A DNA stretch of 64,000 nucleotides from Methanosarcina sp. MTP4 (GTDB taxonomy: Archaea > Halobacteriota > Methanosarcinia > Methanosarcinales > Methanosarcinaceae): the NCBI RefSeq assembly GCF_000970045.1, contig NZ_CP009505.1, positions 2,542,001 through 2,606,000 of the forward strand, written 5' to 3'. Shown here one piece after another: positions 1-64,000 of the stretch. Each line of letters begins with the position of its first letter. The first letter of the stretch is position 1. The notes below the pieces were generated by a model. The model saw only the letters and a list, made by a program, of their open reading frames with translations. It made no database searches and was not told the origin of the DNA. Made by a program: the position numbers and the translations under genes.

Positions 1-424
1 TGGTGTCCCTGATGAAGCCGATATAATCTCTTATTCTCCCTTTCTGCCCGTACCTTACAAGAGTCCGGTCCTCTACCCAGCGCACTTTCCCGGCCTTTGT
101 TAGAACACGGTATTTCTGGGCATAGTCCCTGATCCCTCTTTCGGAATTGCTGATTACGGCAAAGCCGAAGGCTTCCAGGTCTTCAGGGTGGATAAGGTCT
201 GAGTATAGGAGTTTTCCGTCCTTGAAATCCGCGGCCTCATACCCGAAAAGTGAAACGTTTTCGGAGACAAAATCCACAGGGAACCCTGCCTCTGCTTTTC
301 GCAAAAAAATAACTGAGGGAATGTTTTCCAGAACAGCTTTTAGCTCATCAAATGACCCAAAAGCCTCTAAAAAATCAGGTTTTTCACTGCCGGTCTTTTT
401 CTTTCCGGAAAAACTGTTTTGCAT
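1..424 (-). CDS. PAS/PAC-domain sensor protein, 3' end beyond the window
   Basis: An open frame on the minus strand starts at an ATG at 424 and runs off the left edge, giving about 141 residues. It reads as a PAS domain followed by a PAC segment: DFVSENVSLFGY, then IHPEDLEAF, then YRVLTKAGKVRWVEDRT and DYIGFIRD. This is the classic PAS_3/PAC pattern of Methanosarcina multi-domain sensor kinases. The frame stays open upstream to a GTG at 493, but a TATA-like stretch at about 495-507 makes ATG 424 the likelier start. The output domain (histidine kinase or other) is outside the window, so function beyond sensing is unknown. Confidence 0.75.
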   Translation of the reverse strand, partial: MQNSFSGKKKTGSEKPDFLEAFGSFDELKAVLENIPSVIFLRKAEAGFPVDFVSENVSLFGYEAADFKDGKLLYSDLIHPEDLEAFGFAVISNSERGIRDYAQKYRVLTKAGKVRWVEDRTLVRYGQKGRIRDYIGFIRDT

Positions 425-594
425 CTCATTTCTGGTAATAGTGGTCCCCCTCGCAAGATTTTTCAGGCTTATCTGCTTGTGGCGCCTGTCCACAGTATCT
501 CTATTATAAAAAGGAAATTTATTCAATAAAAACTATTCTTTTTGATAACCATTCCTTTTGTTCATCCCGTCAGCCCGGTGGAAAATTCAAAACA

Positions 595-697
595 GAAGGA
601 ATGGTAAAAAGGAATGAAAGAAGGAATGAAAGAAGGAATGAAAGAAGGAATGAAAGAAGGAATGAAAGAAGGAATGGAAAAAGGAATGGAAAAAGGA
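595..697. repeat. 12-bp tandem repeat (GAAGGAATGAAA)
   Basis: About eight head-to-tail copies of a 12-bp GA-rich unit lie just after the stop codon of the winged-helix regulator gene. The last copies drift to GGAATGGAAAAA. It is noncoding; the small open frames through it are translations of the repeat. The rest of 425-720 holds only the promoter region of the PAS gene. Confidence 0.85.
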
Positions 698-720
698 GCT
701 TACGGCATTTTTCGCTTGCT

Positions 721-1590
721 TTAAGCCTCTCCAACTTCAGAATAGATCCGTGAAAGCCCCTGGAGTGTAGAAAATCCCTTTCGGGTGATGATGTAGTCTC
801 CACGTTCGCTTCTCTGCAGGATCATCCCGGTGTCGAGGAGTTTCTGGAGGTGGAAGAGGAGGTTTCCGCCCCTGAGGCCGGTCAGTTTTGAAAGCTCGGA
901 GAAGGTCTTGCTTTCCCCGGAAAGAGCCTTTAGCATAAGAAGGCGCTGTTTGTTAGCAATAGGCTCGCAGATTTCGGAGACCAGCTTTTCGGGTGGCATT
1001 TCGCTGATATTTCCTTTTTTGCCTTCTTCTTCCCGGTCCTCGTAGATCTGGAGGGAGCGCATGAGCTTGACCTGCTTTTCAAAGAGGGAAGTTGCTTCCG
1101 AAAAGCACTTGCTGCACTGGGGAGTTTTTGCCTCTTTCCGGAGTTCCTCCAGCCTGCTCCTGTACTGCTTTACGGTCTCTGAGTCGACCTTTCCCCTGCC
1201 AACCAGCCCAGCAGTTTCCTGCAAGATGTCCTTAAATGCCGTTTCGCAGAACTCCCGCATCCCGCAGTCCCGGGTCATGTTGTTGTGCATCCTCTCGTTT
1301 GCGTCCTCACAGATGTAGTCAACCATGGGCTTCATGAAGTTCTTTCTCATCTCTGTCAGCATCCCTTCGATATGCTGCTGGTTTGCCCGCTGCAGGAAGC
1401 GGGAGAACTCGTTTCGAAGGGAGGTAACTTCTTCTTTTATGGAATGCAGTTCTTCAAAGTAACTACTCTCAACATCATATTTCAAAAAATAGTCAGGGAC
1501 ATTTTCAAGTGAACTTATGGGTTCCCCGGTTACTGACTGGCTATTTTTTCCGCTCAGGTTTGGACTCTCTGTTAGGGGTTCGGAGTTCAT
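721..1590 (-). CDS. Winged-helix (ArsR-like) transcriptional regulator
   Basis: 289 residues. The C-terminal ~90 residues form a winged helix: IANKQRLLMLKAL, then FSELSKLTGLRGGNLLFHL (recognition helix region), then a wing around RGDYIITRKG. The central part is helical and rich in charged residues, with Cys at CEDANERM, TRDCGMREFC and CSKC that could bind metal or form a redox centre. The N-terminal ~40 residues look disordered. The gene is divergent from the small Cys protein at 1804; they share the 213-bp region that carries an inverted motif, so it is a reasonable candidate regulator of that gene (inference). Family assignment rests on the HTH pattern alone. Confidence 0.75.
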   Translation of the reverse strand: MNSEPLTESPNLSGKNSQSVTGEPISSLENVPDYFLKYDVESSYFEELHSIKEEVTSLRNEFSRFLQRANQQHIEGMLTEMRKNFMKPMVDYICEDANERMHNNMTRDCGMREFCETAFKDILQETAGLVGRGKVDSETVKQYRSRLEELRKEAKTPQCSKCFSEATSLFEKQVKLMRSLQIYEDREEEGKKGNISEMPPEKLVSEICEPIANKQRLLMLKALSGESKTFSELSKLTGLRGGNLLFHLQKLLDTGMILQRSERGDYIITRKGFSTLQGLSRIYSEVGEA

Positions 1591-1684
1591 GTCAGGTACC
1601 TTCTTTATGCTATATTTTGCATTGAAAAGGTTTTAACTTTTTCGTAAACTTCTTCTAATTTATTGTGAACGTTCTCTTTAAAAG

Positions 1685-1726
1685 GTCATTTTTCTGTACT
1701 GCGTGCTATTTGTACATAATCATGAC
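1685..1726 (+). promoter_or_regulatory. Inverted operator GTCAT-N5-TGTAC, copy A
   Basis: GTCAT-TTTTC-TGTAC at 1685-1699 faces its inverse GTACA-TAATC-ATGAC at 1712-1726, with a 12-nt gap. It lies immediately upstream of a TATA-like stretch (about 1731-1745). The same arrangement is found before the paralogous gene at 2836. Confidence 0.7.
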
Positions 1727-1771
1727 GCTCAAATTTATATGTATACAGCACATTTTTAAAATATGTAAACT

Positions 1772-1789
1772 ATATATTGTACAATATAT
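1772..1789 (+). promoter_or_regulatory. 18-bp perfect palindrome between TATA box and start
   Basis: ATATATTGT followed by ACAATATAT is a perfect dyad without a loop, overlapping the GGAGG ribosome-binding site region of the gene at 1804. Its position downstream of the TATA box fits a repressor site. It is absent from the paralogue's promoter. Confidence 0.5.
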
Positions 1790-1803
1790 GGAGGCATTGA
1801 CAT

Positions 1804-2112
1804 ATGGAAATAGAAGAACACCACGCCGCATGGAGGCGTTTTTGCCGGCCATCGGTCTACGAAGAAGTACAGTCTACCCAGGAAGAAGAATGTGTGATTT
1901 CGAGTTTTATTGACACTACGGACTCCGCGCACCCCATCACTGCTTTTGTTTTGAATGCCAGTGACGAACAGCTTGAAGCCTTCGGCTACCTTAACCAGTG
2001 GATGCAGCACTACGGAATCCGGTTCTGCAACTCAGACTCCTGTGAGTGCGAGCACACAGAGGTCTTCCACGGAGCCTTACGGCTTGCGGATCAGCGCCTT
2101 GGTACGGATTAA
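1804..2112 (+). CDS. Small Cys-containing protein, paralogue of the gene at 2836
   Basis: 102 residues, family not recognised. The start is chosen because GGAGG at about 1790-1794 sits ten bases before the ATG. The C-terminal ~60 residues match the 66-residue protein at 2836: NASDEQLEAFGYLNQWM versus NASSEELKAFGFLGQWM, followed by a Cys cluster (RFCNSDSCECEH) and a GAL-helix. The N-terminal 40 residues are unique, acidic, and carry two further Cys. There is no signal peptide or membrane segment. The Cys cluster suggests metal binding or redox sensing (inference). Expression is probably controlled through the shared inverted motif. Confidence 0.7.
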   Translation: MEIEEHHAAWRRFCRPSVYEEVQSTQEEECVISSFIDTTDSAHPITAFVLNASDEQLEAFGYLNQWMQHYGIRFCNSDSCECEHTEVFHGALRLADQRLGTD

Positions 2113-2744
2113 GTAGATACACAACCCTCAATCTGCTATAATGTGACTGATTTTGAGCCGTTTTTAATATCTACACACCACACCGTGCAGCGACCGTGTA
2201 CCTACTTTGTTTACATAGGGCTTGTGTGACCTGGCAGATAAACTGCCATTTATCTTTCAGGCATTGAGCCCTAATATTTTTATGTATGTTCTCTTATCAA
2301 TATTTTACCATATTGACCCGCTTTATTATAATAAACACTATTATTTTTCCTATTTATATATTACGCCTGGGTTTCGTCAACTTCCCCCATATTTCACCCA
2401 GGATTTCATACCCCATCGTGCTTAATCCCATCCTTTTTATGTTCTCCACCCACTCATTTTCCAGCTATTAAATTTGTCCGCATAGCCAGACCGCCGTATT
2501 TAAAAATAGTTCCAAAGTTCTGCTTGAATTTTTTACTACTCTCTTCCAGTTGTCACTCCCATTTTATTGTCACTTTCTTCTCATTGTCTTTCTTATCAAT
2601 TACTTTTGTATGCCTACATGATTTGGAATAAAAACCAGAAAAAAAGATCAGGAAGAAAAGAGGAAAAACTCAATAAAAAAGTCCAGAAGAGGGTCAAAAA
2701 GCAGACAAATTTACCATAAATGTCCTCTATTTTAAATTTTTAAG
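2113..2744. other. AT-rich intergenic region without a recognisable gene
   Basis: Stop codons are frequent in all frames, and the two short open frames at 2222-2471 have no ribosome-binding site and an AT-rich, unstructured translation. I see a small hairpin (GGCAG-ATAAA-CTGCC near 2237) and nothing else. Confidence 0.6.
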
Positions 2745-2787
2745 GTCATATTTCTGTACAAAAAAGTGACGTGTACATAATTATGAC
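2745..2787 (+). promoter_or_regulatory. Inverted operator GTCAT-N5-TGTAC, copy B
   Basis: GTCAT-ATTTC-TGTAC at 2745-2759 and the inverse GTACA-TAATT-ATGAC at 2773-2787 are separated by 13 nt, followed by GCTCAA and a TATA-like stretch (AGTATATAAATATA, about 2793-2806). Sequence and order match the element at 1685-1726. Confidence 0.7.
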
Positions 2788-2835
2788 GCTCAAGTATATA
2801 AATATACACAACACTTCACTGTTTGGTGATAATTC

Positions 2836-3036
2836 ATGGAGTTAGAAGACATTAACAACTACGTACAGAATGCCAGTTCCGAAGAACTCAAAGCCTTTGG
2901 TTTCCTCGGACAGTGGATGATGGAAAACGTCCCAAAGTACTGCACATGCCCCTCAAAGTGCTCCGAAAACTGCGAGCTTGCAAAAGCCCTCGGTGGAGCC
3001 CTGCAGGCTGCCGGTCAGAAGTTACAGGGACAGTGA
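2836..3036 (+). CDS. Small acidic Cys-cluster protein
   Basis: 66 residues, family not recognised. A GGTGAT ribosome-binding site lies five bases before the ATG. The fold appears to be a short helical region (SSEELKAFGFLGQWM), a cluster CTCPSKCSENC with four Cys in eleven residues, then an Ala/Gly-rich helix ending in QKLQGQ. The four closely spaced Cys would suit a zinc or Fe-S site. It is a paralogue of the C-terminal half of the protein at 1804 and shares its promoter architecture. A strong terminator overlaps the stop codon, so it is transcribed alone. Confidence 0.8.
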   Translation: MELEDINNYVQNASSEELKAFGFLGQWMMENVPKYCTCPSKCSENCELAKALGGALQAAGQKLQGQ

Positions 3037-3074
3037 ACGGAATCCATCAGGATTCTACTGTCCCTTCCTTTTTT
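3027..3074 (+). terminator. Hairpin plus T-tract terminator
   Basis: GGGACAGT (3027-3034) pairs with ACTGTCCC (3057-3064). Inside it GAATCC pairs with GGATTC around an ATCA loop. TTCC then TTTTTT follows. It overlaps the stop codon of the small Cys protein. Confidence 0.75.
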
Positions 3075-3110
3075 ATTCATTGGATCTAACTCAACTTTTT
3101 TAAGAATTAA

Positions 3111-4397
3111 TTCAAAATTGACCTGTTCTTTTTTTGGCACTTTCCCATAGCCCATGCGATCTACTTTGTGGGCAGGCTGGAAGCCCCGACCGACATGCTC
3201 GAGCGCCTTTATGCCATCACCGCAGAGAAGCTGGAGGATGAAAGGCTTTCCCGCTTTCCTTTCAGGAACGTTGACGAGGCATTCCACTATTTTGCGGACA
3301 GGAAAGACCTGGTGCTCATCCTGGACGAGTTTCCTTACATGGCGAGCACGGAAAGCTCCATCCCTTCGGTTTTGCAGGACTACTGGGACCATAAGATCAA
3401 GGACACAAAGAGCAAGATCTTTGTCTGCGGCTCTTCCATTTCCATGATGGAAAAACAGTTTTTCAACTACTCATCCCCCCTTTACGGCAGGAGGACAAAG
3501 CAGGTCAACCTCCAGCCCCTTAAATTCACAAGCCTGGGAGATTTCTTCCCGGACGCCAGCCTGGACGAGCTAATCGCAATATACGCCGTCCTCGGGGGCA
3601 CTCCTGCCTACCTGCTGGAATACGAAGGCGATATTTTCGAGACAATAAAAGCCCGGGTCCTGAAAAAGGAAGAATTCCTCTACAGGGACGCCGAATTCAT
3701 CCTCCGGGAAGAACTCCGGGAGCCAAGGTATTATTTTACGATCATCCGCTCGATTGCCTTCGGGAACGCAAGCTCAGGCAAAATCATAAACGACACCGGC
3801 CTGTCCAAAGACGTGGTCGGGAAATACCTGCAGGTACTTCAGGAACTGGACATCATAGAGAGGAGAATTCCGGTAACAGAAGGAATAAAGTCCAGAAAAG
3901 GGATCTACCGGATAAAAGACAGCTACTTCAGATTCTATTTCAGGTTCATCTTTCCGAACATCGAGCACATCGAACTGGGGGACAGGGATTTTGTCCTGGA
4001 CAAGATCAAAAGCGCATTCAATAAATACCTGGGACCTGCATTCGAAAACATAATGCTCGAAATCTTAAAGGAAAACAGAAGCCTCCTCCCGATGAAGTTC
4101 AAGAAAATCGGAAGCTGGTGGAAAGGAGAAGACGAAATTGACCTTGTAGCTATGAATGAGAAAACGGACGAAATCCTTTTCGGCGAGATAAAGTACACGG
4201 CCAGAAAAACGAGTGTCAAAGTCCTTAACGATCTCAAAAAGAAAGCTGGAAAGGTCAAGTGGGGCTCTGAGGGATGCAAAGAACATTACCTGCTTGTCAG
4301 CATGAGCGGGTTCGATGAGGAACTGCGGGAGCTTGCGGCTGCTGAAAAAGTTACATTGATTGACAGGGACGTGCTCGAAAAAGTAGTTTTGAAATGA
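3111..4397 (+). pseudogene. Archaeal ATPase (DUF234 type), 5'-truncated without P-loop
   Basis: The readable frame begins at a GTG at 3168, but family-like sequence (HAIYFVGRLEAP) already starts at about 3153 in the same frame. The frame is open only back to a stop at 3108. Archaeal ATPases of this family are about 450-480 residues and begin with a GRRRxGKT Walker A; here that part is missing. What remains is the Walker B region (LVLILDEFPYM), a sensor region (KIFVCGSSISMM), a winged-helix segment (SSGKIINDTGLSKDVVGKYLQVL) and the C-terminal DUF234 nuclease-like domain (WWKGEDEIDLVA, then FGEIKYT). ATP binding should be lost. I read it as a decaying remnant, though the remaining ~410 codons have no further stop. 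Confidence 0.75.
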
Positions 4398-4430
4398 AGA
4401 AACCAGAACCAAGCAGGCAATATGAAAAAG

Positions 4431-4450
4431 ATTATTGTGAACACAATAAT
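4431..4450. other. Inverted repeat ATTATTGTG-AA-CACAATAAT
   Basis: A 9-bp perfect inverted repeat with a 2-nt centre lies 30 bases after the truncated ATPase frame, followed by more TTGT/ACAA motifs. The centre is too short for a good RNA hairpin, so a DNA-binding dyad is as likely as a terminator. Confidence 0.4.
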
Positions 4451-4671
4451 TGTTGTGACAATAATAATTAACAATAGGTTTGTTGACTGGTACGGGGAAG
4501 AGAGGAAAGAGTATTTTGCGGTTTTTTTGAGGAAAGGTTTTACAAAAAAAGCGATGGAGTTTGGCAGAGGAAGAGGGTTTTTGCTGTTTACATTGAAAGA
4601 TTTTGACTGTGTTGAGAGAGATTATCAGGCATCAGGAAGTAACTAAGTAGTAATTAAGTATTTAAGTAATA

Positions 4672-4905
4672 ATAACTAAGTAGTAACTAATAAAATAACC
4701 AATAAATAGCTGATTAATAACGAAGAAGATAACTAAGTAGTAACTAATAAAATAACCAAGAAATAGCTGACTAATAACGAAGAAGATAACTAAGTAGTAA
4801 CTAATAAAATAACCAATAAATAGCTGACTAATAACGAAGAAGATAACTAAGTAGTAACTAATAAAATAACCAAGAAAGAAATAAGTAGTAACTAACAAAA
4901 TAACC
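4672..4905. repeat. 57-bp tandem repeat, about 3.7 copies
   Basis: The unit begins AACTAAGTAGTAACTAATAA and ends CGAAGAAGAT. Successive copies differ at one to three positions. Because 57 is a multiple of three, the minus strand shows a spurious 19-residue repeating peptide. Related TAACTAA/AAGTAACTA strings recur after the next gene (6505-6585), so the gene at 4948 is bracketed by the same repeat family. Confidence 0.85.
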
Positions 4906-4947
4906 GTGATAAGGGGTAAGCTAATGAAATCTGAATGGGGGATCTGA

Positions 4948-6501
4948 TTGGCGCTTCCGGTTAACGTCCACGAACTCATCACCGGGCTCACAGTCGAATG
5001 GGAAAGGCTGGAATTCAAAGGATCCTGGAATCCCGAGTCCATTCTTCACTCGATGTGTGCTTTTGCAAACGACATCAACAACTGGGGAGGGGGCTACATC
5101 ATTGTCGGAATCGAGGAAAAGGACGGAAGGCCGATCCTTCCACCCGCAGGCCTTGATCTCGGCCAGATTGATGCATACCAGAAAAAGCTTCTCGAACTCT
5201 GCCACCTGATGACCCCAAATTACTTCCCGGTAGCTGTGCCCGAGGTATTCCAGAAAAAACACATTCTTATAATCTGGTGTGCGGGTGGGGATACACGGCC
5301 GTACAGGGCACCCAGAACTCTCGGCAAGAAATCCGAATCCGTATATTACGTCCGGCGCTTTTCCTCTACGGTCCGTGCCAGTTCCTCCGAGGACCAGCAG
5401 CTATTCAAACTTGCTGCCAAAGTACCCTTTGACGACCGGATAAACCAGAACGCTGACCTGGAAGACATGAATTTTACCCTTATCAAAGCCTTTTTGAAAG
5501 AGGTCGGAAGCGACCTCTATAAAACCGCAGATTCCATATCCTTCAAAGGCCTCTGTCTTCAGATGCAGATAGCAAGGGGACCTCCCGAATACCTTAAACC
5601 TGTAAACGCAGGCCTGCTCTTCTTCAACGAAAACCCGGACAGGCTGTTCAACGGGACCAGAATAGAAATCGTCGAGTACTACGATGAAATAGGAGACCGC
5701 TTCACGGAAAAAATCTTCACGGGACCCCTCCACATCCAGCTCAAAAACGCCCTCCAGTATTTGAAAAATCTGGTCCTGAAAGAAGAGGTAAGGAAAGTCC
5801 CGGACCGGGCAGAAGCCCTCAGATATTTCAACTATCCTTACAGAGCCCTTGAAGAAGCCCTCGCAAACGCCGTCTATCACAAAAGTTACGAAGAAAGGAG
5901 CCCTATCGAAGTAAACGTCCGCCTGGACAGAATCGAGATCCTCTCCTTCCCCGGTCCCGTCCCTCCCGTAAACAACGAAAAACTAAAAAAGCCCAGGGTA
6001 GCTGCCCGCAACTACCGCAACCGCAGGATAGGGGATTTCCTGAAAGAACTGCACCTTACCGAGGGCAGGAGCACCGGCATCCCCAAGATCCGCCAGGCAA
6101 TGAAAAGAAACGGCTCTCCACCCCCCATCTTCGAAACCGACGACGACCTCAACTATTTCCTGACGACCCTCCCAATCCACCCCGCGTTCATCAGCCAGCC
6201 CCTGGCCGACAGGACTGCCGAAGCCAGATCCGCATACCTGCCCGATGAAAGGTCCCTGGAAATCCTGGAATTCTGCATTAAGCCCAGGAAAAGATCGGAA
6301 ATAATGGAGCACATCGGACTCACCAACCAGACCAAGAACGTCAGGACATCAATAAAGCCCCTGCTTGACCAGGGATACCTTTCATACACGATTCCCACCA
6401 GGCCGAAGGATAGAAACCAGAGGTACCGGACTACGGAGAGAGGAGCAAAGTTGCTTGACGTGTTCTATGAAGAAAAACCGGAACATGTGAGCAGCAGCTA
6501 A
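4948..6501 (+). CDS. AlbA_2 (Schlafen-like)/HATPase-type DNA-binding regulator
   Basis: 517 residues. The order is an AlbA_2 domain in the N-terminal ~150 residues (WERLEFKGSW, AFANDINNWGGGYIIVGIEE), an ATPase-like domain at roughly residues 290-400 (YPYRALEEALANAVYHKSY, RIEILSFPGPVPP, GRSTGIPKI), and a C-terminal winged helix (RSEIMEHIGLTNQT). This is the arrangement of COG2865-type putative regulators. The start is a TTG directly after a TGA: an upstream ATG at 4924 is in frame but closed by that TGA, while GGGGGATC gives the TTG a ribosome-binding site. Targets are unknown; related genes are common in accessory and defence regions. Confidence 0.8.
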   Translation: MALPVNVHELITGLTVEWERLEFKGSWNPESILHSMCAFANDINNWGGGYIIVGIEEKDGRPILPPAGLDLGQIDAYQKKLLELCHLMTPNYFPVAVPEVFQKKHILIIWCAGGDTRPYRAPRTLGKKSESVYYVRRFSSTVRASSSEDQQLFKLAAKVPFDDRINQNADLEDMNFTLIKAFLKEVGSDLYKTADSISFKGLCLQMQIARGPPEYLKPVNAGLLFFNENPDRLFNGTRIEIVEYYDEIGDRFTEKIFTGPLHIQLKNALQYLKNLVLKEEVRKVPDRAEALRYFNYPYRALEEALANAVYHKSYEERSPIEVNVRLDRIEILSFPGPVPPVNNEKLKKPRVAARNYRNRRIGDFLKELHLTEGRSTGIPKIRQAMKRNGSPPPIFETDDDLNYFLTTLPIHPAFISQPLADRTAEARSAYLPDERSLEILEFCIKPRKRSEIMEHIGLTNQTKNVRTSIKPLLDQGYLSYTIPTRPKDRNQRYRTTERGAKLLDVFYEEKPEHVSSS

Positions 6502-6504
6502 AAC

Positions 6505-6585
6505 ATTAGCATGAAAGCTAATAGGCAACTAACAAGTAACTACTAAGTAACTAACAAATAACTAATAAGTAACTAAGTAAATATA
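6505..6585. repeat. AT-rich AAGTAACTAA/CAAATAACTAA short repeats
   Basis: Six or so degenerate 10-12-bp units of the TAACTAA family fill the space between two convergent genes and resemble the 57-bp repeat at 4672-4905. Confidence 0.6.
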
Positions 6586-6593
6586 AACCACTC

Positions 6594-7115
6594 TCAATAC
6601 TTCCGCACCATCTCCGCCTGCCACTCCGTTTCCGGCCACCCTCTCAACCCTCTTGACTTATTAATCCTGTCCAGGTAGTCCACCACCTCATCCGCGGAAA
6701 AACCAAGATCCCTGAGCACACACCCTATAACCGTTCCTGTCCTGCCTATGCCCCCCATGCAGTGGACGACAACTCCCTCTCCTGCATCAATTTTTCTTCT
6801 CACCAGAACCGCTGCCTTCCTGGCAAGCCACTCCTCCGTTGCAGGGTCCTGCGGCGGATTCCCATAGTGCAGGTCTTCCATCTCCGCAGAAAACAGCACC
6901 TTGAGGGGAGAGGGGTTGTAAGAGACCTCCGAGTCGCAGAGGCAGACCACCCCGGAAAAGCCCGCAGCAGCAATCTTTTCCCAGGGAGTGAATACTGCAG
7001 GATAGGTCATACCGGCAAGAAGCGCCGGCTCCTTTAGCACGATGTAGAGGTTCCGGGGCATTCTGATGCCGGCTATTACGGGCATCTCCAGCGAGGTTGG
7101 TAGTGAGGGCATCAT
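6594..7115 (-). CDS. Dual-specificity/tyrosine phosphatase family protein, copy 1
   Basis: 173 residues. The cysteine phosphatase signature HCMGGIGRTG lies at about residues 118-127, with nucleophile Cys119 and phosphate-binding Arg125. A short region before it (CLCDSEVSY, AEMEDLHYGNPP) would supply the general acid. No signal peptide or membrane segment is visible. The start follows a TATA-like stretch at about 7137-7146 with no clear ribosome-binding site, suggesting a short leader. A second copy at 10287 is nearly identical and lies in the same orientation, so the two bracket a lipid-head-group-like operon. The substrate could be a phosphoprotein or a phosphorylated small molecule. Confidence 0.85.
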   Translation of the reverse strand: MMPSLPTSLEMPVIAGIRMPRNLYIVLKEPALLAGMTYPAVFTPWEKIAAAGFSGVVCLCDSEVSYNPSPLKVLFSAEMEDLHYGNPPQDPATEEWLARKAAVLVRRKIDAGEGVVVHCMGGIGRTGTVIGCVLRDLGFSADEVVDYLDRINKSRGLRGWPETEWQAEMVRKY

Positions 7116-7180
7116 GGAAGAAGTAGGGAGGATATGGGATATAAATTATCAGTGGGTTGGGGATGGGAGTGTTGGAAGGA
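6595..7180. repeat. ~590-bp segmental duplication, left copy
   Basis: The phosphatase gene plus about 60 bp of promoter DNA (GATATAAATTATCAGTGGGT near 7137) recurs in direct orientation at 10289-10880. Divergence is limited to scattered substitutions in the coding part. Confidence 0.85.
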
Positions 7181-7435
7181 GTTGGGATCTAAAAGCCGTA
7201 TGGTGGGGAGATAACCCGAATGAAAATTTATATCACTCATTTAAAAAACTTGAAGGCGTAATCATCAGATCAGCCTTTGTTTGAGGCATACCCCACCAGG
7301 ATTATTTATTGGAACTATTATGAATAATATACTCTTTTTTGACCAAATAATCCCAAATTTTAAAACTCTGGGGACAATTTAAATACTAACTACTAGTTAT
7401 ATACATGGTATGAATAACAATCAATTGGATTTACG

Positions 7436-8401
7436 ATGAATGTGAACCACTGCAATCGTGATGATGGAGTTATAACTACAGCATTACTATTGGCAGCTGG
7501 TAAGGGTAGTCGTCTTTATCCTTTAACACGCGACACACCAAAATGTCTTACAATAGTTCATAAAGTATCCATACTTGAACGACTTGTCATCAATTTGAAA
7601 AATCAAGGCTTCAAACGTCTTGTTGTGGTCACAGGGTTCCAGGAAAAATGTATTCGTGATTTTCTGGGAACGCGGGCTGGCGGAATGAAAATCGAATATA
7701 TTTTCAGCCCCCTTTATGAGACCACCAATAACATATATTCGCTCTGGATGGCCCGTAAAATTATTAATGAACCGTTTCTCCTGGTTGAAAGTGATCTTGT
7801 TTTTGACGTATCTCTTCTGGATGACATGTGTTTTCCTGACAGAATTGCCGTTGCACACATGCAGCCGTGGATGAATGGTTCCACTGTCACAATCGATCAA
7901 TCCCAGGATGTTAAGAAGTTCCAATGCGGTACTCTCAAGCCTTTTGATGAGATCAGATACAAGACTGTTAATATTTACAGTTTTTCGCTTTCTTCATGGC
8001 ATAGTATTACAAAAAGACTGGACCAGTACATTTCAGCCGGCAGAGTAAACGACTATTATGAAACCGTATTTGCGGAAATGGTGGCTGATGGTAGTCTCTC
8101 TCTTAAAACCGTCTCTTTTGACAGCAAGCGATGGTATGAAATAGACACAGTTAAGGATCTGGCAGAGGCTGAGAAACTATTTTCGGCGGACAAATCAAAA
8201 ACAATAATTCCTAACAATATCACGCCGCATAGCTCTGGAATATCAAAGTCGTTTTTTCAACAAACAAAAAGAAAGGAGAAGGATACGATTACTCGTTCAA
8301 TTTCCGGTTTGAGGTCATTCCCTCCGTCCAATTCTTTAAAATTAAAGCCAATTCTTAAGGCTAAGACTCCAAAAACAGAAGTGCCACCTAAAAACAAATA
8401 A
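7436..8401 (+). CDS. LicC/MobA-like nucleotidyltransferase, probable phospho-aminoalcohol cytidylyltransferase
   Basis: 321 residues. The nucleotide-binding signature LAAGKGSRLYPL with PKCL at residues 19-38 marks a sugar-nucleotide/phosphocholine type transferase. TTNNIYSLWMARKII followed by LVESDLVFD (metal-binding Asp) and the late motif WYEIDTVKDLAEAE resemble LicC-type CTP:phosphocholine cytidylyltransferases rather than hexose enzymes (family recollection, not a search). The last ~55 residues are a basic, low-complexity tail. It is the first gene of a tight operon with a PLP enzyme and a CDP-alcohol transferase, which supports activation of a phosphorylated aminoalcohol with CTP (inference). 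Confidence 0.75.
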   Translation: MNVNHCNRDDGVITTALLLAAGKGSRLYPLTRDTPKCLTIVHKVSILERLVINLKNQGFKRLVVVTGFQEKCIRDFLGTRAGGMKIEYIFSPLYETTNNIYSLWMARKIINEPFLLVESDLVFDVSLLDDMCFPDRIAVAHMQPWMNGSTVTIDQSQDVKKFQCGTLKPFDEIRYKTVNIYSFSLSSWHSITKRLDQYISAGRVNDYYETVFAEMVADGSLSLKTVSFDSKRWYEIDTVKDLAEAEKLFSADKSKTIIPNNITPHSSGISKSFFQQTKRKEKDTITRSISGLRSFPPSNSLKLKPILKAKTPKTEVPPKNK

Positions 8402-8414
8402 AGAAGGAAAATAC

Positions 8415-9536
8415 ATGATGCAGTATAACTATAAGACTCAAACTGAAAAATACGAATTCGTTTCCGGACAGCATGGTGGTTACTATCATCATAATTTCAT
8501 AGACCATGCTTATCTTTACAATCTATATTTCCCGCCAGAGGCAGTTTTTACAAACTTTAAAAATCAAATTCACGACATTGTCCTTAATTACCCGATTGCA
8601 CAGGATGCTCTTGCCGGCCTTATCGGTAATCTGATCCATCAACCTGCTGAAAGAATCGTTGTGGGAAACGGCGCTGCCGAACTTATCAAAATTATATCCG
8701 GCCACGTATCCAGCAAGTTGATCGTTCCAGTGCCCTCTTTTAATGAATATGCTAATGCAGCACCGGCAGGCCGGGTAGTTGAATTCCCCCTTGAATTTCC
8801 ATCTTTTCAATTGGATGTAGATAAGTTTGCTGCTGAAGCGATCAGGGTTAAAGCAGATGTTGCTGTTGTGGTAACACCTAATAATCCAACATCTATACTG
8901 GTTCCTAAGTCCGATCTAATAAATCTTGCACAAAAACTTGCAAATCATGATTGCATGCTGATCGTCGATGAATCCTTCATGGATTTTGTACATAACCCGG
9001 ATCAAACAAGCCTGGAACATGAAATCGAACGTTACCCAAATGTGGCAATCATTAAAAGCATGAGCAAAGCCTATGGCATCTGCGGTCTCAGGATAGGTTA
9101 TATGCTAACTGCAAATTCAGCATTTGCTGAAGCTGTAAGGAAAGGCGTACATATCTGGAATATTAACGGATTTGCCGAAGAGTTTCTTCGGATTTTGCCC
9201 GATTACAGACAGGAGTTTGTCGAAAGCTGTAAACAGGTACGGATCGACAGGGACAATCTGTATAAAAACCTGTGTGCTATCCAGGGAATGACTGTTTACA
9301 AACCTGATGCAAACTTTGTTTTCTGCCGCCTCCCGGATTATGCACAAAGTGGCCCTGAAATCACGCGGCAATTGTTTATTGAGCATAACATGTACATAAA
9401 ACACTGCCAGGACAAAACTCTACCTGATTCTAGCCGTTATGTTCGTATTGCCAGCCGTACTGAAACAGAAAATTGCAAATTAGTTGAAGCATTGGCAGAT
9501 ATCATTGACTTGAATAAAACGGAAGTATCCAGATGA
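8415..9536 (+). CDS. HisC/CobD-like fold-type I PLP enzyme
   Basis: 373 residues. The PLP Schiff-base lysine is Lys218 in SMSKAYG. PNNPTS (155-160) and VDESF (Asp185) bind the cofactor, and RIGY plus a C-terminal YVRIASR (Arg) bind the substrate. The overall pattern is histidinol-phosphate aminotransferase/threonine-phosphate decarboxylase. AGGA lies seven bases before the first of two consecutive ATGs. Related enzymes annotated as aminotransferases in Campylobacter capsule clusters decarboxylate serine phosphate to ethanolamine phosphate. Between a cytidylyltransferase and a CDP-alcohol transferase that reaction would be logical, but a simple transamination cannot be excluded. Confidence 0.75.
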   Translation: MMQYNYKTQTEKYEFVSGQHGGYYHHNFIDHAYLYNLYFPPEAVFTNFKNQIHDIVLNYPIAQDALAGLIGNLIHQPAERIVVGNGAAELIKIISGHVSSKLIVPVPSFNEYANAAPAGRVVEFPLEFPSFQLDVDKFAAEAIRVKADVAVVVTPNNPTSILVPKSDLINLAQKLANHDCMLIVDESFMDFVHNPDQTSLEHEIERYPNVAIIKSMSKAYGICGLRIGYMLTANSAFAEAVRKGVHIWNINGFAEEFLRILPDYRQEFVESCKQVRIDRDNLYKNLCAIQGMTVYKPDANFVFCRLPDYAQSGPEITRQLFIEHNMYIKHCQDKTLPDSSRYVRIASRTETENCKLVEALADIIDLNKTEVSR

Positions 9537-10189
9537 AAGATTCGCAACATCAACAATCACATAAGACAGGAATGCTTACTTTTGCCAGAGACCTTCCAAA
9601 TATCTGTTCGCTTGCAGGGCTATTATGTGCGGTCCTTAGTATATACTATGCTATATTAGGCAATTTTCCGGTTGCGATAATTGGAATGGTTTGGGCTGTT
9701 TTTTTTGACTGGGGGGACGGAATCATTGCCCGTCGGATGAAGGGGCGAACTGATGAATATCGAGCTATCGGGGGACAGCTTGATTCATTGATAGATATTG
9801 TAAGTTTTGGAATTTGCCCCGCTGTATTTCTCTTGAGCTATGGAGAATTCAGTCCATGGTTCTTACCTGGAGCATTCGTGATTGTCGCTGCCAGTGCAAT
9901 ACGCTTGAGTTATTTCAATGTTTTCGGCCTGGTCGATGATTCGACATACATGGGATTGGCACTTGACAACAATGTCATTATTCTTGCTTTTGTCTTTCTG
10001 TTTAACGGTTTATTCGGCCATACAATTTTTTCAGTCATTATATATACAATGTTTATGTGTATGGCTGTCTTTAATTTAGCACCGATCCGAACGCCCAAGT
10101 TTAACGGAAGGTGGTTTTATGCTCTCGGGGTTTATGTCACGGGATTAACAGCCATCTATAGCTGGATACTGTGGGGCAAGTATCCGTAA
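9533..10189 (+). CDS. CDP-alcohol phosphatidyltransferase family membrane enzyme
   Basis: 218 residues with about six hydrophobic segments. The family motif is present: D62-G63-x2-A66-R67, then G80-x3-D84-x3-D88 (FDWGDGIIARR, GGQLDSLIDIVSFG). The gap between AR and G is 12 residues, longer than the usual 8-9. The DSLxDxVSFGxxPA part is closest to archaeal/bacterial serine-type synthases. The ATG overlaps the previous stop codon by four bases, so it is translationally coupled. It should transfer a phospho-head group between CDP-alcohol and a lipid acceptor (or CDP-archaeol and an alcohol) in the membrane. Confidence 0.85.
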   Translation: MKDSQHQQSHKTGMLTFARDLPNICSLAGLLCAVLSIYYAILGNFPVAIIGMVWAVFFDWGDGIIARRMKGRTDEYRAIGGQLDSLIDIVSFGICPAVFLLSYGEFSPWFLPGAFVIVAASAIRLSYFNVFGLVDDSTYMGLALDNNVIILAFVFLFNGLFGHTIFSVIIYTMFMCMAVFNLAPIRTPKFNGRWFYALGVYVTGLTAIYSWILWGKYP

Positions 10190-10286
10190 AAGGAGACATT
10201 AATCGTAATAATTCAGCCTGGACAAAACAACATCAATAGCCATCTTAATTAAAATTCAATGGACAAATTTCAAAAACCGTCCACTG

Positions 10287-10808
10287 TTAATACTTCCTCA
10301 CCATCTCCGCCTGCCACTCCGTCTCCGGCCACCCTCTCAACCCTCTTGACTTATTAATCCTGTCCAGGTAGCCCACCACCTCGTCCGCGGAAAAACCAAA
10401 GTCCCGTAGCACACATCCTATGACCGTCCCGGTCCTGCCTATGCCCCCCATACAGTGGACAACGACTCCCTCTCCTGCATCAATTTTTCTTCTCACCAGA
10501 GCCGCTGCCTGCCTGGCAAGCCCCTCCTCAGTCGCAGGGTCCTGCGGCGAATTCCCATAGTGCAGGTCTTCCATCTCCGCAGAAAACAGCACCTTGAGGG
10601 GATGAGGATCATAAGAGACCTCCGAATCGCAGAGGCAGACAACTTCGGATAAGCCCGCAGCAGCAATCTTTTCCCAGGGAGTAAAAACTCCGGGGTAGGG
10701 CATTCCGGCAAGAAGCACCGGCTCCTTGAGTACGATATAGAGGTTCCGGGGCATTCTGATGCCGGCTATTGAGGGCATTTCCAGCGGGGTTAATAGTGAG
10801 GGCATCAT
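10287..10808 (-). CDS. Dual-specificity/tyrosine phosphatase family protein, copy 2
   Basis: 173 residues, almost identical to the protein at 6594, with the same HCMGGIGRTG active site (Cys119, Arg125). Differences are scattered substitutions (for example EMPSIAG for EMPVIAG, and DFGFSADEVVGYL for DLGFSADEVVDYL). A TATA-like stretch at about 10834-10843 matches copy 1. Both copies look intact, so both may be expressed. Confidence 0.85.
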   Translation of the reverse strand: MMPSLLTPLEMPSIAGIRMPRNLYIVLKEPVLLAGMPYPGVFTPWEKIAAAGLSEVVCLCDSEVSYDPHPLKVLFSAEMEDLHYGNSPQDPATEEGLARQAAALVRRKIDAGEGVVVHCMGGIGRTGTVIGCVLRDFGFSADEVVGYLDRINKSRGLRGWPETEWQAEMVRKY

Positions 10809-10880
10809 GCCAAAGAGTACGAAGGGAGGGGATATAAATTTTCAGTGGGTTGGGAATGGGGTGAGGGAGAGTTTGGAAGG
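10289..10880. repeat. ~590-bp segmental duplication, right copy
   Basis: Direct-orientation partner of 6595-7180, covering the phosphatase gene and its promoter. Recombination between the copies would delete the intervening three-gene operon. Confidence 0.85.
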
Positions 10881-10932
10881 TAAAGGACTAGCCATCAACA
10901 ATTAAAAAAATTATGAAACAAAAAATGCAATT

Positions 10933-11691
10933 TCAAATTTCATAAAAATTAGGCAGAGTTTTAAAGTAATCTCGATGGAATTTCAGTTCAATATTAAGAA
11001 TCTCGTCATCAAGGGTTTTATTTAATGCGTAAACAAATTTTTTCAAGAACTCAATCTGATCTTGTGCATCACTTATAGAAGGAATGGTTGTACCTGACCC
11101 GCCATGAGCAAATGAATTTCTTAAACCGATGAATTCTTCCAATTTTGTTTCAACACCCCCCACATAATCCAAGTCATTAAAAGTATCACGGCTAAATATA
11201 TTACGAATACCTATGTCAATAAACATTGTTCTAATTGTATCTTTACCAGGATTAGAATTTGTGATTGAGAAAGACTCTTTGACAAAAATTGGTTTATATT
11301 CGCAATTTTCAAAAGACGAAGCGTAAATCTTAACTATCTTTTCATAATCTGAATTCAATTTTTGTTCATTAATTAATTTTAGAACCTGTAATGTTTTCCT
11401 TTTATTTGTAATCAAAAGTTTTTCATCAATATATTTAGTTGGAAGATTCATATTATTAATTTGCTCAATAAATTCCATAAAAGACTCTTTAAGGTATTTC
11501 TCGAGAAATCCACTACTCATTATGATTGCACTTCTTGAAGCCACGGACCAAATTATTCTAAAATTTTCAGTATTCATTTTACTAGCGTAATCTAGCAGAG
11601 AATTTACCTCTTCAATTTGGTCCAAAAAATGAATATAGGAGGCATTTATTCTATAAAATTCAGTGGAACTATGAGAATTAAAAGAGCTCAT
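10933..11691 (-). CDS. HEPN-domain protein (MAE_28990/MAE_18760-like), partner of DUF262 protein
   Basis: 252 residues, all helical. The HEPN RNase motif R-x4-H is present as Arg191-NSFA-His196 (GLRNSFAHGG), preceded by a long helix in the N-terminal half (SAIIMSSGFLEKYLKESF) typical of these proteins. It begins four bases after the stop of the DUF262 gene, so the two form one operon. Base composition is much more AT-rich than dapL next door, suggesting recent acquisition. Such pairs occur in defence contexts; the active-site motif suggests an RNA-cutting effector (inference). Confidence 0.75.
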   Translation of the reverse strand: MSSFNSHSSTEFYRINASYIHFLDQIEEVNSLLDYASKMNTENFRIIWSVASRSAIIMSSGFLEKYLKESFMEFIEQINNMNLPTKYIDEKLLITNKRKTLQVLKLINEQKLNSDYEKIVKIYASSFENCEYKPIFVKESFSITNSNPGKDTIRTMFIDIGIRNIFSRDTFNDLDYVGGVETKLEEFIGLRNSFAHGGSGTTIPSISDAQDQIEFLKKFVYALNKTLDDEILNIELKFHRDYFKTLPNFYEI

Positions 11692-11695
11692 AATA

Positions 11696-12802
11696 TCACA
11701 CTACTGATGAAAGCATGTCCAAAAATTTTTGGATTCTTGTTCTGTTTGCCTCTAAGCTATTTGTTCCTTTTCTAATTGATTCAACAAAATCAGTATCTTC
11801 AAACAATAATTTAGTTCCACTTATTATCTGGTCTTCTTTTCCTTTTATTGAATCCTTACTTACTTTTGAAAAACTATACATAATAGCATCGTAAAATGGG
11901 GCCGAAATTGTGGTCCATTCACTTTTAGAAGTGTCCCATTTTCTGAAAGCTTGATTTCCATAAATGCTATACACTTTATCGACAGTTTCCGTGAATGAAA
12001 TTCTATTATCTTCAAGTTCCTTGTCTGTGACATTAGAATTTTTTTGTTCCATATATTTATTCATGGATGTTTTTAAATTTCCAGTAACTTTTTCATAATC
12101 TTGGAGCAAAAAGAATCTTAAAACTAATTGGACATCGTCCATCCTTTGATATATTTTAATCTTCTTAAGCTTGTCAAAAGACGTTGGAAGCCCTAAACAT
12201 TCTCGAAAATAGTTTAGCTCTGAAAGTTCGACCAAGAGATCATTAAATTTTCCACGATGAATGCAATTTCTGACCTCTTGTGGAGTTAGGTTTTCTCCTC
12301 CAGTATTAATTCTTTCGAAAACATCAAACTTTATATCTAAGTCAGATTCATTTAGCAAAACAACGGCAGAGATCGAACGTCTTTCAATAGCATTTCTTAT
12401 AGTTTGATTCAATTGACTAAATTTTTTCCCATTAAGCTCCCCCCAAAATGTAAGACCAGATAGTGCAAATTTATCAGTTAAATACATGTTAATTGCAGTT
12501 AGTCTCTGCTTACCATCCATAACTGAGTAAGTATTATATTCTTCTTCTGCAAGAAATATTGGAGGAATTGGAACAGCCATTATTATAGATTCAATAAGCT
12601 TGGATTGTTGTTTCACATTCCAACGATCTCGTCTTTGAAACTTAGGCTCAAGATCTATCACTTTGTTTTTCAACATGTCTTTTAAGCTTGGTATGTACAG
12701 GTCCATCTTTTGACTAACGAGCCTTTTTTGTTCTTCCTTGTACTTCTCTGTGATGACAAAATCTTCATCTTCAATAGCTTCAATTTCTTCATCTTCTTCC
12801 AT
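11696..12802 (-). CDS. DUF262 (ParB/GmrSD-N-like) domain protein
   Basis: 368 residues. The DUF262 core is clear: PKFQRRDRWN (54-62), IESIIMAVPIPPIFL, then D96-GKQR-100 with the following LTAINMYL, and FERINTGGENLTPQEVRN at about 162-179. DGQR-type residues are the putative nucleotidase centre of GmrS-like proteins. The acidic N-terminus (~30 residues) looks disordered. There is no fused DUF1607/HNH nuclease as in GmrSD; the HEPN protein encoded next may supply the effector instead. The gene is strongly AT-rich. Confidence 0.8.
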   Translation of the reverse strand: MEEDEEIEAIEDEDFVITEKYKEEQKRLVSQKMDLYIPSLKDMLKNKVIDLEPKFQRRDRWNVKQQSKLIESIIMAVPIPPIFLAEEEYNTYSVMDGKQRLTAINMYLTDKFALSGLTFWGELNGKKFSQLNQTIRNAIERRSISAVVLLNESDLDIKFDVFERINTGGENLTPQEVRNCIHRGKFNDLLVELSELNYFRECLGLPTSFDKLKKIKIYQRMDDVQLVLRFFLLQDYEKVTGNLKTSMNKYMEQKNSNVTDKELEDNRISFTETVDKVYSIYGNQAFRKWDTSKSEWTTISAPFYDAIMYSFSKVSKDSIKGKEDQIISGTKLLFEDTDFVESIRKGTNSLEANRTRIQKFLDMLSSVV

Positions 12803-13081
12803 TTTAATCTCTCAACTTATTTGACCAGTACATTTAGATATGAACGTCAAGCTTTTAATTATTTCGTCAAGAATTAACAAATTGAATCTTAATAAAATAT
12901 GAAAGATTACAAGATTTTTAAAAGTTTGTATTTGTTCCTCGGATATTTCAAATATCCAGATATTTATTACTCGTCTACCCTCAATCACAACCTCCCCTCA
13001 TCCCATACCTATTAATATTTCAATCACCGTACCTATCCCAGAAAAACACGCCGTAAATCCCATATATAGGTGACTTTACCA

Positions 13082-14239
13082 ATGTATTCCGACCGAATCA
13101 ACGCATTACCCCCATACCTTTTTGCAGCGATCGATGAAGCAAAAGCCGAAGCTAAGGCTAAGGGAGTCGACGTGATCGACCTTGGGATAGGAGACCCGGA
13201 CCTGCCCACCCATCCGCATATTGTGGAGGCTATGTGCGAGGCTGTCAGGGACCCGAGGACGCACAGTTATCCGTCCCACAACGGGCTTTATGAGTTCAGG
13301 AAGTCTGCGGCTGACTGGTGCGAGAAGTATAAGGGCGTTAAGCTCGACCCGGACAGCGAGGTCCTGGCCCTGATCGGGTCCAAGGAGGCTGTGGCACATA
13401 TCCCGCTTGCTTTTGTCAACCCCGGAGATGTCGTGCTCTATACCGACCCCGGCTATCCTGTCTATAAGATAGGGGCCGAGTTTGCGGGCGGAGATCCGTA
13501 CCCGCTGCCCCTGAAGGTTGAAAACGACTTTTTGCCTGACCTTGACTCCATCCCGGCAGATGTCCTTCAAAAGGCAAAGCTCTTCTTCTTCAACTACCCG
13601 AACAACCCGACCTCGGCTGTTGCGGATATGGCTTTCTTTGAGAAGGTCGCAGCGTTCTGTAAGGAGCACGACATCATTGCCGTGCACGACAACGCCTACT
13701 GCCAGATGGTCTACGACGGCTATGAATCCCCTTCCTTCCTGGCTGCAAAAGGCGCAATGGACATAGGGATCGAACTCTACTCCCACTCCAAGACCTACAA
13801 CATGACCGGCTGGAGGGTCGGCTTTGCTGTCGGGAACAAAGACCTGGTCAAGGGCCTGGACAAAGTCAAGTCCAACATCGACTCCGGAACCTTTGAAGCC
13901 GTACAGCTCGCAGGCGCAGCAGCCATGAACGAGTCCCAGGCATGTGTGGACGACACGAACAAAATCTACACCGAACGCAGGGACACCCTGATCGAAGGGC
14001 TCAAAGCCATGGGCCTTGAAGCAAAACCGCCCAAAGCCACCTTCTATATATGGGCCCCCGTCCCCGCAGGCTTTACCTCCATGGAATTCTCAAAGGTCCT
14101 CCTTGAGGAAGCCGGAATCGTAGCAACTCCGGGCGTCGGCTTCGGAGACGCAGGCGAGGGCTTCATCAGGTTCGCACTCACCCAGCCCGTACCCAGGCTT
14201 CAGGAAGCTGTCGAGCGGATGAAGAAGCTGCAGTTCTGA
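13082..14239 (+). CDS. dapL: LL-diaminopimelate aminotransferase
   Basis: 385 residues from the chosen ATG. The cofactor lysine lies in HSKTYNMTGWRVG, with the class I/II landmarks NYPNNPT, VHDNAYCQM and a C-terminal FIRFALTQP (Arg). It resembles the DapL2-type enzyme of methanogens that converts tetrahydrodipicolinate directly to LL-DAP for lysine synthesis. An in-frame GTG exists at 13070, but AGGTGA at 13068-13073 is better read as the ribosome-binding site for ATG 13082. It is transcribed alone and ends in a strong terminator. Confidence 0.9.
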   Translation: MYSDRINALPPYLFAAIDEAKAEAKAKGVDVIDLGIGDPDLPTHPHIVEAMCEAVRDPRTHSYPSHNGLYEFRKSAADWCEKYKGVKLDPDSEVLALIGSKEAVAHIPLAFVNPGDVVLYTDPGYPVYKIGAEFAGGDPYPLPLKVENDFLPDLDSIPADVLQKAKLFFFNYPNNPTSAVADMAFFEKVAAFCKEHDIIAVHDNAYCQMVYDGYESPSFLAAKGAMDIGIELYSHSKTYNMTGWRVGFAVGNKDLVKGLDKVKSNIDSGTFEAVQLAGAAAMNESQACVDDTNKIYTERRDTLIEGLKAMGLEAKPPKATFYIWAPVPAGFTSMEFSKVLLEEAGIVATPGVGFGDAGEGFIRFALTQPVPRLQEAVERMKKLQF

Positions 14240-14300
14240 TCCGGCAGAGCAACAGTTCTGACCCGAATTAAACACAAATTCATTCAAAAGATCTTAGTCA

Positions 14301-14336
14301 GGCGGCGTGATCCTGAAATCCGCCGCCCCCTTTTTT
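14301..14336 (+). terminator. GC hairpin plus T6 after dapL
   Basis: GGCGGCG (14301-14307) pairs perfectly with CGCCGCC (14321-14327). CCC and then TTTTTT follow. Confidence 0.8.
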
Positions 14337-14499
14337 CGTTTTTGATGAAATTTTGCCCCCGTTTTATCTTCGTTTTGTTCTAGTTTTCTCCCCGGTTTGC
14401 CCCTGTATGTTCTTTTAATCAGCCTGTTACCGGAGCACATTTAATTCAAACATTATCAGTAGCCAGGGGCCTCACAGGTTGCCAACCCCGTCAGCAGTC

Positions 14500-14519
14500 C
14501 CGCTCGCCGAGGCGAGCGG
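14500..14519. other. Perfect inverted repeat CCGCTCGCC-GA-GGCGAGCGG
   Basis: A GC-rich 9-bp dyad sits in otherwise AT-rich noncoding DNA between dapL and the next gene. No gene is attached to it; it may be a processed hairpin or a remnant of a mobile repeat. Confidence 0.5.
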
Positions 14520-14686
14520 CCTTTCCCTGAAAATTGTGGAGAAGAAGAAAGAGCTGAAAAACCTGAAACTGCTGCAACCGCACCATACCAGACCAAAACA
14601 GCAGTTTTCATTGCCAGTGGAATATTTGTGGCTAAACTATTAATTCTCAATGAAATGTTTTAAAAACCCGAATCAATCACCCCTAA

Positions 14687-14827
14687 CTATAGTCAATTCC
14701 CCAAATTTTTTCACCAATCTCAATTGAAAGTTTAAACCACAGACAGCACGGAAAACACAGAATAAAGGAAATAGGGCACAATCCTTCCGTGCTTTCTGTG
14801 TCTTCCGTGCTTATATGTAAGTGTAAA
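14687..14827 (-). repeat. Dispersed ~140-bp noncoding repeat, copy 1
   Basis: This stretch matches, in inverted orientation, the one at 60655-60798. Shared landmarks are a CACCAATCTCAA-TGAAAGTTTAA end, a central part in which ACGGAA/CACAGAA strings occur in both orientations, and a TGTAAGTGTAAAT end. It can fold on itself because the ACGGAAGACACAGAA-type strings face each other. Peptides read through it (TTEDTESTE-like) are not genes. Confidence 0.75.
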
Positions 14828-14992
14828 TCTTTGCGTTCGGTATAATCACCCCTCACAACTAAGATGAGCTCCAGAAATCTCAAAGAAGAGATCACAAAAT
14901 AGGGAGAGTTTCAAGCTCGTAACGAAGCTTGAGTACTCTTATTTATGAGCCCTCACATAATTAAATAAGGAGTTACAGGAAAGGGGCCAGCC

Positions 14993-15268
14993 ATGATAAT
15001 GAAAGTAAAGTTTCTTGACTCGGTGCAGGAAATCACAGAACAGCCGGAAATTGAAGTCAAGATCCGGAAAGGGGATACCGTATGTACGGTCCTGTGGGCT
15101 CTTGCCTACCATTACGGGCATGATTTTTATGCAGTGACCGTCGGAGACGAAAGCGAATACCCAAAAATCAGGGTTCTGCTGAACGGCAGGGATATAGAAG
15201 AATACTCCAGCTGCCTGGAAGCCGACGTGAAAAGCGGGGACATACTTGAGCTGCGGGAACGGAATTGA
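14993..15268 (+). CDS. MoaD/ThiS-like ubiquitin-fold protein lacking the C-terminal diglycine
   Basis: 91 residues. The beta-grasp pattern is clear and matches the protein at 18668: VKFLDSVQEITEQPEIEVKI versus VKFLATIRQITGEPEIELEI, then KIRVLLNGRD versus KVRFLVNGRN. It ends SGDILELRERN, where the paralogue ends DGDVMVLVPPVAGG. Without Gly-Gly it should not be adenylated or thiocarboxylated as a sulfur carrier or protein modifier. The 3' end of the gene has been copied into the tandem repeat that follows, so the C-terminus may have been remodelled. GGGG six bases upstream supports the first ATG; the ATG at 14999 is an alternative. Confidence 0.7.
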   Translation: MIMKVKFLDSVQEITEQPEIEVKIRKGDTVCTVLWALAYHYGHDFYAVTVGDESEYPKIRVLLNGRDIEEYSSCLEADVKSGDILELRERN

Positions 15269-15352
15269 GCTGCGGGAACGGAATTGAGCTGCGGGAACAG
15301 AATTGAGCTGCGGGGACATACTTGAGCTGCGGGAACGGAATTGAGCTGACCC
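15248..15352. repeat. 19-bp tandem repeat derived from the 3' end of the MoaD-like gene
   Basis: GAGCTGCGGGAACGGAATT repeats from 15248, with the first copy inside the coding frame and containing the stop region. A longer unit, CGGGGACATACTTGAGCTG, which is also part of the gene, recurs at about 15311. The remainder of 15353-15724 holds no gene I can support. Confidence 0.8.
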
Positions 15353-15724
15353 TAGGGAAGCCTTCAAAATGAAATTCCCAATTAATTTCTAAACCGTCCT
15401 TACTTTGATTCAGAACTCACCCGGAAACAACAACACCGAATAACACTTAACAAAATGCGCTTTTAACAAAATACGCATATGGACACATTTTTACCCCAAT
15501 AATTACAACCGAACTTACTCTGTTTCTGATTTATCAGCGTCTTCTTTTTAAATTACTGCCTGCTCAAGCCTCGCTTCGCTCGGGACAAAAACGACGGTAG
15601 ATGCTATTCCGGTTGCTCCGGCTTTTTAAGTCAACCCGAAAAAAATCCAACCCTGAAGATCCTTCACCCCCCATAGCCCGAAAAGCACTTCTTTTTTAAG
15701 CCATTACTTCTTTATCAGAACAGC

Positions 15725-16486
15725 ATGCCAGAACCCGCTAAAGCGCCCGAAAAAGGATCTGTAAAGTCCACTATCAAAGAGCATTTCCAGCTTAAGGAGA
15801 CCATCGTCACAATCGCAGCTGACGAGCAAGCCCACATCGAAGCTGCAAAAGAAGCAATCCGTTTTCACCGCGCAGCCCTTGAGAACTACATCCTCTCAGA
15901 CCCTTTTTTCAAGCTCACCCTTGAACCCCATACCTATCCTCCCGACGCCCCGGAAATCGTCCGGCGGATGGTTGAAGCCGGGAATTCCATGGGAATAGGG
16001 CCCATGAGTGCGGTTGCAGGCACGGTCTCGGCTCTTGCCGTGGAAGCCATGGTCGAAACCGGAGCTTCGTATGCGATTGTGGACAACGGCGGAGACATTG
16101 CTATGATCAACGACAGGCCTGTAGTTGTGGGAATTTATGCGGGACAGTCCTCCATCAGGAACCTGGGCTTCGTCTTCGAGCCCCGGGACTCGGTCACCGG
16201 GGTCTGTACCTCAGCCGGGACCGTGGGGCCTTCAATCAGCTTCGGGATGGCAGACGCTGCTGTAGTGTTTTCCGAGGATGTTTCCCTGGCAGATTCGGCT
16301 GCAACGGCTCTCGGGAATGCCGTGAATCCGGGGAAAGAAGCTGTAGAGAAGGCTTTTGACGTGGTTAAAGAAATTTCCGGAGTCAGGGGGGCGGTCGTGG
16401 TCCAGGGAGAGTACATCGGAATGTGGGGAGAGGTGCCGAAAATCACGAGGGCGGACGTGCGGTATGAGTGCATTACTAAGGCGTGA
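15725..16486 (+). CDS. UPF0280 family protein (ApbE-like fold)
   Basis: 253 residues. The family pattern is visible: [11 protein letters not shown] near the N-terminus, [29 protein letters not shown], then SITGVC-like [20 protein letters not shown] and [23 protein letters not shown]. The NGGD and ADAAV...[10 protein letters not shown] elements resemble the flavin transferase ApbE, so flavin binding or transfer is possible. The activity of UPF0280 is not established to my knowledge. It lies 200 bp upstream of the tungsten oxidoreductase gene in the same direction. Confidence 0.85.
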
Positions 16487-16682
16487 ATACTTTTATTTAG
16501 TAACCTTAACATAATAATATCTGAGATATATTCAATTGCATATCCTGTTTAGATTCATACCCCAAAATTGACCTCGTATTGGTCCGGCAGACACTTTAAA
16601 AGTGGGAAAATGATTACATGCCGGAAAAGCTGAAGAACTCATTGAAGAGCTCATTAGAAACTCATTCAAAAGGAGGATTTCC

Positions 16683-18506
16683 ATGCTGGGCGGTTATGTA
16701 GGCAAGATTTTAGAAGTTGACCTTGACAGTGGAGAGCTTAAAGACTCGCCGCTTGATGAAGAAATGGCACGGATGTACCTTGGAGGAAAGGGACTCGGCC
16801 TGAAGCTCGTATACGACGAGTTCAGGGCTGACATGCAGCCTTTTGACCCGGACAACCTGCTCGCCTTTGTAACCGGACCTGCTACGGGAGGGAAGCTTCC
16901 GACCAGTGGACGCCATCATGTCGTCTGCAGCAAATCCCCAGAGACAGGGACCGTCGGGAGTGGAAACTCGGGCGGGAAATGGGGAGTCCACCTCAAGTTT
17001 GCCGGCTACGACGCCGTTGTGGTCCGGGGGATTTCAAAGGAGCCGGTCTACCTGGAGATCGTTGAAGGAAAAGCCAGGCTTGTGCCAGCCCCGGAACTCT
17101 GGGGCATGACAGTCCACGCGGTCACGGATGAGCTTGTCGAAAGGATAGGAAACCCGAAGAAGACCTCCGTTGCCTGCATCGGGCCCGGTGGGGAGAACCT
17201 GATCCCCTTTTCCGGCATCATGAATGACAAGTACCGGACCGCAGGGAGGACAGGGCTTGGGGCTGTCATGGGCAGCAAGAAGTTGAAGGCAATCGTGGTT
17301 TCGGGAAACAAAAGGGTTGACCCTGCAAACCCGGAACTTTTGAAAGAGAAAGTCGCTGAATCCATGGCAAAAATCAGGGAAAACCCGGTCACGGGCCCCA
17401 AGGGAGGGCTTCACACCTACGGGACTGCGGTCCTTGTGAATATCCTCAATGAGAGCGGGGCCTATCCGACCCGGAACTTCCAGGAAGCCTACTTCCCCGA
17501 AGCCGATGAACAGAGCGGAGAGACCCTTGTCGACAAGTACCTGACTGGCAGGTCTGGCTGCTGGGGCTGCCCGATTGTCTGCGGGAGGAAGTCCGATGTG
17601 CCGGAAGGTCCCTACAGTGTTCGGAATACCGAAGGGCCGGAGTACGAGACCATCTTTGCGTTTGGAGCCAACTGCGGGATAAAAGATCTCGACGCTCTGA
17701 CAAAAGCCAATCACCTCTGCGACGAACTGGGGCTTGACACCATCTCCATGGGAGGCACGATTGCCTGTGCCATGGAACTCGTGGAGAAAGGAAAAATCCC
17801 GGAAGAAAAACTGCACGGTATGAACCTGCGCTTCGGGGACGTCGGCTCAATGATCGAAGCCATCTGGAGGACCGCCTACCGAGCCGGGATCGGAGCCGAC
17901 CTTGCCCTGGGCTCGAGAGCCCTTGCAAAAAAATACGGGGCTCCGGAACTTTCAATGACGGTCAAGGGCATGGAACTGCCCGCTTATGACCCCCGCCCGA
18001 TCCAGGGGATAGGCCTGAACTACGCAACCGCAAACCGCGGCGGCGACCACGTTTACGGCTACACGATCTCTCCCGAAATCCTGGGGCTGCCCGAAAAGCT
18101 CGACCCCTACGCCGTTGAGGACAAGCCCAGATGGACCATCATCCTCCAGGACCTGACTTCAGCCATCAACTCGTCGGTGGTCTGCCTCTTTTCCTCGTTT
18201 GCCCTGGGACTGCCCGAATATGCGGGGATGCTGGCAGCGGTTACGGGCTTTGACCTTGACGCTGATAAACTCCTGAAACTCGGGGAAAGGGTCACAAATC
18301 TGGAGCGGCTGATGAATAACAAATACGGGCTTGACCGGAATGAAGACATCCTCCCAAAGCGCCTTACCGAAGAGCCGGTCCCTGAAGGTCCAGCCAAAGG
18401 CCAGGTTTCCCACGTCCCGGAAATGATCGACGAGTACTACGCACTCCGGGGCTGGGTTGACGGAAAGCCCACGGAAGAGAAACTGAAGGAACTGGAGATT
18501 ATCTGA
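16683..18506 (+). CDS. Tungsten-dependent aldehyde:ferredoxin oxidoreductase family protein
   Basis: 607 residues, the normal family length. The N-terminal half carries the bis-pterin domain (GYVGKILEVDLDSGE, YLGGKGLGLKL, PTSGRHHVV, GNSGGKWG). The [4Fe-4S] ligands are Cys293, Cys296 and Cys300 (GCWGCPIVCG) with the fourth, Cys501, in NSSVVCLF. AGGAGG stands just before the ATG. It would oxidise aldehydes with ferredoxin as acceptor in the cytoplasm; the true substrate is not predictable. The MoaD-like gene 160 bp downstream may serve its pterin cofactor, as is common for this family. Confidence 0.9.
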   Translation: MLGGYVGKILEVDLDSGELKDSPLDEEMARMYLGGKGLGLKLVYDEFRADMQPFDPDNLLAFVTGPATGGKLPTSGRHHVVCSKSPETGTVGSGNSGGKWGVHLKFAGYDAVVVRGISKEPVYLEIVEGKARLVPAPELWGMTVHAVTDELVERIGNPKKTSVACIGPGGENLIPFSGIMNDKYRTAGRTGLGAVMGSKKLKAIVVSGNKRVDPANPELLKEKVAESMAKIRENPVTGPKGGLHTYGTAVLVNILNESGAYPTRNFQEAYFPEADEQSGETLVDKYLTGRSGCWGCPIVCGRKSDVPEGPYSVRNTEGPEYETIFAFGANCGIKDLDALTKANHLCDELGLDTISMGGTIACAMELVEKGKIPEEKLHGMNLRFGDVGSMIEAIWRTAYRAGIGADLALGSRALAKKYGAPELSMTVKGMELPAYDPRPIQGIGLNYATANRGGDHVYGYTISPEILGLPEKLDPYAVEDKPRWTIILQDLTSAINSSVVCLFSSFALGLPEYAGMLAAVTGFDLDADKLLKLGERVTNLERLMNNKYGLDRNEDILPKRLTEEPVPEGPAKGQVSHVPEMIDEYYALRGWVDGKPTEEKLKELEII

Positions 18507-18532
18507 GCCAGAGGATTGCCTCAAAGCCTTCC

Positions 18533-18593
18533 TCTTCCTTTCCATTTTCCTTTCCATCTTCCTTTCCATCTTCCTTTCCATCTTCCTTTCCAT
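18533..18593. repeat. 12-bp tandem repeat (CTTCCTTTCCAT)
   Basis: Five copies lie just after the oxidoreductase gene. It is the pyrimidine-rich counterpart of the GA-rich 12-bp repeat at 595-697. Confidence 0.85.
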
Positions 18594-18667
18594 ATAACGT
18601 TTCATCTAACGTTCCGTCTTCCCAGCTTTAGCTTTATTTCCTTTAGAGTTTTTCAGGAGAGATAGAC

Positions 18668-18952
18668 TTGAAAGTCCGCGTAAAGTTCCTTGCCACAATC
18701 CGGCAAATCACAGGAGAGCCCGAAATCGAGCTTGAGATCCACCCTGGCGACAGCGTGGAAGCTGCCTTGCAAGCCCTTCAAGCCCGCTACGGGACAACGT
18801 TCAAAGAAGCCACAACAGGCACAACCGCCGGTGGAATTCCAAAAGTGAGGTTCCTGGTAAACGGGAGAAACACCGACTTTCTCGAAGGCCCTGAAACCAA
18901 ACTGAAGGACGGGGACGTTATGGTCCTGGTCCCCCCGGTTGCCGGCGGATGA
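18668..18952 (+). CDS. MoaD/SAMP-like ubiquitin-fold protein with C-terminal Gly-Gly
   Basis: 94 residues starting at a TTG after a CAGGAGAG ribosome-binding site. The beta-grasp fold ends in VPPVAGG, the diglycine needed for activation by an E1/MoeB-like enzyme. It can act as the small subunit of molybdopterin synthase, supplying sulfur for the tungsten cofactor of the neighbouring oxidoreductase, or as a small archaeal modifier. Position right after the oxidoreductase favours the cofactor role. The MoaD-like gene at 14993 is a paralogue lacking Gly-Gly. Confidence 0.85.
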   Translation: MKVRVKFLATIRQITGEPEIELEIHPGDSVEAALQALQARYGTTFKEATTGTTAGGIPKVRFLVNGRNTDFLEGPETKLKDGDVMVLVPPVAGG

Positions 18953-18956
18953 TTTA

Positions 18957-19100
18957 CCCCGGGAACCGTTTATCAGTCCAGGCGCTAGAGGAATCCCCCG
19001 CCAACTTGCCAGAGAAGTAAGCCCGTTTACCCCGGGAACCTTTTTTCAGTCCAGGTGTTTCAGGATATCCCCGCCAGCTTGCCTGGCGGCGCCTCCCCAA
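18957..19100. repeat. Imperfect direct repeat of about 75 bp, two copies
   Basis: CCCCGGGAACC-TTTATCAGTCCAGG followed by CCCGCCA-CTTGCC occurs at about 18957 and again at about 19032, with moderate divergence. No gene is visible in it. Confidence 0.6.
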
Positions 19101-19284
19101 AAAGAAATAAAAAAGAGATCTGAAAAAAGAGTGATTTTTAGGTTGTGACTGCTAGCACATTAATTTCAAAAGCACACTAATTTCAAATTGAACCCTTGTA
19201 TTTTTTACTGAAGTCTTCCATTCAGTCAACTGGATGCCATTTGTATTTATAAGAATGCATTATTAAGTTATTGAGATTCTTTTT

Positions 19285-19440
19285 TTGGTCATCTCAATAT
19301 CCTTTATGGCTATACCAATATTTTTTATGGTCATACCAATACCTTTTATGGTCACATCAATACCCACATGGTTACACCAATACCCTTTATAGTTATACCA
19401 ATACCCTTTATGGTTATACCAATATCTTTTTTGGTTATCT
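19285..19440. repeat. 21-bp tandem repeat (GGTTATACCAATACCCTTTAT)
   Basis: Seven or eight copies in noncoding DNA between the MoaD-like gene and the giant surface-protein gene. Because 21 is a multiple of three, all frames stay open through it and give spurious repeat peptides. The rest of 18953-19831 has no supported gene. Confidence 0.85.
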
Positions 19441-19563
19441 CAATTCACTTCTCAATCATCACAATAAACTTCAGTCATTACAACGAACTTTTTACTCATG
19501 AAAATGAACTTTTAGGTCATCTGTTTACTCTTTTGCTTGTCTACATACACTTTATTGAAAAGG

Positions 19564-19583
19564 CCGGTCAGCAAGCTGACCGG
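19564..19583. other. Perfect inverted repeat CCGGTCAGC-AA-GCTGACCGG
   Basis: A 9-bp GC-rich dyad in AT-rich noncoding DNA. Its design is similar to the one at 14500-14519 (9-bp arms, 2-nt centre), but the sequence differs. Confidence 0.5.
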
Positions 19584-19831
19584 TGAGAGCGTCGTTACCT
19601 GAAAAGCAAATCGAAAAATGTTTCATTTATTTCTATTTACTCAAAAACACCAACCTCGTAACGTTGGGAGATCGACAAAATAAACCTTAAAAAAATTAAT
19701 TAAATGATTTATAATATTGACCAAACTTATAAGAAAGAAATCAAAAAAGAAATCAAAAAAAATGGAAGGGAAAATGATTTCCCCTCACAGTATAGCGTTT
19801 CAGGTCATATTTTATCCTATTTTTCTCCTCC

Positions 19832-22800
19832 TTACTTCTTTTTCAACAGGAACAGTACGAAAAGAATTCCCGCAACTGCAAAGACAAGCCCAAAGCCCGG
19901 ACTTTTATTTTCTTCTTCAGAGGTTGCTTTCGGAACTTCGTTACCCGTTACTTCCTGTACTTCTTCTCCGGAGCCGGGTGTTTCTGCTAGCGTTATCGTA
20001 ATGGCACCTGTCTTTTCTCCTGTAATCGAATAGTAGGAAAAGCCCGGGGTTTCGGCCCTGAAGTAGAAGAATTCGGCGTCTTCTCCGGTTTTTTCAGTTG
20101 TAAGCGGGACCCAGACATCGTTATGGAAGCGGTTCAGGACGATGCTTGCTTCATCGACCATGTTTTCTTCCACCCAGGTACGGGGGACCTTAAAGTCGAT
20201 TACCGCACCATCAAACGTCCCGGATTCCCCGAAAAACTGGCTCCCGACAATTATGTTCATGTACCGGTATATCTCGCCTTCCGGAGCTTCCGGAACCGTT
20301 TCAGGCAGGCCTTTCAAAGCCTCCACTTTCCCGGTTACAGTCCCTGCACTGGTCCTCGAAACAAAGCTTATGCCCGTAACAATGCAGTCGGGTTCACTAA
20401 ATCTGAACTCTGCCTGCTGGCCTGCAAGAACCTGCTGCCTGGAAAAGCTTGCTGTAAGGACATTGATAGAAGGCACTCCCGAGACGCCACTGAAAAGAGC
20501 TGCACGGCTCCCACTGCTTCCACTGTGTTCTATTTCGTCTTCTTCGTCTTCTCCGTCATCGGTAACTTCGGGAGCTTTGTAGAGGGGGAGGCTGTCAAAC
20601 TGGTTTCCGGATCCCGGAATCTCGTAAGGGGCATCACAGAACCCGTCTTCATTGGCATCAGGTGTGACTTCGGAAAAACCTGTCCCCTGCGGGTTTGCCC
20701 AGCAATTGCCCCCGATATACGGGTCCCCGAGGATATTTGGCCCCTCGGTCTTGCTGATGTTCCAGGTGTTTCCGGAACAATTTCCCATGAGTTGGACGTT
20801 AGCCAAATTCATGAAAAGATTGTTGTAGATGCTGTTATTGCAAGAATCGTAAAGCACAAGCCCTTCATCGTTACTGCTAATATGATTTCCTACCAGACTT
20901 GAATTCGTAGTATTGTAAAGGCTAATGCCGTACATGTTGTGCTCAAGCACCAGGTCCCTGATCGTTATGTTTACACAGTCAAAGAGATACACTGTCCCTG
21001 CATTTGAGGCGGCATCAAGTACCCTATCGGATTCCCCTGTAAGGTAATAAATTGGCTTTCCGTCCGCAAGGTTGCTTGTATCTATATCAGCGGTTCCGCC
21101 TGCTATAAAGGGCAAAGCTCCGAAGTTGTACTCGTTGCCTGAAATAAGATTGTTTCTCAGGACGCTGGAATAGGAAGCAAGCATTAGTCCAAACTCATTT
21201 TCCGAGATGCTGTTGTTCTCCAGGAAGTTGTTTTCCCCGGCAACAAGATAGATCCCATAAATATTATTCTCCACGGTGTTGTTTGAACAGTTGCCGTCGA
21301 GGTCTACCAGGCCCAGAATCCCATACTCGTTGTCGGATACTGAGAGGTTGTAAAGGGTGGAATTCGAAGATTCGGAGACAAAAACCCCGAACCCGTTCTT
21401 TTCGAGCACAAGGTCCTTTATCGTTACGTTTTCACAGCCCATAAGATAGACAGTTCCGGCATTTGAAGCCGAATCGAGGACAAGGTCCGACTCACCCACA
21501 AGGTAATATATCGGTTTTCCGTCCACCAAGTTGCTGGTATCGACGTCATTTGGAGGGAGATATCCCAAAAAGAAATATTCGTCCATGAAGTCGAAAGCAT
21601 TGGCCTGCATCGAATTGTTTCTCAGGACATTTGCCCCCGAACCCGAAAGCCAGAGCCCATAATAGTCACTTTCGCTTATAGTGTTGTTGTGCAGGTCGTT
21701 TTCATTACTCATGCCCAGGACCGCAATCCCGTATCCATTGTCCTGCAACTCGTTTCCGGAGAGTTCGTTTCCTGAGGCTTCTTCCAGCCAGAGCCCACAG
21801 GTAGAAACCGAATTTATGCTGTTTTCAACTGCAGTATTGTTATCGGAGCCCTCAAAGTAAATCCCGAACCTTCCTCCGGCCACGGTATTTCCGGAAAGGG
21901 AACAGTTTTCGGACTCACTTAACCATGCCCCGAAATAGCTATCAGAAAGGACATTTCCGCTTAAATCGCAGCCTGATACTCCATCCAGATAGACCCCTGC
22001 AGCATTCCCTTCAGCATTTTCTCCGGAAGCCCCGGACACGGTAAACCCGTTGATGCTTACGGAATCGACAGTCACGTTGAAAACGTGTTCATCAGGAACA
22101 GCCCCACGGACAATTGTGTCTTCAGGGTTCCCGGATGAAGAAATGATGCTAACGGATTTGTTTACCTGCACGTCCTCCGTATAAGTTCCAGGGCTTACAA
22201 GCAGAGTATCCCCTTCCCACGCAGCATCCACACCCGCCTGGATCGAGGGGAAATCTTCATCTCCGTAGCCTATCGTAAAGGTAAGCGGGACACCCGGTTC
22301 CCTGGTGAGAGGCAGGTAATCCCTGCTTGAGGTGAGGGAGTTGACAACGTAGGGAGTATCCCCCACCCCATTTCCGTCAGCGTCAGAACCCGTATAATCG
22401 CTCCAGTAGTTCCCGATCATGGTGCTCCAGATGTTGTCGCCGCTGTCCTCAACGTTCTTTGTGTTGTTGAAAGAATTTCCGTAGAGGGTGTTATTTTCGG
22501 CTACTGTAAGCCAGATCCCGAGTTCCGAGTTATTTGAAACCTTGTTGGAGCACAGGACGTTATCCGCAGTCCAGGCTTCCCCGGCCCAGCCCTGAAGAGT
22601 AATTCCGCGGGAGTTATCCAGAGCGGCGTTCCCCGAGAGGGTGTTGTGCCGGCTGATGGTCAGGTCAAATCCGCTTTCACTGTTTGAATTTGCGGTGTTT
22701 GCTGTCAGGGTGTTGTATTCCGAACCAAGCAGAAGGAGCCCGAGAGTATTATTAGAAGCAATGTTTTCCACGATAATGTTTTCATCGGAGTATGCGACAT

Positions 22801-25800
22801 AAATTCCGGCAAAACTTCCGGAGGCGTTGTTGCTGCATATAATGTTATCCCGGGACCCGGAAAGATATATCCCGTATGCCGAATTTTCGTCCAGCGTGTT
22901 GTTTGCCAGGGTGTTTCCCGAAGAGGCTGTCAGGTAGATACCCCGGGAATTATCCGAAAGATTGTTTCCCTGTACCGCAATGTTCCCGGAACAGTCAAGG
23001 TACACTCCGTACCGGTTACCAGAGAACGTATTGTTTTCGATTGATGCCCTTTCCGTCCCGTAAAGGTAGACTCCGAACAGGCTGTCCCGGAACACCAGGT
23101 CCCTGACTGTTACGTTCAGGCAGTTAAACAAATAAACAGAACCTGCATCAGACCCCGAATCCAGGACATCATCGGAAACTCCGGAAAGGATGTACAGGGG
23201 CTTTCCGTCCAGCAGGTTGCTTGAATCCATATAGGGCACGCTTTGTGAAGAACAATCCCCATAAATTTCAAAGTTGAATATATTCTCATCCATTCTATTG
23301 CAGGAGAAAGATTCAAATTCCGAACCTTCAAGGTAAAGCCCGTAACGGTTTGAACTTGCGGAGTTGTCCGTGAAATTTAAGCCGGAGGAATCTCCTATGT
23401 AGAACCCATAATCGTTATCATACGAGCTAATGTTCTCTAAGTGGGAATCCGCTGTATTGTAGAGATAAAGCCCATAGTAATTTCCGGAGAGGTTCAGGTC
23501 CCGGACTGTTATGTTCTGGCAATCAATACAATAAACTGTTCCGGCATGCGAACCTGAATTTAGGACAAGGTCGCTTTCGTTTACAAGGTAGTAGATAGGC
23601 TTTCCGTCAACCGTGTTGCTTTCGTCAATGTCCTGTTTGGTTGAAGCGCCCGGAATTGCAAAATTGTAAGAGTTGTTTTCCATCAAGTTGTTTCTCAGAC
23701 TATTCCCTTCCGACCTGTACAGATAGATTCCGAAGCCGTTGGATTCGGCCCTGTTCCCGTTAAGGGTACAGTTCCCTGAAGAAATCACATAAATTCCGCA
23801 GCAATTGTCCGAAAGCACGTTTCCGCTTATGTTGCAGTCCCTTACCTCATAGAGCCAGATCCCGGCGGTGGAGTAGGTAGAAGAAGACAGAAGTTCGGAC
23901 CCCCCACTTACGGAAAAACCTGAAATGTTAACCCCATCTGCCGTTACGTAGAATACGGAATCTTTCGGGTTTGCAGCCTTTACTTCCGTGTACTCAGGCC
24001 CGGACTCGGAAATGATTGTAAGAGCCCTGTCAACATCCACGTTCTCCGTGTAAGTACCGTTTCTGACAATGATTGTAGCGTAGGGGGAAGCAGCGTCAAC
24101 CGCTGCCTGGATGGAAGAAAAGTCCGCAGTCCCGTCGTCGTCCACATAGAGCAGGGAAGCGTCAGTTACGCTTATCAATTCCGTTTTTTCAGTAGTGCTG
24201 TATCCGTATTCGTTTTCCACGCGGAGTGTGACATTGTACTTTCCGGCTCCCGCATAGGTATGGGCAGGGAAACGGGCCGTTGAATTGTTTCCGTCCCCGA
24301 AGTCCCAGTACCAGGCCGCGGGAGAGTAAGTACTTGCATCAATAAACTCGACCGTCAGCGGAGCCGGGCCCGAGGTCATATTGGCCGTGAAAGCAGCTTC
24401 TGCCGCCTCGCTCCGGTTTGTGAAGGCTTTAATGCAGACGCTCATGTTTTCCACAGCAAGAGAAGTGTCCACCCAGCTTTCCCCGTCCGGGCTGAAGAAA
24501 CTCTCCCCGGGGTTTGCCCTCGCTTTGCTGCTGTGCCCTTCCAGCGGGTATTCAACCGCCACAGGATAGGAATAATCAGGGGTAGTAAATTTTACAAGCA
24601 CTGAAAAGTTCTGCCCGGGCTCGAGTGGGACTCCGGATTCCAGGGAAACCGTATGGTAACCCGCAAGGGGGATTGTCCCGTTAACGGAAGTTTCTGCCCC
24701 GCCGGGGTTTACTGGCCCTTCAACCGGATCAGTGTAGATGTAGATTTCATAATCGGTGCCAGAGGCAGGGGTATAGAAACTCACAGCTTCAAGGGTTTCG
24801 GCGGCTTCGGCTGTAAAGACGTTGGCTGCCCAGGCTGTGTTGCTTCCCGAATACCCTATACTTTCGACCCAGCCCAGGGGGTCATACTGATACATATGGG
24901 AATAGGAACCGAGGTCTTCGGCCGTATGGACGGCATTCCCGGTCCCGATGGCAGTATCATAATACGAAACATAGAAGAATCCTTTATCTCCCCAACCGGT
25001 CCCCCAGGAATTCTTGACAATGAATGCCCCGTCTCCCGGAGCTGCAGGAGTGAATTTGTTTCGGTCAAAAGAATCGTCCCAGCCCACGATGCCTATCATA
25101 TGGTTTGCCGGTTCCGAACCTGAGTAATAATGACTGCAGTTGAGCGAGTCATAAGCATCGGAAGAAAAATGAATGCTAGAGTCAAGCACCCCGTAATTCA
25201 TCAGGGCCCATTTGATAAGGTCGTTATCTCCGGAGCCACTTCTTGCCGGGAGGAAGAGCACTTCCTGAATACGCTTCAGGGCAGGAAGGTCTGTCGGAGA
25301 GGCCCCGGAGTGAGGGTCATAAGAGTCATCGGTTTCACTTACCGGGCCGCTCCAGCGGGCAAGATAAGCCGTACTTATAAACTCGTTTCCGCCGTCATCA
25401 TAACTGCGGTCAAAACCTTCAGGATAATCCTTGGAAAGCAGGTTTTTCATGTTGTTTTCGGAAAGGTCCCAATTTTTTCCGTCTGTTTTTTGAATGTAAG
25501 ATTCAAGGGATGCATAAGCCCCAAATGTCCAGCAGCTTCCTGCGTCCTTCTGGTCCCGGACAGGGCTCACATACCCAAGAGCCCGGAGGTCATAAGAAAC
25601 GGGAGGCTCATCAGACACATGATAATTATTCAGGCCCTCCGGACTTTTAACAGTTTTCAGGTGTGAGAGATCCACGGGGGCTGGAGTGAGTCCCGTTACT
25701 AAATTTTCGGCCCTTTCTCCGGAATTTGCGATTTCAGGAAAGAAAGGTTCACTGGAGGTAAGGAATATCCGTTCTTCACTTAGCTCTTCTTTTTCCTGAT

Positions 25801-26044
25801 ACTCCTCAAAATCAGGATTCAAAGGAGCAAGAGTAAAAAGTTCTGAAGAAACATTTTCAGATGTAACATATATATTAGTTTCACAAGATATATATTCATT
25901 ATTTTCAAATGTTTGATACTCATTATTTTCAAATGTAATATATCCATTTTCTGTATAAGTCAGGCTTTCTGAAACTGCTGCCGCTTGCCCTAGCAGGAGG
26001 CATATCGCAGCAAGAGAGAAAAATATAACGTTTTTTTTTAGCAT
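19832..26044 (-). CDS. Giant secreted papain-like protease/PKD/beta-helix surface protein with PGF-CTERM
   Basis: 2070 residues. A signal peptide (residues 1-23, MLKKNVIFFSLAAICLLLG) precedes a C1A protease domain with Gln165, Cys171 (GSCWTFGA), His315 (ANHMIG) and Asn345 (KNSWG), so the site looks intact. A lectin-like segment (about 400-545) and a PKD domain (YWDFGDGNNSTARFPAHTY, about 555-635) follow. Then come about 1200 residues of NosD/PbH1 right-handed beta-helix repeats (GNxxxNNxxGIYL patterns) broken by HSGTVY/DLVLDS modules. A PGF-pre-PGF domain (about 1850-2000) ends in SPGFGLVFAVAGILFVLFLLKKK-type anchor, the archaeosortase signal. It should be displayed on the S-layer. Residues 28-62 contain short FENNEY repeats. 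Confidence 0.9.
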   Translation of the reverse strand: MLKKNVIFFSLAAICLLLGQAAAVSESLTYTENGYITFENNEYQTFENNEYISCETNIYVTSENVSSELFTLAPLNPDFEEYQEKEELSEERIFLTSSEPFFPEIANSGERAENLVTGLTPAPVDLSHLKTVKSPEGLNNYHVSDEPPVSYDLRALGYVSPVRDQKDAGSCWTFGAYASLESYIQKTDGKNWDLSENNMKNLLSKDYPEGFDRSYDDGGNEFISTAYLARWSGPVSETDDSYDPHSGASPTDLPALKRIQEVLFLPARSGSGDNDLIKWALMNYGVLDSSIHFSSDAYDSLNCSHYYSGSEPANHMIGIVGWDDSFDRNKFTPAAPGDGAFIVKNSWGTGWGDKGFFYVSYYDTAIGTGNAVHTAEDLGSYSHMYQYDPLGWVESIGYSGSNTAWAANVFTAEAAETLEAVSFYTPASGTDYEIYIYTDPVEGPVNPGGAETSVNGTIPLAGYHTVSLESGVPLEPGQNFSVLVKFTTPDYSYPVAVEYPLEGHSSKARANPGESFFSPDGESWVDTSLAVENMSVCIKAFTNRSEAAEAAFTANMTSGPAPLTVEFIDASTYSPAAWYWDFGDGNNSTARFPAHTYAGAGKYNVTLRVENEYGYSTTEKTELISVTDASLLYVDDDGTADFSSIQAAVDAASPYATIIVRNGTYTENVDVDRALTIISESGPEYTEVKAANPKDSVFYVTADGVNISGFSVSGGSELLSSSTYSTAGIWLYEVRDCNISGNVLSDNCCGIYVISSGNCTLNGNRAESNGFGIYLYRSEGNSLRNNLMENNSYNFAIPGASTKQDIDESNTVDGKPIYYLVNESDLVLNSGSHAGTVYCIDCQNITVRDLNLSGNYYGLYLYNTADSHLENISSYDNDYGFYIGDSSGLNFTDNSASSNRYGLYLEGSEFESFSCNRMDENIFNFEIYGDCSSQSVPYMDSSNLLDGKPLYILSGVSDDVLDSGSDAGSVYLFNCLNVTVRDLVFRDSLFGVYLYGTERASIENNTFSGNRYGVYLDCSGNIAVQGNNLSDNSRGIYLTASSGNTLANNTLDENSAYGIYLSGSRDNIICSNNASGSFAGIYVAYSDENIIVENIASNNTLGLLLLGSEYNTLTANTANSNSESGFDLTISRHNTLSGNAALDNSRGITLQGWAGEAWTADNVLCSNKVSNNSELGIWLTVAENNTLYGNSFNNTKNVEDSGDNIWSTMIGNYWSDYTGSDADGNGVGDTPYVVNSLTSSRDYLPLTREPGVPLTFTIGYGDEDFPSIQAGVDAAWEGDTLLVSPGTYTEDVQVNKSVSIISSSGNPEDTIVRGAVPDEHVFNVTVDSVSINGFTVSGASGENAEGNAAGVYLDGVSGCDLSGNVLSDSYFGAWLSESENCSLSGNTVAGGRFGIYFEGSDNNTAVENSINSVSTCGLWLEEASGNELSGNELQDNGYGIAVLGMSNENDLHNNTISESDYYGLWLSGSGANVLRNNSMQANAFDFMDEYFFLGYLPPNDVDTSNLVDGKPIYYLVGESDLVLDSASNAGTVYLMGCENVTIKDLVLEKNGFGVFVSESSNSTLYNLSVSDNEYGILGLVDLDGNCSNNTVENNIYGIYLVAGENNFLENNSISENEFGLMLASYSSVLRNNLISGNEYNFGALPFIAGGTADIDTSNLADGKPIYYLTGESDRVLDAASNAGTVYLFDCVNITIRDLVLEHNMYGISLYNTTNSSLVGNHISSNDEGLVLYDSCNNSIYNNLFMNLANVQLMGNCSGNTWNISKTEGPNILGDPYIGGNCWANPQGTGFSEVTPDANEDGFCDAPYEIPGSGNQFDSLPLYKAPEVTDDGEDEEDEIEHSGSSGSRAALFSGVSGVPSINVLTASFSRQQVLAGQQAEFRFSEPDCIVTGISFVSRTSAGTVTGKVEALKGLPETVPEAPEGEIYRYMNIIVGSQFFGESGTFDGAVIDFKVPRTWVEENMVDEASIVLNRFHNDVWVPLTTEKTGEDAEFFYFRAETPGFSYYSITGEKTGAITITLAETPGSGEEVQEVTGNEVPKATSEEENKSPGFGLVFAVAGILFVLFLLKKK

Positions 26045-26446
26045 TTTATCCTTTTATCCGTTTCATTTTGATTTTTTAGTTCATTGAAGCTTAAAGAGGT
26101 AGATTGGAACCTTATAAGAGCCTTAAATTAAGGATTTTCGAAAACTTTTCAAAAAAAACATGCTACTTTTTTACATTACAAGCAAATAAACAATTCATGT
26201 TTTTTATTTTTTAGATGCTATTAAGCTTTTTATTCTTTTCGTATGTACGACAGTTTACCAAAAAAACAGGCTATCCGTGAAAAACAAAATATTCTCCCAC
26301 CACAAGCCTGCACCATACCGGAATTTCAGGGATGAATCCATGAATCGCAAAGAAAACCTGCCTGAGAAAAGCTAAGAACGGGACCCTGGGGTAAACTTAT
26401 TTTGAATAACGTGGATTAGGGTAAAAACGAAGATAAGGGTGAAAGC
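26045..26446. other. Intergenic region, divergent promoters
   Basis: AT-rich, 400 bp between the divergent giant surface protein and the hydrolase at 26447. No gene or clear repeat is visible; both promoters must lie here. Confidence 0.5.
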
Positions 26447-27028
26447 TTGAAAGCACTGGTTATCATAGACATGACTAATGACTTCGTGTTTGAGAAATAC
26501 GAACATGAAAACAAAGAGTATGAGGGGCGACTCGCAGCCCCACTGGGGAAAACAATCATTGGCCCGATAGTGGAACTTGTGAAAAAGGTCCTGAGCAGGG
26601 GAAATGTCGCAGTGCTCAGGCTTCCGAAAGACCATTACAACGCCTTTACAAACCCGAGACTCGAACTGGAGCTTGCGGAACTGGGCATTGGTGAAGTGTT
26701 CATAACAGGTCTGGTTGACGAGGTCTGTATCTACCACAACTCTCTAGGCTTTCTTGAAAGGGGTCTTCGGACAAACGTCGTGAAGGGCTGCACTGTCCCC
26801 TTTGATGAGGAAAAAGGAAAAGAAGCCCTGGGGGAACTCAAGGTCTGCGGGGCAAAGATGGTAGACGACATTCCCGACGATATTGAACTCATCCTGCTCC
26901 TTGAAGACGAACACGACGAAAACTCGGAAGAAATTAAATCAGGGGACTGGCCTCCCCACAACATGAAAGGGACCCCCGGGGCTCTTACGGTCAAAAAAAT
27001 AAGGGATGCTCTTGAAGAAAGGAAATAA
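26447..27028 (+). CDS. Isochorismatase-family cysteine hydrolase
   Basis: 193 residues. The triad is Asp in IDMTNDF (residue 8 or 11), Lys in LRLPKDHY and Cys in GLVDEVCIYH, the position of the nicotinamidase/isochorismatase nucleophile. A GGGTGA ribosome-binding site precedes the TTG start by about five bases. The C-terminal ~40 residues are acidic and not typical of the core. Substrates in this family range from nicotinamide to N-carbamoyl compounds, so only the class is predicted. Confidence 0.8.
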   Translation: MKALVIIDMTNDFVFEKYEHENKEYEGRLAAPLGKTIIGPIVELVKKVLSRGNVAVLRLPKDHYNAFTNPRLELELAELGIGEVFITGLVDEVCIYHNSLGFLERGLRTNVVKGCTVPFDEEKGKEALGELKVCGAKMVDDIPDDIELILLLEDEHDENSEEIKSGDWPPHNMKGTPGALTVKKIRDALEERK

Positions 27029-36924: not shown

Positions 36925-38921
36925 CTCAGCACCTCCTCAGTCTTTATGGCTCCGGAAGGGCAGATTTCGGCACAGAGCCCGCAGCCGCTGCAGTTGTCCA
37001 GGATCTGCGGTTTTTCACTCTCCGCGTTCCCTGCATTCCCTACGCTCCCTGCCTTCTCTGCATCCTCTCCGCTCTTCCCGACCGCTCCACCGGGAAGGGC
37101 CAGGGCAGGGCAGCCCAGCTGTTTCACGCAAAAGCCGCAGCCGGTACAGAGGTCAGGGTCGATTATGCAGCGTTTGTCGGATTTCGTTATCCCGACGCAT
37201 TTCCCTTTGAACACAACAGCCGAAGGCCCCCGGAATTCCATGGCAGCTTTTGCGGCTTCCACACATTCGGCCAGGCTTTCGACTTCCACGGTCTTAACAA
37301 ACTCGACTCCACAGCTCAGAACCACATTTGCAATGTCAATGGCTTTCGAGCTGCTCCCGAGAGCTGTCACCCCGATTCCGGGATGAGGCTGGTGCCCTGT
37401 CATGGCGGTTGTCCGGTTGTCAAGGACAGCAAGCGTGATATCCGCCTCGTTGTAGACTGCGTTTACCACTGCAGGGATGCCGGAATGGAAAAAGGTCGAG
37501 TCCCCGATAAAGGCGACGTGTTTGGCCTCAGGGTTCGTTCTGGAAAGCCCGCCTGCAATGCTTACCCCCGCCCCCATACAGAGGCAGGTGTCCACCATGT
37601 TCAGGGGATGGGCATTTCCCAGGGTGTAGCAGCCTATGTCCCCCGAGAAAATCGTATCTGTCTGAACTGCCTGCACTGTCTGCTCGGTATCCGGTGCTTG
37701 CAACGCCTTCGTTTCTTTTCTGAGCTGTTTTGCGGCCTGCTTGAAAGCGTAAAAGACGGTCCTATGCATACAGCCCGCACAAAGGGTCGGGGCCCGGATA
37801 GGCAGGGGAGGCAGCTTCTCCCGCAAAACTGCAGGGGACGCATGGGAGAGGCGGGAAGCAATTCCTATAGTTTCCAGCACTTTGTCGATGCCGTCGATCA
37901 CGAGGTCCACGGAATATTCCCCGCTTACCGGGAAAAAGCCGTCCTTTTTCCCGTAAACGTCCACCTGGAGGTGTTCTTTTCCGATAAGCTTGAGGGCCTC
38001 TTCTTCGAGGTAGGGGTCCAGCTCTTCAATTACAATCAGGTTTTCGATCCCTTTCAGGAAGTCAAGAGCAGCCTTTCCGGGAAAAGGATGGACAGTCCCT
38101 ATCCTGAAGAGGGTAAATCCGGCTTCAAAACCCCTGATAGCTTCCTTTGCATAAAGAGCCGAAACTCCCGAAGCCATGATCCCGATTTTTCCCTGCCCCG
38201 AAACCGTATTGTAAGGGAGGGCGGAAAAAAGCTCCGAGAGCTGTACCTGCAGCCCCTCAAGCCAGGGATGCCTCTCAGCCGTCAGCCGCGGAAAAATTGT
38301 CCAGCGCCTGTCTCTTGTGAAGCCTTCGAAATCCCATGCAACGGGTTTTATCTGTCCGGCTTCCATTCCGGCATCCATCCCGGCTGACGTCCCAATCTCC
38401 ACATCCCCGGAGCCGTGAGAGACCCTTGTGGTGGTCCTGAGGATCACGGGGATTTCGTACTCGTGCGAAAGCTCAAAGGCCAGCTTTGTGAGCTCGTAGG
38501 CTTCCTGAGGCGTGGCAGGGTCCAGGACCGGGAGGTTTGCGAAATGCCCGAAAGCCCGGGTGTCCTGCTCGGTCTGGGAGGAATGGGGCCCAGGGTCATC
38601 GGCAACCAGCAGGACAAGGGCTCCCTTTACCCCAATGTAGGAAAGGCTCATCAGGGGGTCGGATGCAACGTTCAGGCCCACCTGCTTCATGGTTACAAGC
38701 GCTTTTGCCCCCGAATACGCGGCCCCGACAGCCGTTTCAAGTGCCACTTTTTCGTTACTGGACCACTCGGTGTAGATTCCACCCTTCTCCGAATACCTGA
38801 TTACGGTTTCCAGAGCTTCGGTGGAAGGCGTACCCGGATACCCGGTAGCCACCTGGACTCCGGCTTCTATGGCCCCAAGCGCAATGGCCTCGTTACCCAT
38901 TAACAGTTTTTTATTACTCAA
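36921..38921 (-). CDS. iorA: Indolepyruvate:ferredoxin oxidoreductase, alpha subunit
   Basis: 666 residues. The pyrimidine-binding domain is at the N-terminus (ATGYPGTPSTEALE), the thiamine-diphosphate domain is in the middle (GDIGCYTLG, CLCMGAGVSIAGG, FIGDSTFFHSG), and two [4Fe-4S] clusters are at the C-terminus (DLCTGCGFCVKQLGCP and NCSGCGLCAEICP). An Ala/Gly-rich insertion of about 30 residues separates the two cluster motifs. The start is a TTG with a weak GAGATGAG ribosome-binding site. Confidence 0.92.
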   Translation of the reverse strand: MSNKKLLMGNEAIALGAIEAGVQVATGYPGTPSTEALETVIRYSEKGGIYTEWSSNEKVALETAVGAAYSGAKALVTMKQVGLNVASDPLMSLSYIGVKGALVLLVADDPGPHSSQTEQDTRAFGHFANLPVLDPATPQEAYELTKLAFELSHEYEIPVILRTTTRVSHGSGDVEIGTSAGMDAGMEAGQIKPVAWDFEGFTRDRRWTIFPRLTAERHPWLEGLQVQLSELFSALPYNTVSGQGKIGIMASGVSALYAKEAIRGFEAGFTLFRIGTVHPFPGKAALDFLKGIENLIVIEELDPYLEEEALKLIGKEHLQVDVYGKKDGFFPVSGEYSVDLVIDGIDKVLETIGIASRLSHASPAVLREKLPPLPIRAPTLCAGCMHRTVFYAFKQAAKQLRKETKALQAPDTEQTVQAVQTDTIFSGDIGCYTLGNAHPLNMVDTCLCMGAGVSIAGGLSRTNPEAKHVAFIGDSTFFHSGIPAVVNAVYNEADITLAVLDNRTTAMTGHQPHPGIGVTALGSSSKAIDIANVVLSCGVEFVKTVEVESLAECVEAAKAAMEFRGPSAVVFKGKCVGITKSDKRCIIDPDLCTGCGFCVKQLGCPALALPGGAVGKSGEDAEKAGSVGNAGNAESEKPQILDNCSGCGLCAEICPSGAIKTEEVLR

Positions 38922-39663
38922 TGATACTCATCTCGGATCCGTAGGTGATAAATTGGAAAAACTCGATAATTAAATCGAGGGTTTACTTAAATTGAGGAGT
39001 CAATTAAATTGAGGAGTTGATTAAAGAACTAATCAAGTGGTTAATTAGAACTGATTATAGTAAGGTTTAAAGAGAAACTGAAATTCCCAGAGCCTTACTT
39101 AAAGCTTTTTTAAGACTCAGTAAATACCAGTATAACAATAAAGCCCATACTGCACGGTTTTTGAAAATGATGCTCAACTGTGTACAGCGTTGTTGAGACT
39201 AGTACGTGAAATTCCAATATAAAGCTTTTGATTTATCTACAGAGAGTTATAAACCGGTATTCCGCAAAAAAAAGGTCCACAACCCTTTTTAGGCAGGGAA
39301 GAAACAAGCAGATAAAACGAGTGGAAAAAAATAGAGGGAAAAGAAAAAATTCAGCTCTGTGAAGCTCTATAAAACGCTCTTTTAGGGCCAGACCCAATCG
39401 TCATTCAAGTTCAGAATCACCTCAAAAAGTTCGGTGATTTGATTTCATTCATTCGGACTCCCCGGGAAACACACTGTTCGAAAAAACCCGGACTCTCAAC
39501 GGTCGTGCGAGTATGAACAGCTTTTTCCACAAAATATATTTGTATGACCAAAAAGGGTATTCAGATGACTAAAAAACACAGATTGATACGGTCCGGGGGT
39601 TTAAGTCCAGCCTTCCAGAATAAAAAAGCAAAAAGTAAAGTTTCACTGGCGAACCTTGAACCC
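38922..39663. other. AT-rich intergenic region, no supported gene
   Basis: About 740 bp. AATTGAGGAGT-type strings repeat two or three times near 38980-39020. Short open frames (39544-39780) overlap the methyltransferase end and lack support. The iorAB promoter should lie in the first ~150 bp. Confidence 0.5.
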
Positions 39664-40353
39664 TCAACGATTATTTCTATCCAGTTTTCTCCCAAACATC
39701 ACTGCAAACTGATAGTACTTATATATACAGCTAACATCACAAAAACCTGCTTCTCTAAGCCAATCGAGCTGCTGGTCTAATCTTGAATCCTTATCAAGTT
39801 TAACCCTTTCATAAGCAGCCAATATTTCTTCTTCGGGCAAGCCGCTACTTTCGATCCGCTGTCTCCAGGTCGTCTTATTCAGATTTTCTATGAAAGGGGT
39901 TTCTCCATGTACCTGATCAGCGTTAATAAAAACCCCGTTCTCTTTAAGCATGGAATAGCTTTTTTTGTAAAGTTCCTTTTTTTCTTCATCCTCCAGATGA
40001 TGGATAGATACGGCTGAAACTACCAGATCATATTTTTCCGTGAAATCATATTTTGAATAGTCTGCTGCAATGTATTTTACGTTTGAGTTATTTCCGAACC
40101 TGGCTTTTGCCATGTCCAGCATTTTTTCCGATATGTCAATAAGCGTAAATGATGCCTCCGGATATCTTTCCATCAGAAATGCCGATAGAAGCCCTGTTCC
40201 GGCACCTATATCCAGAATGCCTGGATTTTCCGCATCTACTGATGCCACGGATACCGCGATTCCATAAAAGTCATCGAAACAGGGTATAAACTTCTTTCTC
40301 TGTTCATCATACTTTTTTGAAATAGCATCAAACTTTCGTTGAATTTCGCTCAT
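39664..40353 (-). CDS. Class I SAM-dependent methyltransferase
   Basis: 229 residues. SAM-binding motif I is ILDIGAGTGLLSAFL, motif II LIDISEKMLDMAKARFG, then IAADYSKYDF and VVSAVSIHHLEDEEK. This is a Methyltransf_25/UbiE-like protein. GGAGGGG lies five bases before the ATG. The C-terminal ~60 residues (WLREAGFCDVSCIYKYYQFAVMFGRK) are typical of this group. The substrate is not predictable. Confidence 0.85.
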   Translation of the reverse strand: MSEIQRKFDAISKKYDEQRKKFIPCFDDFYGIAVSVASVDAENPGILDIGAGTGLLSAFLMERYPEASFTLIDISEKMLDMAKARFGNNSNVKYIAADYSKYDFTEKYDLVVSAVSIHHLEDEEKKELYKKSYSMLKENGVFINADQVHGETPFIENLNKTTWRQRIESSGLPEEEILAAYERVKLDKDSRLDQQLDWLREAGFCDVSCIYKYYQFAVMFGRKLDRNNR

Positions 40354-40395
40354 TTTTCCCCTCCAGGTTTTAGCAACAGGGAATGTTTCTTCTTT

Positions 40396-40464
40396 TTCTT
40401 CTTACTACGTTTTTCCTTCTTACTGCGTTTTTCCCTCTTACTGCATTTTTCCTTCTTACTGTAT
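40396..40464. repeat. 18-bp tandem repeat (CTTCTTACTGCGTTTTTC), four copies
   Basis: Copies differ at one or two positions and sit about 40 bp upstream of the methyltransferase start, within its promoter region. Confidence 0.8.
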
Positions 40465-40610
40465 ATGCCTTTGTACCGCACATAATTAATTCATTATTGA
40501 CCTTTTGTCCGTATCCGATATTTGATTTCGATCCCTCAAAGTTAATTTAGGCAGAGTCTCTATAAAGCTCAAAAAATAATCTATTTATATTTAGTGGCAC
40601 TGTTAGAAGC

Positions 40611-40859
40611 ATGCATCTTGAAGATGAAGAAACAGTAAATGACGAAAAGAGCCGTGAATTTGGCGTATTGGGAGATGTTCTGCGGGAACTGCAAAGGGAA
40701 GAAATGGAGGAAACTGAGACATGTCTGGTGGAAGTCCAGGAAACCATTATAACACAAAACACGATAGAGATTCTGACAGAGATCAATGCAACATTAAAAG
40801 AAATGGCAGAGACGCAGAAAAGAATATTAGAAGAGATTAAAAGGAATAAGGCCGAATAA
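40611..40859 (+). CDS. Small acidic coiled-coil hypothetical protein
   Basis: 82 residues, not recognised. The composition is highly charged (Glu-rich) with a predicted coiled coil in IEILTEINATLKEMAETQKRILEEI. A TATA-like CTATTTATATTTA at about 40578 fits a promoter 30 bp upstream, but no good ribosome-binding site is seen. Coding-like amino-acid pattern supports it; it could still be spurious. Confidence 0.5.
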   Translation: MHLEDEETVNDEKSREFGVLGDVLRELQREEMEETETCLVEVQETIITQNTIEILTEINATLKEMAETQKRILEEIKRNKAE

Positions 40860-40981
40860 CCCCTGATCCCTTTCCAGTTCATGACTGAACTTATCAGATC
40901 CAGATAGAAAGGTTGAGGAATAGAAAAATGTGAAAAAACCTGTCTCACAAACAGAGCTTTTTCAACTGGAACTCAAACCTC

Positions 40982-42232
40982 TCACGCTTCTTTTTCCAGG
41001 ACATGCCTGGCAGAGCAGCTTTCGACGGATGCCCCTGCAACGGCTTTTGCGACTACCGGGACCACGTGCTTGTCAAGGGGCCCCGGGATTATGTAGTCCT
41101 CGGAAAGCTCCTCGCCCTTCACGATACCTGCAAGGGCATAGGCTGCAGCCGTCTCCATCTCCGGGGTTATCTTCCTGGCACAGGTGCTGAGAGCCCCTTT
41201 GAAAATACCGGGGAAGCCCAGGCAGTTGTTGAGCTGGTTCGGAAAGTCGGACCTGCCCGTTGCCACGATCCTGGCTCCTGCCCGTTTTGCGGCCTCGGGC
41301 ATGATCTCGGGGACCGGGTTTGCCATTGCCATGACAATTGCGTCCTTTGCCATGGACCGGACCATAGCCTCGCTGACGATCCCTCCAGCCGAGACCCCGA
41401 TAAAGAGGTCTGCTCCGGGAAAAGCATCCGCAAGGCTGCCTTTCAATTTTTCGGGGTTTGTCAGCCGGGCGATTTCTTCTTTTACGGGGTTCATGCTCTC
41501 TTTTCGGCCCTCATAAACAATCCCCCGGCTGTCGCAGACAAGCATTTTTTCGGGGTCTGCCCCTTCCCGGACCAGGAACCTGAAGATCCCGACCCCGGCA
41601 GCCCCCAGGCCGGACATGACAATCTTCAGGGCTTTCAAATCCTTTCTAACAAGCTTAAGGGCATTCAGGAGCCCCGCAAACATGACGATAGCCGTCCCGT
41701 GCTGGTCGTCGTGGATAAGGGGGATGTCCAGCTCTTCCCGCAGCCGGGTCTCTATCTCGAAACAGCGGGGAGCGCTTATGTCTTCGAGGTTGATCCCCCC
41801 GAAAACGGGGGCCAGGTACTTTACGGCTTTGATAATCTCCTCTGTTTCCTGGGTATCGAGACAGATGGGAAAGGCGTCAATCCCGGCAAACTCCTTAAAA
41901 ATAATGGCCTTTCCTTCCATCACCGGCAAAGCCGCATGCGGCCCGATGTTTCCAAGGCCCAGCACGGCAGACCCGTCCGTGACAACGGCGACGGTGTGAC
42001 TCTTCAGGGTGTAGAAATAGGCAAAATCCGGGTTCTCACTTATTTTCCGGCAGGGCTCCGCAACCCCGGGCGAATAAGCCACACTCAGGTCATGGATCGT
42101 GCGAAGACGGACCTTGCTAGCCGTCTCGAGCACCCCCCTGAGAGTCCTGTGCATGTCAAGCGATTCCTCATAAAGCGAAGCGTGAATATCTGCAGCCTTC
42201 TTCGGCTCCGAAGCAAAGCGCGTACCTCTCAT
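40982..42232 (-). CDS. NAD(P)-dependent malic enzyme
   Basis: 416 residues, the size of the short prokaryotic type. The N-terminal catalytic part has TIHDLSVAYSPGVAEPC, TDGSAVLGLGNIGP and KAIIFKEFAGIDAFP. The metal site is IHDDQHGTAIV, and the nucleotide-binding fold is MSGLGAAGVGIFRFL. GGGGGATC precedes the ATG. It decarboxylates malate to pyruvate, feeding anabolism. It is transcribed alone. Confidence 0.9.
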   Translation of the reverse strand: MRGTRFASEPKKAADIHASLYEESLDMHRTLRGVLETASKVRLRTIHDLSVAYSPGVAEPCRKISENPDFAYFYTLKSHTVAVVTDGSAVLGLGNIGPHAALPVMEGKAIIFKEFAGIDAFPICLDTQETEEIIKAVKYLAPVFGGINLEDISAPRCFEIETRLREELDIPLIHDDQHGTAIVMFAGLLNALKLVRKDLKALKIVMSGLGAAGVGIFRFLVREGADPEKMLVCDSRGIVYEGRKESMNPVKEEIARLTNPEKLKGSLADAFPGADLFIGVSAGGIVSEAMVRSMAKDAIVMAMANPVPEIMPEAAKRAGARIVATGRSDFPNQLNNCLGFPGIFKGALSTCARKITPEMETAAAYALAGIVKGEELSEDYIIPGPLDKHVVPVVAKAVAGASVESCSARHVLEKEA

Positions 42233-42519
42233 CCCGATCCCCCGTAATCAAAAACCCGGTGTACCGGACCGGCTATCTTACCCGGACCCTTACCCCCGAA
42301 TTGTACATTTGCTAATTGAATTATACAATCTGCTGGTTGAATTATACAATTTGCTGCATAATAATTTGTTGAGAACCTAAATAAAACAACCGTTTGCACT
42401 ATAGTGCATACGACTGAACAGAATCACATCATAATAATTTATATCCGAAGCAGGGGTAGTTGACCAGGGATGGACACAAAATGAGTGAAGCCCAGGCATA
42501 GCATAACTGAGGTTTTTTG

Positions 42520-44382
42520 ATGGGTACGTATGAAGAAATCCTTTCTTGTTTTCCTATGGAAGAGACCAGGCCAGAACAGCGACAGATAATCAAAGGCATT
42601 GTCGAGGCTCTCGACAAAGGACTGAAATACATTCTGGTCGAAGCCCCTACCGGGAGTGGAAAATCCCCGATTGCGATAGCTATTTGCAAATATTTTGGAA
42701 GGGGGCATATCTGCACCGACCAAAAAAGTTTGCAGAAACAATATTTGCGGGATTTTGAAGACTGTACCATACAGGCTATGGGCAGAGCGAATTTTGTCTG
42801 CAAACAGGCATCAATGGAGAAGGAAGCAGGCGAGGAAATCATGTGCAACAGGGGGACTTGCGTTCTTGATAAAAAGTTCAAATGTGTAGGCTGCGTTGTT
42901 GCAGGAGATGATCCAGAACCAGACGACCCTTTGTTTGCGGCATATTCTGCCTCAAGAGGCCCCCTTTTCTGGAAAAAAAAGGCGGAAGAATCCCAAAAAT
43001 GCAATTACTGGCTTCACAAGACCAGGGCACTTAACAGCGACATAGTTATCCATAATTACCCTTACCTTTTAACTGAGGGAAATTATGTAGGGGATTTTGG
43101 GGTAAGGCCGGTCCTGGTTTCGGATGAATGTCACAACATCGAAAAGCAGATCATGAGCTTTTATATGATTTCATTCACCGAAAAGCTTCTTGAAGATCTT
43201 GGTGGTGTAGATTTTCCCTACATTGAAGATGATACTCTGGGTACCCATGACCAGATGAAGTACGGGCAGGAGAAGTTGCTCCCGTTGTGGATGGGGTGGC
43301 TGAATGACCTGTACATGAAGATTCCCGGCATGATAGTGAAATTGAATGCTATCAACCACTTTATCCTCAGTTTACCCAAAGATCAAGAGAAAGTTACGGA
43401 AGAAGAATTCCCATTCGACGTTCCAAAATCGTGCGAAGGAAAAACGAAATCAGAAGTGCAGGAAACGATTATAAAACTGATTGAGAACCTTGAAAACAAA
43501 CACACAACAATATCTTTTTTCTTAGGCGATTACTCCGAAAACCCTAAAAATTGGGTTATCCAGATCGAACAGGAAGGTTCCGATATTGAAAAAGGGGAGT
43601 TCAAACCCGTCAGGATCAACAAGTTCGCTCAAGAGACGTATTTCAAATTCGGGGAAGTCAATATCTTGATGTCTGCTACCATCCTCGATTTTGATAATAT
43701 GGCAAAGGACCTGGGAATTCCAAAAGGAAAGTACGCAACCATTAAAATTCCTCCTGTTTTCTCGAAAGAATCAAACAAACTGTATCACCTTCAGGTCTGC
43801 GACCTGGGCTATGAAAACAACCGTCTCTTCAAGGATTATGAAGCCAATATGAATAAAGTTGTGGAAACTATCGATGAAATTCTTGAGATATTTCCCACCC
43901 AAAAAGGAATTATCCACTGTAACACCTACAAAAACCTGCACTTTATAAAAAACCATTCGAAATACCGGGATCGAATCAAGGGACATACCTCCCTTAACCG
44001 GGAAGAGGTCCTGAAACAACATGAAGAGAGCGAAAAACCTCTCGTTTTATGTTCCCCTTCGATGTCTGAAGGAGTTGACCTCAAATCTGACACATCCAGG
44101 TTCCAGATAATCATCAAAGTCCCCTACCCTTTCCTGGGAGACATCCAGATCAAAGCACGAAAAAAGCAGGATCGGAAATTCTATAAAAACAGGACCGCCC
44201 TCTATCTGGTGCAGGCGATAGGCCGTTCTGTCCGGGATAAAGAGGATTGGGCTTACACCTTCACTATCGATTCGAGGTTCCCCACTTTCTGTCACGGACA
44301 TCAAAAATTGCTGGAAAACTTCAACAGGCACGAAAGGCCAATTTCGGAATTTCCAGAAATAACAAAAAAACCAAAAGAATAA
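42520..44382 (+). CDS. XPD/DinG-like superfamily 2 helicase with Fe-S cysteines
   Basis: 620 residues. Walker A is EAPTGSGKSPIAIA, the Walker B/DEAH variant is VSDECHNIEK, and the C-terminal motifs are LCSPSMSEGVDL and QAIGRSVRDKEDWA. Between Walker A and DEAH lie Cys residues (NFVCKQ, CNRGTC, KCVGC, KCNYW) where XPD and DinG carry a [4Fe-4S] cluster. The first codon of the open frame is TTG at 42517, but the adjacent ATG is the natural start. It would unwind DNA 5'-3' in repair. Confidence 0.85.
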   Translation: MGTYEEILSCFPMEETRPEQRQIIKGIVEALDKGLKYILVEAPTGSGKSPIAIAICKYFGRGHICTDQKSLQKQYLRDFEDCTIQAMGRANFVCKQASMEKEAGEEIMCNRGTCVLDKKFKCVGCVVAGDDPEPDDPLFAAYSASRGPLFWKKKAEESQKCNYWLHKTRALNSDIVIHNYPYLLTEGNYVGDFGVRPVLVSDECHNIEKQIMSFYMISFTEKLLEDLGGVDFPYIEDDTLGTHDQMKYGQEKLLPLWMGWLNDLYMKIPGMIVKLNAINHFILSLPKDQEKVTEEEFPFDVPKSCEGKTKSEVQETIIKLIENLENKHTTISFFLGDYSENPKNWVIQIEQEGSDIEKGEFKPVRINKFAQETYFKFGEVNILMSATILDFDNMAKDLGIPKGKYATIKIPPVFSKESNKLYHLQVCDLGYENNRLFKDYEANMNKVVETIDEILEIFPTQKGIIHCNTYKNLHFIKNHSKYRDRIKGHTSLNREEVLKQHEESEKPLVLCSPSMSEGVDLKSDTSRFQIIIKVPYPFLGDIQIKARKKQDRKFYKNRTALYLVQAIGRSVRDKEDWAYTFTIDSRFPTFCHGHQKLLENFNRHERPISEFPEITKKPKE

Positions 44383-44518
44383 AGCAGTTGGAGTCCCACG
44401 CTCCCCAGACTAATTCCTCAAAAATCTACATGATGAAGACGAAGGTGAAGGAGAAGAAGATCTTCAGAAAACAATTATTCCAGAAACAGATATATCCCTT
44501 CCGGGAAAACTTACCAGT

Positions 44519-44914
44519 ATGCAGATTAAGGGAATTGCCCGCGAAACCCTGGACTTCGTCCTCGAAGCCAGCAAGTCCATGGCTCCCCTGGAGTTCGCCG
44601 GCCTCCTGCAGGCGACGGACGGCGTCATTACCGAAGTCCTGATCCTCCCGGGCACCGAGTCCAGCAACAAAAGCGCAATTATCAGGCTCTACATGATGCC
44701 AAACGTCAAATCCGCAGGTTCCGTCCACAGCCACCCCGGTCCCAGCCGCCGGCCTTCCCGGGCTGACCTGCGCCTCTTTTCAAAGACCGGAAACTGCCAT
44801 ATCATCGTGGGTTCCCCTTATGACAGGAAAAGCTGGACCTGCTATGACAGGGAAGGAAAAGTCAGGGAACTCCCGGTGCTGGATGTGGATTTTGAAGAAG
44901 ATTCGATAATTTAA
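44519..44914 (+). CDS. JAMM/MPN+ metalloprotease (desampylase-like)
   Basis: 131 residues. The complete JAMM zinc site is present: Glu25 (PLEFAGLL), His70 and His72 (SVHSHP), Ser80 and Asp83 (H-x-H-x7-S-x2-D). Archaeal enzymes of this size remove ubiquitin-like SAMP modifiers from proteins or process them. Two MoaD/SAMP-like proteins are encoded 26-30 kb away in this window, but no direct link is shown. It is convergent with pcc1. Confidence 0.85.
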   Translation: MQIKGIARETLDFVLEASKSMAPLEFAGLLQATDGVITEVLILPGTESSNKSAIIRLYMMPNVKSAGSVHSHPGPSRRPSRADLRLFSKTGNCHIIVGSPYDRKSWTCYDREGKVRELPVLDVDFEEDSII

Positions 44915-44960
44915 AGGGTTTAACTTGAGCTCAAAAACGCCTAAGTGCGACGCTCGACTA

Positions 44961-45209
44961 TTATTGCGCAGCAGCGGTGAGGTCTGAGACTTCCTGAGCG
45001 ATCTGGATTAACCGGAACCAGGTGTTCAGGGCCGAGCGCATGGAAACGGCATCTTCGGCTCTTACTGTAAGTACAAGGCGGCCGTCGGCTTCAAGGGAGA
45101 GCCCTACAAGAGAGCGGTCGGAAAAAGCATCGTTTAGTTCGGGAAGGACAGCCATGTAGATTTTTTCGGCTTCACCGGATTCGAACACAAATTCTGCGGA
45201 AAGTTTCAA
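44961..45209 (-). CDS. pcc1: KEOPS complex subunit Pcc1
   Basis: 82 residues. The Pcc1 pattern is clear: LSAEFVFESGEAEKIYMAVLPE, then VGLSLEADGRLVLTVRAEDAVSMRSALNTWFRLI. The TTG start follows AAGGAGG. As part of KEOPS it supports t6A modification of tRNA. It ends the split superoperon, downstream of the Brix gene. Confidence 0.88.
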   Translation of the reverse strand: MKLSAEFVFESGEAEKIYMAVLPELNDAFSDRSLVGLSLEADGRLVLTVRAEDAVSMRSALNTWFRLIQIAQEVSDLTAAAQ

Positions 45210-45296
45210 GGAATTCCTCCTTAGAAAAATTGTTTTTTAATTTGGAGAGGTTTCTGGACCCCTCAACTTAATTTTTAATTAAGAATAGATATTAAA

Positions 45297-45764
45297 TCAG
45301 TACGCTTTAAAACTTTTGATATTGAGCTTGAAAAGGGACTTTCCTTCGTCCATGCAATCGATTTCTTCCTCACCAACCAACATAACGGGGACATCGCAAG
45401 GAGCTTCTTTAACCCTGTCGAAGGGGAGAAAAGATGCAAGAGCATTGGCAATTTCGCCTCTGCCAGAGAAGAGAGGTTCCAGTTCCCGGAAGCGGTGGGA
45501 ATCGATTTTTGGGGAATAGGACTCCGTAAACCTTACAGAAAAAAGAAGTTGCCCGGCTTTTCCGTAAAAACCAAGTTCTCCGGGATTTCCGTGGTACTCT
45601 CCCACGAGTATCAGAGGTTCGGCTCCTGCAGACTCCAGAAGCTGCTGCATGCTCATCTTGCCGCGGTTCACATAACTTGCACCGGTGAAGCGCGAGAGGT
45701 ACTTGCAAAGCGTCCGGGTCTTTGCAGAAGGTTTGCGAGAAGAAGTAATGAACATAGTTCTCAT
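45297..45764 (-). CDS. Brix-domain ribosome biogenesis protein (Imp4-like)
   Basis: 155 residues, the archaeal Brix length. [25 protein letters not shown] at the N-terminus, then [12 protein letters not shown] and [19 protein letters not shown], are typical. The original start is probably the second Met: the first codons of the same gene (ATGTTCATTACT) also remain attached to the end of rpoP at 52000-52017, so the gene was once directly downstream of rpoP. Its present upstream DNA is foreign, and the first Met comes from the junction. It functions in rRNA processing. Confidence 0.85.
45744..45761. repeat. 18-bp direct repeat, left boundary of islet
   Basis: AGTAATGAACATAGTTCT, identical to 52000-52017. 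This copy forms the 5' end of the intact Brix gene. Confidence 0.9.
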
Positions 45765-45914
45765 GATGGGTATGAAGTATTTTTCACTTTCCCTCCGCCT
45801 GGAGGCAGCTTATATTTTTGCATACATAGGATATGAGAATATGGGAATGCCAGGTTCATATTTTTCCAAAGGGTTGCGTTGTATCGTTCAATTCTTTTGT
45901 CCCCATTTTGCATC

Positions 45915-46011
45915 GTAATTACAATTATTGAGTGGTAATTGTACACAACGCATATGTAATATAATTGTGTCAATTTCTTATACAATACATTGCTATTGTA
46001 ACACTGTTGTA
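45915..46011 (+). promoter_or_regulatory. Multiple TAATTGT/TTGTAAT motifs upstream of the RHH gene
   Basis: Related motifs occur at about 45916 (inverted), 45935, 45961, 45995 and 46007. The last pair reads TTGTAA-N5-TTGTAA. The cluster ends at the start codon, which suits autoregulation by the ribbon-helix-helix protein. Confidence 0.5.
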
Positions 46012-46410
46012 ATGGCAATTACACGACGAAAAAGCACTGTAAACGCAACGGTGTCTCCAATCCTTGCGAAAAAAATAGACGAAGGGATAACATCCGAAAA
46101 ATATTCGAGCCAGAGTGACATCGTTTCAATTGCATTAGCAGAGCATTTCGTCCACGAAGAACAGCGCGAACACGAAAAAAAGATGGCACAATTGTATCAA
46201 GTTCTTGTAGAACACGAGGAAGGCAGGGCACTCCTGGATGAAGTTCCAAGGACTGCAAAAGAAAAAGCTGAGGCATTGACTAAGGCTGGAATTGCGCATG
46301 TTGAAGCTGGAGAATATGAGGAAGCTAAGAAGTGCTTTGCAAAAGCGAAAGAACTTGAAGGGAAAGATGATCTGCCTTCGACTATGAAAAGCAAAGTTGT
46401 GATTGAATAA
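46012..46410 (+). CDS. Ribbon-helix-helix protein with C-terminal TPR-like hairpin
   Basis: 132 residues from the ATG at 46012. The N-terminus is a CopG/ParD-like RHH domain (RRKSTVNATVSPILAKKIDEGI, SSQSDIVSIALAEHF). A charged helix follows, and then one TPR-like repeat (KAGIAHVEAGEYEEAKKCFAKAKEL). The frame is open further upstream to 45928, but the operator-like repeats there and the RHH start favour 46012. It probably binds DNA as a dimer and regulates itself. Its last codons (KVVIE-stop) recur as fragments at 47271 and 48925. Confidence 0.75.
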   Translation: MAITRRKSTVNATVSPILAKKIDEGITSEKYSSQSDIVSIALAEHFVHEEQREHEKKMAQLYQVLVEHEEGRALLDEVPRTAKEKAEALTKAGIAHVEAGEYEEAKKCFAKAKELEGKDDLPSTMKSKVVIE

Positions 46411-46465
46411 TATTTTTTCGTTCAATCAACTGTTTATATATAATCAAATTGAAAACGTGAGTACA

Positions 46466-47182
46466 ATGAGTAACAAGAAAAAGAAAATAAAAAAAAAATA
46501 TCGTTTTGAAATTGCGTACTTTTTGTTAGTTATTATGTTTTTTACAATGTACTTTATAGAATTAGAACAAACACATGCTGTAAGTTCATCTCTGATAACA
46601 TCTTTTTTACTTTTGATAATTACTTTTTTTTATGCAGAATTCACAAGAAGATCCTTAATTTTTGAAAAGAATAAAAGCGATATTGAATTAAAACAAAAGC
46701 AACTCGAACTTTTTTATTATCCACTTTTTCAATTAATTAATGAGTATGAGAATCCTTCTGAAGTATCAAAAAAAGGTATCAATCGTCTCTATAAATATCA
46801 GCATTTAACTTTAGACTCCCCTTTCAGGCAAACTTTTCAAAAATATGCATCTGGAAATTTTGAAGGAACGCAAAATGAATTTAAAGAATTCAAAACAGGA
46901 GTAGATACTGAAATTAAAAATATTGAATCTGGACTTAATGATCTGTATAAAAACGAAGTCAAAATTTTGGACAAGGGATCAGAGGCTGTAAGGAACGCCC
47001 AGGGGTCGGGAAATGTAAGAGGTAATTTTATGGCTTTGTCTCCAATGGCAGAAATGTTCTTTGTAATATTCTTTGTAATTGCCGTATTTGTTATTTTAGG
47101 AAAATATATTCCTGAAATTCCAGTCAAATCCCTTAGTGGGATTCTGGTTGCTATCGGGTTTTTCGGAAAAGGAATCAGATAA
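46466..47182 (+). CDS. Membrane protein with central cytoplasmic helical domain, unknown
   Basis: 238 residues. A lysine-rich N-terminus (NKKKKIKKKY) leads into two membrane helices (YFLLVIMFFTMYFI and SSLITSFLLLIITFFYA). About 120 mostly helical residues follow and then two further hydrophobic stretches (MFFVIFFVIAVFVILGKY, GILVAIGFFG). The family is not recognised; the pattern resembles small accessory membrane effectors but no catalytic motif is visible. The gene is very AT-rich. It lies 55 bp after the RHH gene in the same direction. Confidence 0.65.
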   Translation: MSNKKKKIKKKYRFEIAYFLLVIMFFTMYFIELEQTHAVSSSLITSFLLLIITFFYAEFTRRSLIFEKNKSDIELKQKQLELFYYPLFQLINEYENPSEVSKKGINRLYKYQHLTLDSPFRQTFQKYASGNFEGTQNEFKEFKTGVDTEIKNIESGLNDLYKNEVKILDKGSEAVRNAQGSGNVRGNFMALSPMAEMFFVIFFVIAVFVILGKYIPEIPVKSLSGILVAIGFFGKGIR

Positions 47183-47265
47183 TGTAAGTAAAAAGGGGTC
47201 CAGGAAAGGACGAGAGGAGTAAGGGGGATATGCCTCAGGCGGTTTCGAATGTGTTATTTCGGAAG

Positions 47266-47330
47266 AAAAAGTTGTGATTGGATAACAAATAGGCAAATTT
47301 ATTTAGTACCTAGTCTAATTTTTTTCAAAT
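47266..47330 (+). repeat. Islet promoter-like repeat, copy 1
   Basis: GTTGTGATTGGATAACAAATAGG followed by AAATTTATTTAGT and TCTAATTTTTTTCA closely matches 48921-48982. The first part equals the 3' end of the RHH gene. The AT-rich centre could be a TATA box. Confidence 0.7.
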
Positions 47331-47365
47331 GAATTAATCGATCATAAAGAAAGGGGAGATTACAT

Positions 47366-47686
47366 TTGCTGACTGAAAAAGATATCTTTGAGTCGTTTGA
47401 AAGTGGGAGGTGCCCATTTTGCGGCTCTGAGGATTTTAGCGTGGTTATAATCTGTCCCTTTTATGGTGGTTACACTACCGGGTGTGAAGGCTGTTTTGAT
47501 GGTGCTTGTGCTCATTGTGCACCAGAAGACCGGAAGATCGATCAGGATGTTTACATGTGTTGGGACTGTCACAAGGGTTATAATTTTAGAACGAAATGTG
47601 TAGTCACTGATCAATTTATACACTATCTGGGTCCTGGGAATGCTTTTAGGCAAAATATTGAAAAATTGAAAGAAGATAGCTATTGA
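47366..47686 (+). CDS. Cys-rich zinc-ribbon-like protein, unknown
   Basis: 106 residues beginning at a TTG with GGGGAG eight bases upstream. Cys pairs occur at CPFCG, GCEGC, CAHC and CWDC, with a further single Cys, enough for two zinc sites. No family recognised. The promoter region (about 47266-47330) is a repeat shared with the lipoprotein gene at 49010. Confidence 0.65.
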   Translation: MLTEKDIFESFESGRCPFCGSEDFSVVIICPFYGGYTTGCEGCFDGACAHCAPEDRKIDQDVYMCWDCHKGYNFRTKCVVTDQFIHYLGPGNAFRQNIEKLKEDSY

Positions 47687-47748
47687 TCTTTTTTGTTTGG
47701 GCTGAGTAGTTACTTTTAAACTTGACAGCAAATTCTGAGGGAAAAGTT

Positions 47749-47780
47749 TCAAAAGCTTATGCGCCGGGGGTTTGGGGGAG
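47749..47780. repeat. Islet 35-bp repeat, copy 1
   Basis: TCAAAAGCTTATGCGCCGGGGG then TTTGGGGGAG. Other copies are at 48853-48886 and 50098-50133. The GC-rich core stands out in this AT-rich islet. Confidence 0.8.
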
Positions 47781-47977
47781 GGAAAGAAAAAAGAGAGGAG
47801 GGATAAGAGGATAAGACCCGGAATCCTTAAGTTTCTACAGGAGTTTTACAGCCTGGCTGCATGCCGGAGCTCCGGGTTCTCCGGCTTCTTGCAGCTTTTG
47901 AATGTATCTTTATTTAATGCATTTCCCATATTGAATAATGTTTAACCTCCCAACATATTCATATTTTTTGGGGCCGC

Positions 47978-48424
47978 TTATATCTTGTTGCAATTGGGTT
48001 TACCGCTGTTGGCCCCTATGGAAATGTCGTTTCCAAGGGAGGTTCTGATGTGCCAGTATGGTTCCGTGCATTCAGGAGTCAACGGCCAGGAGAGTGTCAT
48101 GGCTACAAAGACATCTCCGCAGTTCATTGTGTTCAGGATCTCAATTGCTTTTTTGAAGTCAATTTCGTAGGAATCAAAGGTTTGTATTCCAAGGGGGCAG
48201 AGTATTGGAACCGCCTGTGTCAAGCCGATTAATGGGAATTGGGCCCCATAAAAGCTGTAGCAAACTCCATCATTTGTCCGGAATATATAGTCCCAACCCA
48301 GAACATCTTCGGGGGTACGTCCGGCTCCATTCTTGATCCGGGCTTCTTTTAACATAAGCCCTTTAAATTTTACGTCTCCTAATTTGGCAGATGCTTCATC
48401 CATAATGTCTTTTAAAGATACCAT
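47978..48424 (-). CDS. Hypothetical protein, unknown
   Basis: 148 residues on the minus strand, against its neighbours. GAGGGAAT lies seven bases before the ATG. The sequence looks like a compact soluble alpha/beta protein (GWDYIFRTNDGVCYSFYGAQFPLIGL, CGDVFVAMTLSWPLTPEC, YWHIRTSLGND) with four Cys. No known family or motif recognised; no signal peptide. Confidence 0.6.
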   Translation of the reverse strand: MVSLKDIMDEASAKLGDVKFKGLMLKEARIKNGAGRTPEDVLGWDYIFRTNDGVCYSFYGAQFPLIGLTQAVPILCPLGIQTFDSYEIDFKKAIEILNTMNCGDVFVAMTLSWPLTPECTEPYWHIRTSLGNDISIGANSGKPNCNKI

Positions 48425-48852
48425 AATTATTCCCTCTTTTCTATTTTTGTTGATATTCCAAACATAAATATTTTTTAAAGCAACCCTGTGTAAAACTTCA
48501 GAATTTGCTTAGACAAACATTTGAAATATTATTTACAAAGATGGCAGTTATTGCATATCAACTTTGCTACAATTAATTATTTTATTCGAACTTCATAATA
48601 CATATGCAAAAAAAAATAATATTTAGGAGGGAGGGATTGGAGAAAAAGACCAGAATAACATACTAGAAACTAATCGAATTGAGATAACTCGAGGCCGTGA
48701 AGACTTTTTTCTTTACTTTTGACAGCCGTGCTGAGGCTTTGAGCTCCTCTGGATCTGCCTGTCCCGGCCTGGCTGTATTCCAGAGCTCCACCTGATCTCC
48801 CCAGGGTGGATCTTCAACGACTTGACCTTATGACGGCCTCGTTGTTTCAAAG

Positions 48853-48886
48853 ATATCAAAAGCTTATACGCCGGGGGTTCGGGGGA
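48853..48886. repeat. Islet 35-bp repeat, copy 2
   Basis: ATATCAAAAGCTTATACGCC then GGGGGTTCGGGGGAG, matching copies at 47749 and 50098. It is preceded by a CTCGTTGT-TCAAAG string also seen before copy 3. Confidence 0.85.
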
Positions 48887-48920
48887 GTTTTAGCAGGCCC
48901 AAAAGTGTAATTTCTACAGA

Positions 48921-48982
48921 AAAACTTGTGATTGAATAACAATATAGGAAAATTTATTTAGTTTCACGTCTAATTTTTTTCA
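48921..48982 (+). repeat. Islet promoter-like repeat, copy 2
   Basis: CTTGTGATTGAATAACAATATAGG then AAATTTATTTAGT and TCTAATTTTTTTCA. It precedes the lipoprotein gene by about 30 bp and matches 47266-47330. Confidence 0.7.
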
Positions 48983-49009
48983 TAATTTCTAAAGTTTAGG
49001 TGTGGCGTG

Positions 49010-49573
49010 ATGAAATTAGTAACTAAAGTTATCGTTCTTTTTGTAATCTTTGCAACTTTATTGGCTGTGGGGTGTGTGGGGTCAGCTGACGAAGAAACTT
49101 TGAATAATTGTGAAGAGAGTTTATCGGGATCAGCTGACGAAGAAAGTTCACTACAGGTTGAGGAAAATTCACCCCAGTCCAACACATCCACATATCAAGA
49201 TGAAGAATGGATAGCTTCTGCGAAAAATCAATCAAAAATCATTCGAACTGATTTTGCAGGGATAAGCAGTGCCCGGGAGTCGTTTGACGCTGACGTTTTG
49301 GGAAAATGGGGTCAGAATCTTGTAAACGATACCCGGGAAGCCAAAGAAGAAAATGATAACTATACGGTATCCTCCACGCTCCAGGACGCTCAAAAACAAT
49401 GGGTGTTAGCTCTACAAGATTACAATAAGGCAGGTAAATTCATAGTAACAGGGGCGGATGCTTACAAAAACGGTCATATCATATCAGCTACAAACGATTT
49501 CCGAAAAGCAGCTACATTCGTGAAGACTGGTACCGAAAGCGCAAAATTGGCCGCGGCTTATGTTGAGCCGTGA
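49010..49573 (+). CDS. Putative lipoprotein, unknown
   Basis: 187 residues. The N-terminus is a lipoprotein-type signal (KLVTKVIVLFVIFATLLAVGC) with Cys after a small residue. Next comes an acidic, Ser-rich linker with a repeated SADEE motif. A helical domain (IASAKNQSKIIRTDFAGISSARESFDADVLGKW to the end) follows. It should be anchored outside the cell. No family recognised. AGGTGTGG upstream could serve as ribosome-binding site. Confidence 0.7.
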   Translation: MKLVTKVIVLFVIFATLLAVGCVGSADEETLNNCEESLSGSADEESSLQVEENSPQSNTSTYQDEEWIASAKNQSKIIRTDFAGISSARESFDADVLGKWGQNLVNDTREAKEENDNYTVSSTLQDAQKQWVLALQDYNKAGKFIVTGADAYKNGHIISATNDFRKAATFVKTGTESAKLAAAYVEP

Positions 49574-50236
49574 ATGTCATTTTTTAGGCTTCTTGAATAT
49601 ATGTGGGGGTTGGATTGAACGGGAACAGGGGTTGAAAAAAGAGAAGGGGGATAAAGAAGATACGCCTCAGGCGGTTCTAAACGTGTAATGTCTAGCGGCT
49701 TTGTGTAAAAAGATTTTTGCTCTGATTTTTTACACAACGCCGAAGCTCTAAAAAAAATATTTGCGTTCTCACCCAGGAAAACCTGGAAGCCTCGAACGGT
49801 GTTCAACGGAGTTTTTTGTAGGAAAGATTCAAGGTGTTGAATTCGGCGTATGGTTGTGCTTGTGTTGATTTTATGTTTGTCCCTAATACCCAATGTTCAT
49901 TCTTCGATGTGTGGAAATGCTTGTTGTGGAGGCGACGAGATGAGAACGCAATGTGTACTACGACCCCCCATTATTTAATACTTTTGATTGAAAATTTAAC
50001 ACTTATTAATACGAATGAGTTTTTTTATTACTGCCATGTCCCAATGTATCAGCACTCCGGCGGATTGATCCATTGCGGGGCCCTCGTTGTGTCTGAGATA
50101 TCAAAAGCTTATATGCCGGGGGTTCGGGGGAATTCTGATTTTTGAATTTTATAAAAGATTGTTAGGGGTAAAATATTTATCAGAAGTAAATGAACTGTAA
50201 CAGCGGGAAAAAAATAAACAAGTGGGGAATTATTAA
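49574..50236. other. Intergenic region in islet
   Basis: Contains a TACGCCTCAGGCGGTT string (about 49660) also present at 47228, and copy 3 of the 35-bp repeat. A 103-codon open frame at 49834-50145 has no ribosome-binding site and an implausible Cys/Trp-rich sequence, so it is not called. Confidence 0.55.
50098..50133. repeat. Islet 35-bp repeat, copy 3
   Basis: ATATCAAAAGCTTATATGCC then GGGGGTTCGGGGGAA, about 100 bp upstream of the DUF1699 gene. Confidence 0.85.
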
Positions 50237-50635
50237 ATGAAGATACGTGTAGTTAGTTCCAAAGAAGAGATTTTTACGCTTGATCCTAATGAAAAAGTGG
50301 TTCACCTGGCGTTTCGCCCCTCGAACATGGATGTTTTTGCGCTTGTTGAGGCCTGCCCGAAAGTTGAGGTAATTCAGCTTCCTGAATCTTACCGTCAGAC
50401 GGTTTCAAAGGCGATCGAAATGTACCTGGAAATCCAGAGAATCCAGCTCATGGAAGGGGATGTATGGGGTCACAGGAAAGACATCTACGAATACTACATC
50501 ATCCCGATTTCTGTTATTAAAGATCTAAAGAAATTAGAACTGGAAGGCGCACCCTCAGAGGAGATAGAAAAGATTGTAAAGGAAAACAAACTGACCCCGG
50601 AAATGATTACGTATATGCTTTCCAGGGATACATAG
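50237..50635 (+). CDS. DUF1699 family protein
   Basis: 132 residues. The opening KIRVVSSKEEIFTLDPNEKVVHLAFRPSN, the middle EVIQLPESYRQTVSKAIEMYLE, and LMEGDVWGHRKDI are characteristic of DUF1699, a family I know mainly from Methanosarcinales with several paralogues per genome. The function is unknown. GTGGGGA lies about 13 bases upstream of the ATG. Confidence 0.85.
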   Translation: MKIRVVSSKEEIFTLDPNEKVVHLAFRPSNMDVFALVEACPKVEVIQLPESYRQTVSKAIEMYLEIQRIQLMEGDVWGHRKDIYEYYIIPISVIKDLKKLELEGAPSEEIEKIVKENKLTPEMITYMLSRDT

Positions 50636-50887
50636 CCTGAGTTTGGGGGAGCACGGAATAACTTTATTTACAAAGATGGATGATTACTAATAGGCCAGTT
50701 TCATAGATCCGACTCCGAGCTCTAAGGCATTCCATGGTATCTTTTCAGATACACTTTCCTGATCAAATGAAGCTGGTCCACCTCCGTTCTATTCTATAAA
50801 TTGTATTTAGCAAACTTAATAATTATATCGTAAAGTTTTTTTTCAGAAAAGAGCTACCAATCTTTTATAGAGAAGTAGGTGATTGAG

Positions 50888-51335
50888 AGGGCAAAGGGTT
50901 TCCTCTCAATCTGAAGGGGTTAAATCATTTCGGACGACTGTTTTTTATTTATACCGTTTTTCCAAGTTTTAGAAACTTGTAATTCGCCATAGGTTTGAAA
51001 GAATAAAAGTTTTTCCTAATGTACCCAAATGAAAATATTTTTAAACGTAGACAAATATTGCATAAGCAAGTTTTAAAATTTTTGATAAAAGATATCCGAA
51101 AGAAAAAAGTTATAGAAAAGTAAGGATCGAGAGGATAAAGGGGTTTATCTCTCAATCATTGGGGTTAAATCAAATTGGGAACGTGCGTTTTTCCGTTTTT
51201 AAAATTCCCTCTCAGTCCGAGGTGTTGGACCATCGTAAGAGGAAATCCGTTTTTCCGTTTTTTAAAATTTCCTCTCAATCCATGGGGTTGGATCATATTG
51301 GGAGGAATTCTGTTTTTCCGTTTTTCTCAATGTAT
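50888..51335. repeat. Degenerate ~60-bp repeats with hairpins
   Basis: CTCTCAATC followed by GGGGTT-ATCAT strings begins at 50903, 51149, 51209 and 51272 (60 and 63 bp apart in the last three). Each is followed by GTTTTTCCGTTTTT. The first two form hairpins (ATTGAGAGG with CCTCTCAAT; and a similar bulged stem at about 51127-51157). The remainder of 50636-51578 is AT-rich with no supported gene. Confidence 0.7.
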
Positions 51336-51578
51336 TAGCTCCATCTGATAATATTTATATTATATATAATTTTTTGACACTAATAATACCTCATTTTTTA
51401 TAAATATAGATTTCATATAATCTTCTGCTTTTAATCCGTTTTGAGATAATTTTCAGTTGTAAATTTTGAAAATATCCATACATATTTAAATTTCTTCTCG
51501 ATTACTTTCAGCCCGCTTAATTATTTTTTATATATGTCAGACTGTTTTATTCACATGTAAATTATGGGGGTTTCAAAA

Positions 51579-51929
51579 ATGTATATAAAAACACAATGCC
51601 CTGTATGCGGTACAGACCGGTACCACAACATTAAGTTACACGCCCTGGAAAAACAGTTCACGGACCTGGAAACCGTGACCAGGTATACGGTCGAATATAT
51701 TGAAGTGTCTGATAAGGTGACAGAAGAAGAGCTTGCCAGGGAGGTCCTGGAGAGTATGCGGCCTTATGTGCACGATGGGGTCGAGGTCCGGGAACTCTGG
51801 CGCATCTTAAAAAAGTACTACGGAGTTGCAGCTACGTACTGCTGTGATCTGTTGCCCAGGCTGAAAATAGAGATGGAGATTTACTGTCCTGATCGCAGAC
51901 ATCTGTTTTTTGTCAAGGCTATGCCTTAA
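51579..51929 (+). CDS. Zinc-ribbon-like hypothetical protein
   Basis: 116 residues. CPVCG near the N-terminus (TQCPVCGTDRYH) and a C-terminal Cys pair plus CPDRRH could form a zinc site. The middle is an alpha/beta region (TRYTVEYIEVSD, EEELAREVLESMRPYV, LWRILKKYYGVAATYCC). The frame also has an ATG at 51564, but GGGGG between the two ATGs serves the second. Family not recognised. It is the last gene of the islet; the 18-bp boundary lies 70 bp downstream. Confidence 0.65.
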   Translation: MYIKTQCPVCGTDRYHNIKLHALEKQFTDLETVTRYTVEYIEVSDKVTEEELAREVLESMRPYVHDGVEVRELWRILKKYYGVAATYCCDLLPRLKIEMEIYCPDRRHLFFVKAMP

Positions 51930-51999
51930 AATGAAAAGAGAAGGGCTTATATCAATAGAAACCCTTCATACTATCGACTACTCCGTACTCGTCAGCCAG

Positions 52000-52017
52000 A
52001 GTAATGAACATAGTTCT
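52000..52017. repeat. 18-bp direct repeat, right boundary of islet
   Basis: AGTAATGAACATAGTTCT, identical to 45744-45761. On the minus strand it reads as five bases after the rpoP stop plus the first four codons of Brix, then foreign sequence. Confidence 0.9.
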
Positions 52018-52154
52018 TACTCGGCTTTGATCTGCTTTATAGTAGTCGGACGCTCCTTCACCAGGATTCTGTGTCCGCAGTACGGGCAGCGTATGCCTGT
52101 GTACTCGTAATCGATTTCCACTTTCTGTTTACATCGAGTGCACTTGTAACCCAT
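52017..52154 (-). CDS. rpoP: DNA-directed RNA polymerase subunit P
   Basis: 45 residues, read directly from the sequence. [18 protein letters not shown] and [16 protein letters not shown] give the two CxxC knuckles of the zinc-binding Rpb12 homologue. It follows rpl37Ae by 27 bp on the same strand. Its stop codon overlaps the right 18-bp repeat by one base, so the insertion did not alter the protein. Confidence 0.92.
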
Positions 52155-52181
52155 ACAACCTCACATACCGGTAATCCGGAA

Positions 52182-52466
52182 TTATTTTGCCTCAAGGGCG
52201 TTCTTCATGGTGCGCAGAAGGTTCTGGCCAACACTGGTGGAGGGGATGTAAGTTCCGCCAGCGAAGGTATGTCCGCACTTGCTACACTTCCAGATACCTG
52301 TACCGATCCTCTTTACGGTCGGACGGGCACACTTTACACATACGTGGGGTGCACGCATGCGTTCTTCGAGATCTGCAACCAGCTTCCTGTCTTTTCTCCC
52401 GTACCTGGTCCCGAATCTACCTGCAGATCTGCTGACTCGTCCTCGTCTAGTATACTTTTTTGCCAT
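52182..52466 (-). CDS. rpl37Ae: 50S ribosomal protein L37Ae (eL43)
   Basis: 94 residues. [25 protein letters not shown]-type basic N-terminus, then zinc ribbon [22 protein letters not shown], then [17 protein letters not shown] precedes the ATG. Part of the exosome superoperon. Confidence 0.95.
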
Positions 52467-52630
52467 CGTTATAAACTCCTTGAACTGTAAAACCTGAAAT
52501 GTAACACTTTTAGGTCCAAAGGGACTGGCCTAAGTTTAATAGCTTAAACTTAGACCGTAATACAGGCATGTAATATTTATATTTAATTAATCCTGCCCGA
52601 TGAATACTGCCCAATGAATCCTGCCTGACT

Positions 52631-53422
52631 TTAGTCCTTCCTTTCAAGGCCTACCAGGAATTCTCCCCGGATTTCTTCAGCCTTTTTGCGTGCCAGCTCA
52701 ATTGCTTCCAGCAACTCATCCTCGGTAAGAGGGGCAGAACCGATCTTCTGCATGCCGTTAACCGACCCGTCCGAGCTGGACACTACTGTCAGCTTTGTTT
52801 CACAGACAGCTTCCTCGTCCCTGCCAGGGTCCACCATAAGCTTCCCTCCGATCTTGGCAATGGTTACACCCACCGGCATTTCCTTCATTGCCAGAGGTGC
52901 GTCTTCCCCAATGCCCGCCATCTCGTTCGGGACAATGGTGGTCATGAGGGCTCCAATACCAGCAAGGCAGGATGCGTCAATGATATTCCCTTCGTCATTC
53001 AGGACATGAATGTCGATAAAGGCGATCCATACGGATTCGCCTTCCGTTATGCAAAGCTTCTTTATATCAATTGCGCCTGATTCCCTGATTCCCCTGTCCA
53101 CGACACGGGCCATCTCGATTGCTTCTTCCCTGGGGGGTCCGGGCTCAAAGCTCGGGGAAGCTATGGGATTCAGTTCCAGGTTTGTAATGATCACACCTTC
53201 GTCCCGAGAATCAGCGAAAGGAGTTCCGGTCTGGAGCTTTACGCCCACAAGGACCTGGGTTTTCCCGAGGGTCACCTTCGCAGAACCTTCAGCTTTTGCA
53301 ATAACGTTTGTTTCAAGCTTGATGTCCCTGAAATCTTCGAACCCACGCCCGTCCAGGCGCTTACCTTTGACCATGAGATTGTAAATATAATCTCCCTTCA
53401 GGGTAGGAATAACATCACTCAT
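52631..53422 (-). CDS. rrp42: Exosome core subunit Rrp42 (RNase PH-like, non-catalytic)
   Basis: 263 residues from the ATG at 53422, which has a perfect GGAGGTGA ribosome-binding site; the open frame extends 30 codons further only because it overlaps the rrp41 end. LDGRGFEDFRDIKLETNV, GKTQVLVGVKLQTGTPF and EFLVGLERKD are typical. With Rrp41 it forms the hexameric RNase ring that degrades or tails RNA. It overlaps the rrp41 stop by eight bases. Confidence 0.95.
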   Translation of the reverse strand: MSDVIPTLKGDYIYNLMVKGKRLDGRGFEDFRDIKLETNVIAKAEGSAKVTLGKTQVLVGVKLQTGTPFADSRDEGVIITNLELNPIASPSFEPGPPREEAIEMARVVDRGIRESGAIDIKKLCITEGESVWIAFIDIHVLNDEGNIIDASCLAGIGALMTTIVPNEMAGIGEDAPLAMKEMPVGVTIAKIGGKLMVDPGRDEEAVCETKLTVVSSSDGSVNGMQKIGSAPLTEDELLEAIELARKKAEEIRGEFLVGLERKD

Positions 53423-54770
53423 CGTTTTCACCTCCGTTCCCGGCTTCAGGATCGAGAGGGTCCTTGACAACCTTCCAGGGCCCTTCGGCCTCTTCCTCAG
53501 CTTCCTCTTCAAGCTCTTCTGCCGGAATTTCTTCTTCCTCTTCGTCAGCTTCGAGCTCTTCCTCAGCCTCTTCTTCGGTTTCAGCCTCGAATTCTTCTTC
53601 GAAGGATTCTTCTTCAGCTTCCTCTTCAGATTCCTCTTCGGATTCCTCGGCTTCTTCCTCAGATTCCTCTTCGGATTCCTCGGTTTCTTCCTCAGATTCC
53701 TCTTCGGATTCCTCGGCTTCTTCCTCAGATTCCGCTTCGGATTCCTCGGTTTCTTCCTCAGATTCCTCTTCGGATTCCTCGGCTTCTTCCTCAGATTCCT
53801 CTTCGGATTCCTCGGCTTCTTCCTCAGATTCTTCTTCGGATTCCTCGGCTTCCTCTTCCTCGGAAATTACTTCATCAGATTCCTCGGCTTCTCCCTCAGA
53901 TTCCTCGGCTTCCTCTTCCTCGGAAATTACTTCATCAGCCTCTGCTGCCTCTTCAACTTCGGTTGTGCCCGCATATTTGGCGGCCACTTCAGAGATTTCG
54001 GCTTCTGCAGCTTCAACGGCTTCCTCTTCCTCAAGCTCTTCGGCTTCCTCTGCTTCCGGAAACTCGAACTTTGTCCTGAGGGCAGCCTGCTGGAGTGCAA
54101 AGATCTGGCTGCAGCCTTTCTTCACAAGTTCCAGACCCTTCTTAATTTCATCCTGGGTGAGGTGCCCGTCCATCTGGACCAGGGTAATTTCCCCATCTTG
54201 AGTCAGGGCCACCGGGAAATCAGCATCTCCGTAGTTATCCTCATCTTTGCTGAGGTCGAGAACGACCTGACCGTCTACCTTTCCAAAAGCACAGGAAGTC
54301 ACAAGCCCCTTCATGGGAATGCCAGCATCGGCAAGAGCAACAGATGAAGCATTGATTGCGGCGGTCCTTGTCCCCGCATCTGCCTGGAGGACTTCAACAA
54401 AGATATCAATAGCCGCTTTCGGGTACAGTTCACTCATGATCACAGGCTCGAAGGCATCCCTGGAAACCTTTGAGATTTCAATGCTCCGCCTGCTGTGCCC
54501 GGGGCGGGCGCGGTCTTCAACGGAAAAAGCAGCCATATTGTATCTGTAGCGGATAACTGCAGAGTCTGGACGCTGCATTCGACGGGGGTGTGCTTCTCTG
54601 GGGCCGTATACCCCTACCAGGATCTTGTTCCTGCCCCATTCAAGATAACAGGAACCATCGGCTCTTGAAAGTACGCCGACTTCTATTTTCATGGGCCTGA
54701 TCTCATCCATACGCCTCCCGTCAAGGCGCAGCCCGTCATCAGTAATTAATTTTTCAGGTTTACCGCTCAT
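53415..54770 (-). CDS. rrp41: Exosome catalytic subunit Rrp41 with long acidic repeat tail
   Basis: 451 residues; the RNase PH core ends at about residue 240 (normal archaeal length about 245). LRLDGRRMDEIRPMKIEVGVL, GPREAHPRRMQRPDSAVIRYRYNMAAFS, and DADFPVALTQDGEITLVQMDGHLT belong to the catalytic core. The remaining ~210 residues are almost only Glu, Ser, Ala and Asp, with SEEESEEEAEE repeats (about residues 300-390), ending GPWKVVKDPLDPEAG. The tail is a coding tandem repeat and is probably disordered; I recall long tails in other Methanosarcina Rrp41 proteins. Confidence 0.95.
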   Translation of the reverse strand: MSGKPEKLITDDGLRLDGRRMDEIRPMKIEVGVLSRADGSCYLEWGRNKILVGVYGPREAHPRRMQRPDSAVIRYRYNMAAFSVEDRARPGHSRRSIEISKVSRDAFEPVIMSELYPKAAIDIFVEVLQADAGTRTAAINASSVALADAGIPMKGLVTSCAFGKVDGQVVLDLSKDEDNYGDADFPVALTQDGEITLVQMDGHLTQDEIKKGLELVKKGCSQIFALQQAALRTKFEFPEAEEAEELEEEEAVEAAEAEISEVAAKYAGTTEVEEAAEADEVISEEEEAEESEGEAEESDEVISEEEEAEESEEESEEEAEESEEESEEEAEESEEESEEETEESEAESEEEAEESEEESEEETEESEEESEEEAEESEEESEEEAEEESFEEEFEAETEEEAEEELEADEEEEEIPAEELEEEAEEEAEGPWKVVKDPLDPEAGNGGENDE

Positions 54771-54859
54771 ACTTTAATCTCCAAACATCCTAAAACAAAC
54801 TTCTTCTAAACACCGAATTTCCTGGAAATATTCCTTTCAGGTCCAAACCGGTCCGGATC

Positions 54860-55657
54860 TCAAGCTTTCGGGTCCAGCAACACATCGATTTTTCTGTATG
54901 TTTCCTCAGAATGACCTTCTTCAGAAGGTTCTTCTTTTGTGCCGGTCACTTTTTTCTTTTCGCTTTTAAAAAATGCAGCAGGCTTTGGCTGCTTTTGCAT
55001 TTCCAGCTCATTTTTCAAAAAGCCGTAGACACGATCTGTCAATCCGGAACGCCGGGCTTCAACTTGAATCAGCTGAAGGGCCTTTTTCAAAAGCTCCATA
55101 TCCTCATCTTTTCCGTCGATCCATATTCTTCCGTTCTGACCAACGAAAATATTACAGTTCGTCTCTTTCTTCAGCATTGAGATCATGGAGCCGCCGTGAC
55201 CTATTACACGGGGGACTTTCATAGGCTCAACTTCAACAATCTGGCCTGTCCTGAGCTTTTGAAGGCTTGAATCCCGCAGGGCAAGTTCGACTTTCTTGGA
55301 ATCGTCCACGTCTTTAACCCTGAGGATTGCGGCATCGCCGATATTCAGGATTGAAGGCATATCTGCGGACTCGACTCTTCGCGGATACTCGGATACATGG
55401 AACATCCCATCGTAGGGAGCAGCAATATCCATAAACCAGTTGGAGGGGGTAACCGTAACAACGATCCCTATAACCATATCATTGGGGGAGGGCATATAGG
55501 TACCCGCAAACGGGATCACTCCAACCTTATCCTCTCTGCTGCTTTCAATACCACACAACGAAGAATAAACCTTACCGTTCTTGACATATGTCCCGTGTCC
55601 TGCATTTTTAGCATTCTCGGACAACAGGTCACCAGGGATCACTATCTTTTTTACCAT
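54860..55657 (-). CDS. rrp4: Exosome RNA-binding cap subunit Rrp4
   Basis: 265 residues. N-terminal KIVIPGDLL and GTYVKNGKVYSSLCGI, then an S1 domain (DMVIGIVVTVTPSNWFMDI), then a KH domain with VPRVIGHGGSMISMLKKETNCNIFVGQNGRIW. The C-terminal ~40 residues are charged. It sits on the Rrp41-Rrp42 ring and feeds RNA into it. Confidence 0.95.
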   Translation of the reverse strand: MVKKIVIPGDLLSENAKNAGHGTYVKNGKVYSSLCGIESSREDKVGVIPFAGTYMPSPNDMVIGIVVTVTPSNWFMDIAAPYDGMFHVSEYPRRVESADMPSILNIGDAAILRVKDVDDSKKVELALRDSSLQKLRTGQIVEVEPMKVPRVIGHGGSMISMLKKETNCNIFVGQNGRIWIDGKDEDMELLKKALQLIQVEARRSGLTDRVYGFLKNELEMQKQPKPAAFFKSEKKKVTGTKEEPSEEGHSEETYRKIDVLLDPKA

Positions 55658-55668
55658 CCAACGTCCTC

Positions 55669-56361
55669 TTATAAAAGTTTAGTTTGAGCCTCTCCCTTAG
55701 TGAGATGATTTAAAAGAGAATAAAAATCATTCTGGATTCCTGCCGGAATCCTGACCACTGCAACCCAGGAGCCGTCATTCTGCCATTCTTCCTTCAAAAT
55801 ACTTCCGCTCCTGGAAATATCTCCGTAAGCCTTGGGAGCATACTCGGGAGGAATTTTTACAGCTACATTGATTTCTTCAAAGCGTATGGGGATCAGAGGC
55901 CTGATGGCTTTCATGGTAATTTTTACCAGCTGGTCCACACTTTTTAAGGGATCTATATGCACCTTTGCTTCTTCCATTGCCCTTTCGATACGGGCAGGAG
56001 GATGCGGTGCTCTTGTCTGGGGATTTATTGCATTCCTGGAAATGGTGTAGATGACTTTTTTCCTTTTTTCTTCAAGAATGTGCTTTCTCTGCTCTGCGGT
56101 TAGCTGAAGCTCTCCGTTTTTCAGAATCAGGGACGCAATCTCAAAGGGGTCGCTTGTCTCAAAAGCATTAATAATATCGGATTCAGCTGCCCGATCTCCT
56201 CTGTTCGCATCTTCGAAGATGGTCTCGACTGCAAGGACATCTTCCAGTTTTACTTCCTCGCCCCGCTTGAAGGCCAGGGCTCCTTCAGGTTCGACCAGAA
56301 CCTCAAAATGCTTGCTTCCTCGCTTGAGCCGTGCAGTCACTGCTTCATCCAGGGACACCAT
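55669..56361 (-). CDS. Ribosome assembly factor SBDS (Sdo1) homologue
   Basis: 230 residues. [48 protein letters not shown]-like region and [30 protein letters not shown] are hallmark SBDS segments; the C-terminal domain follows. It helps release the anti-association factor aIF6 from the large subunit. It lies 11 bp upstream of rrp4 on the same strand. Confidence 0.95.
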
Positions 56362-56439
56362 TTTGAATACCTTCCCGAAAATTTAAAATAGAGAATCAGA
56401 TTTTCTCTGATTACTCATTCTCGAAATGTTATATAGGTT

Positions 56440-57189
56440 TTATTCTTCACTCTCAGATCCGCTGTGCTTCTCAAGAATCTGCTGGACATAGTTTCCCACT
56501 TCTTCAGGCACGAGCTTCCTGAACTGTTTGTCTTCCAGGGTCACCACGCCAACTTCAAGAGTGCTGGCATCGAACTTGCCCTCGGCGGCTTTATAGAGAG
56601 CGTCCATTCCCAGGAGAATTGCAGCATCAATATCCATGTCTTCCTTATAATCCGCCTCGAAGACTTCAACAACCGCATTTCTACCTGCCCCGATGGCCGT
56701 TGCCTTGTACTCCAGAAGAGCCCCGCTGGGGTCTGTCTCAAAGAGCCTGGGCTTGCTGTCATCCACTCCTGCGATAAGGAGAGCAGTCCCGTAAGGGCGT
56801 ACCCCGCCGTACTGGGTATAGGTCTGCTTGTGGTCGCAGATCTTCTTGGAGATAACCTCCACACCTATGAGTTCGTCATAAGAGACCCGGTTTACCTGGG
56901 CTTCTACCCTTGCCCTGTCAACCAGGGAGCGGGCATCTGCCACCAGGCCTGACGTAGCAGCCCCAATATGGTCATCTATCTGAAAAATCTTTTCAATTGA
57001 TTCGGCTTCTACCAGCCTGCTCGTTATTCGCTTGTCAACCAGCAACACTACCCCATTGGCTGCCTTGATTCCTACGGCCGTAGTTCCCCTTTTAACTGCC
57101 TCACGGGCATATTCTACCTGGAAAAGTCGTCCGTCAGGGCTGAAAACAGTGATTGCCCTGTCATAACCCATCTGTGGTGCCATCTGCAT
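56440..57189 (-). CDS. psmA: 20S proteasome alpha subunit
   Basis: 249 residues from the ATG at 57189, preceded by AAGGAGAT; a longer frame starting at 57252 is open but has no such site. [29 protein letters not shown] is the alpha-subunit N-terminal helix, and [14 protein letters not shown], then [11 protein letters not shown] follow. It forms the outer heptameric rings and gates the archaeal proteasome. It heads the second half of the superoperon. Confidence 0.95.
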
Positions 57190-58117
57190 ATTCCGTATCT
57201 CCTTGTTAAATTTTTTATAAACGCATATCGCTTCAAGCTTTCCCGACCCCATGCCGGGATTTTTTTCTCTTCAAGGGATCTCAGATCCGCAGATCGTCAG
57301 GAAAACGCCCGGGGCTGAAAAAGCATTTCCAGCCAGCGGACGAAAAACCTGTACGAAATTTCAAGAGTTTTGAAAGCTGTAAGCTTCAGGTCCGGGCATC
57401 CTGGAAAGGATACCGATTTCTCATACCTTATACGGTTTTATTGATATACAGTCTTTTTTCAAGCCTTTTTCCGGGACATCCTGCCCTTACAGGCTTATTT
57501 AACGAAGCCAGAGGAAATTACCCCCACTAAAGGGAATTCAAAGGCATTTACGCCCTGCAAGGTATTTTTTCCAAGCGAAATCTGGATTCGCATCTTTGAA
57601 AGACCTTTCAGCATGGCTGAAGGCCCGGATACAACGTTAACTAATCCGTTAATAAAGTGTATTTACTCAGTTATAATGCTTGTGAAAGACCGGAGCTTTT
57701 CCGGCCCTCAATGTCTGAATTTTTACACCTGTTGTATCAATCAATATATAATCATTTGTCCCTCTAATACCCATTCATCATATTATATGTTAGAGAGCTG
57801 TACGTTAAGGGTGTTAGGGAGATATAAGCTAGCGTATTGGAGAGCTATAAGCTAGTGTATTGGGGAGATATAAGCCAGTGTATTGGAGAGCTATAAATTA
57901 AAAGCTTTAAACAGCTTTGGAAAGCTTTAAACAGCTTTAATCACCCATTACACCACACATATCGCTCAAAAGCATTAATAACCGGGATTTATTTTGAGAA
58001 TTACTCATAAATAATCCAGCATCCATTGTTTATCCTTCAACAACTTTTCAGTTATTCTTCAATAGCCAATCAGTAATTCTTCAACAACCTTTCAGCTATT
58101 CTTCGAGAACTTTTAGG
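57190..58117. other. Intergenic region with 23-bp tandem repeat
   Basis: About 930 bp separate rnp2 from psmA. At about 57812-57900 a 23-bp unit (TATTGGAGAGCTATAAGCTAGTG) occurs four times with variation, followed by two AAAGCTTTAAACAGCTTT copies and AATAGCC/TTCTTCAA strings. The 80-codon open frame at 57613-57855 is not convincing. No RNA gene was recognised. Confidence 0.6.
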
Positions 58118-58489
58118 TTATTCTTCAATAGCCTTCAGGTTGGGTTCGAAGACCACGTAATCATTCAGGTACTTTTCCGTTGCCCCTTTTATCGTGCCGG
58201 AAACCCCCAGCACATGCAAGGTTGCACGCAACCGGTTTACCCGGGTAATGGCGGCAAGGGCAGCTCTTGTTTCCGTTACCTTCGAATGGGAGCATTGTAT
58301 GATTCCTCTCCCTGCTTCAAAGCCGAGCACATGGATATCACATTCGCTCGCAAGGACATCTCCCAGCAGGGCTGAAGCTGATGAAAGGACCTCCCGGACC
58401 AGTTCACCTCTGTTCACCGGTTCTTCGGAAAACAGTTCAAAGGCAAGGTAGCGTTTCTTCGAACGGAGCGAGGGCATCAGGTGTTTCAA
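58118..58489 (-). CDS. rnp2: RNase P protein component 2 (Pop5)
   Basis: 123 residues. SLRSKKRYLAFELFSE at the start, LGFEAGRGIIQCSHSKVTETRAALAAITRV, then HVLGVSGTIKGATEKYL, as in archaeal Pop5. The TTG start overlaps the rnp3 stop by four bases and has GGAGG upstream. It is a tRNA 5'-maturation subunit. Confidence 0.92.
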   Translation of the reverse strand: MKHLMPSLRSKKRYLAFELFSEEPVNRGELVREVLSSASALLGDVLASECDIHVLGFEAGRGIIQCSHSKVTETRAALAAITRVNRLRATLHVLGVSGTIKGATEKYLNDYVVFEPNLKAIEE

Positions 58490-59205
58490 AGGAAATCAAC
58501 CTCCTCAACTACTTCCACACCCGCCCGGACATTCCCCGGGGAGGGACGGTTTTTCGCAAGGATCCTTTCCGGCACCGTGCTCAGGGCATCAACGGCCTCG
58601 CTTTCCTCCAACCCGAAAAGTTCTGCCAGGGCCAGAAGCTCCCTGGGGGAGCGCAGGTCATAACAGGACATGGCATCGCTTGAAAGGACAAGCTGGACGT
58701 CGTATTTCCGGGCAAGGTCGAGGTTAGCCCTCAGGTCCGTTAGCAAGCGGATGCGCCTTGAACCCCTGGAATGGAGAAGGGGCCTCATGTTCAACCCGAT
58801 AGCCACGTCATTATCGGCTGCGGCTTTTGCAAGGACCTGGTTAATCCCGCTGCTCTTATCAAAAGAAGGGTGGTTCAGGATATCTACACTGGAGTTCTCA
58901 ACAGCGGCCCGGTTTACCTTTTCGGACCCACCGTGCACGATAAGGACGTCCGCATTCTTCCTGAATTTGCCTACCAGCCCGTGTAGTTTCGAGGGGTTCT
59001 CTTCTACAAGCTCAATGCCCCGGAAAATTTCGAAACCTTCCAGTGAAGGCAGGGCAGGTTTCTTTTGAGGAAGTTTGTCGGAATGGTTTGTAAGCGCAAA
59101 ACCGGCATATCCGAAATGCCGGGCAAGAGAAGCGAGTTCCTCGACACTATTATCCCCGTCAGGAACGGCGTGTACGCAGAAATCGTAAAATTTCAGCTTA
59201 CCCAA
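58486..59205 (-). CDS. rnp3: RNase P protein component 3 (Rpp30)
   Basis: 239 residues from a TTG at 59205 that has GGAGG seven bases upstream; the longer frame reaches 59283 only through the preceding gene. The TIM-barrel pattern is clear: FYDFCVHAVPDGDNSVEELASLARHFGYAGFALTNHSD, RGIELVEEN, IVHGGSEKVNRAAVEN, DILNHPSFDKSSGIN and LSSDAMSCYDLRSPREL. Confidence 0.92.
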   Translation of the reverse strand: MGKLKFYDFCVHAVPDGDNSVEELASLARHFGYAGFALTNHSDKLPQKKPALPSLEGFEIFRGIELVEENPSKLHGLVGKFRKNADVLIVHGGSEKVNRAAVENSSVDILNHPSFDKSSGINQVLAKAAADNDVAIGLNMRPLLHSRGSRRIRLLTDLRANLDLARKYDVQLVLSSDAMSCYDLRSPRELLALAELFGLEESEAVDALSTVPERILAKNRPSPGNVRAGVEVVEEVDFL

Positions 59206-59641
59206 ACAATTCCTCCACAATAGCCCCGGCTTTTTCCCGGCTCTTCGGATAGGTTGCAATCTTGACTTTTGCGGTGACCGCATCCGAGGAATCCGTCAGC
59301 CGGACCTGCTGGAGATAGGCCGCCTGCTTGTCAAAGCGAAGATGGAATAATTGAGAATCGTCCAGCCTTTCAGGCATCTCTTCCTTGAGCCGTTCTACGT
59401 CTGATTCGGGAAGGTTTTCCCGGACAAAACGGGCAAAGCCTAGGCAGTCGGCCTTTTTATTAAGCTGTACGCTGATGATAGTGATAGGATTTCCGTGGTG
59501 CCCTTCAGCCGAAAGCTCTTCAATCAGCTTGCTTCCGTCCCGGACTCCGGCCCCGGATAAAAAAAAATCCAGAGCCTCGCGGACTCTGGATGTGTCTTCG
59601 GTTGCGTGAGCAAGCACACGCAGCATTATGTGGTGAATCAC
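59198..59641 (-). CDS. COG1325-type RNA-binding protein (predicted exosome-associated)
   Basis: 147 residues. [49 protein letters not shown] and [12 protein letters not shown]-like sequence are characteristic of this family, always found next to rpl15e and RNase P genes in archaea. The GTG at 59641 overlaps the rpl15e stop; an ATG at 59626 is an alternative start. The molecular role is not established. Confidence 0.85.
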
Positions 59642-60225
59642 TTTCCTCGACTCTGGTGCGAACGGATGCTCGGCCTGGTCTTTTCAGTACCCTTGCCGCG
59701 CGTAGCCAGGCCTCTGCCCTTCCGGCCAGCACTGGTCTTACCTCTGGTTGCCCTGCCACTTGAAGCTTCACAGACCCAGTTAAGGTTCTTGTCGCTCTTG
59801 ATTACAGGGTGATGGGGGTCTACAAGGATGACTTCGTACCACTTCTGCTTTCCGTCCTCTCCTACCCAGTAGGAGTTCAGGACTTCCAGGTTAGGGAACT
59901 TGCGGTCAGCACGGGCTTCAGCGATCCTCTGGATGCTCATGCCTCCGGTGATCTTGTTCTTACCCATCCTCTGGGTCCTTCTCCCGCGTATGTACCTGGA
60001 CTTTCTGAGCCCACCACGGCGCACTTTTACCCTTGCGACTACAATGCCCTGCTTGGCTTTGTATCCGAGGGAGCGTGCCCTGTCAATTCTGGTCGGCCTT
60101 TCGATCCTAGTAACAGATCCCTGCTTTCTCCAGACCTGCATGCGTTCCCAGCGGAGGTCATTTACGTAAGTCTCACCAGGCTTTTTCCATGCATCAGCTA
60201 CATATTTGTAAAAAGATTTAGACAA
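59638..60225 (-). CDS. rpl15e: 50S ribosomal protein L15e (eL15)
   Basis: 195 residues from a TTG at 60225 ([15 protein letters not shown]), which is where the family begins; GGTG lies about eight bases upstream. The extra eleven codons in the longer frame are not family-like. [36 protein letters not shown] and [23 protein letters not shown] are diagnostic. It begins the superoperon. Confidence 0.95.
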
Positions 60226-60487
60226 TTTTATAACACCAAGTTTCACTTCTTGTTTCACGGTTCAGCCCGGGTCTCGAGCCACATTCCTACGGGAGCTAAT
60301 CCCGAAAATGAAACATGCGTTAGAACTGAATCATCTGATTTAAAGCTTTGCCCGCAAAAAAACTCCCTCAGGACAGCCACGGCCCCTGAAACCCGTCCTG
60401 GAAAAACCAGGAAAAAACCAGGAAAAAACCAGGAAAAAACCAGGGAACCGAAAAGCACAAAAGAACTAAAAAAATATAATGCCCCGG

Positions 60488-60570
60488 ATAATATGAATGG
60501 ATAAAATGAATGGATAAAATGAATGGATAAAATGAATGGATAAAATGAATGGATAAAATGAATGGATAAA
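60488..60570. repeat. 13-bp tandem repeat (ATAAAATGAATGG), six copies
   Basis: Near-perfect copies in the noncoding region upstream of rpl15e (divergent). An 11-bp AAAAAACCAGG repeat precedes it at about 60412-60442. Confidence 0.85.
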
Positions 60571-60654
60571 GTAGGCTGGTAAAGTAGACTGGTAAAACAA
60601 ACTGATCAAATAAACCGGCGAATTAGACTAGTCAAATATAGTCCTAAACGTGAA

Positions 60655-60798
60655 TATTTACACTTACATTATAACCACGGAAGACACGGAAAGCACAGAA
60701 GAATTATGCCCTGATTTCCTTTATTCCGTGTTTTCAGTGCTTTCAGTGGTTAAACTTTCACTTGAGATTGGTGAAGGAATTTGGGTCCTTGACTATAA
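60655..60798 (+). repeat. Dispersed ~140-bp noncoding repeat, copy 2
   Basis: Inverted relative to 14687-14827. Begins ATTTACACTTACATTATAACC, contains CACGGAAGACACGGAAAGCACAG-type strings in both orientations, and ends near a CTTGACTATA. It sits 60 bp before the helicase start codon and may include its promoter. Confidence 0.75.
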
Positions 60799-60859
60799 AC
60801 GGGTCAAATTAGCGAAGAATAAGCAAACAAAACAAGCAAATAAAACGGAGTAAAGGACA

Positions 60860-63613
60860 GTGGACATATCCCGCCTGCTAGATGAGATCAAAAAATCAAG
60901 ACGCTACGAAAACCAGATAGTACACGTAGAAAAAATCCCTCCCAGAGAAGCGCAGTACTCTTCGCTGGAACTAAAAACCCCGGTAAAAGCAGCCCTTGCA
61001 AAAACAGGAATAAAGGAACTCTACACCCACCAGGCCGAGGCCATCGAAAAAATCCGGGACGGAAAAGACATCGTGCTCTGCACGACCACGGCAAGTGGAA
61101 AGTCCCTGACATACATGCTCCCCATTTTCGAAGCCGTGATTGAAGACCCGGAAGCCACCGCTCTCTATATCTCTCCCCTGAACGCCCTGGTAAACGACCA
61201 GATGAAGACCTTTCTCGAATTCGAAATGGAACTGGGCTCCGGGACCAGGATTGCCCGGTACACGGGCGCCCTTTCGGATTCCGAAAAGCGAAAGGTAAGG
61301 GAAGGGAGGACAAACGTGGTCTTCACAAACCCCGAGATGATCCACATGAGTTTTCTTGCCTGGCACCATCTCTGGAGGCGTTTTTTCTCAAACCTGAAGT
61401 TCATCGTCGTGGACGAGAGCCACTACTACAGAGGCGTTATCGGGAGCAACATGGCAAACCTCCTGCGCAGGCTGGCCCGGGTCGCCGAATACTACGGGGA
61501 GGGGACCCCGCAGTTTGTCTGCTGCTCGGCAACCATAGGAAACCCGAAAGAGCACACTGAGACCCTGATAGGGCGAAAAGCCGAAATGGTCGAAAACAAC
61601 GGCTCAGGGGCAGGCCCCCAGCAGTTCGTGTTCTGGAACCCTCCCCTCTACATCAACAACAGGGGAACCACCCTCAGACGGAGCAGCTTTTCCGAAGCCT
61701 CGACCCTTTTCACGCGCTTCGTCCAGGCAGGGCTGCAGACCCTGGCTTTTACCCGGGCAAGGCAGAGCGTGGAGCGGATGTACAAAAGCTGCAGGGAACT
61801 TTTGAGGGAGGGAGCGCTTTCCTCTGCGATCTGTTCTTATCGGAGCGGCTACTTCGACAAAGAACGCGAGGAAATCGAGAAAAAAATGGCTTCGGGGGAA
61901 CTGCGGGGTGTGATTTCCACCAATGCCCTGGAACTCGGGATAGATATAGGGAGCCTGGACGCCTGCATCCTGGACGGCTACCCGGGAACAGTCATGAGTG
62001 CGCGGCAGCAGGCAGGCAGGGCAGGCAGGAGCGGAAACGAAAGCCTTGTTGTCCTGGTGGCCGGGACAAACGCCCTTGACCAGTACTACATGCGAAACCC
62101 GGGCGACTTTTTCGGGAGGAACAGTGAAAACGCCGTCCTGAACCCCAAAAATCCCTACATCCTGGCAGGGCACCTGCTCTGCGCGGCAAAAGAAATCCCC
62201 CTGAAAGCTTCCGATTCAAAGCATTTCGGAGAAGGCTTTTCCAGGGTTACGGAACTCCTGGAAGCCGAAGGGCTGCTTGCAGGCGACGAAAAGAAGTATG
62301 CAACAGACCCCTTCCCATACAAGCACGTCTCCCTCCGTGGGATAGATAATAATACGTATTCTCTCCTGGCCATTGAAGGGAAGAAACGCTTCCCGATCGA
62401 AAAGGATATGGAAGAAGCCCTGGCCTTCCGGGAATGCTACCCCGGAGCGGTCTACATGCATAGGGGAGAGTCCTACTACGTGAACAGGATCGACCACGAG
62501 AAAAAGGAGATCCATGCCGTAAAGACCCATGACAGTTATTATACTAAGCCTATGATCGACTCTTCGGTTGTCCTGCAGGAGGCTTACGTTGCAAAAGCCC
62601 TGGAAAAGGCTCCTGACGTGGAAGTCGGGCTAGGGGAAGTGGAGGTTACGGACAGGGTGATAGGGTACAGGAAGATCCAGTCCCACAGCAACGAGATCAT
62701 GGCCGCCCATGAACTGGAGATGCCCCCGGTCACCCTGGAAACCGTTGCCCTCTGGCTCAAGCTCCCTGAAAGGCTTCAGGAAAGGGTAGAGGAGCACAGG
62801 CTGGACTTTGCAGGCGGGATCCATGCCGTGGAACACGCCATGATAGCCATGTACCCCCTCCACCTCCTTGTGGACCGGAGCGACGTTGGCGGGCTTTCCA
62901 CCCCTTCCCACCCCGACCTGGGGGGCAGAAGTGCGATCTTCATCTACGACGGGCACAGGGGCGGAGTCGGGTATGCCGAGAAAGGCTATGACCTGATCGG
63001 TCAGGTCCTGGACGGCACCCTGAAAGCTATCGAGAGCTGCCCCTGCGAAAGCGGCTGCCCGAGCTGCATCCAGTCCCCGAAATGCGGGAACAACAACGAG
63101 CCCCTGGACAAACACGCCGCGATCATGCTCCTCCATGACCTGCTGGGAAAAGCCCCTTACGTCCCCCCCGAAAGAAAAGAAAAACACCTCTCCGAAACCA
63201 CCGCAGGCCGCGGGCCGGAAAAGAAGGACGCAGGAGCCGCCCTGGACAGGGTCAGGCGCCAGCTCAGGCGGGAAGCCCTCAAAGACGAAGTTATCCCCGA
63301 AAACGCGAATAGAGAAAAGGAAAAGACCTTTGTCATGACGGATGTGAAAGGGGGAATGCTCGGGGTAATCTCCGCCCCTGCCCCCGAAAAAGCGGCAGCG
63401 AAGGTTTTCAGGGAAAAGCTTGCCGGGAAAATAAAGGCGACAAAAGAAAACCCCTTTGAAATCCGCATAAGGGACCTTGGAGCAGGCAGCAACTACCATT
63501 TCCAGGCCTGGACGGAAGTTGTAGAGAACCGGGCAGCTGAAAAAGCCGGGAACTGCGAAGGAGCCGGCGGGAAAAAAACTGTGAAGAAACTCGTTATTAA
63601 AAGAATACGGTGA
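60860..63613 (+). CDS. MrfA/Hrq1-like DEAD/DEAH helicase with DUF1998 zinc domain
   Basis: 917 residues from a GTG. Helicase motifs are LCTTTASGKSLTYMLP (Walker A), VVDESHYYRG, CCSATIGNP, then STNALELGIDIGSLD and QQAGRAGRSG. The C-terminal DUF1998 zinc domain has CPCESGCPSCIQSPKCGNNN (four Cys). About 150 residues after it (basic, repeat-free, ending VKKLVIKRIR) look like a lineage-specific tail. This family includes bacterial MrfA and eukaryotic Hrq1, helicases that act in DNA crosslink or mitomycin repair. AGGA precedes the GTG closely. Confidence 0.88.
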   Translation: MDISRLLDEIKKSRRYENQIVHVEKIPPREAQYSSLELKTPVKAALAKTGIKELYTHQAEAIEKIRDGKDIVLCTTTASGKSLTYMLPIFEAVIEDPEATALYISPLNALVNDQMKTFLEFEMELGSGTRIARYTGALSDSEKRKVREGRTNVVFTNPEMIHMSFLAWHHLWRRFFSNLKFIVVDESHYYRGVIGSNMANLLRRLARVAEYYGEGTPQFVCCSATIGNPKEHTETLIGRKAEMVENNGSGAGPQQFVFWNPPLYINNRGTTLRRSSFSEASTLFTRFVQAGLQTLAFTRARQSVERMYKSCRELLREGALSSAICSYRSGYFDKEREEIEKKMASGELRGVISTNALELGIDIGSLDACILDGYPGTVMSARQQAGRAGRSGNESLVVLVAGTNALDQYYMRNPGDFFGRNSENAVLNPKNPYILAGHLLCAAKEIPLKASDSKHFGEGFSRVTELLEAEGLLAGDEKKYATDPFPYKHVSLRGIDNNTYSLLAIEGKKRFPIEKDMEEALAFRECYPGAVYMHRGESYYVNRIDHEKKEIHAVKTHDSYYTKPMIDSSVVLQEAYVAKALEKAPDVEVGLGEVEVTDRVIGYRKIQSHSNEIMAAHELEMPPVTLETVALWLKLPERLQERVEEHRLDFAGGIHAVEHAMIAMYPLHLLVDRSDVGGLSTPSHPDLGGRSAIFIYDGHRGGVGYAEKGYDLIGQVLDGTLKAIESCPCESGCPSCIQSPKCGNNNEPLDKHAAIMLLHDLLGKAPYVPPERKEKHLSETTAGRGPEKKDAGAALDRVRRQLRREALKDEVIPENANREKEKTFVMTDVKGGMLGVISAPAPEKAAAKVFREKLAGKIKATKENPFEIRIRDLGAGSNYHFQAWTEVVENRAAEKAGNCEGAGGKKTVKKLVIKRIR

Positions 63614-64000
63614 GAAACTTCCGGCGCCGGGGTTCTAATCAAGGAGATAAAATTTTTAGGCATGGCACTATTAAAAAGGAGAAGAGGAAGAAGGAGATTC
63701 CTGTTATCCCTTGCAAAATATACGTTGTGTATTTAAAATAGAGTTTGTGTTATGATTGAAAAATTACAGTTTTACATACGGAACATGCCAATACTTATCG
63801 GAAACTTTAGTTCATAACTCCCTAGTTTCTAAAAAAAATGAAAGATTCATATAGTACAACAATAGTATATAGTTAATGTAGTGTTATATCAATCAAATAA
63901 TTTCAGCCAATCGAATAACTGTAGTTAATCAAGTGAAAGGACCCGTTTTTTGCTTATGATAAAGCCTGTTCCTTTGATTTATGGTTCCTTCTATTTACAG
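63614..64000. other. AT-rich region without recognisable gene
   Basis: No open frame, hairpin or repeat worth calling. A TTAAT/ATAGT-rich stretch near 63840-63890 is only base composition. Confidence 0.5.

Follow-up and report, generated by a model that had tools for sequence, protein, structure and literature searches.

What would a methanogen make with a cytidylyltransferase, a PLP enzyme and a CDP-alcohol transferase that are encoded in immediate succession? The locus raising this question resides in the window analysed here, a stretch of 64,000 nucleotides from the 4.21-Mb single contig of Methanosarcina sp. MTP4 (Table 1). A sequence-only reading had described it as an operon that would activate an aminoalcohol phosphate and transfer it to a lipid, thus constituting a Kennedy-type route in an archaeon, with a phosphonate or capsule head group as the other option. 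The described arrangement is found exactly, with the three open reading frames located on the + strand, a 13-bp gap (8402-8414) between the cytidylyltransferase and the PLP gene and a 4-bp overlap (9533-9536) between the latter and the transferase. All three products match Pfam families above the curated cut-offs (PF00483/PF12804 for P0001, PF00155 for P0002 and PF01066 for P0003). Scans for sigma-70 promoters and terminators, whose bacterial models are poorly suited to archaea, returned nothing above shuffled controls.

Table 1. Features of the locus, in coordinates of the 64,000-nucleotide window
Feature	Position	Strand	Length
Left copy of flanking direct repeat (300 nt of a ~590-nt duplication)	6588..6887	-	
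LicC/PntC-type cytidylyltransferase P0001	7436..8401	+	321 aa
CobD-like fold-type I PLP enzyme P0002, predicted phospho-amino-acid decarboxylase	8415..9536	+	373 aa
CDP-alcohol phosphotransferase P0003, membrane protein	9533..10189	+	218 aa
Right copy of flanking direct repeat, 92% identical	10281..10580	-	

The existence of this triad as a unit is far beyond chance. A search for it in other genomes, which the earlier reading had suggested, yielded 79 loci of patchy spread in Methanosarcinales and many bacterial phyla, with the fixed order preserved in most of them and identities of roughly 52-98% over the three proteins (70-96% for the PLP protein). In nearly all of these loci, the genes of the cytidylyltransferase and the transferase adjoin the PLP gene with order and strand kept. 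The claim of an archaeal pathway holds with respect to its host, whose genus-mates and nearest relatives are of the Methanosarcina type, but not with respect to specificity for archaea, since the bacterial carriers are many, unrelated and anaerobic. The archaeal copies form one clade next to deltaproteobacterial ones and, as judged from these relationships, the triad is a cassette that has spread horizontally between archaea and bacteria. No relative was found on viral contigs, and there is thus no sign of carriage by viruses. In MTP4, the cassette is flanked by the two repeat copies, each carrying a gene for a dual-specificity phosphatase (6594-7115 on the left and 10287-10808 on the right), and a genus-mate that lacks the cassette contains a single repeat copy at the syntenic site. 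In distant relatives on plasmids, the cytidylyltransferase is fused to the PLP enzyme (in Priestia and in Rahnella, where a transferase gene is located next door), and in a distant relative from Erwinia the PLP enzyme is fused to the transferase. Together with the gene order, these fusions show that the three enzymes act in concert. Our literature search found no paper describing this triad.

The features of P0001 point to its likely substrate. Its catalytic domain (about residues 13-250), which is followed by an archaeal-type tail without conservation (255-321), contains the nucleotide-binding signature LAAGxGxRLxPLTxxxPK with the catalytic residues R26 (76 of 76 homologues) and K36 (77 of 77), and its closest solved structures are LicC and PntC. 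On the amine side, an acidic pair of the PntC type is formed by E118, which was placed by an ungapped match to PntC, and E209, present in 78 of 78 and 77 of 77 homologues, respectively. Both correspond to E104 and E196 of Tde-PntC, which contact the primary amine of the substrate and whose equivalents in LicC are D105 and D192 (PMC6697681). P0001 would thus read a small primary amine, with CTP and an aminoalkyl phosphate as predicted substrates. A DIPP/inositol route (IPCT-DIPPS) was considered and rejected, since its matches are weak (58 of 580 bits for NF041135 and an E-value of 1e-7 to 2xme) and a PLP partner is present.

In P0002, the Schiff-base lysine K218 and residues N157, D185, R226 and R344 are conserved in 81 of 81 sequences, and an HGG motif is found at positions 20-22. 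The best named family is that of threonine-phosphate decarboxylase (TIGR01140), although the score of 179.9 bits remains below the cut-off of 290.55, and the closest solved structures are a threonine-phosphate-decarboxylase-like enzyme and CobD. At the position of R323 in CobD, the family carries K329 throughout (81 of 81). We thus predict P0002 to be a CobD-type decarboxylase of a phosphorylated amino acid. A role in cobamide synthesis was rejected, since the genome encodes its own B12 CobD, which scores 339.5 bits to TIGR01140, contains the metal-site tail and adjoins cbiB, and so was a histidinol-phosphate aminotransferase, whose model TIGR01141 gave 138.6 bits against a cut-off of 276.55. 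The combination of H20 and K329 is a signature of the triad, whereas PEP-mutase-linked relatives, as far as their sequences are readable and cover these sites, carry R329 and a proline or serine at position 20; a relative from S. fredii NGR234 without the PLP lysine was left out of this comparison. PEP mutase was found neither in the genome of MTP4, in a search whose controls responded in 11 of 14 cases, nor in five other archaeal carriers, and only one of nine bacterial carriers showed a strong full-length match. The substrate is thus likely a phosphate ester, and the phosphonate head group considered earlier is rejected.

The transferase P0003 is a member of its superfamily (48.3 bits to PF01066, cut-off 22), whose motif DxxDGxxAR...GxxxDxxxD appears as D59xxDG..AR..G..LDSxxD88, with all four aspartates present in 74 of 74 homologues. 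Its resemblance to serine-type synthases, noted from the sequence before, is reflected in the closest solved structure, the phosphatidylserine synthase (PSS) of M. jannaschii (7b1k), and in the retention of every serine-contact residue. The Ser1-site residues D62, S63, D66 and F105 of PSS (PMC8633023) correspond to D84, S85 and D88, found in 74 of 74 family members, and F128, found in 73. Part of this site belongs to the general catalytic motif as well, so that its conservation argues weakly for serine, and the position of S85 varies in rhizobial relatives. Arg101 of PSS is kept as R124, while Arg104 is replaced by Y127 and the lipid-side sequence GLPxPAG by GLALDNN across the family. The NCBIfam matches comprise PSS, archaetidylserine synthase (ASS), AIP synthase and Pcs, with the scores for PSS and ASS models all below their cut-offs (86.4 versus 240, 68.6 versus 107 and 63.7 versus 200 bits). 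P0003 has derived features in common with rhizobial transferases encoded beside aepX and LicC genes, namely a lengthened motif loop together with W54 and Y127, which suggests that the donor of P0003 is probably a soluble CMP conjugate. The AlphaFold model of P0003 was too poor for use (mean pLDDT 55.6, pTM 0.45), probably because the alignment contained close relatives only.

Genes for phosphodiesterases, ABC, DMT and MFS transport, AsnB, a formyltransferase and an opine dehydrogenase neighbour the relatives of the transferase, and the rhizobial neighbourhoods include transporters, phosphodiesterases and amino-acid tailoring enzymes besides CMP-phosphonate genes. Elsewhere, the cassette may contain a fourth gene, encoding either a methyltransferase or a relative of ATP-grasp amino-acid ligases, the latter a weak assignment that falls short of the Pfam cut-off and whose best match among solved structures has an E-value of 6e-8. 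Both never occur together, and the MTP4 cassette contains neither. Besides these two and a metallophosphoesterase, no neighbouring family recurs in more than a few of the 79 loci.

From the observed gene order, conservation, residues, fusions and absence of PEP mutase, we tentatively infer substrates and product of a possible route that leads from phosphoserine to CDP-ethanolamine and ends with the transfer of phosphoethanolamine to a small hydroxyl acceptor. P0002 would decarboxylate O-phospho-L-serine, or possibly O-phosphothreonine, with phosphoethanolamine as the product in the former case, which P0001 would convert with CTP to CDP-ethanolamine, although both steps could occur in reverse order, as in FrbH. 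P0003 would then transfer phosphoethanolamine to a hydroxyl acceptor to form a phosphodiester, which in other genomes might be modified further by the ligase or methyltransferase. The acceptor is more likely to be a small hydrophilic molecule than archaeol, and serine would be the best single guess. That P0003 is a CDP-ethanolamine:serine phosphotransferase and the cassette a complete pathway from phosphoserine to serine-phosphoethanolamine is, as a specific claim, rather unlikely. To our knowledge, this activity (EC 2.7.8.4) is known from animals, and we know of no gene encoding it.

The described features also bear on other readings of the locus. O-phosphothreonine as substrate, which would provide the (R)-1-amino-2-propanol phosphate found in cobamides, could account for TIGR01140 as best family of P0002, but the insufficient score, the replacement of R323, the separate bona fide CobD and a nearest solved chain that is only 'threonine phosphate decarboxylase-like' render it improbable. 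A phosphonate pathway, in which aminoethylphosphonate would be activated and subsequently esterified, finds a parallel on rhizobial plasmids, where relatives of all three proteins adjoin PEP mutase. The scarcity of this enzyme in carriers of the triad and the distinct residues at positions 20 and 329 leave it a negligible probability, and for the genome of MTP4 it is refuted, barring a non-homologous enzyme forming the C-P bond. CDP-ethanolamine might also serve in the decoration of a surface glycan or a polymer of the wall, such as methanochondroitin or a capsule, with P0003 acting on a lipid-linked sugar. Such a role would resemble the surface decoration by LicC and PntC pathways (PMC6697681) and the suggested parallel to the Campylobacter capsule, and it is very improbable given the lack of further gene families recurring beside the triad.

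The end point proposed in the sequence-only reading, in which P0003 would move phosphoethanolamine to archaeol, or to diacylglycerol in bacteria, as a second route to archaetidylethanolamine or an aminopropanol lipid, deserves closer consideration. The membrane location of CDP-alcohol transferases and the existence of phosphonolipids derived from CMP-aminoethylphosphonate both count toward a lipid acceptor, as does the predicted CDP-aminoalcohol donor. On this reading, the fourth genes would act on the lipid head group, either by methylation, in parallel to that of phosphatidylethanolamine, or by aminoacylation. Conversely, P0003 best matches PSS and ASS models and no ethanolamine or choline phosphotransferase, although NCBIfam may hold no prokaryotic model of this kind, its closest relatives outside the triad are located in clusters resembling those for soluble metabolites, and the usual route by archaetidylserine decarboxylation is, as had been assumed, already present, with ASS and PS decarboxylase encoded side by side. 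Moreover, the same enzyme, at up to 83% identity, is found in hosts of opposite lipid stereochemistry, an objection that is weakened by the indifference of PSS to the lipid backbone. We thus regard this end point as doubtful, whereas the CDP-aminoalcohol pathway leading to it, with its LicC/PntC-type, CobD-type and CDP-alcohol transferase components, is supported by E118 and E209, the gene order and the fusions. Alternatively, P0003 could resemble PSS in adding an alcohol to CDP-archaeol, with the cytidylyltransferase serving another step. This would be in line with its top scores, for ASS (86 bits) and PssA (69 bits), its nearest structure and its full serine site, but the scores below cut-off, the family-wide changes at Arg104 and GLPxPAG, the link of relatives with these features to LicC/PntC and PEP mutase, and a cytidylyltransferase left without use make it highly improbable.

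If the favoured route to a small phosphodiester were correct, a short self-contained pathway would cross between the two domains despite the difference in their membranes, which would point to an undescribed phosphodiester metabolite in methanogenic communities as well as in those of seeps and sediments. In addition, a large subgroup of 'CDP-alcohol phosphatidyltransferases', so far unlabelled and now annotated in databases as lipid enzymes, would gain a substrate logic. With serine as acceptor, methanogens, ANME archaea and surrounding sulfate reducers would contain a soluble phosphodiester that is decorated by ligases or methyltransferases. If the product were instead a lipid, an archaeal ether lipid would be made by a Kennedy-type route, for which we know of no precedent either.

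Among the closest known systems is FrbH of FR-900098 biosynthesis, a characterised fusion of a cytidylyltransferase and a PLP decarboxylase (PMC8976061), which, compared by description, shares with the triad the pairing of LicC-like and CobD/HisC-like enzymes to make a CMP-aminoalkyl conjugate (PMC8976061, PMC6697681). A unit of this type is reflected in the adjacency of both genes in nearly all loci and their fusion in Priestia and Rahnella relatives. In contrast to FrbH, the triad genes are separate, the lack of PEP mutase implies a phosphate ester instead of a phosphonate, and a CDP-alcohol transferase follows. We know of no such transferase in the FR-900098 pathway. With the Pnt pathway to CMP-aminoethylphosphonate, the triad shares the LicC-family fold and glutamates at both amine-contact positions, but its PLP partner is a CobD-like enzyme of class I/II and not, as for Tde-PntC, an AEP transaminase of class V, PEP mutase is missing and the transferase is of the CDP-alcohol and not the LicD-like type. 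Rhizobial plasmid clusters of aepX, aminotransferase, LicC and transferase genes, as in S. meliloti AK57 and M. japonicum pMLa, for which we found no experimental function, contain LicC and a transferase that, with its W54, Y127 and long loop, falls into the subgroup of P0003 at 30-34% identity, yet differ in their phosphonate donor and the variable S85 position. The predicted CDP-ethanolamine donor is common to the Kennedy pathway, where phosphoethanolamine originates from ethanolamine and a kinase and not from an amino acid; the triad transferase is apparently not of the EPT/CEPT type and its acceptor probably not a diradylglycerol. As in M. jannaschii PSS, P0003 contains the CDP-AP motif and the Ser1-site residues but, unlike it, has Y127 in place of R104, a replaced GLPxPAG sequence and extra residues in the motif loop, and is always paired with a cytidylyltransferase. 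P0002 shares fold, catalytic residues and HGG motif with CobD, from which it is set apart by its score below the TIGR01140 cut-off, the exchange of R323 for K329 and its presence as a second copy besides the B12 enzyme.

The three-gene cassette in the window encodes a genuine pathway, which is both strongly conserved and mobile. Its open reading frames, with their 13-bp gap and 4-bp overlap, were found exactly as described by the sequence-only reading and belong to the Pfam families NTP_transferase (the LicC/PntC-type cytidylyltransferase P0001), Aminotran_1_2 (the CobD-like PLP enzyme P0002) and CDP-OH_P_transf (the CDP-alcohol transferase P0003). The search for the same triad in other genomes, which that reading had advised, has identified 79 loci upon scanning one genome per species (PLP protein identity 70–96%), and in nearly all that are long enough the three genes share order and strand. 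Among aligned copies, identities amount to 70–94% for the PLP protein (20 copies) and 52–95% for the transferase (31 copies). The host is a Methanosarcina-type archaeon with a single-contig genome (4.21 Mb, completeness 99.9%), whose nearest loci are found in Methanosarcina sp. and in MAGs assigned to this genus. Other archaeal carriers belong to Methanococcoides, Methanolobus and ANME-type Methanosarcinales, bacterial carriers to Desulfobacterota, Bacteroidota, Calditrichota, Spirochaetota, Chloroflexota and others. Since bacterial hosts are often MAGs, individual bins may be wrong, but the triad is present in Methanococcoides seepicolus strain LLY and in the complete window genome. Its prevalence is low: within the archaeal phylum it occurs in 14 of 393 genomes, all from a single order, and within the phylum that includes Eth-SRB1 in 3 of 395. 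A tree of the PLP protein unites the archaeal copies in one supported clade (96*), which groups with mostly deltaproteobacterial copies; a single interdomain transfer would be the simplest reading. Methanosarcina sp. STD2_179 carries the whole triad twice in tandem.

The phosphatase genes flanking the cassette are 91–92% identical, with 6588–6887 and 10281–10580 in register. Since the genus-mate G003 lacks the triad and contains one phosphatase copy between the same flanks, both genomes represent an occupied and an empty site, and the duplicated phosphatase segment either arrived with the cassette or was caused by it. In two further genomes, the triad is located between one full and one truncated phosphatase copy (G001) and at a different site (G002).

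Positions of features in the window and in loci of relatives
Feature	Sequence	Position	Strand	Remark
Dual-specificity-phosphatase gene	window	6594-7115	-	flanking copy, left of triad
Dual-specificity-phosphatase gene	window	10287-10808	-	flanking copy, right of triad
P0001 C-terminal tail	window	8200-8400		65 residues, basic, low-complexity
Tandem array	window	4638-4905		57-bp unit, AT-rich, 3.6 copies, 97%; just upstream of 4948-6501 gene
Fasciclin-domain repeat protein	window	30326-33430	+	1034 aa; four near-identical 444-bp units
Exosome Rrp41 gene	window	53415-54770	-	very long, repetitive Glu/Ser-rich C-terminal tail (33-bp tandem repeats)
Tandem triads	L005, Methanosarcina sp. STD2_179	7022-9760, 10606-13344
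NTP-PLP fusion cluster	L096, Priestia megaterium pBM700	5269-8915
PLP-CDPt fusion	L097, Erwinia rhapontici pERA55	4632-6692
PLP relative	L098, S. fredii NGR234	4293-6149
Metallophosphoesterase	L022	6085-6930
Metallophosphoesterase	L073
Metallophosphoesterase	L075
Metallophosphoesterase	L078

The best solved match of P0002 is a 'threonine phosphate decarboxylase-like enzyme' (5e-51), followed by 3ftb and CobD, and its CobD-family score of 180 bits lies under the cut-off of 290.55. A role in B12 synthesis is not needed, since the genome holds a separate CobD (339.5 bits) adjoining cbiB. All 81 of 81 copies contain a lysine (K329) at the position of R323 in CobD, which is shared by five plasmid relatives without linked PEP mutase (L096, L097, L117, L118, L120; two weaker PEP-mutase-family matches are found about 490 kb off on the L118 plasmid). 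Relatives linked to PEP mutase (L094, L095, L099, L121) carry arginine, as does L119, which has no PEP mutase and an adjoining GHMP kinase gene. Because no PEP mutase was found in the window genome, the enzyme probably acts on a phosphate ester, with phosphoserine as common cellular candidate. The relative from S. fredii, where alanine replaces the Schiff-base lysine and glutamine the PLP arginine, is probably inactive or repurposed.

Among solved structures, the family profile of the cytidylyltransferase comes closest to LicC (E 3e-22) and PntC (9e-15). In PntC, E104 and E196 are located near the primary amine of AEP, with Asp in equivalent positions of LicC (PMC6697681). E118 of P0001 aligns with E104 in an ungapped PntC match and E209 with D192 of LicC, and both are invariant among homologues, suggesting that the substrate is a small primary amine, for instance phosphoethanolamine, rather than phosphocholine; phosphoserine would be a conceivable alternative. 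The P0001 tail has a similar length in most archaeal copies and is missing in many bacterial copies. FrbH provides a precedent both for combining a cytidylyltransferase with a decarboxylase and for activation preceding decarboxylation (PMC8976061).

Fusions join the first two activities in Priestia and Rahnella and the latter two in Erwinia; in Rahnella the transferase gene follows 1 bp after the fusion, with an ATP-grasp gene downstream. The Erwinia fusion is preceded by broken nucleotidyltransferase pieces. On its plasmid, which has no PEP mutase, the Priestia fusion shares a cluster with a pair of ATP-grasp genes, a gene for an AAC(3)-type acetyltransferase and an additional DXP reductoisomerase gene; this looks like a fosmidomycin/fosfoxacin-type product cluster plus its resistant target. 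Downstream of the triad, 15 loci encode an ATP-grasp protein and 11 a methyltransferase, while no locus has both; for the 59 eligible loci, the probability that such a lack of overlap arises by chance is 0.027 if relatedness is ignored. The ATP-grasp protein, whose Pfam match is under cut-off and which among solved structures is closest to L-propargylglycine-L-glutamate ligase (6e-8), accompanies the triad across domains (identity 58–78%) and is absent from the window genome. A calcineurin-like metallophosphoesterase, possibly a co-transferred phosphodiesterase, adjoins the triad in one Methanolobus locus and in three loci from bacteria, the archaeal and bacterial versions being about 70% identical.

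Together, the enzymes would convert phosphoserine to CDP-ethanolamine and the latter to a phosphoethanolamine diester with a putative acceptor. The enzymology of the sequence-only reading largely holds, whereas its lipid end point is not supported. The membrane-bound nature of P0003 speaks for a lipid product, which nevertheless appears less likely than a soluble one: in the genome, an archaetidylserine synthase (ASS) gene already lies next to that of a PS-decarboxylase homologue, no EPT-type model is among the NCBIfam hits of P0003, and the neighbourhoods of its relatives agree better with small compounds that are exported and taken up again than with membrane lipids. These relatives are rhizobial-plasmid transferases, which share W54, Y127 and a longer loop with P0003 and adjoin LicC-type genes plus PEP mutase, or a GHMP kinase, implying a soluble CMP conjugate as donor. 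Their surroundings also encode a type I phosphodiesterase (PF01663), a metallophosphoesterase, AsnB, a formyltransferase and an opine dehydrogenase, besides ABC substrate-binding proteins and DMT/MFS transporters. We tentatively favor a soluble product, a reading of somewhat under even probability. Serine may be the acceptor, judging from an intact serine site and from tailoring enzymes that would match a product resembling an amino acid; in animals, serine-phosphoethanolamine is a known metabolite (PMC7471963).

P0003 contains the complete CDP-AP motif. In the phosphatidylserine synthase (PSS) of M. jannaschii, serine is bound via D62, S63, D66 and F105, R101 and R104 are part of a chloride network, and CDP-DAG is contacted by helix 5 and adjoining loops (PMC8633023). 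At the corresponding positions, P0003 has D84, S85, D88, F128 and R124. In contrast, Y127 replaces R104, and the sequence GLPxxAG, found in PSS and in the genome's own ASS, is GLALDNN in P0003.
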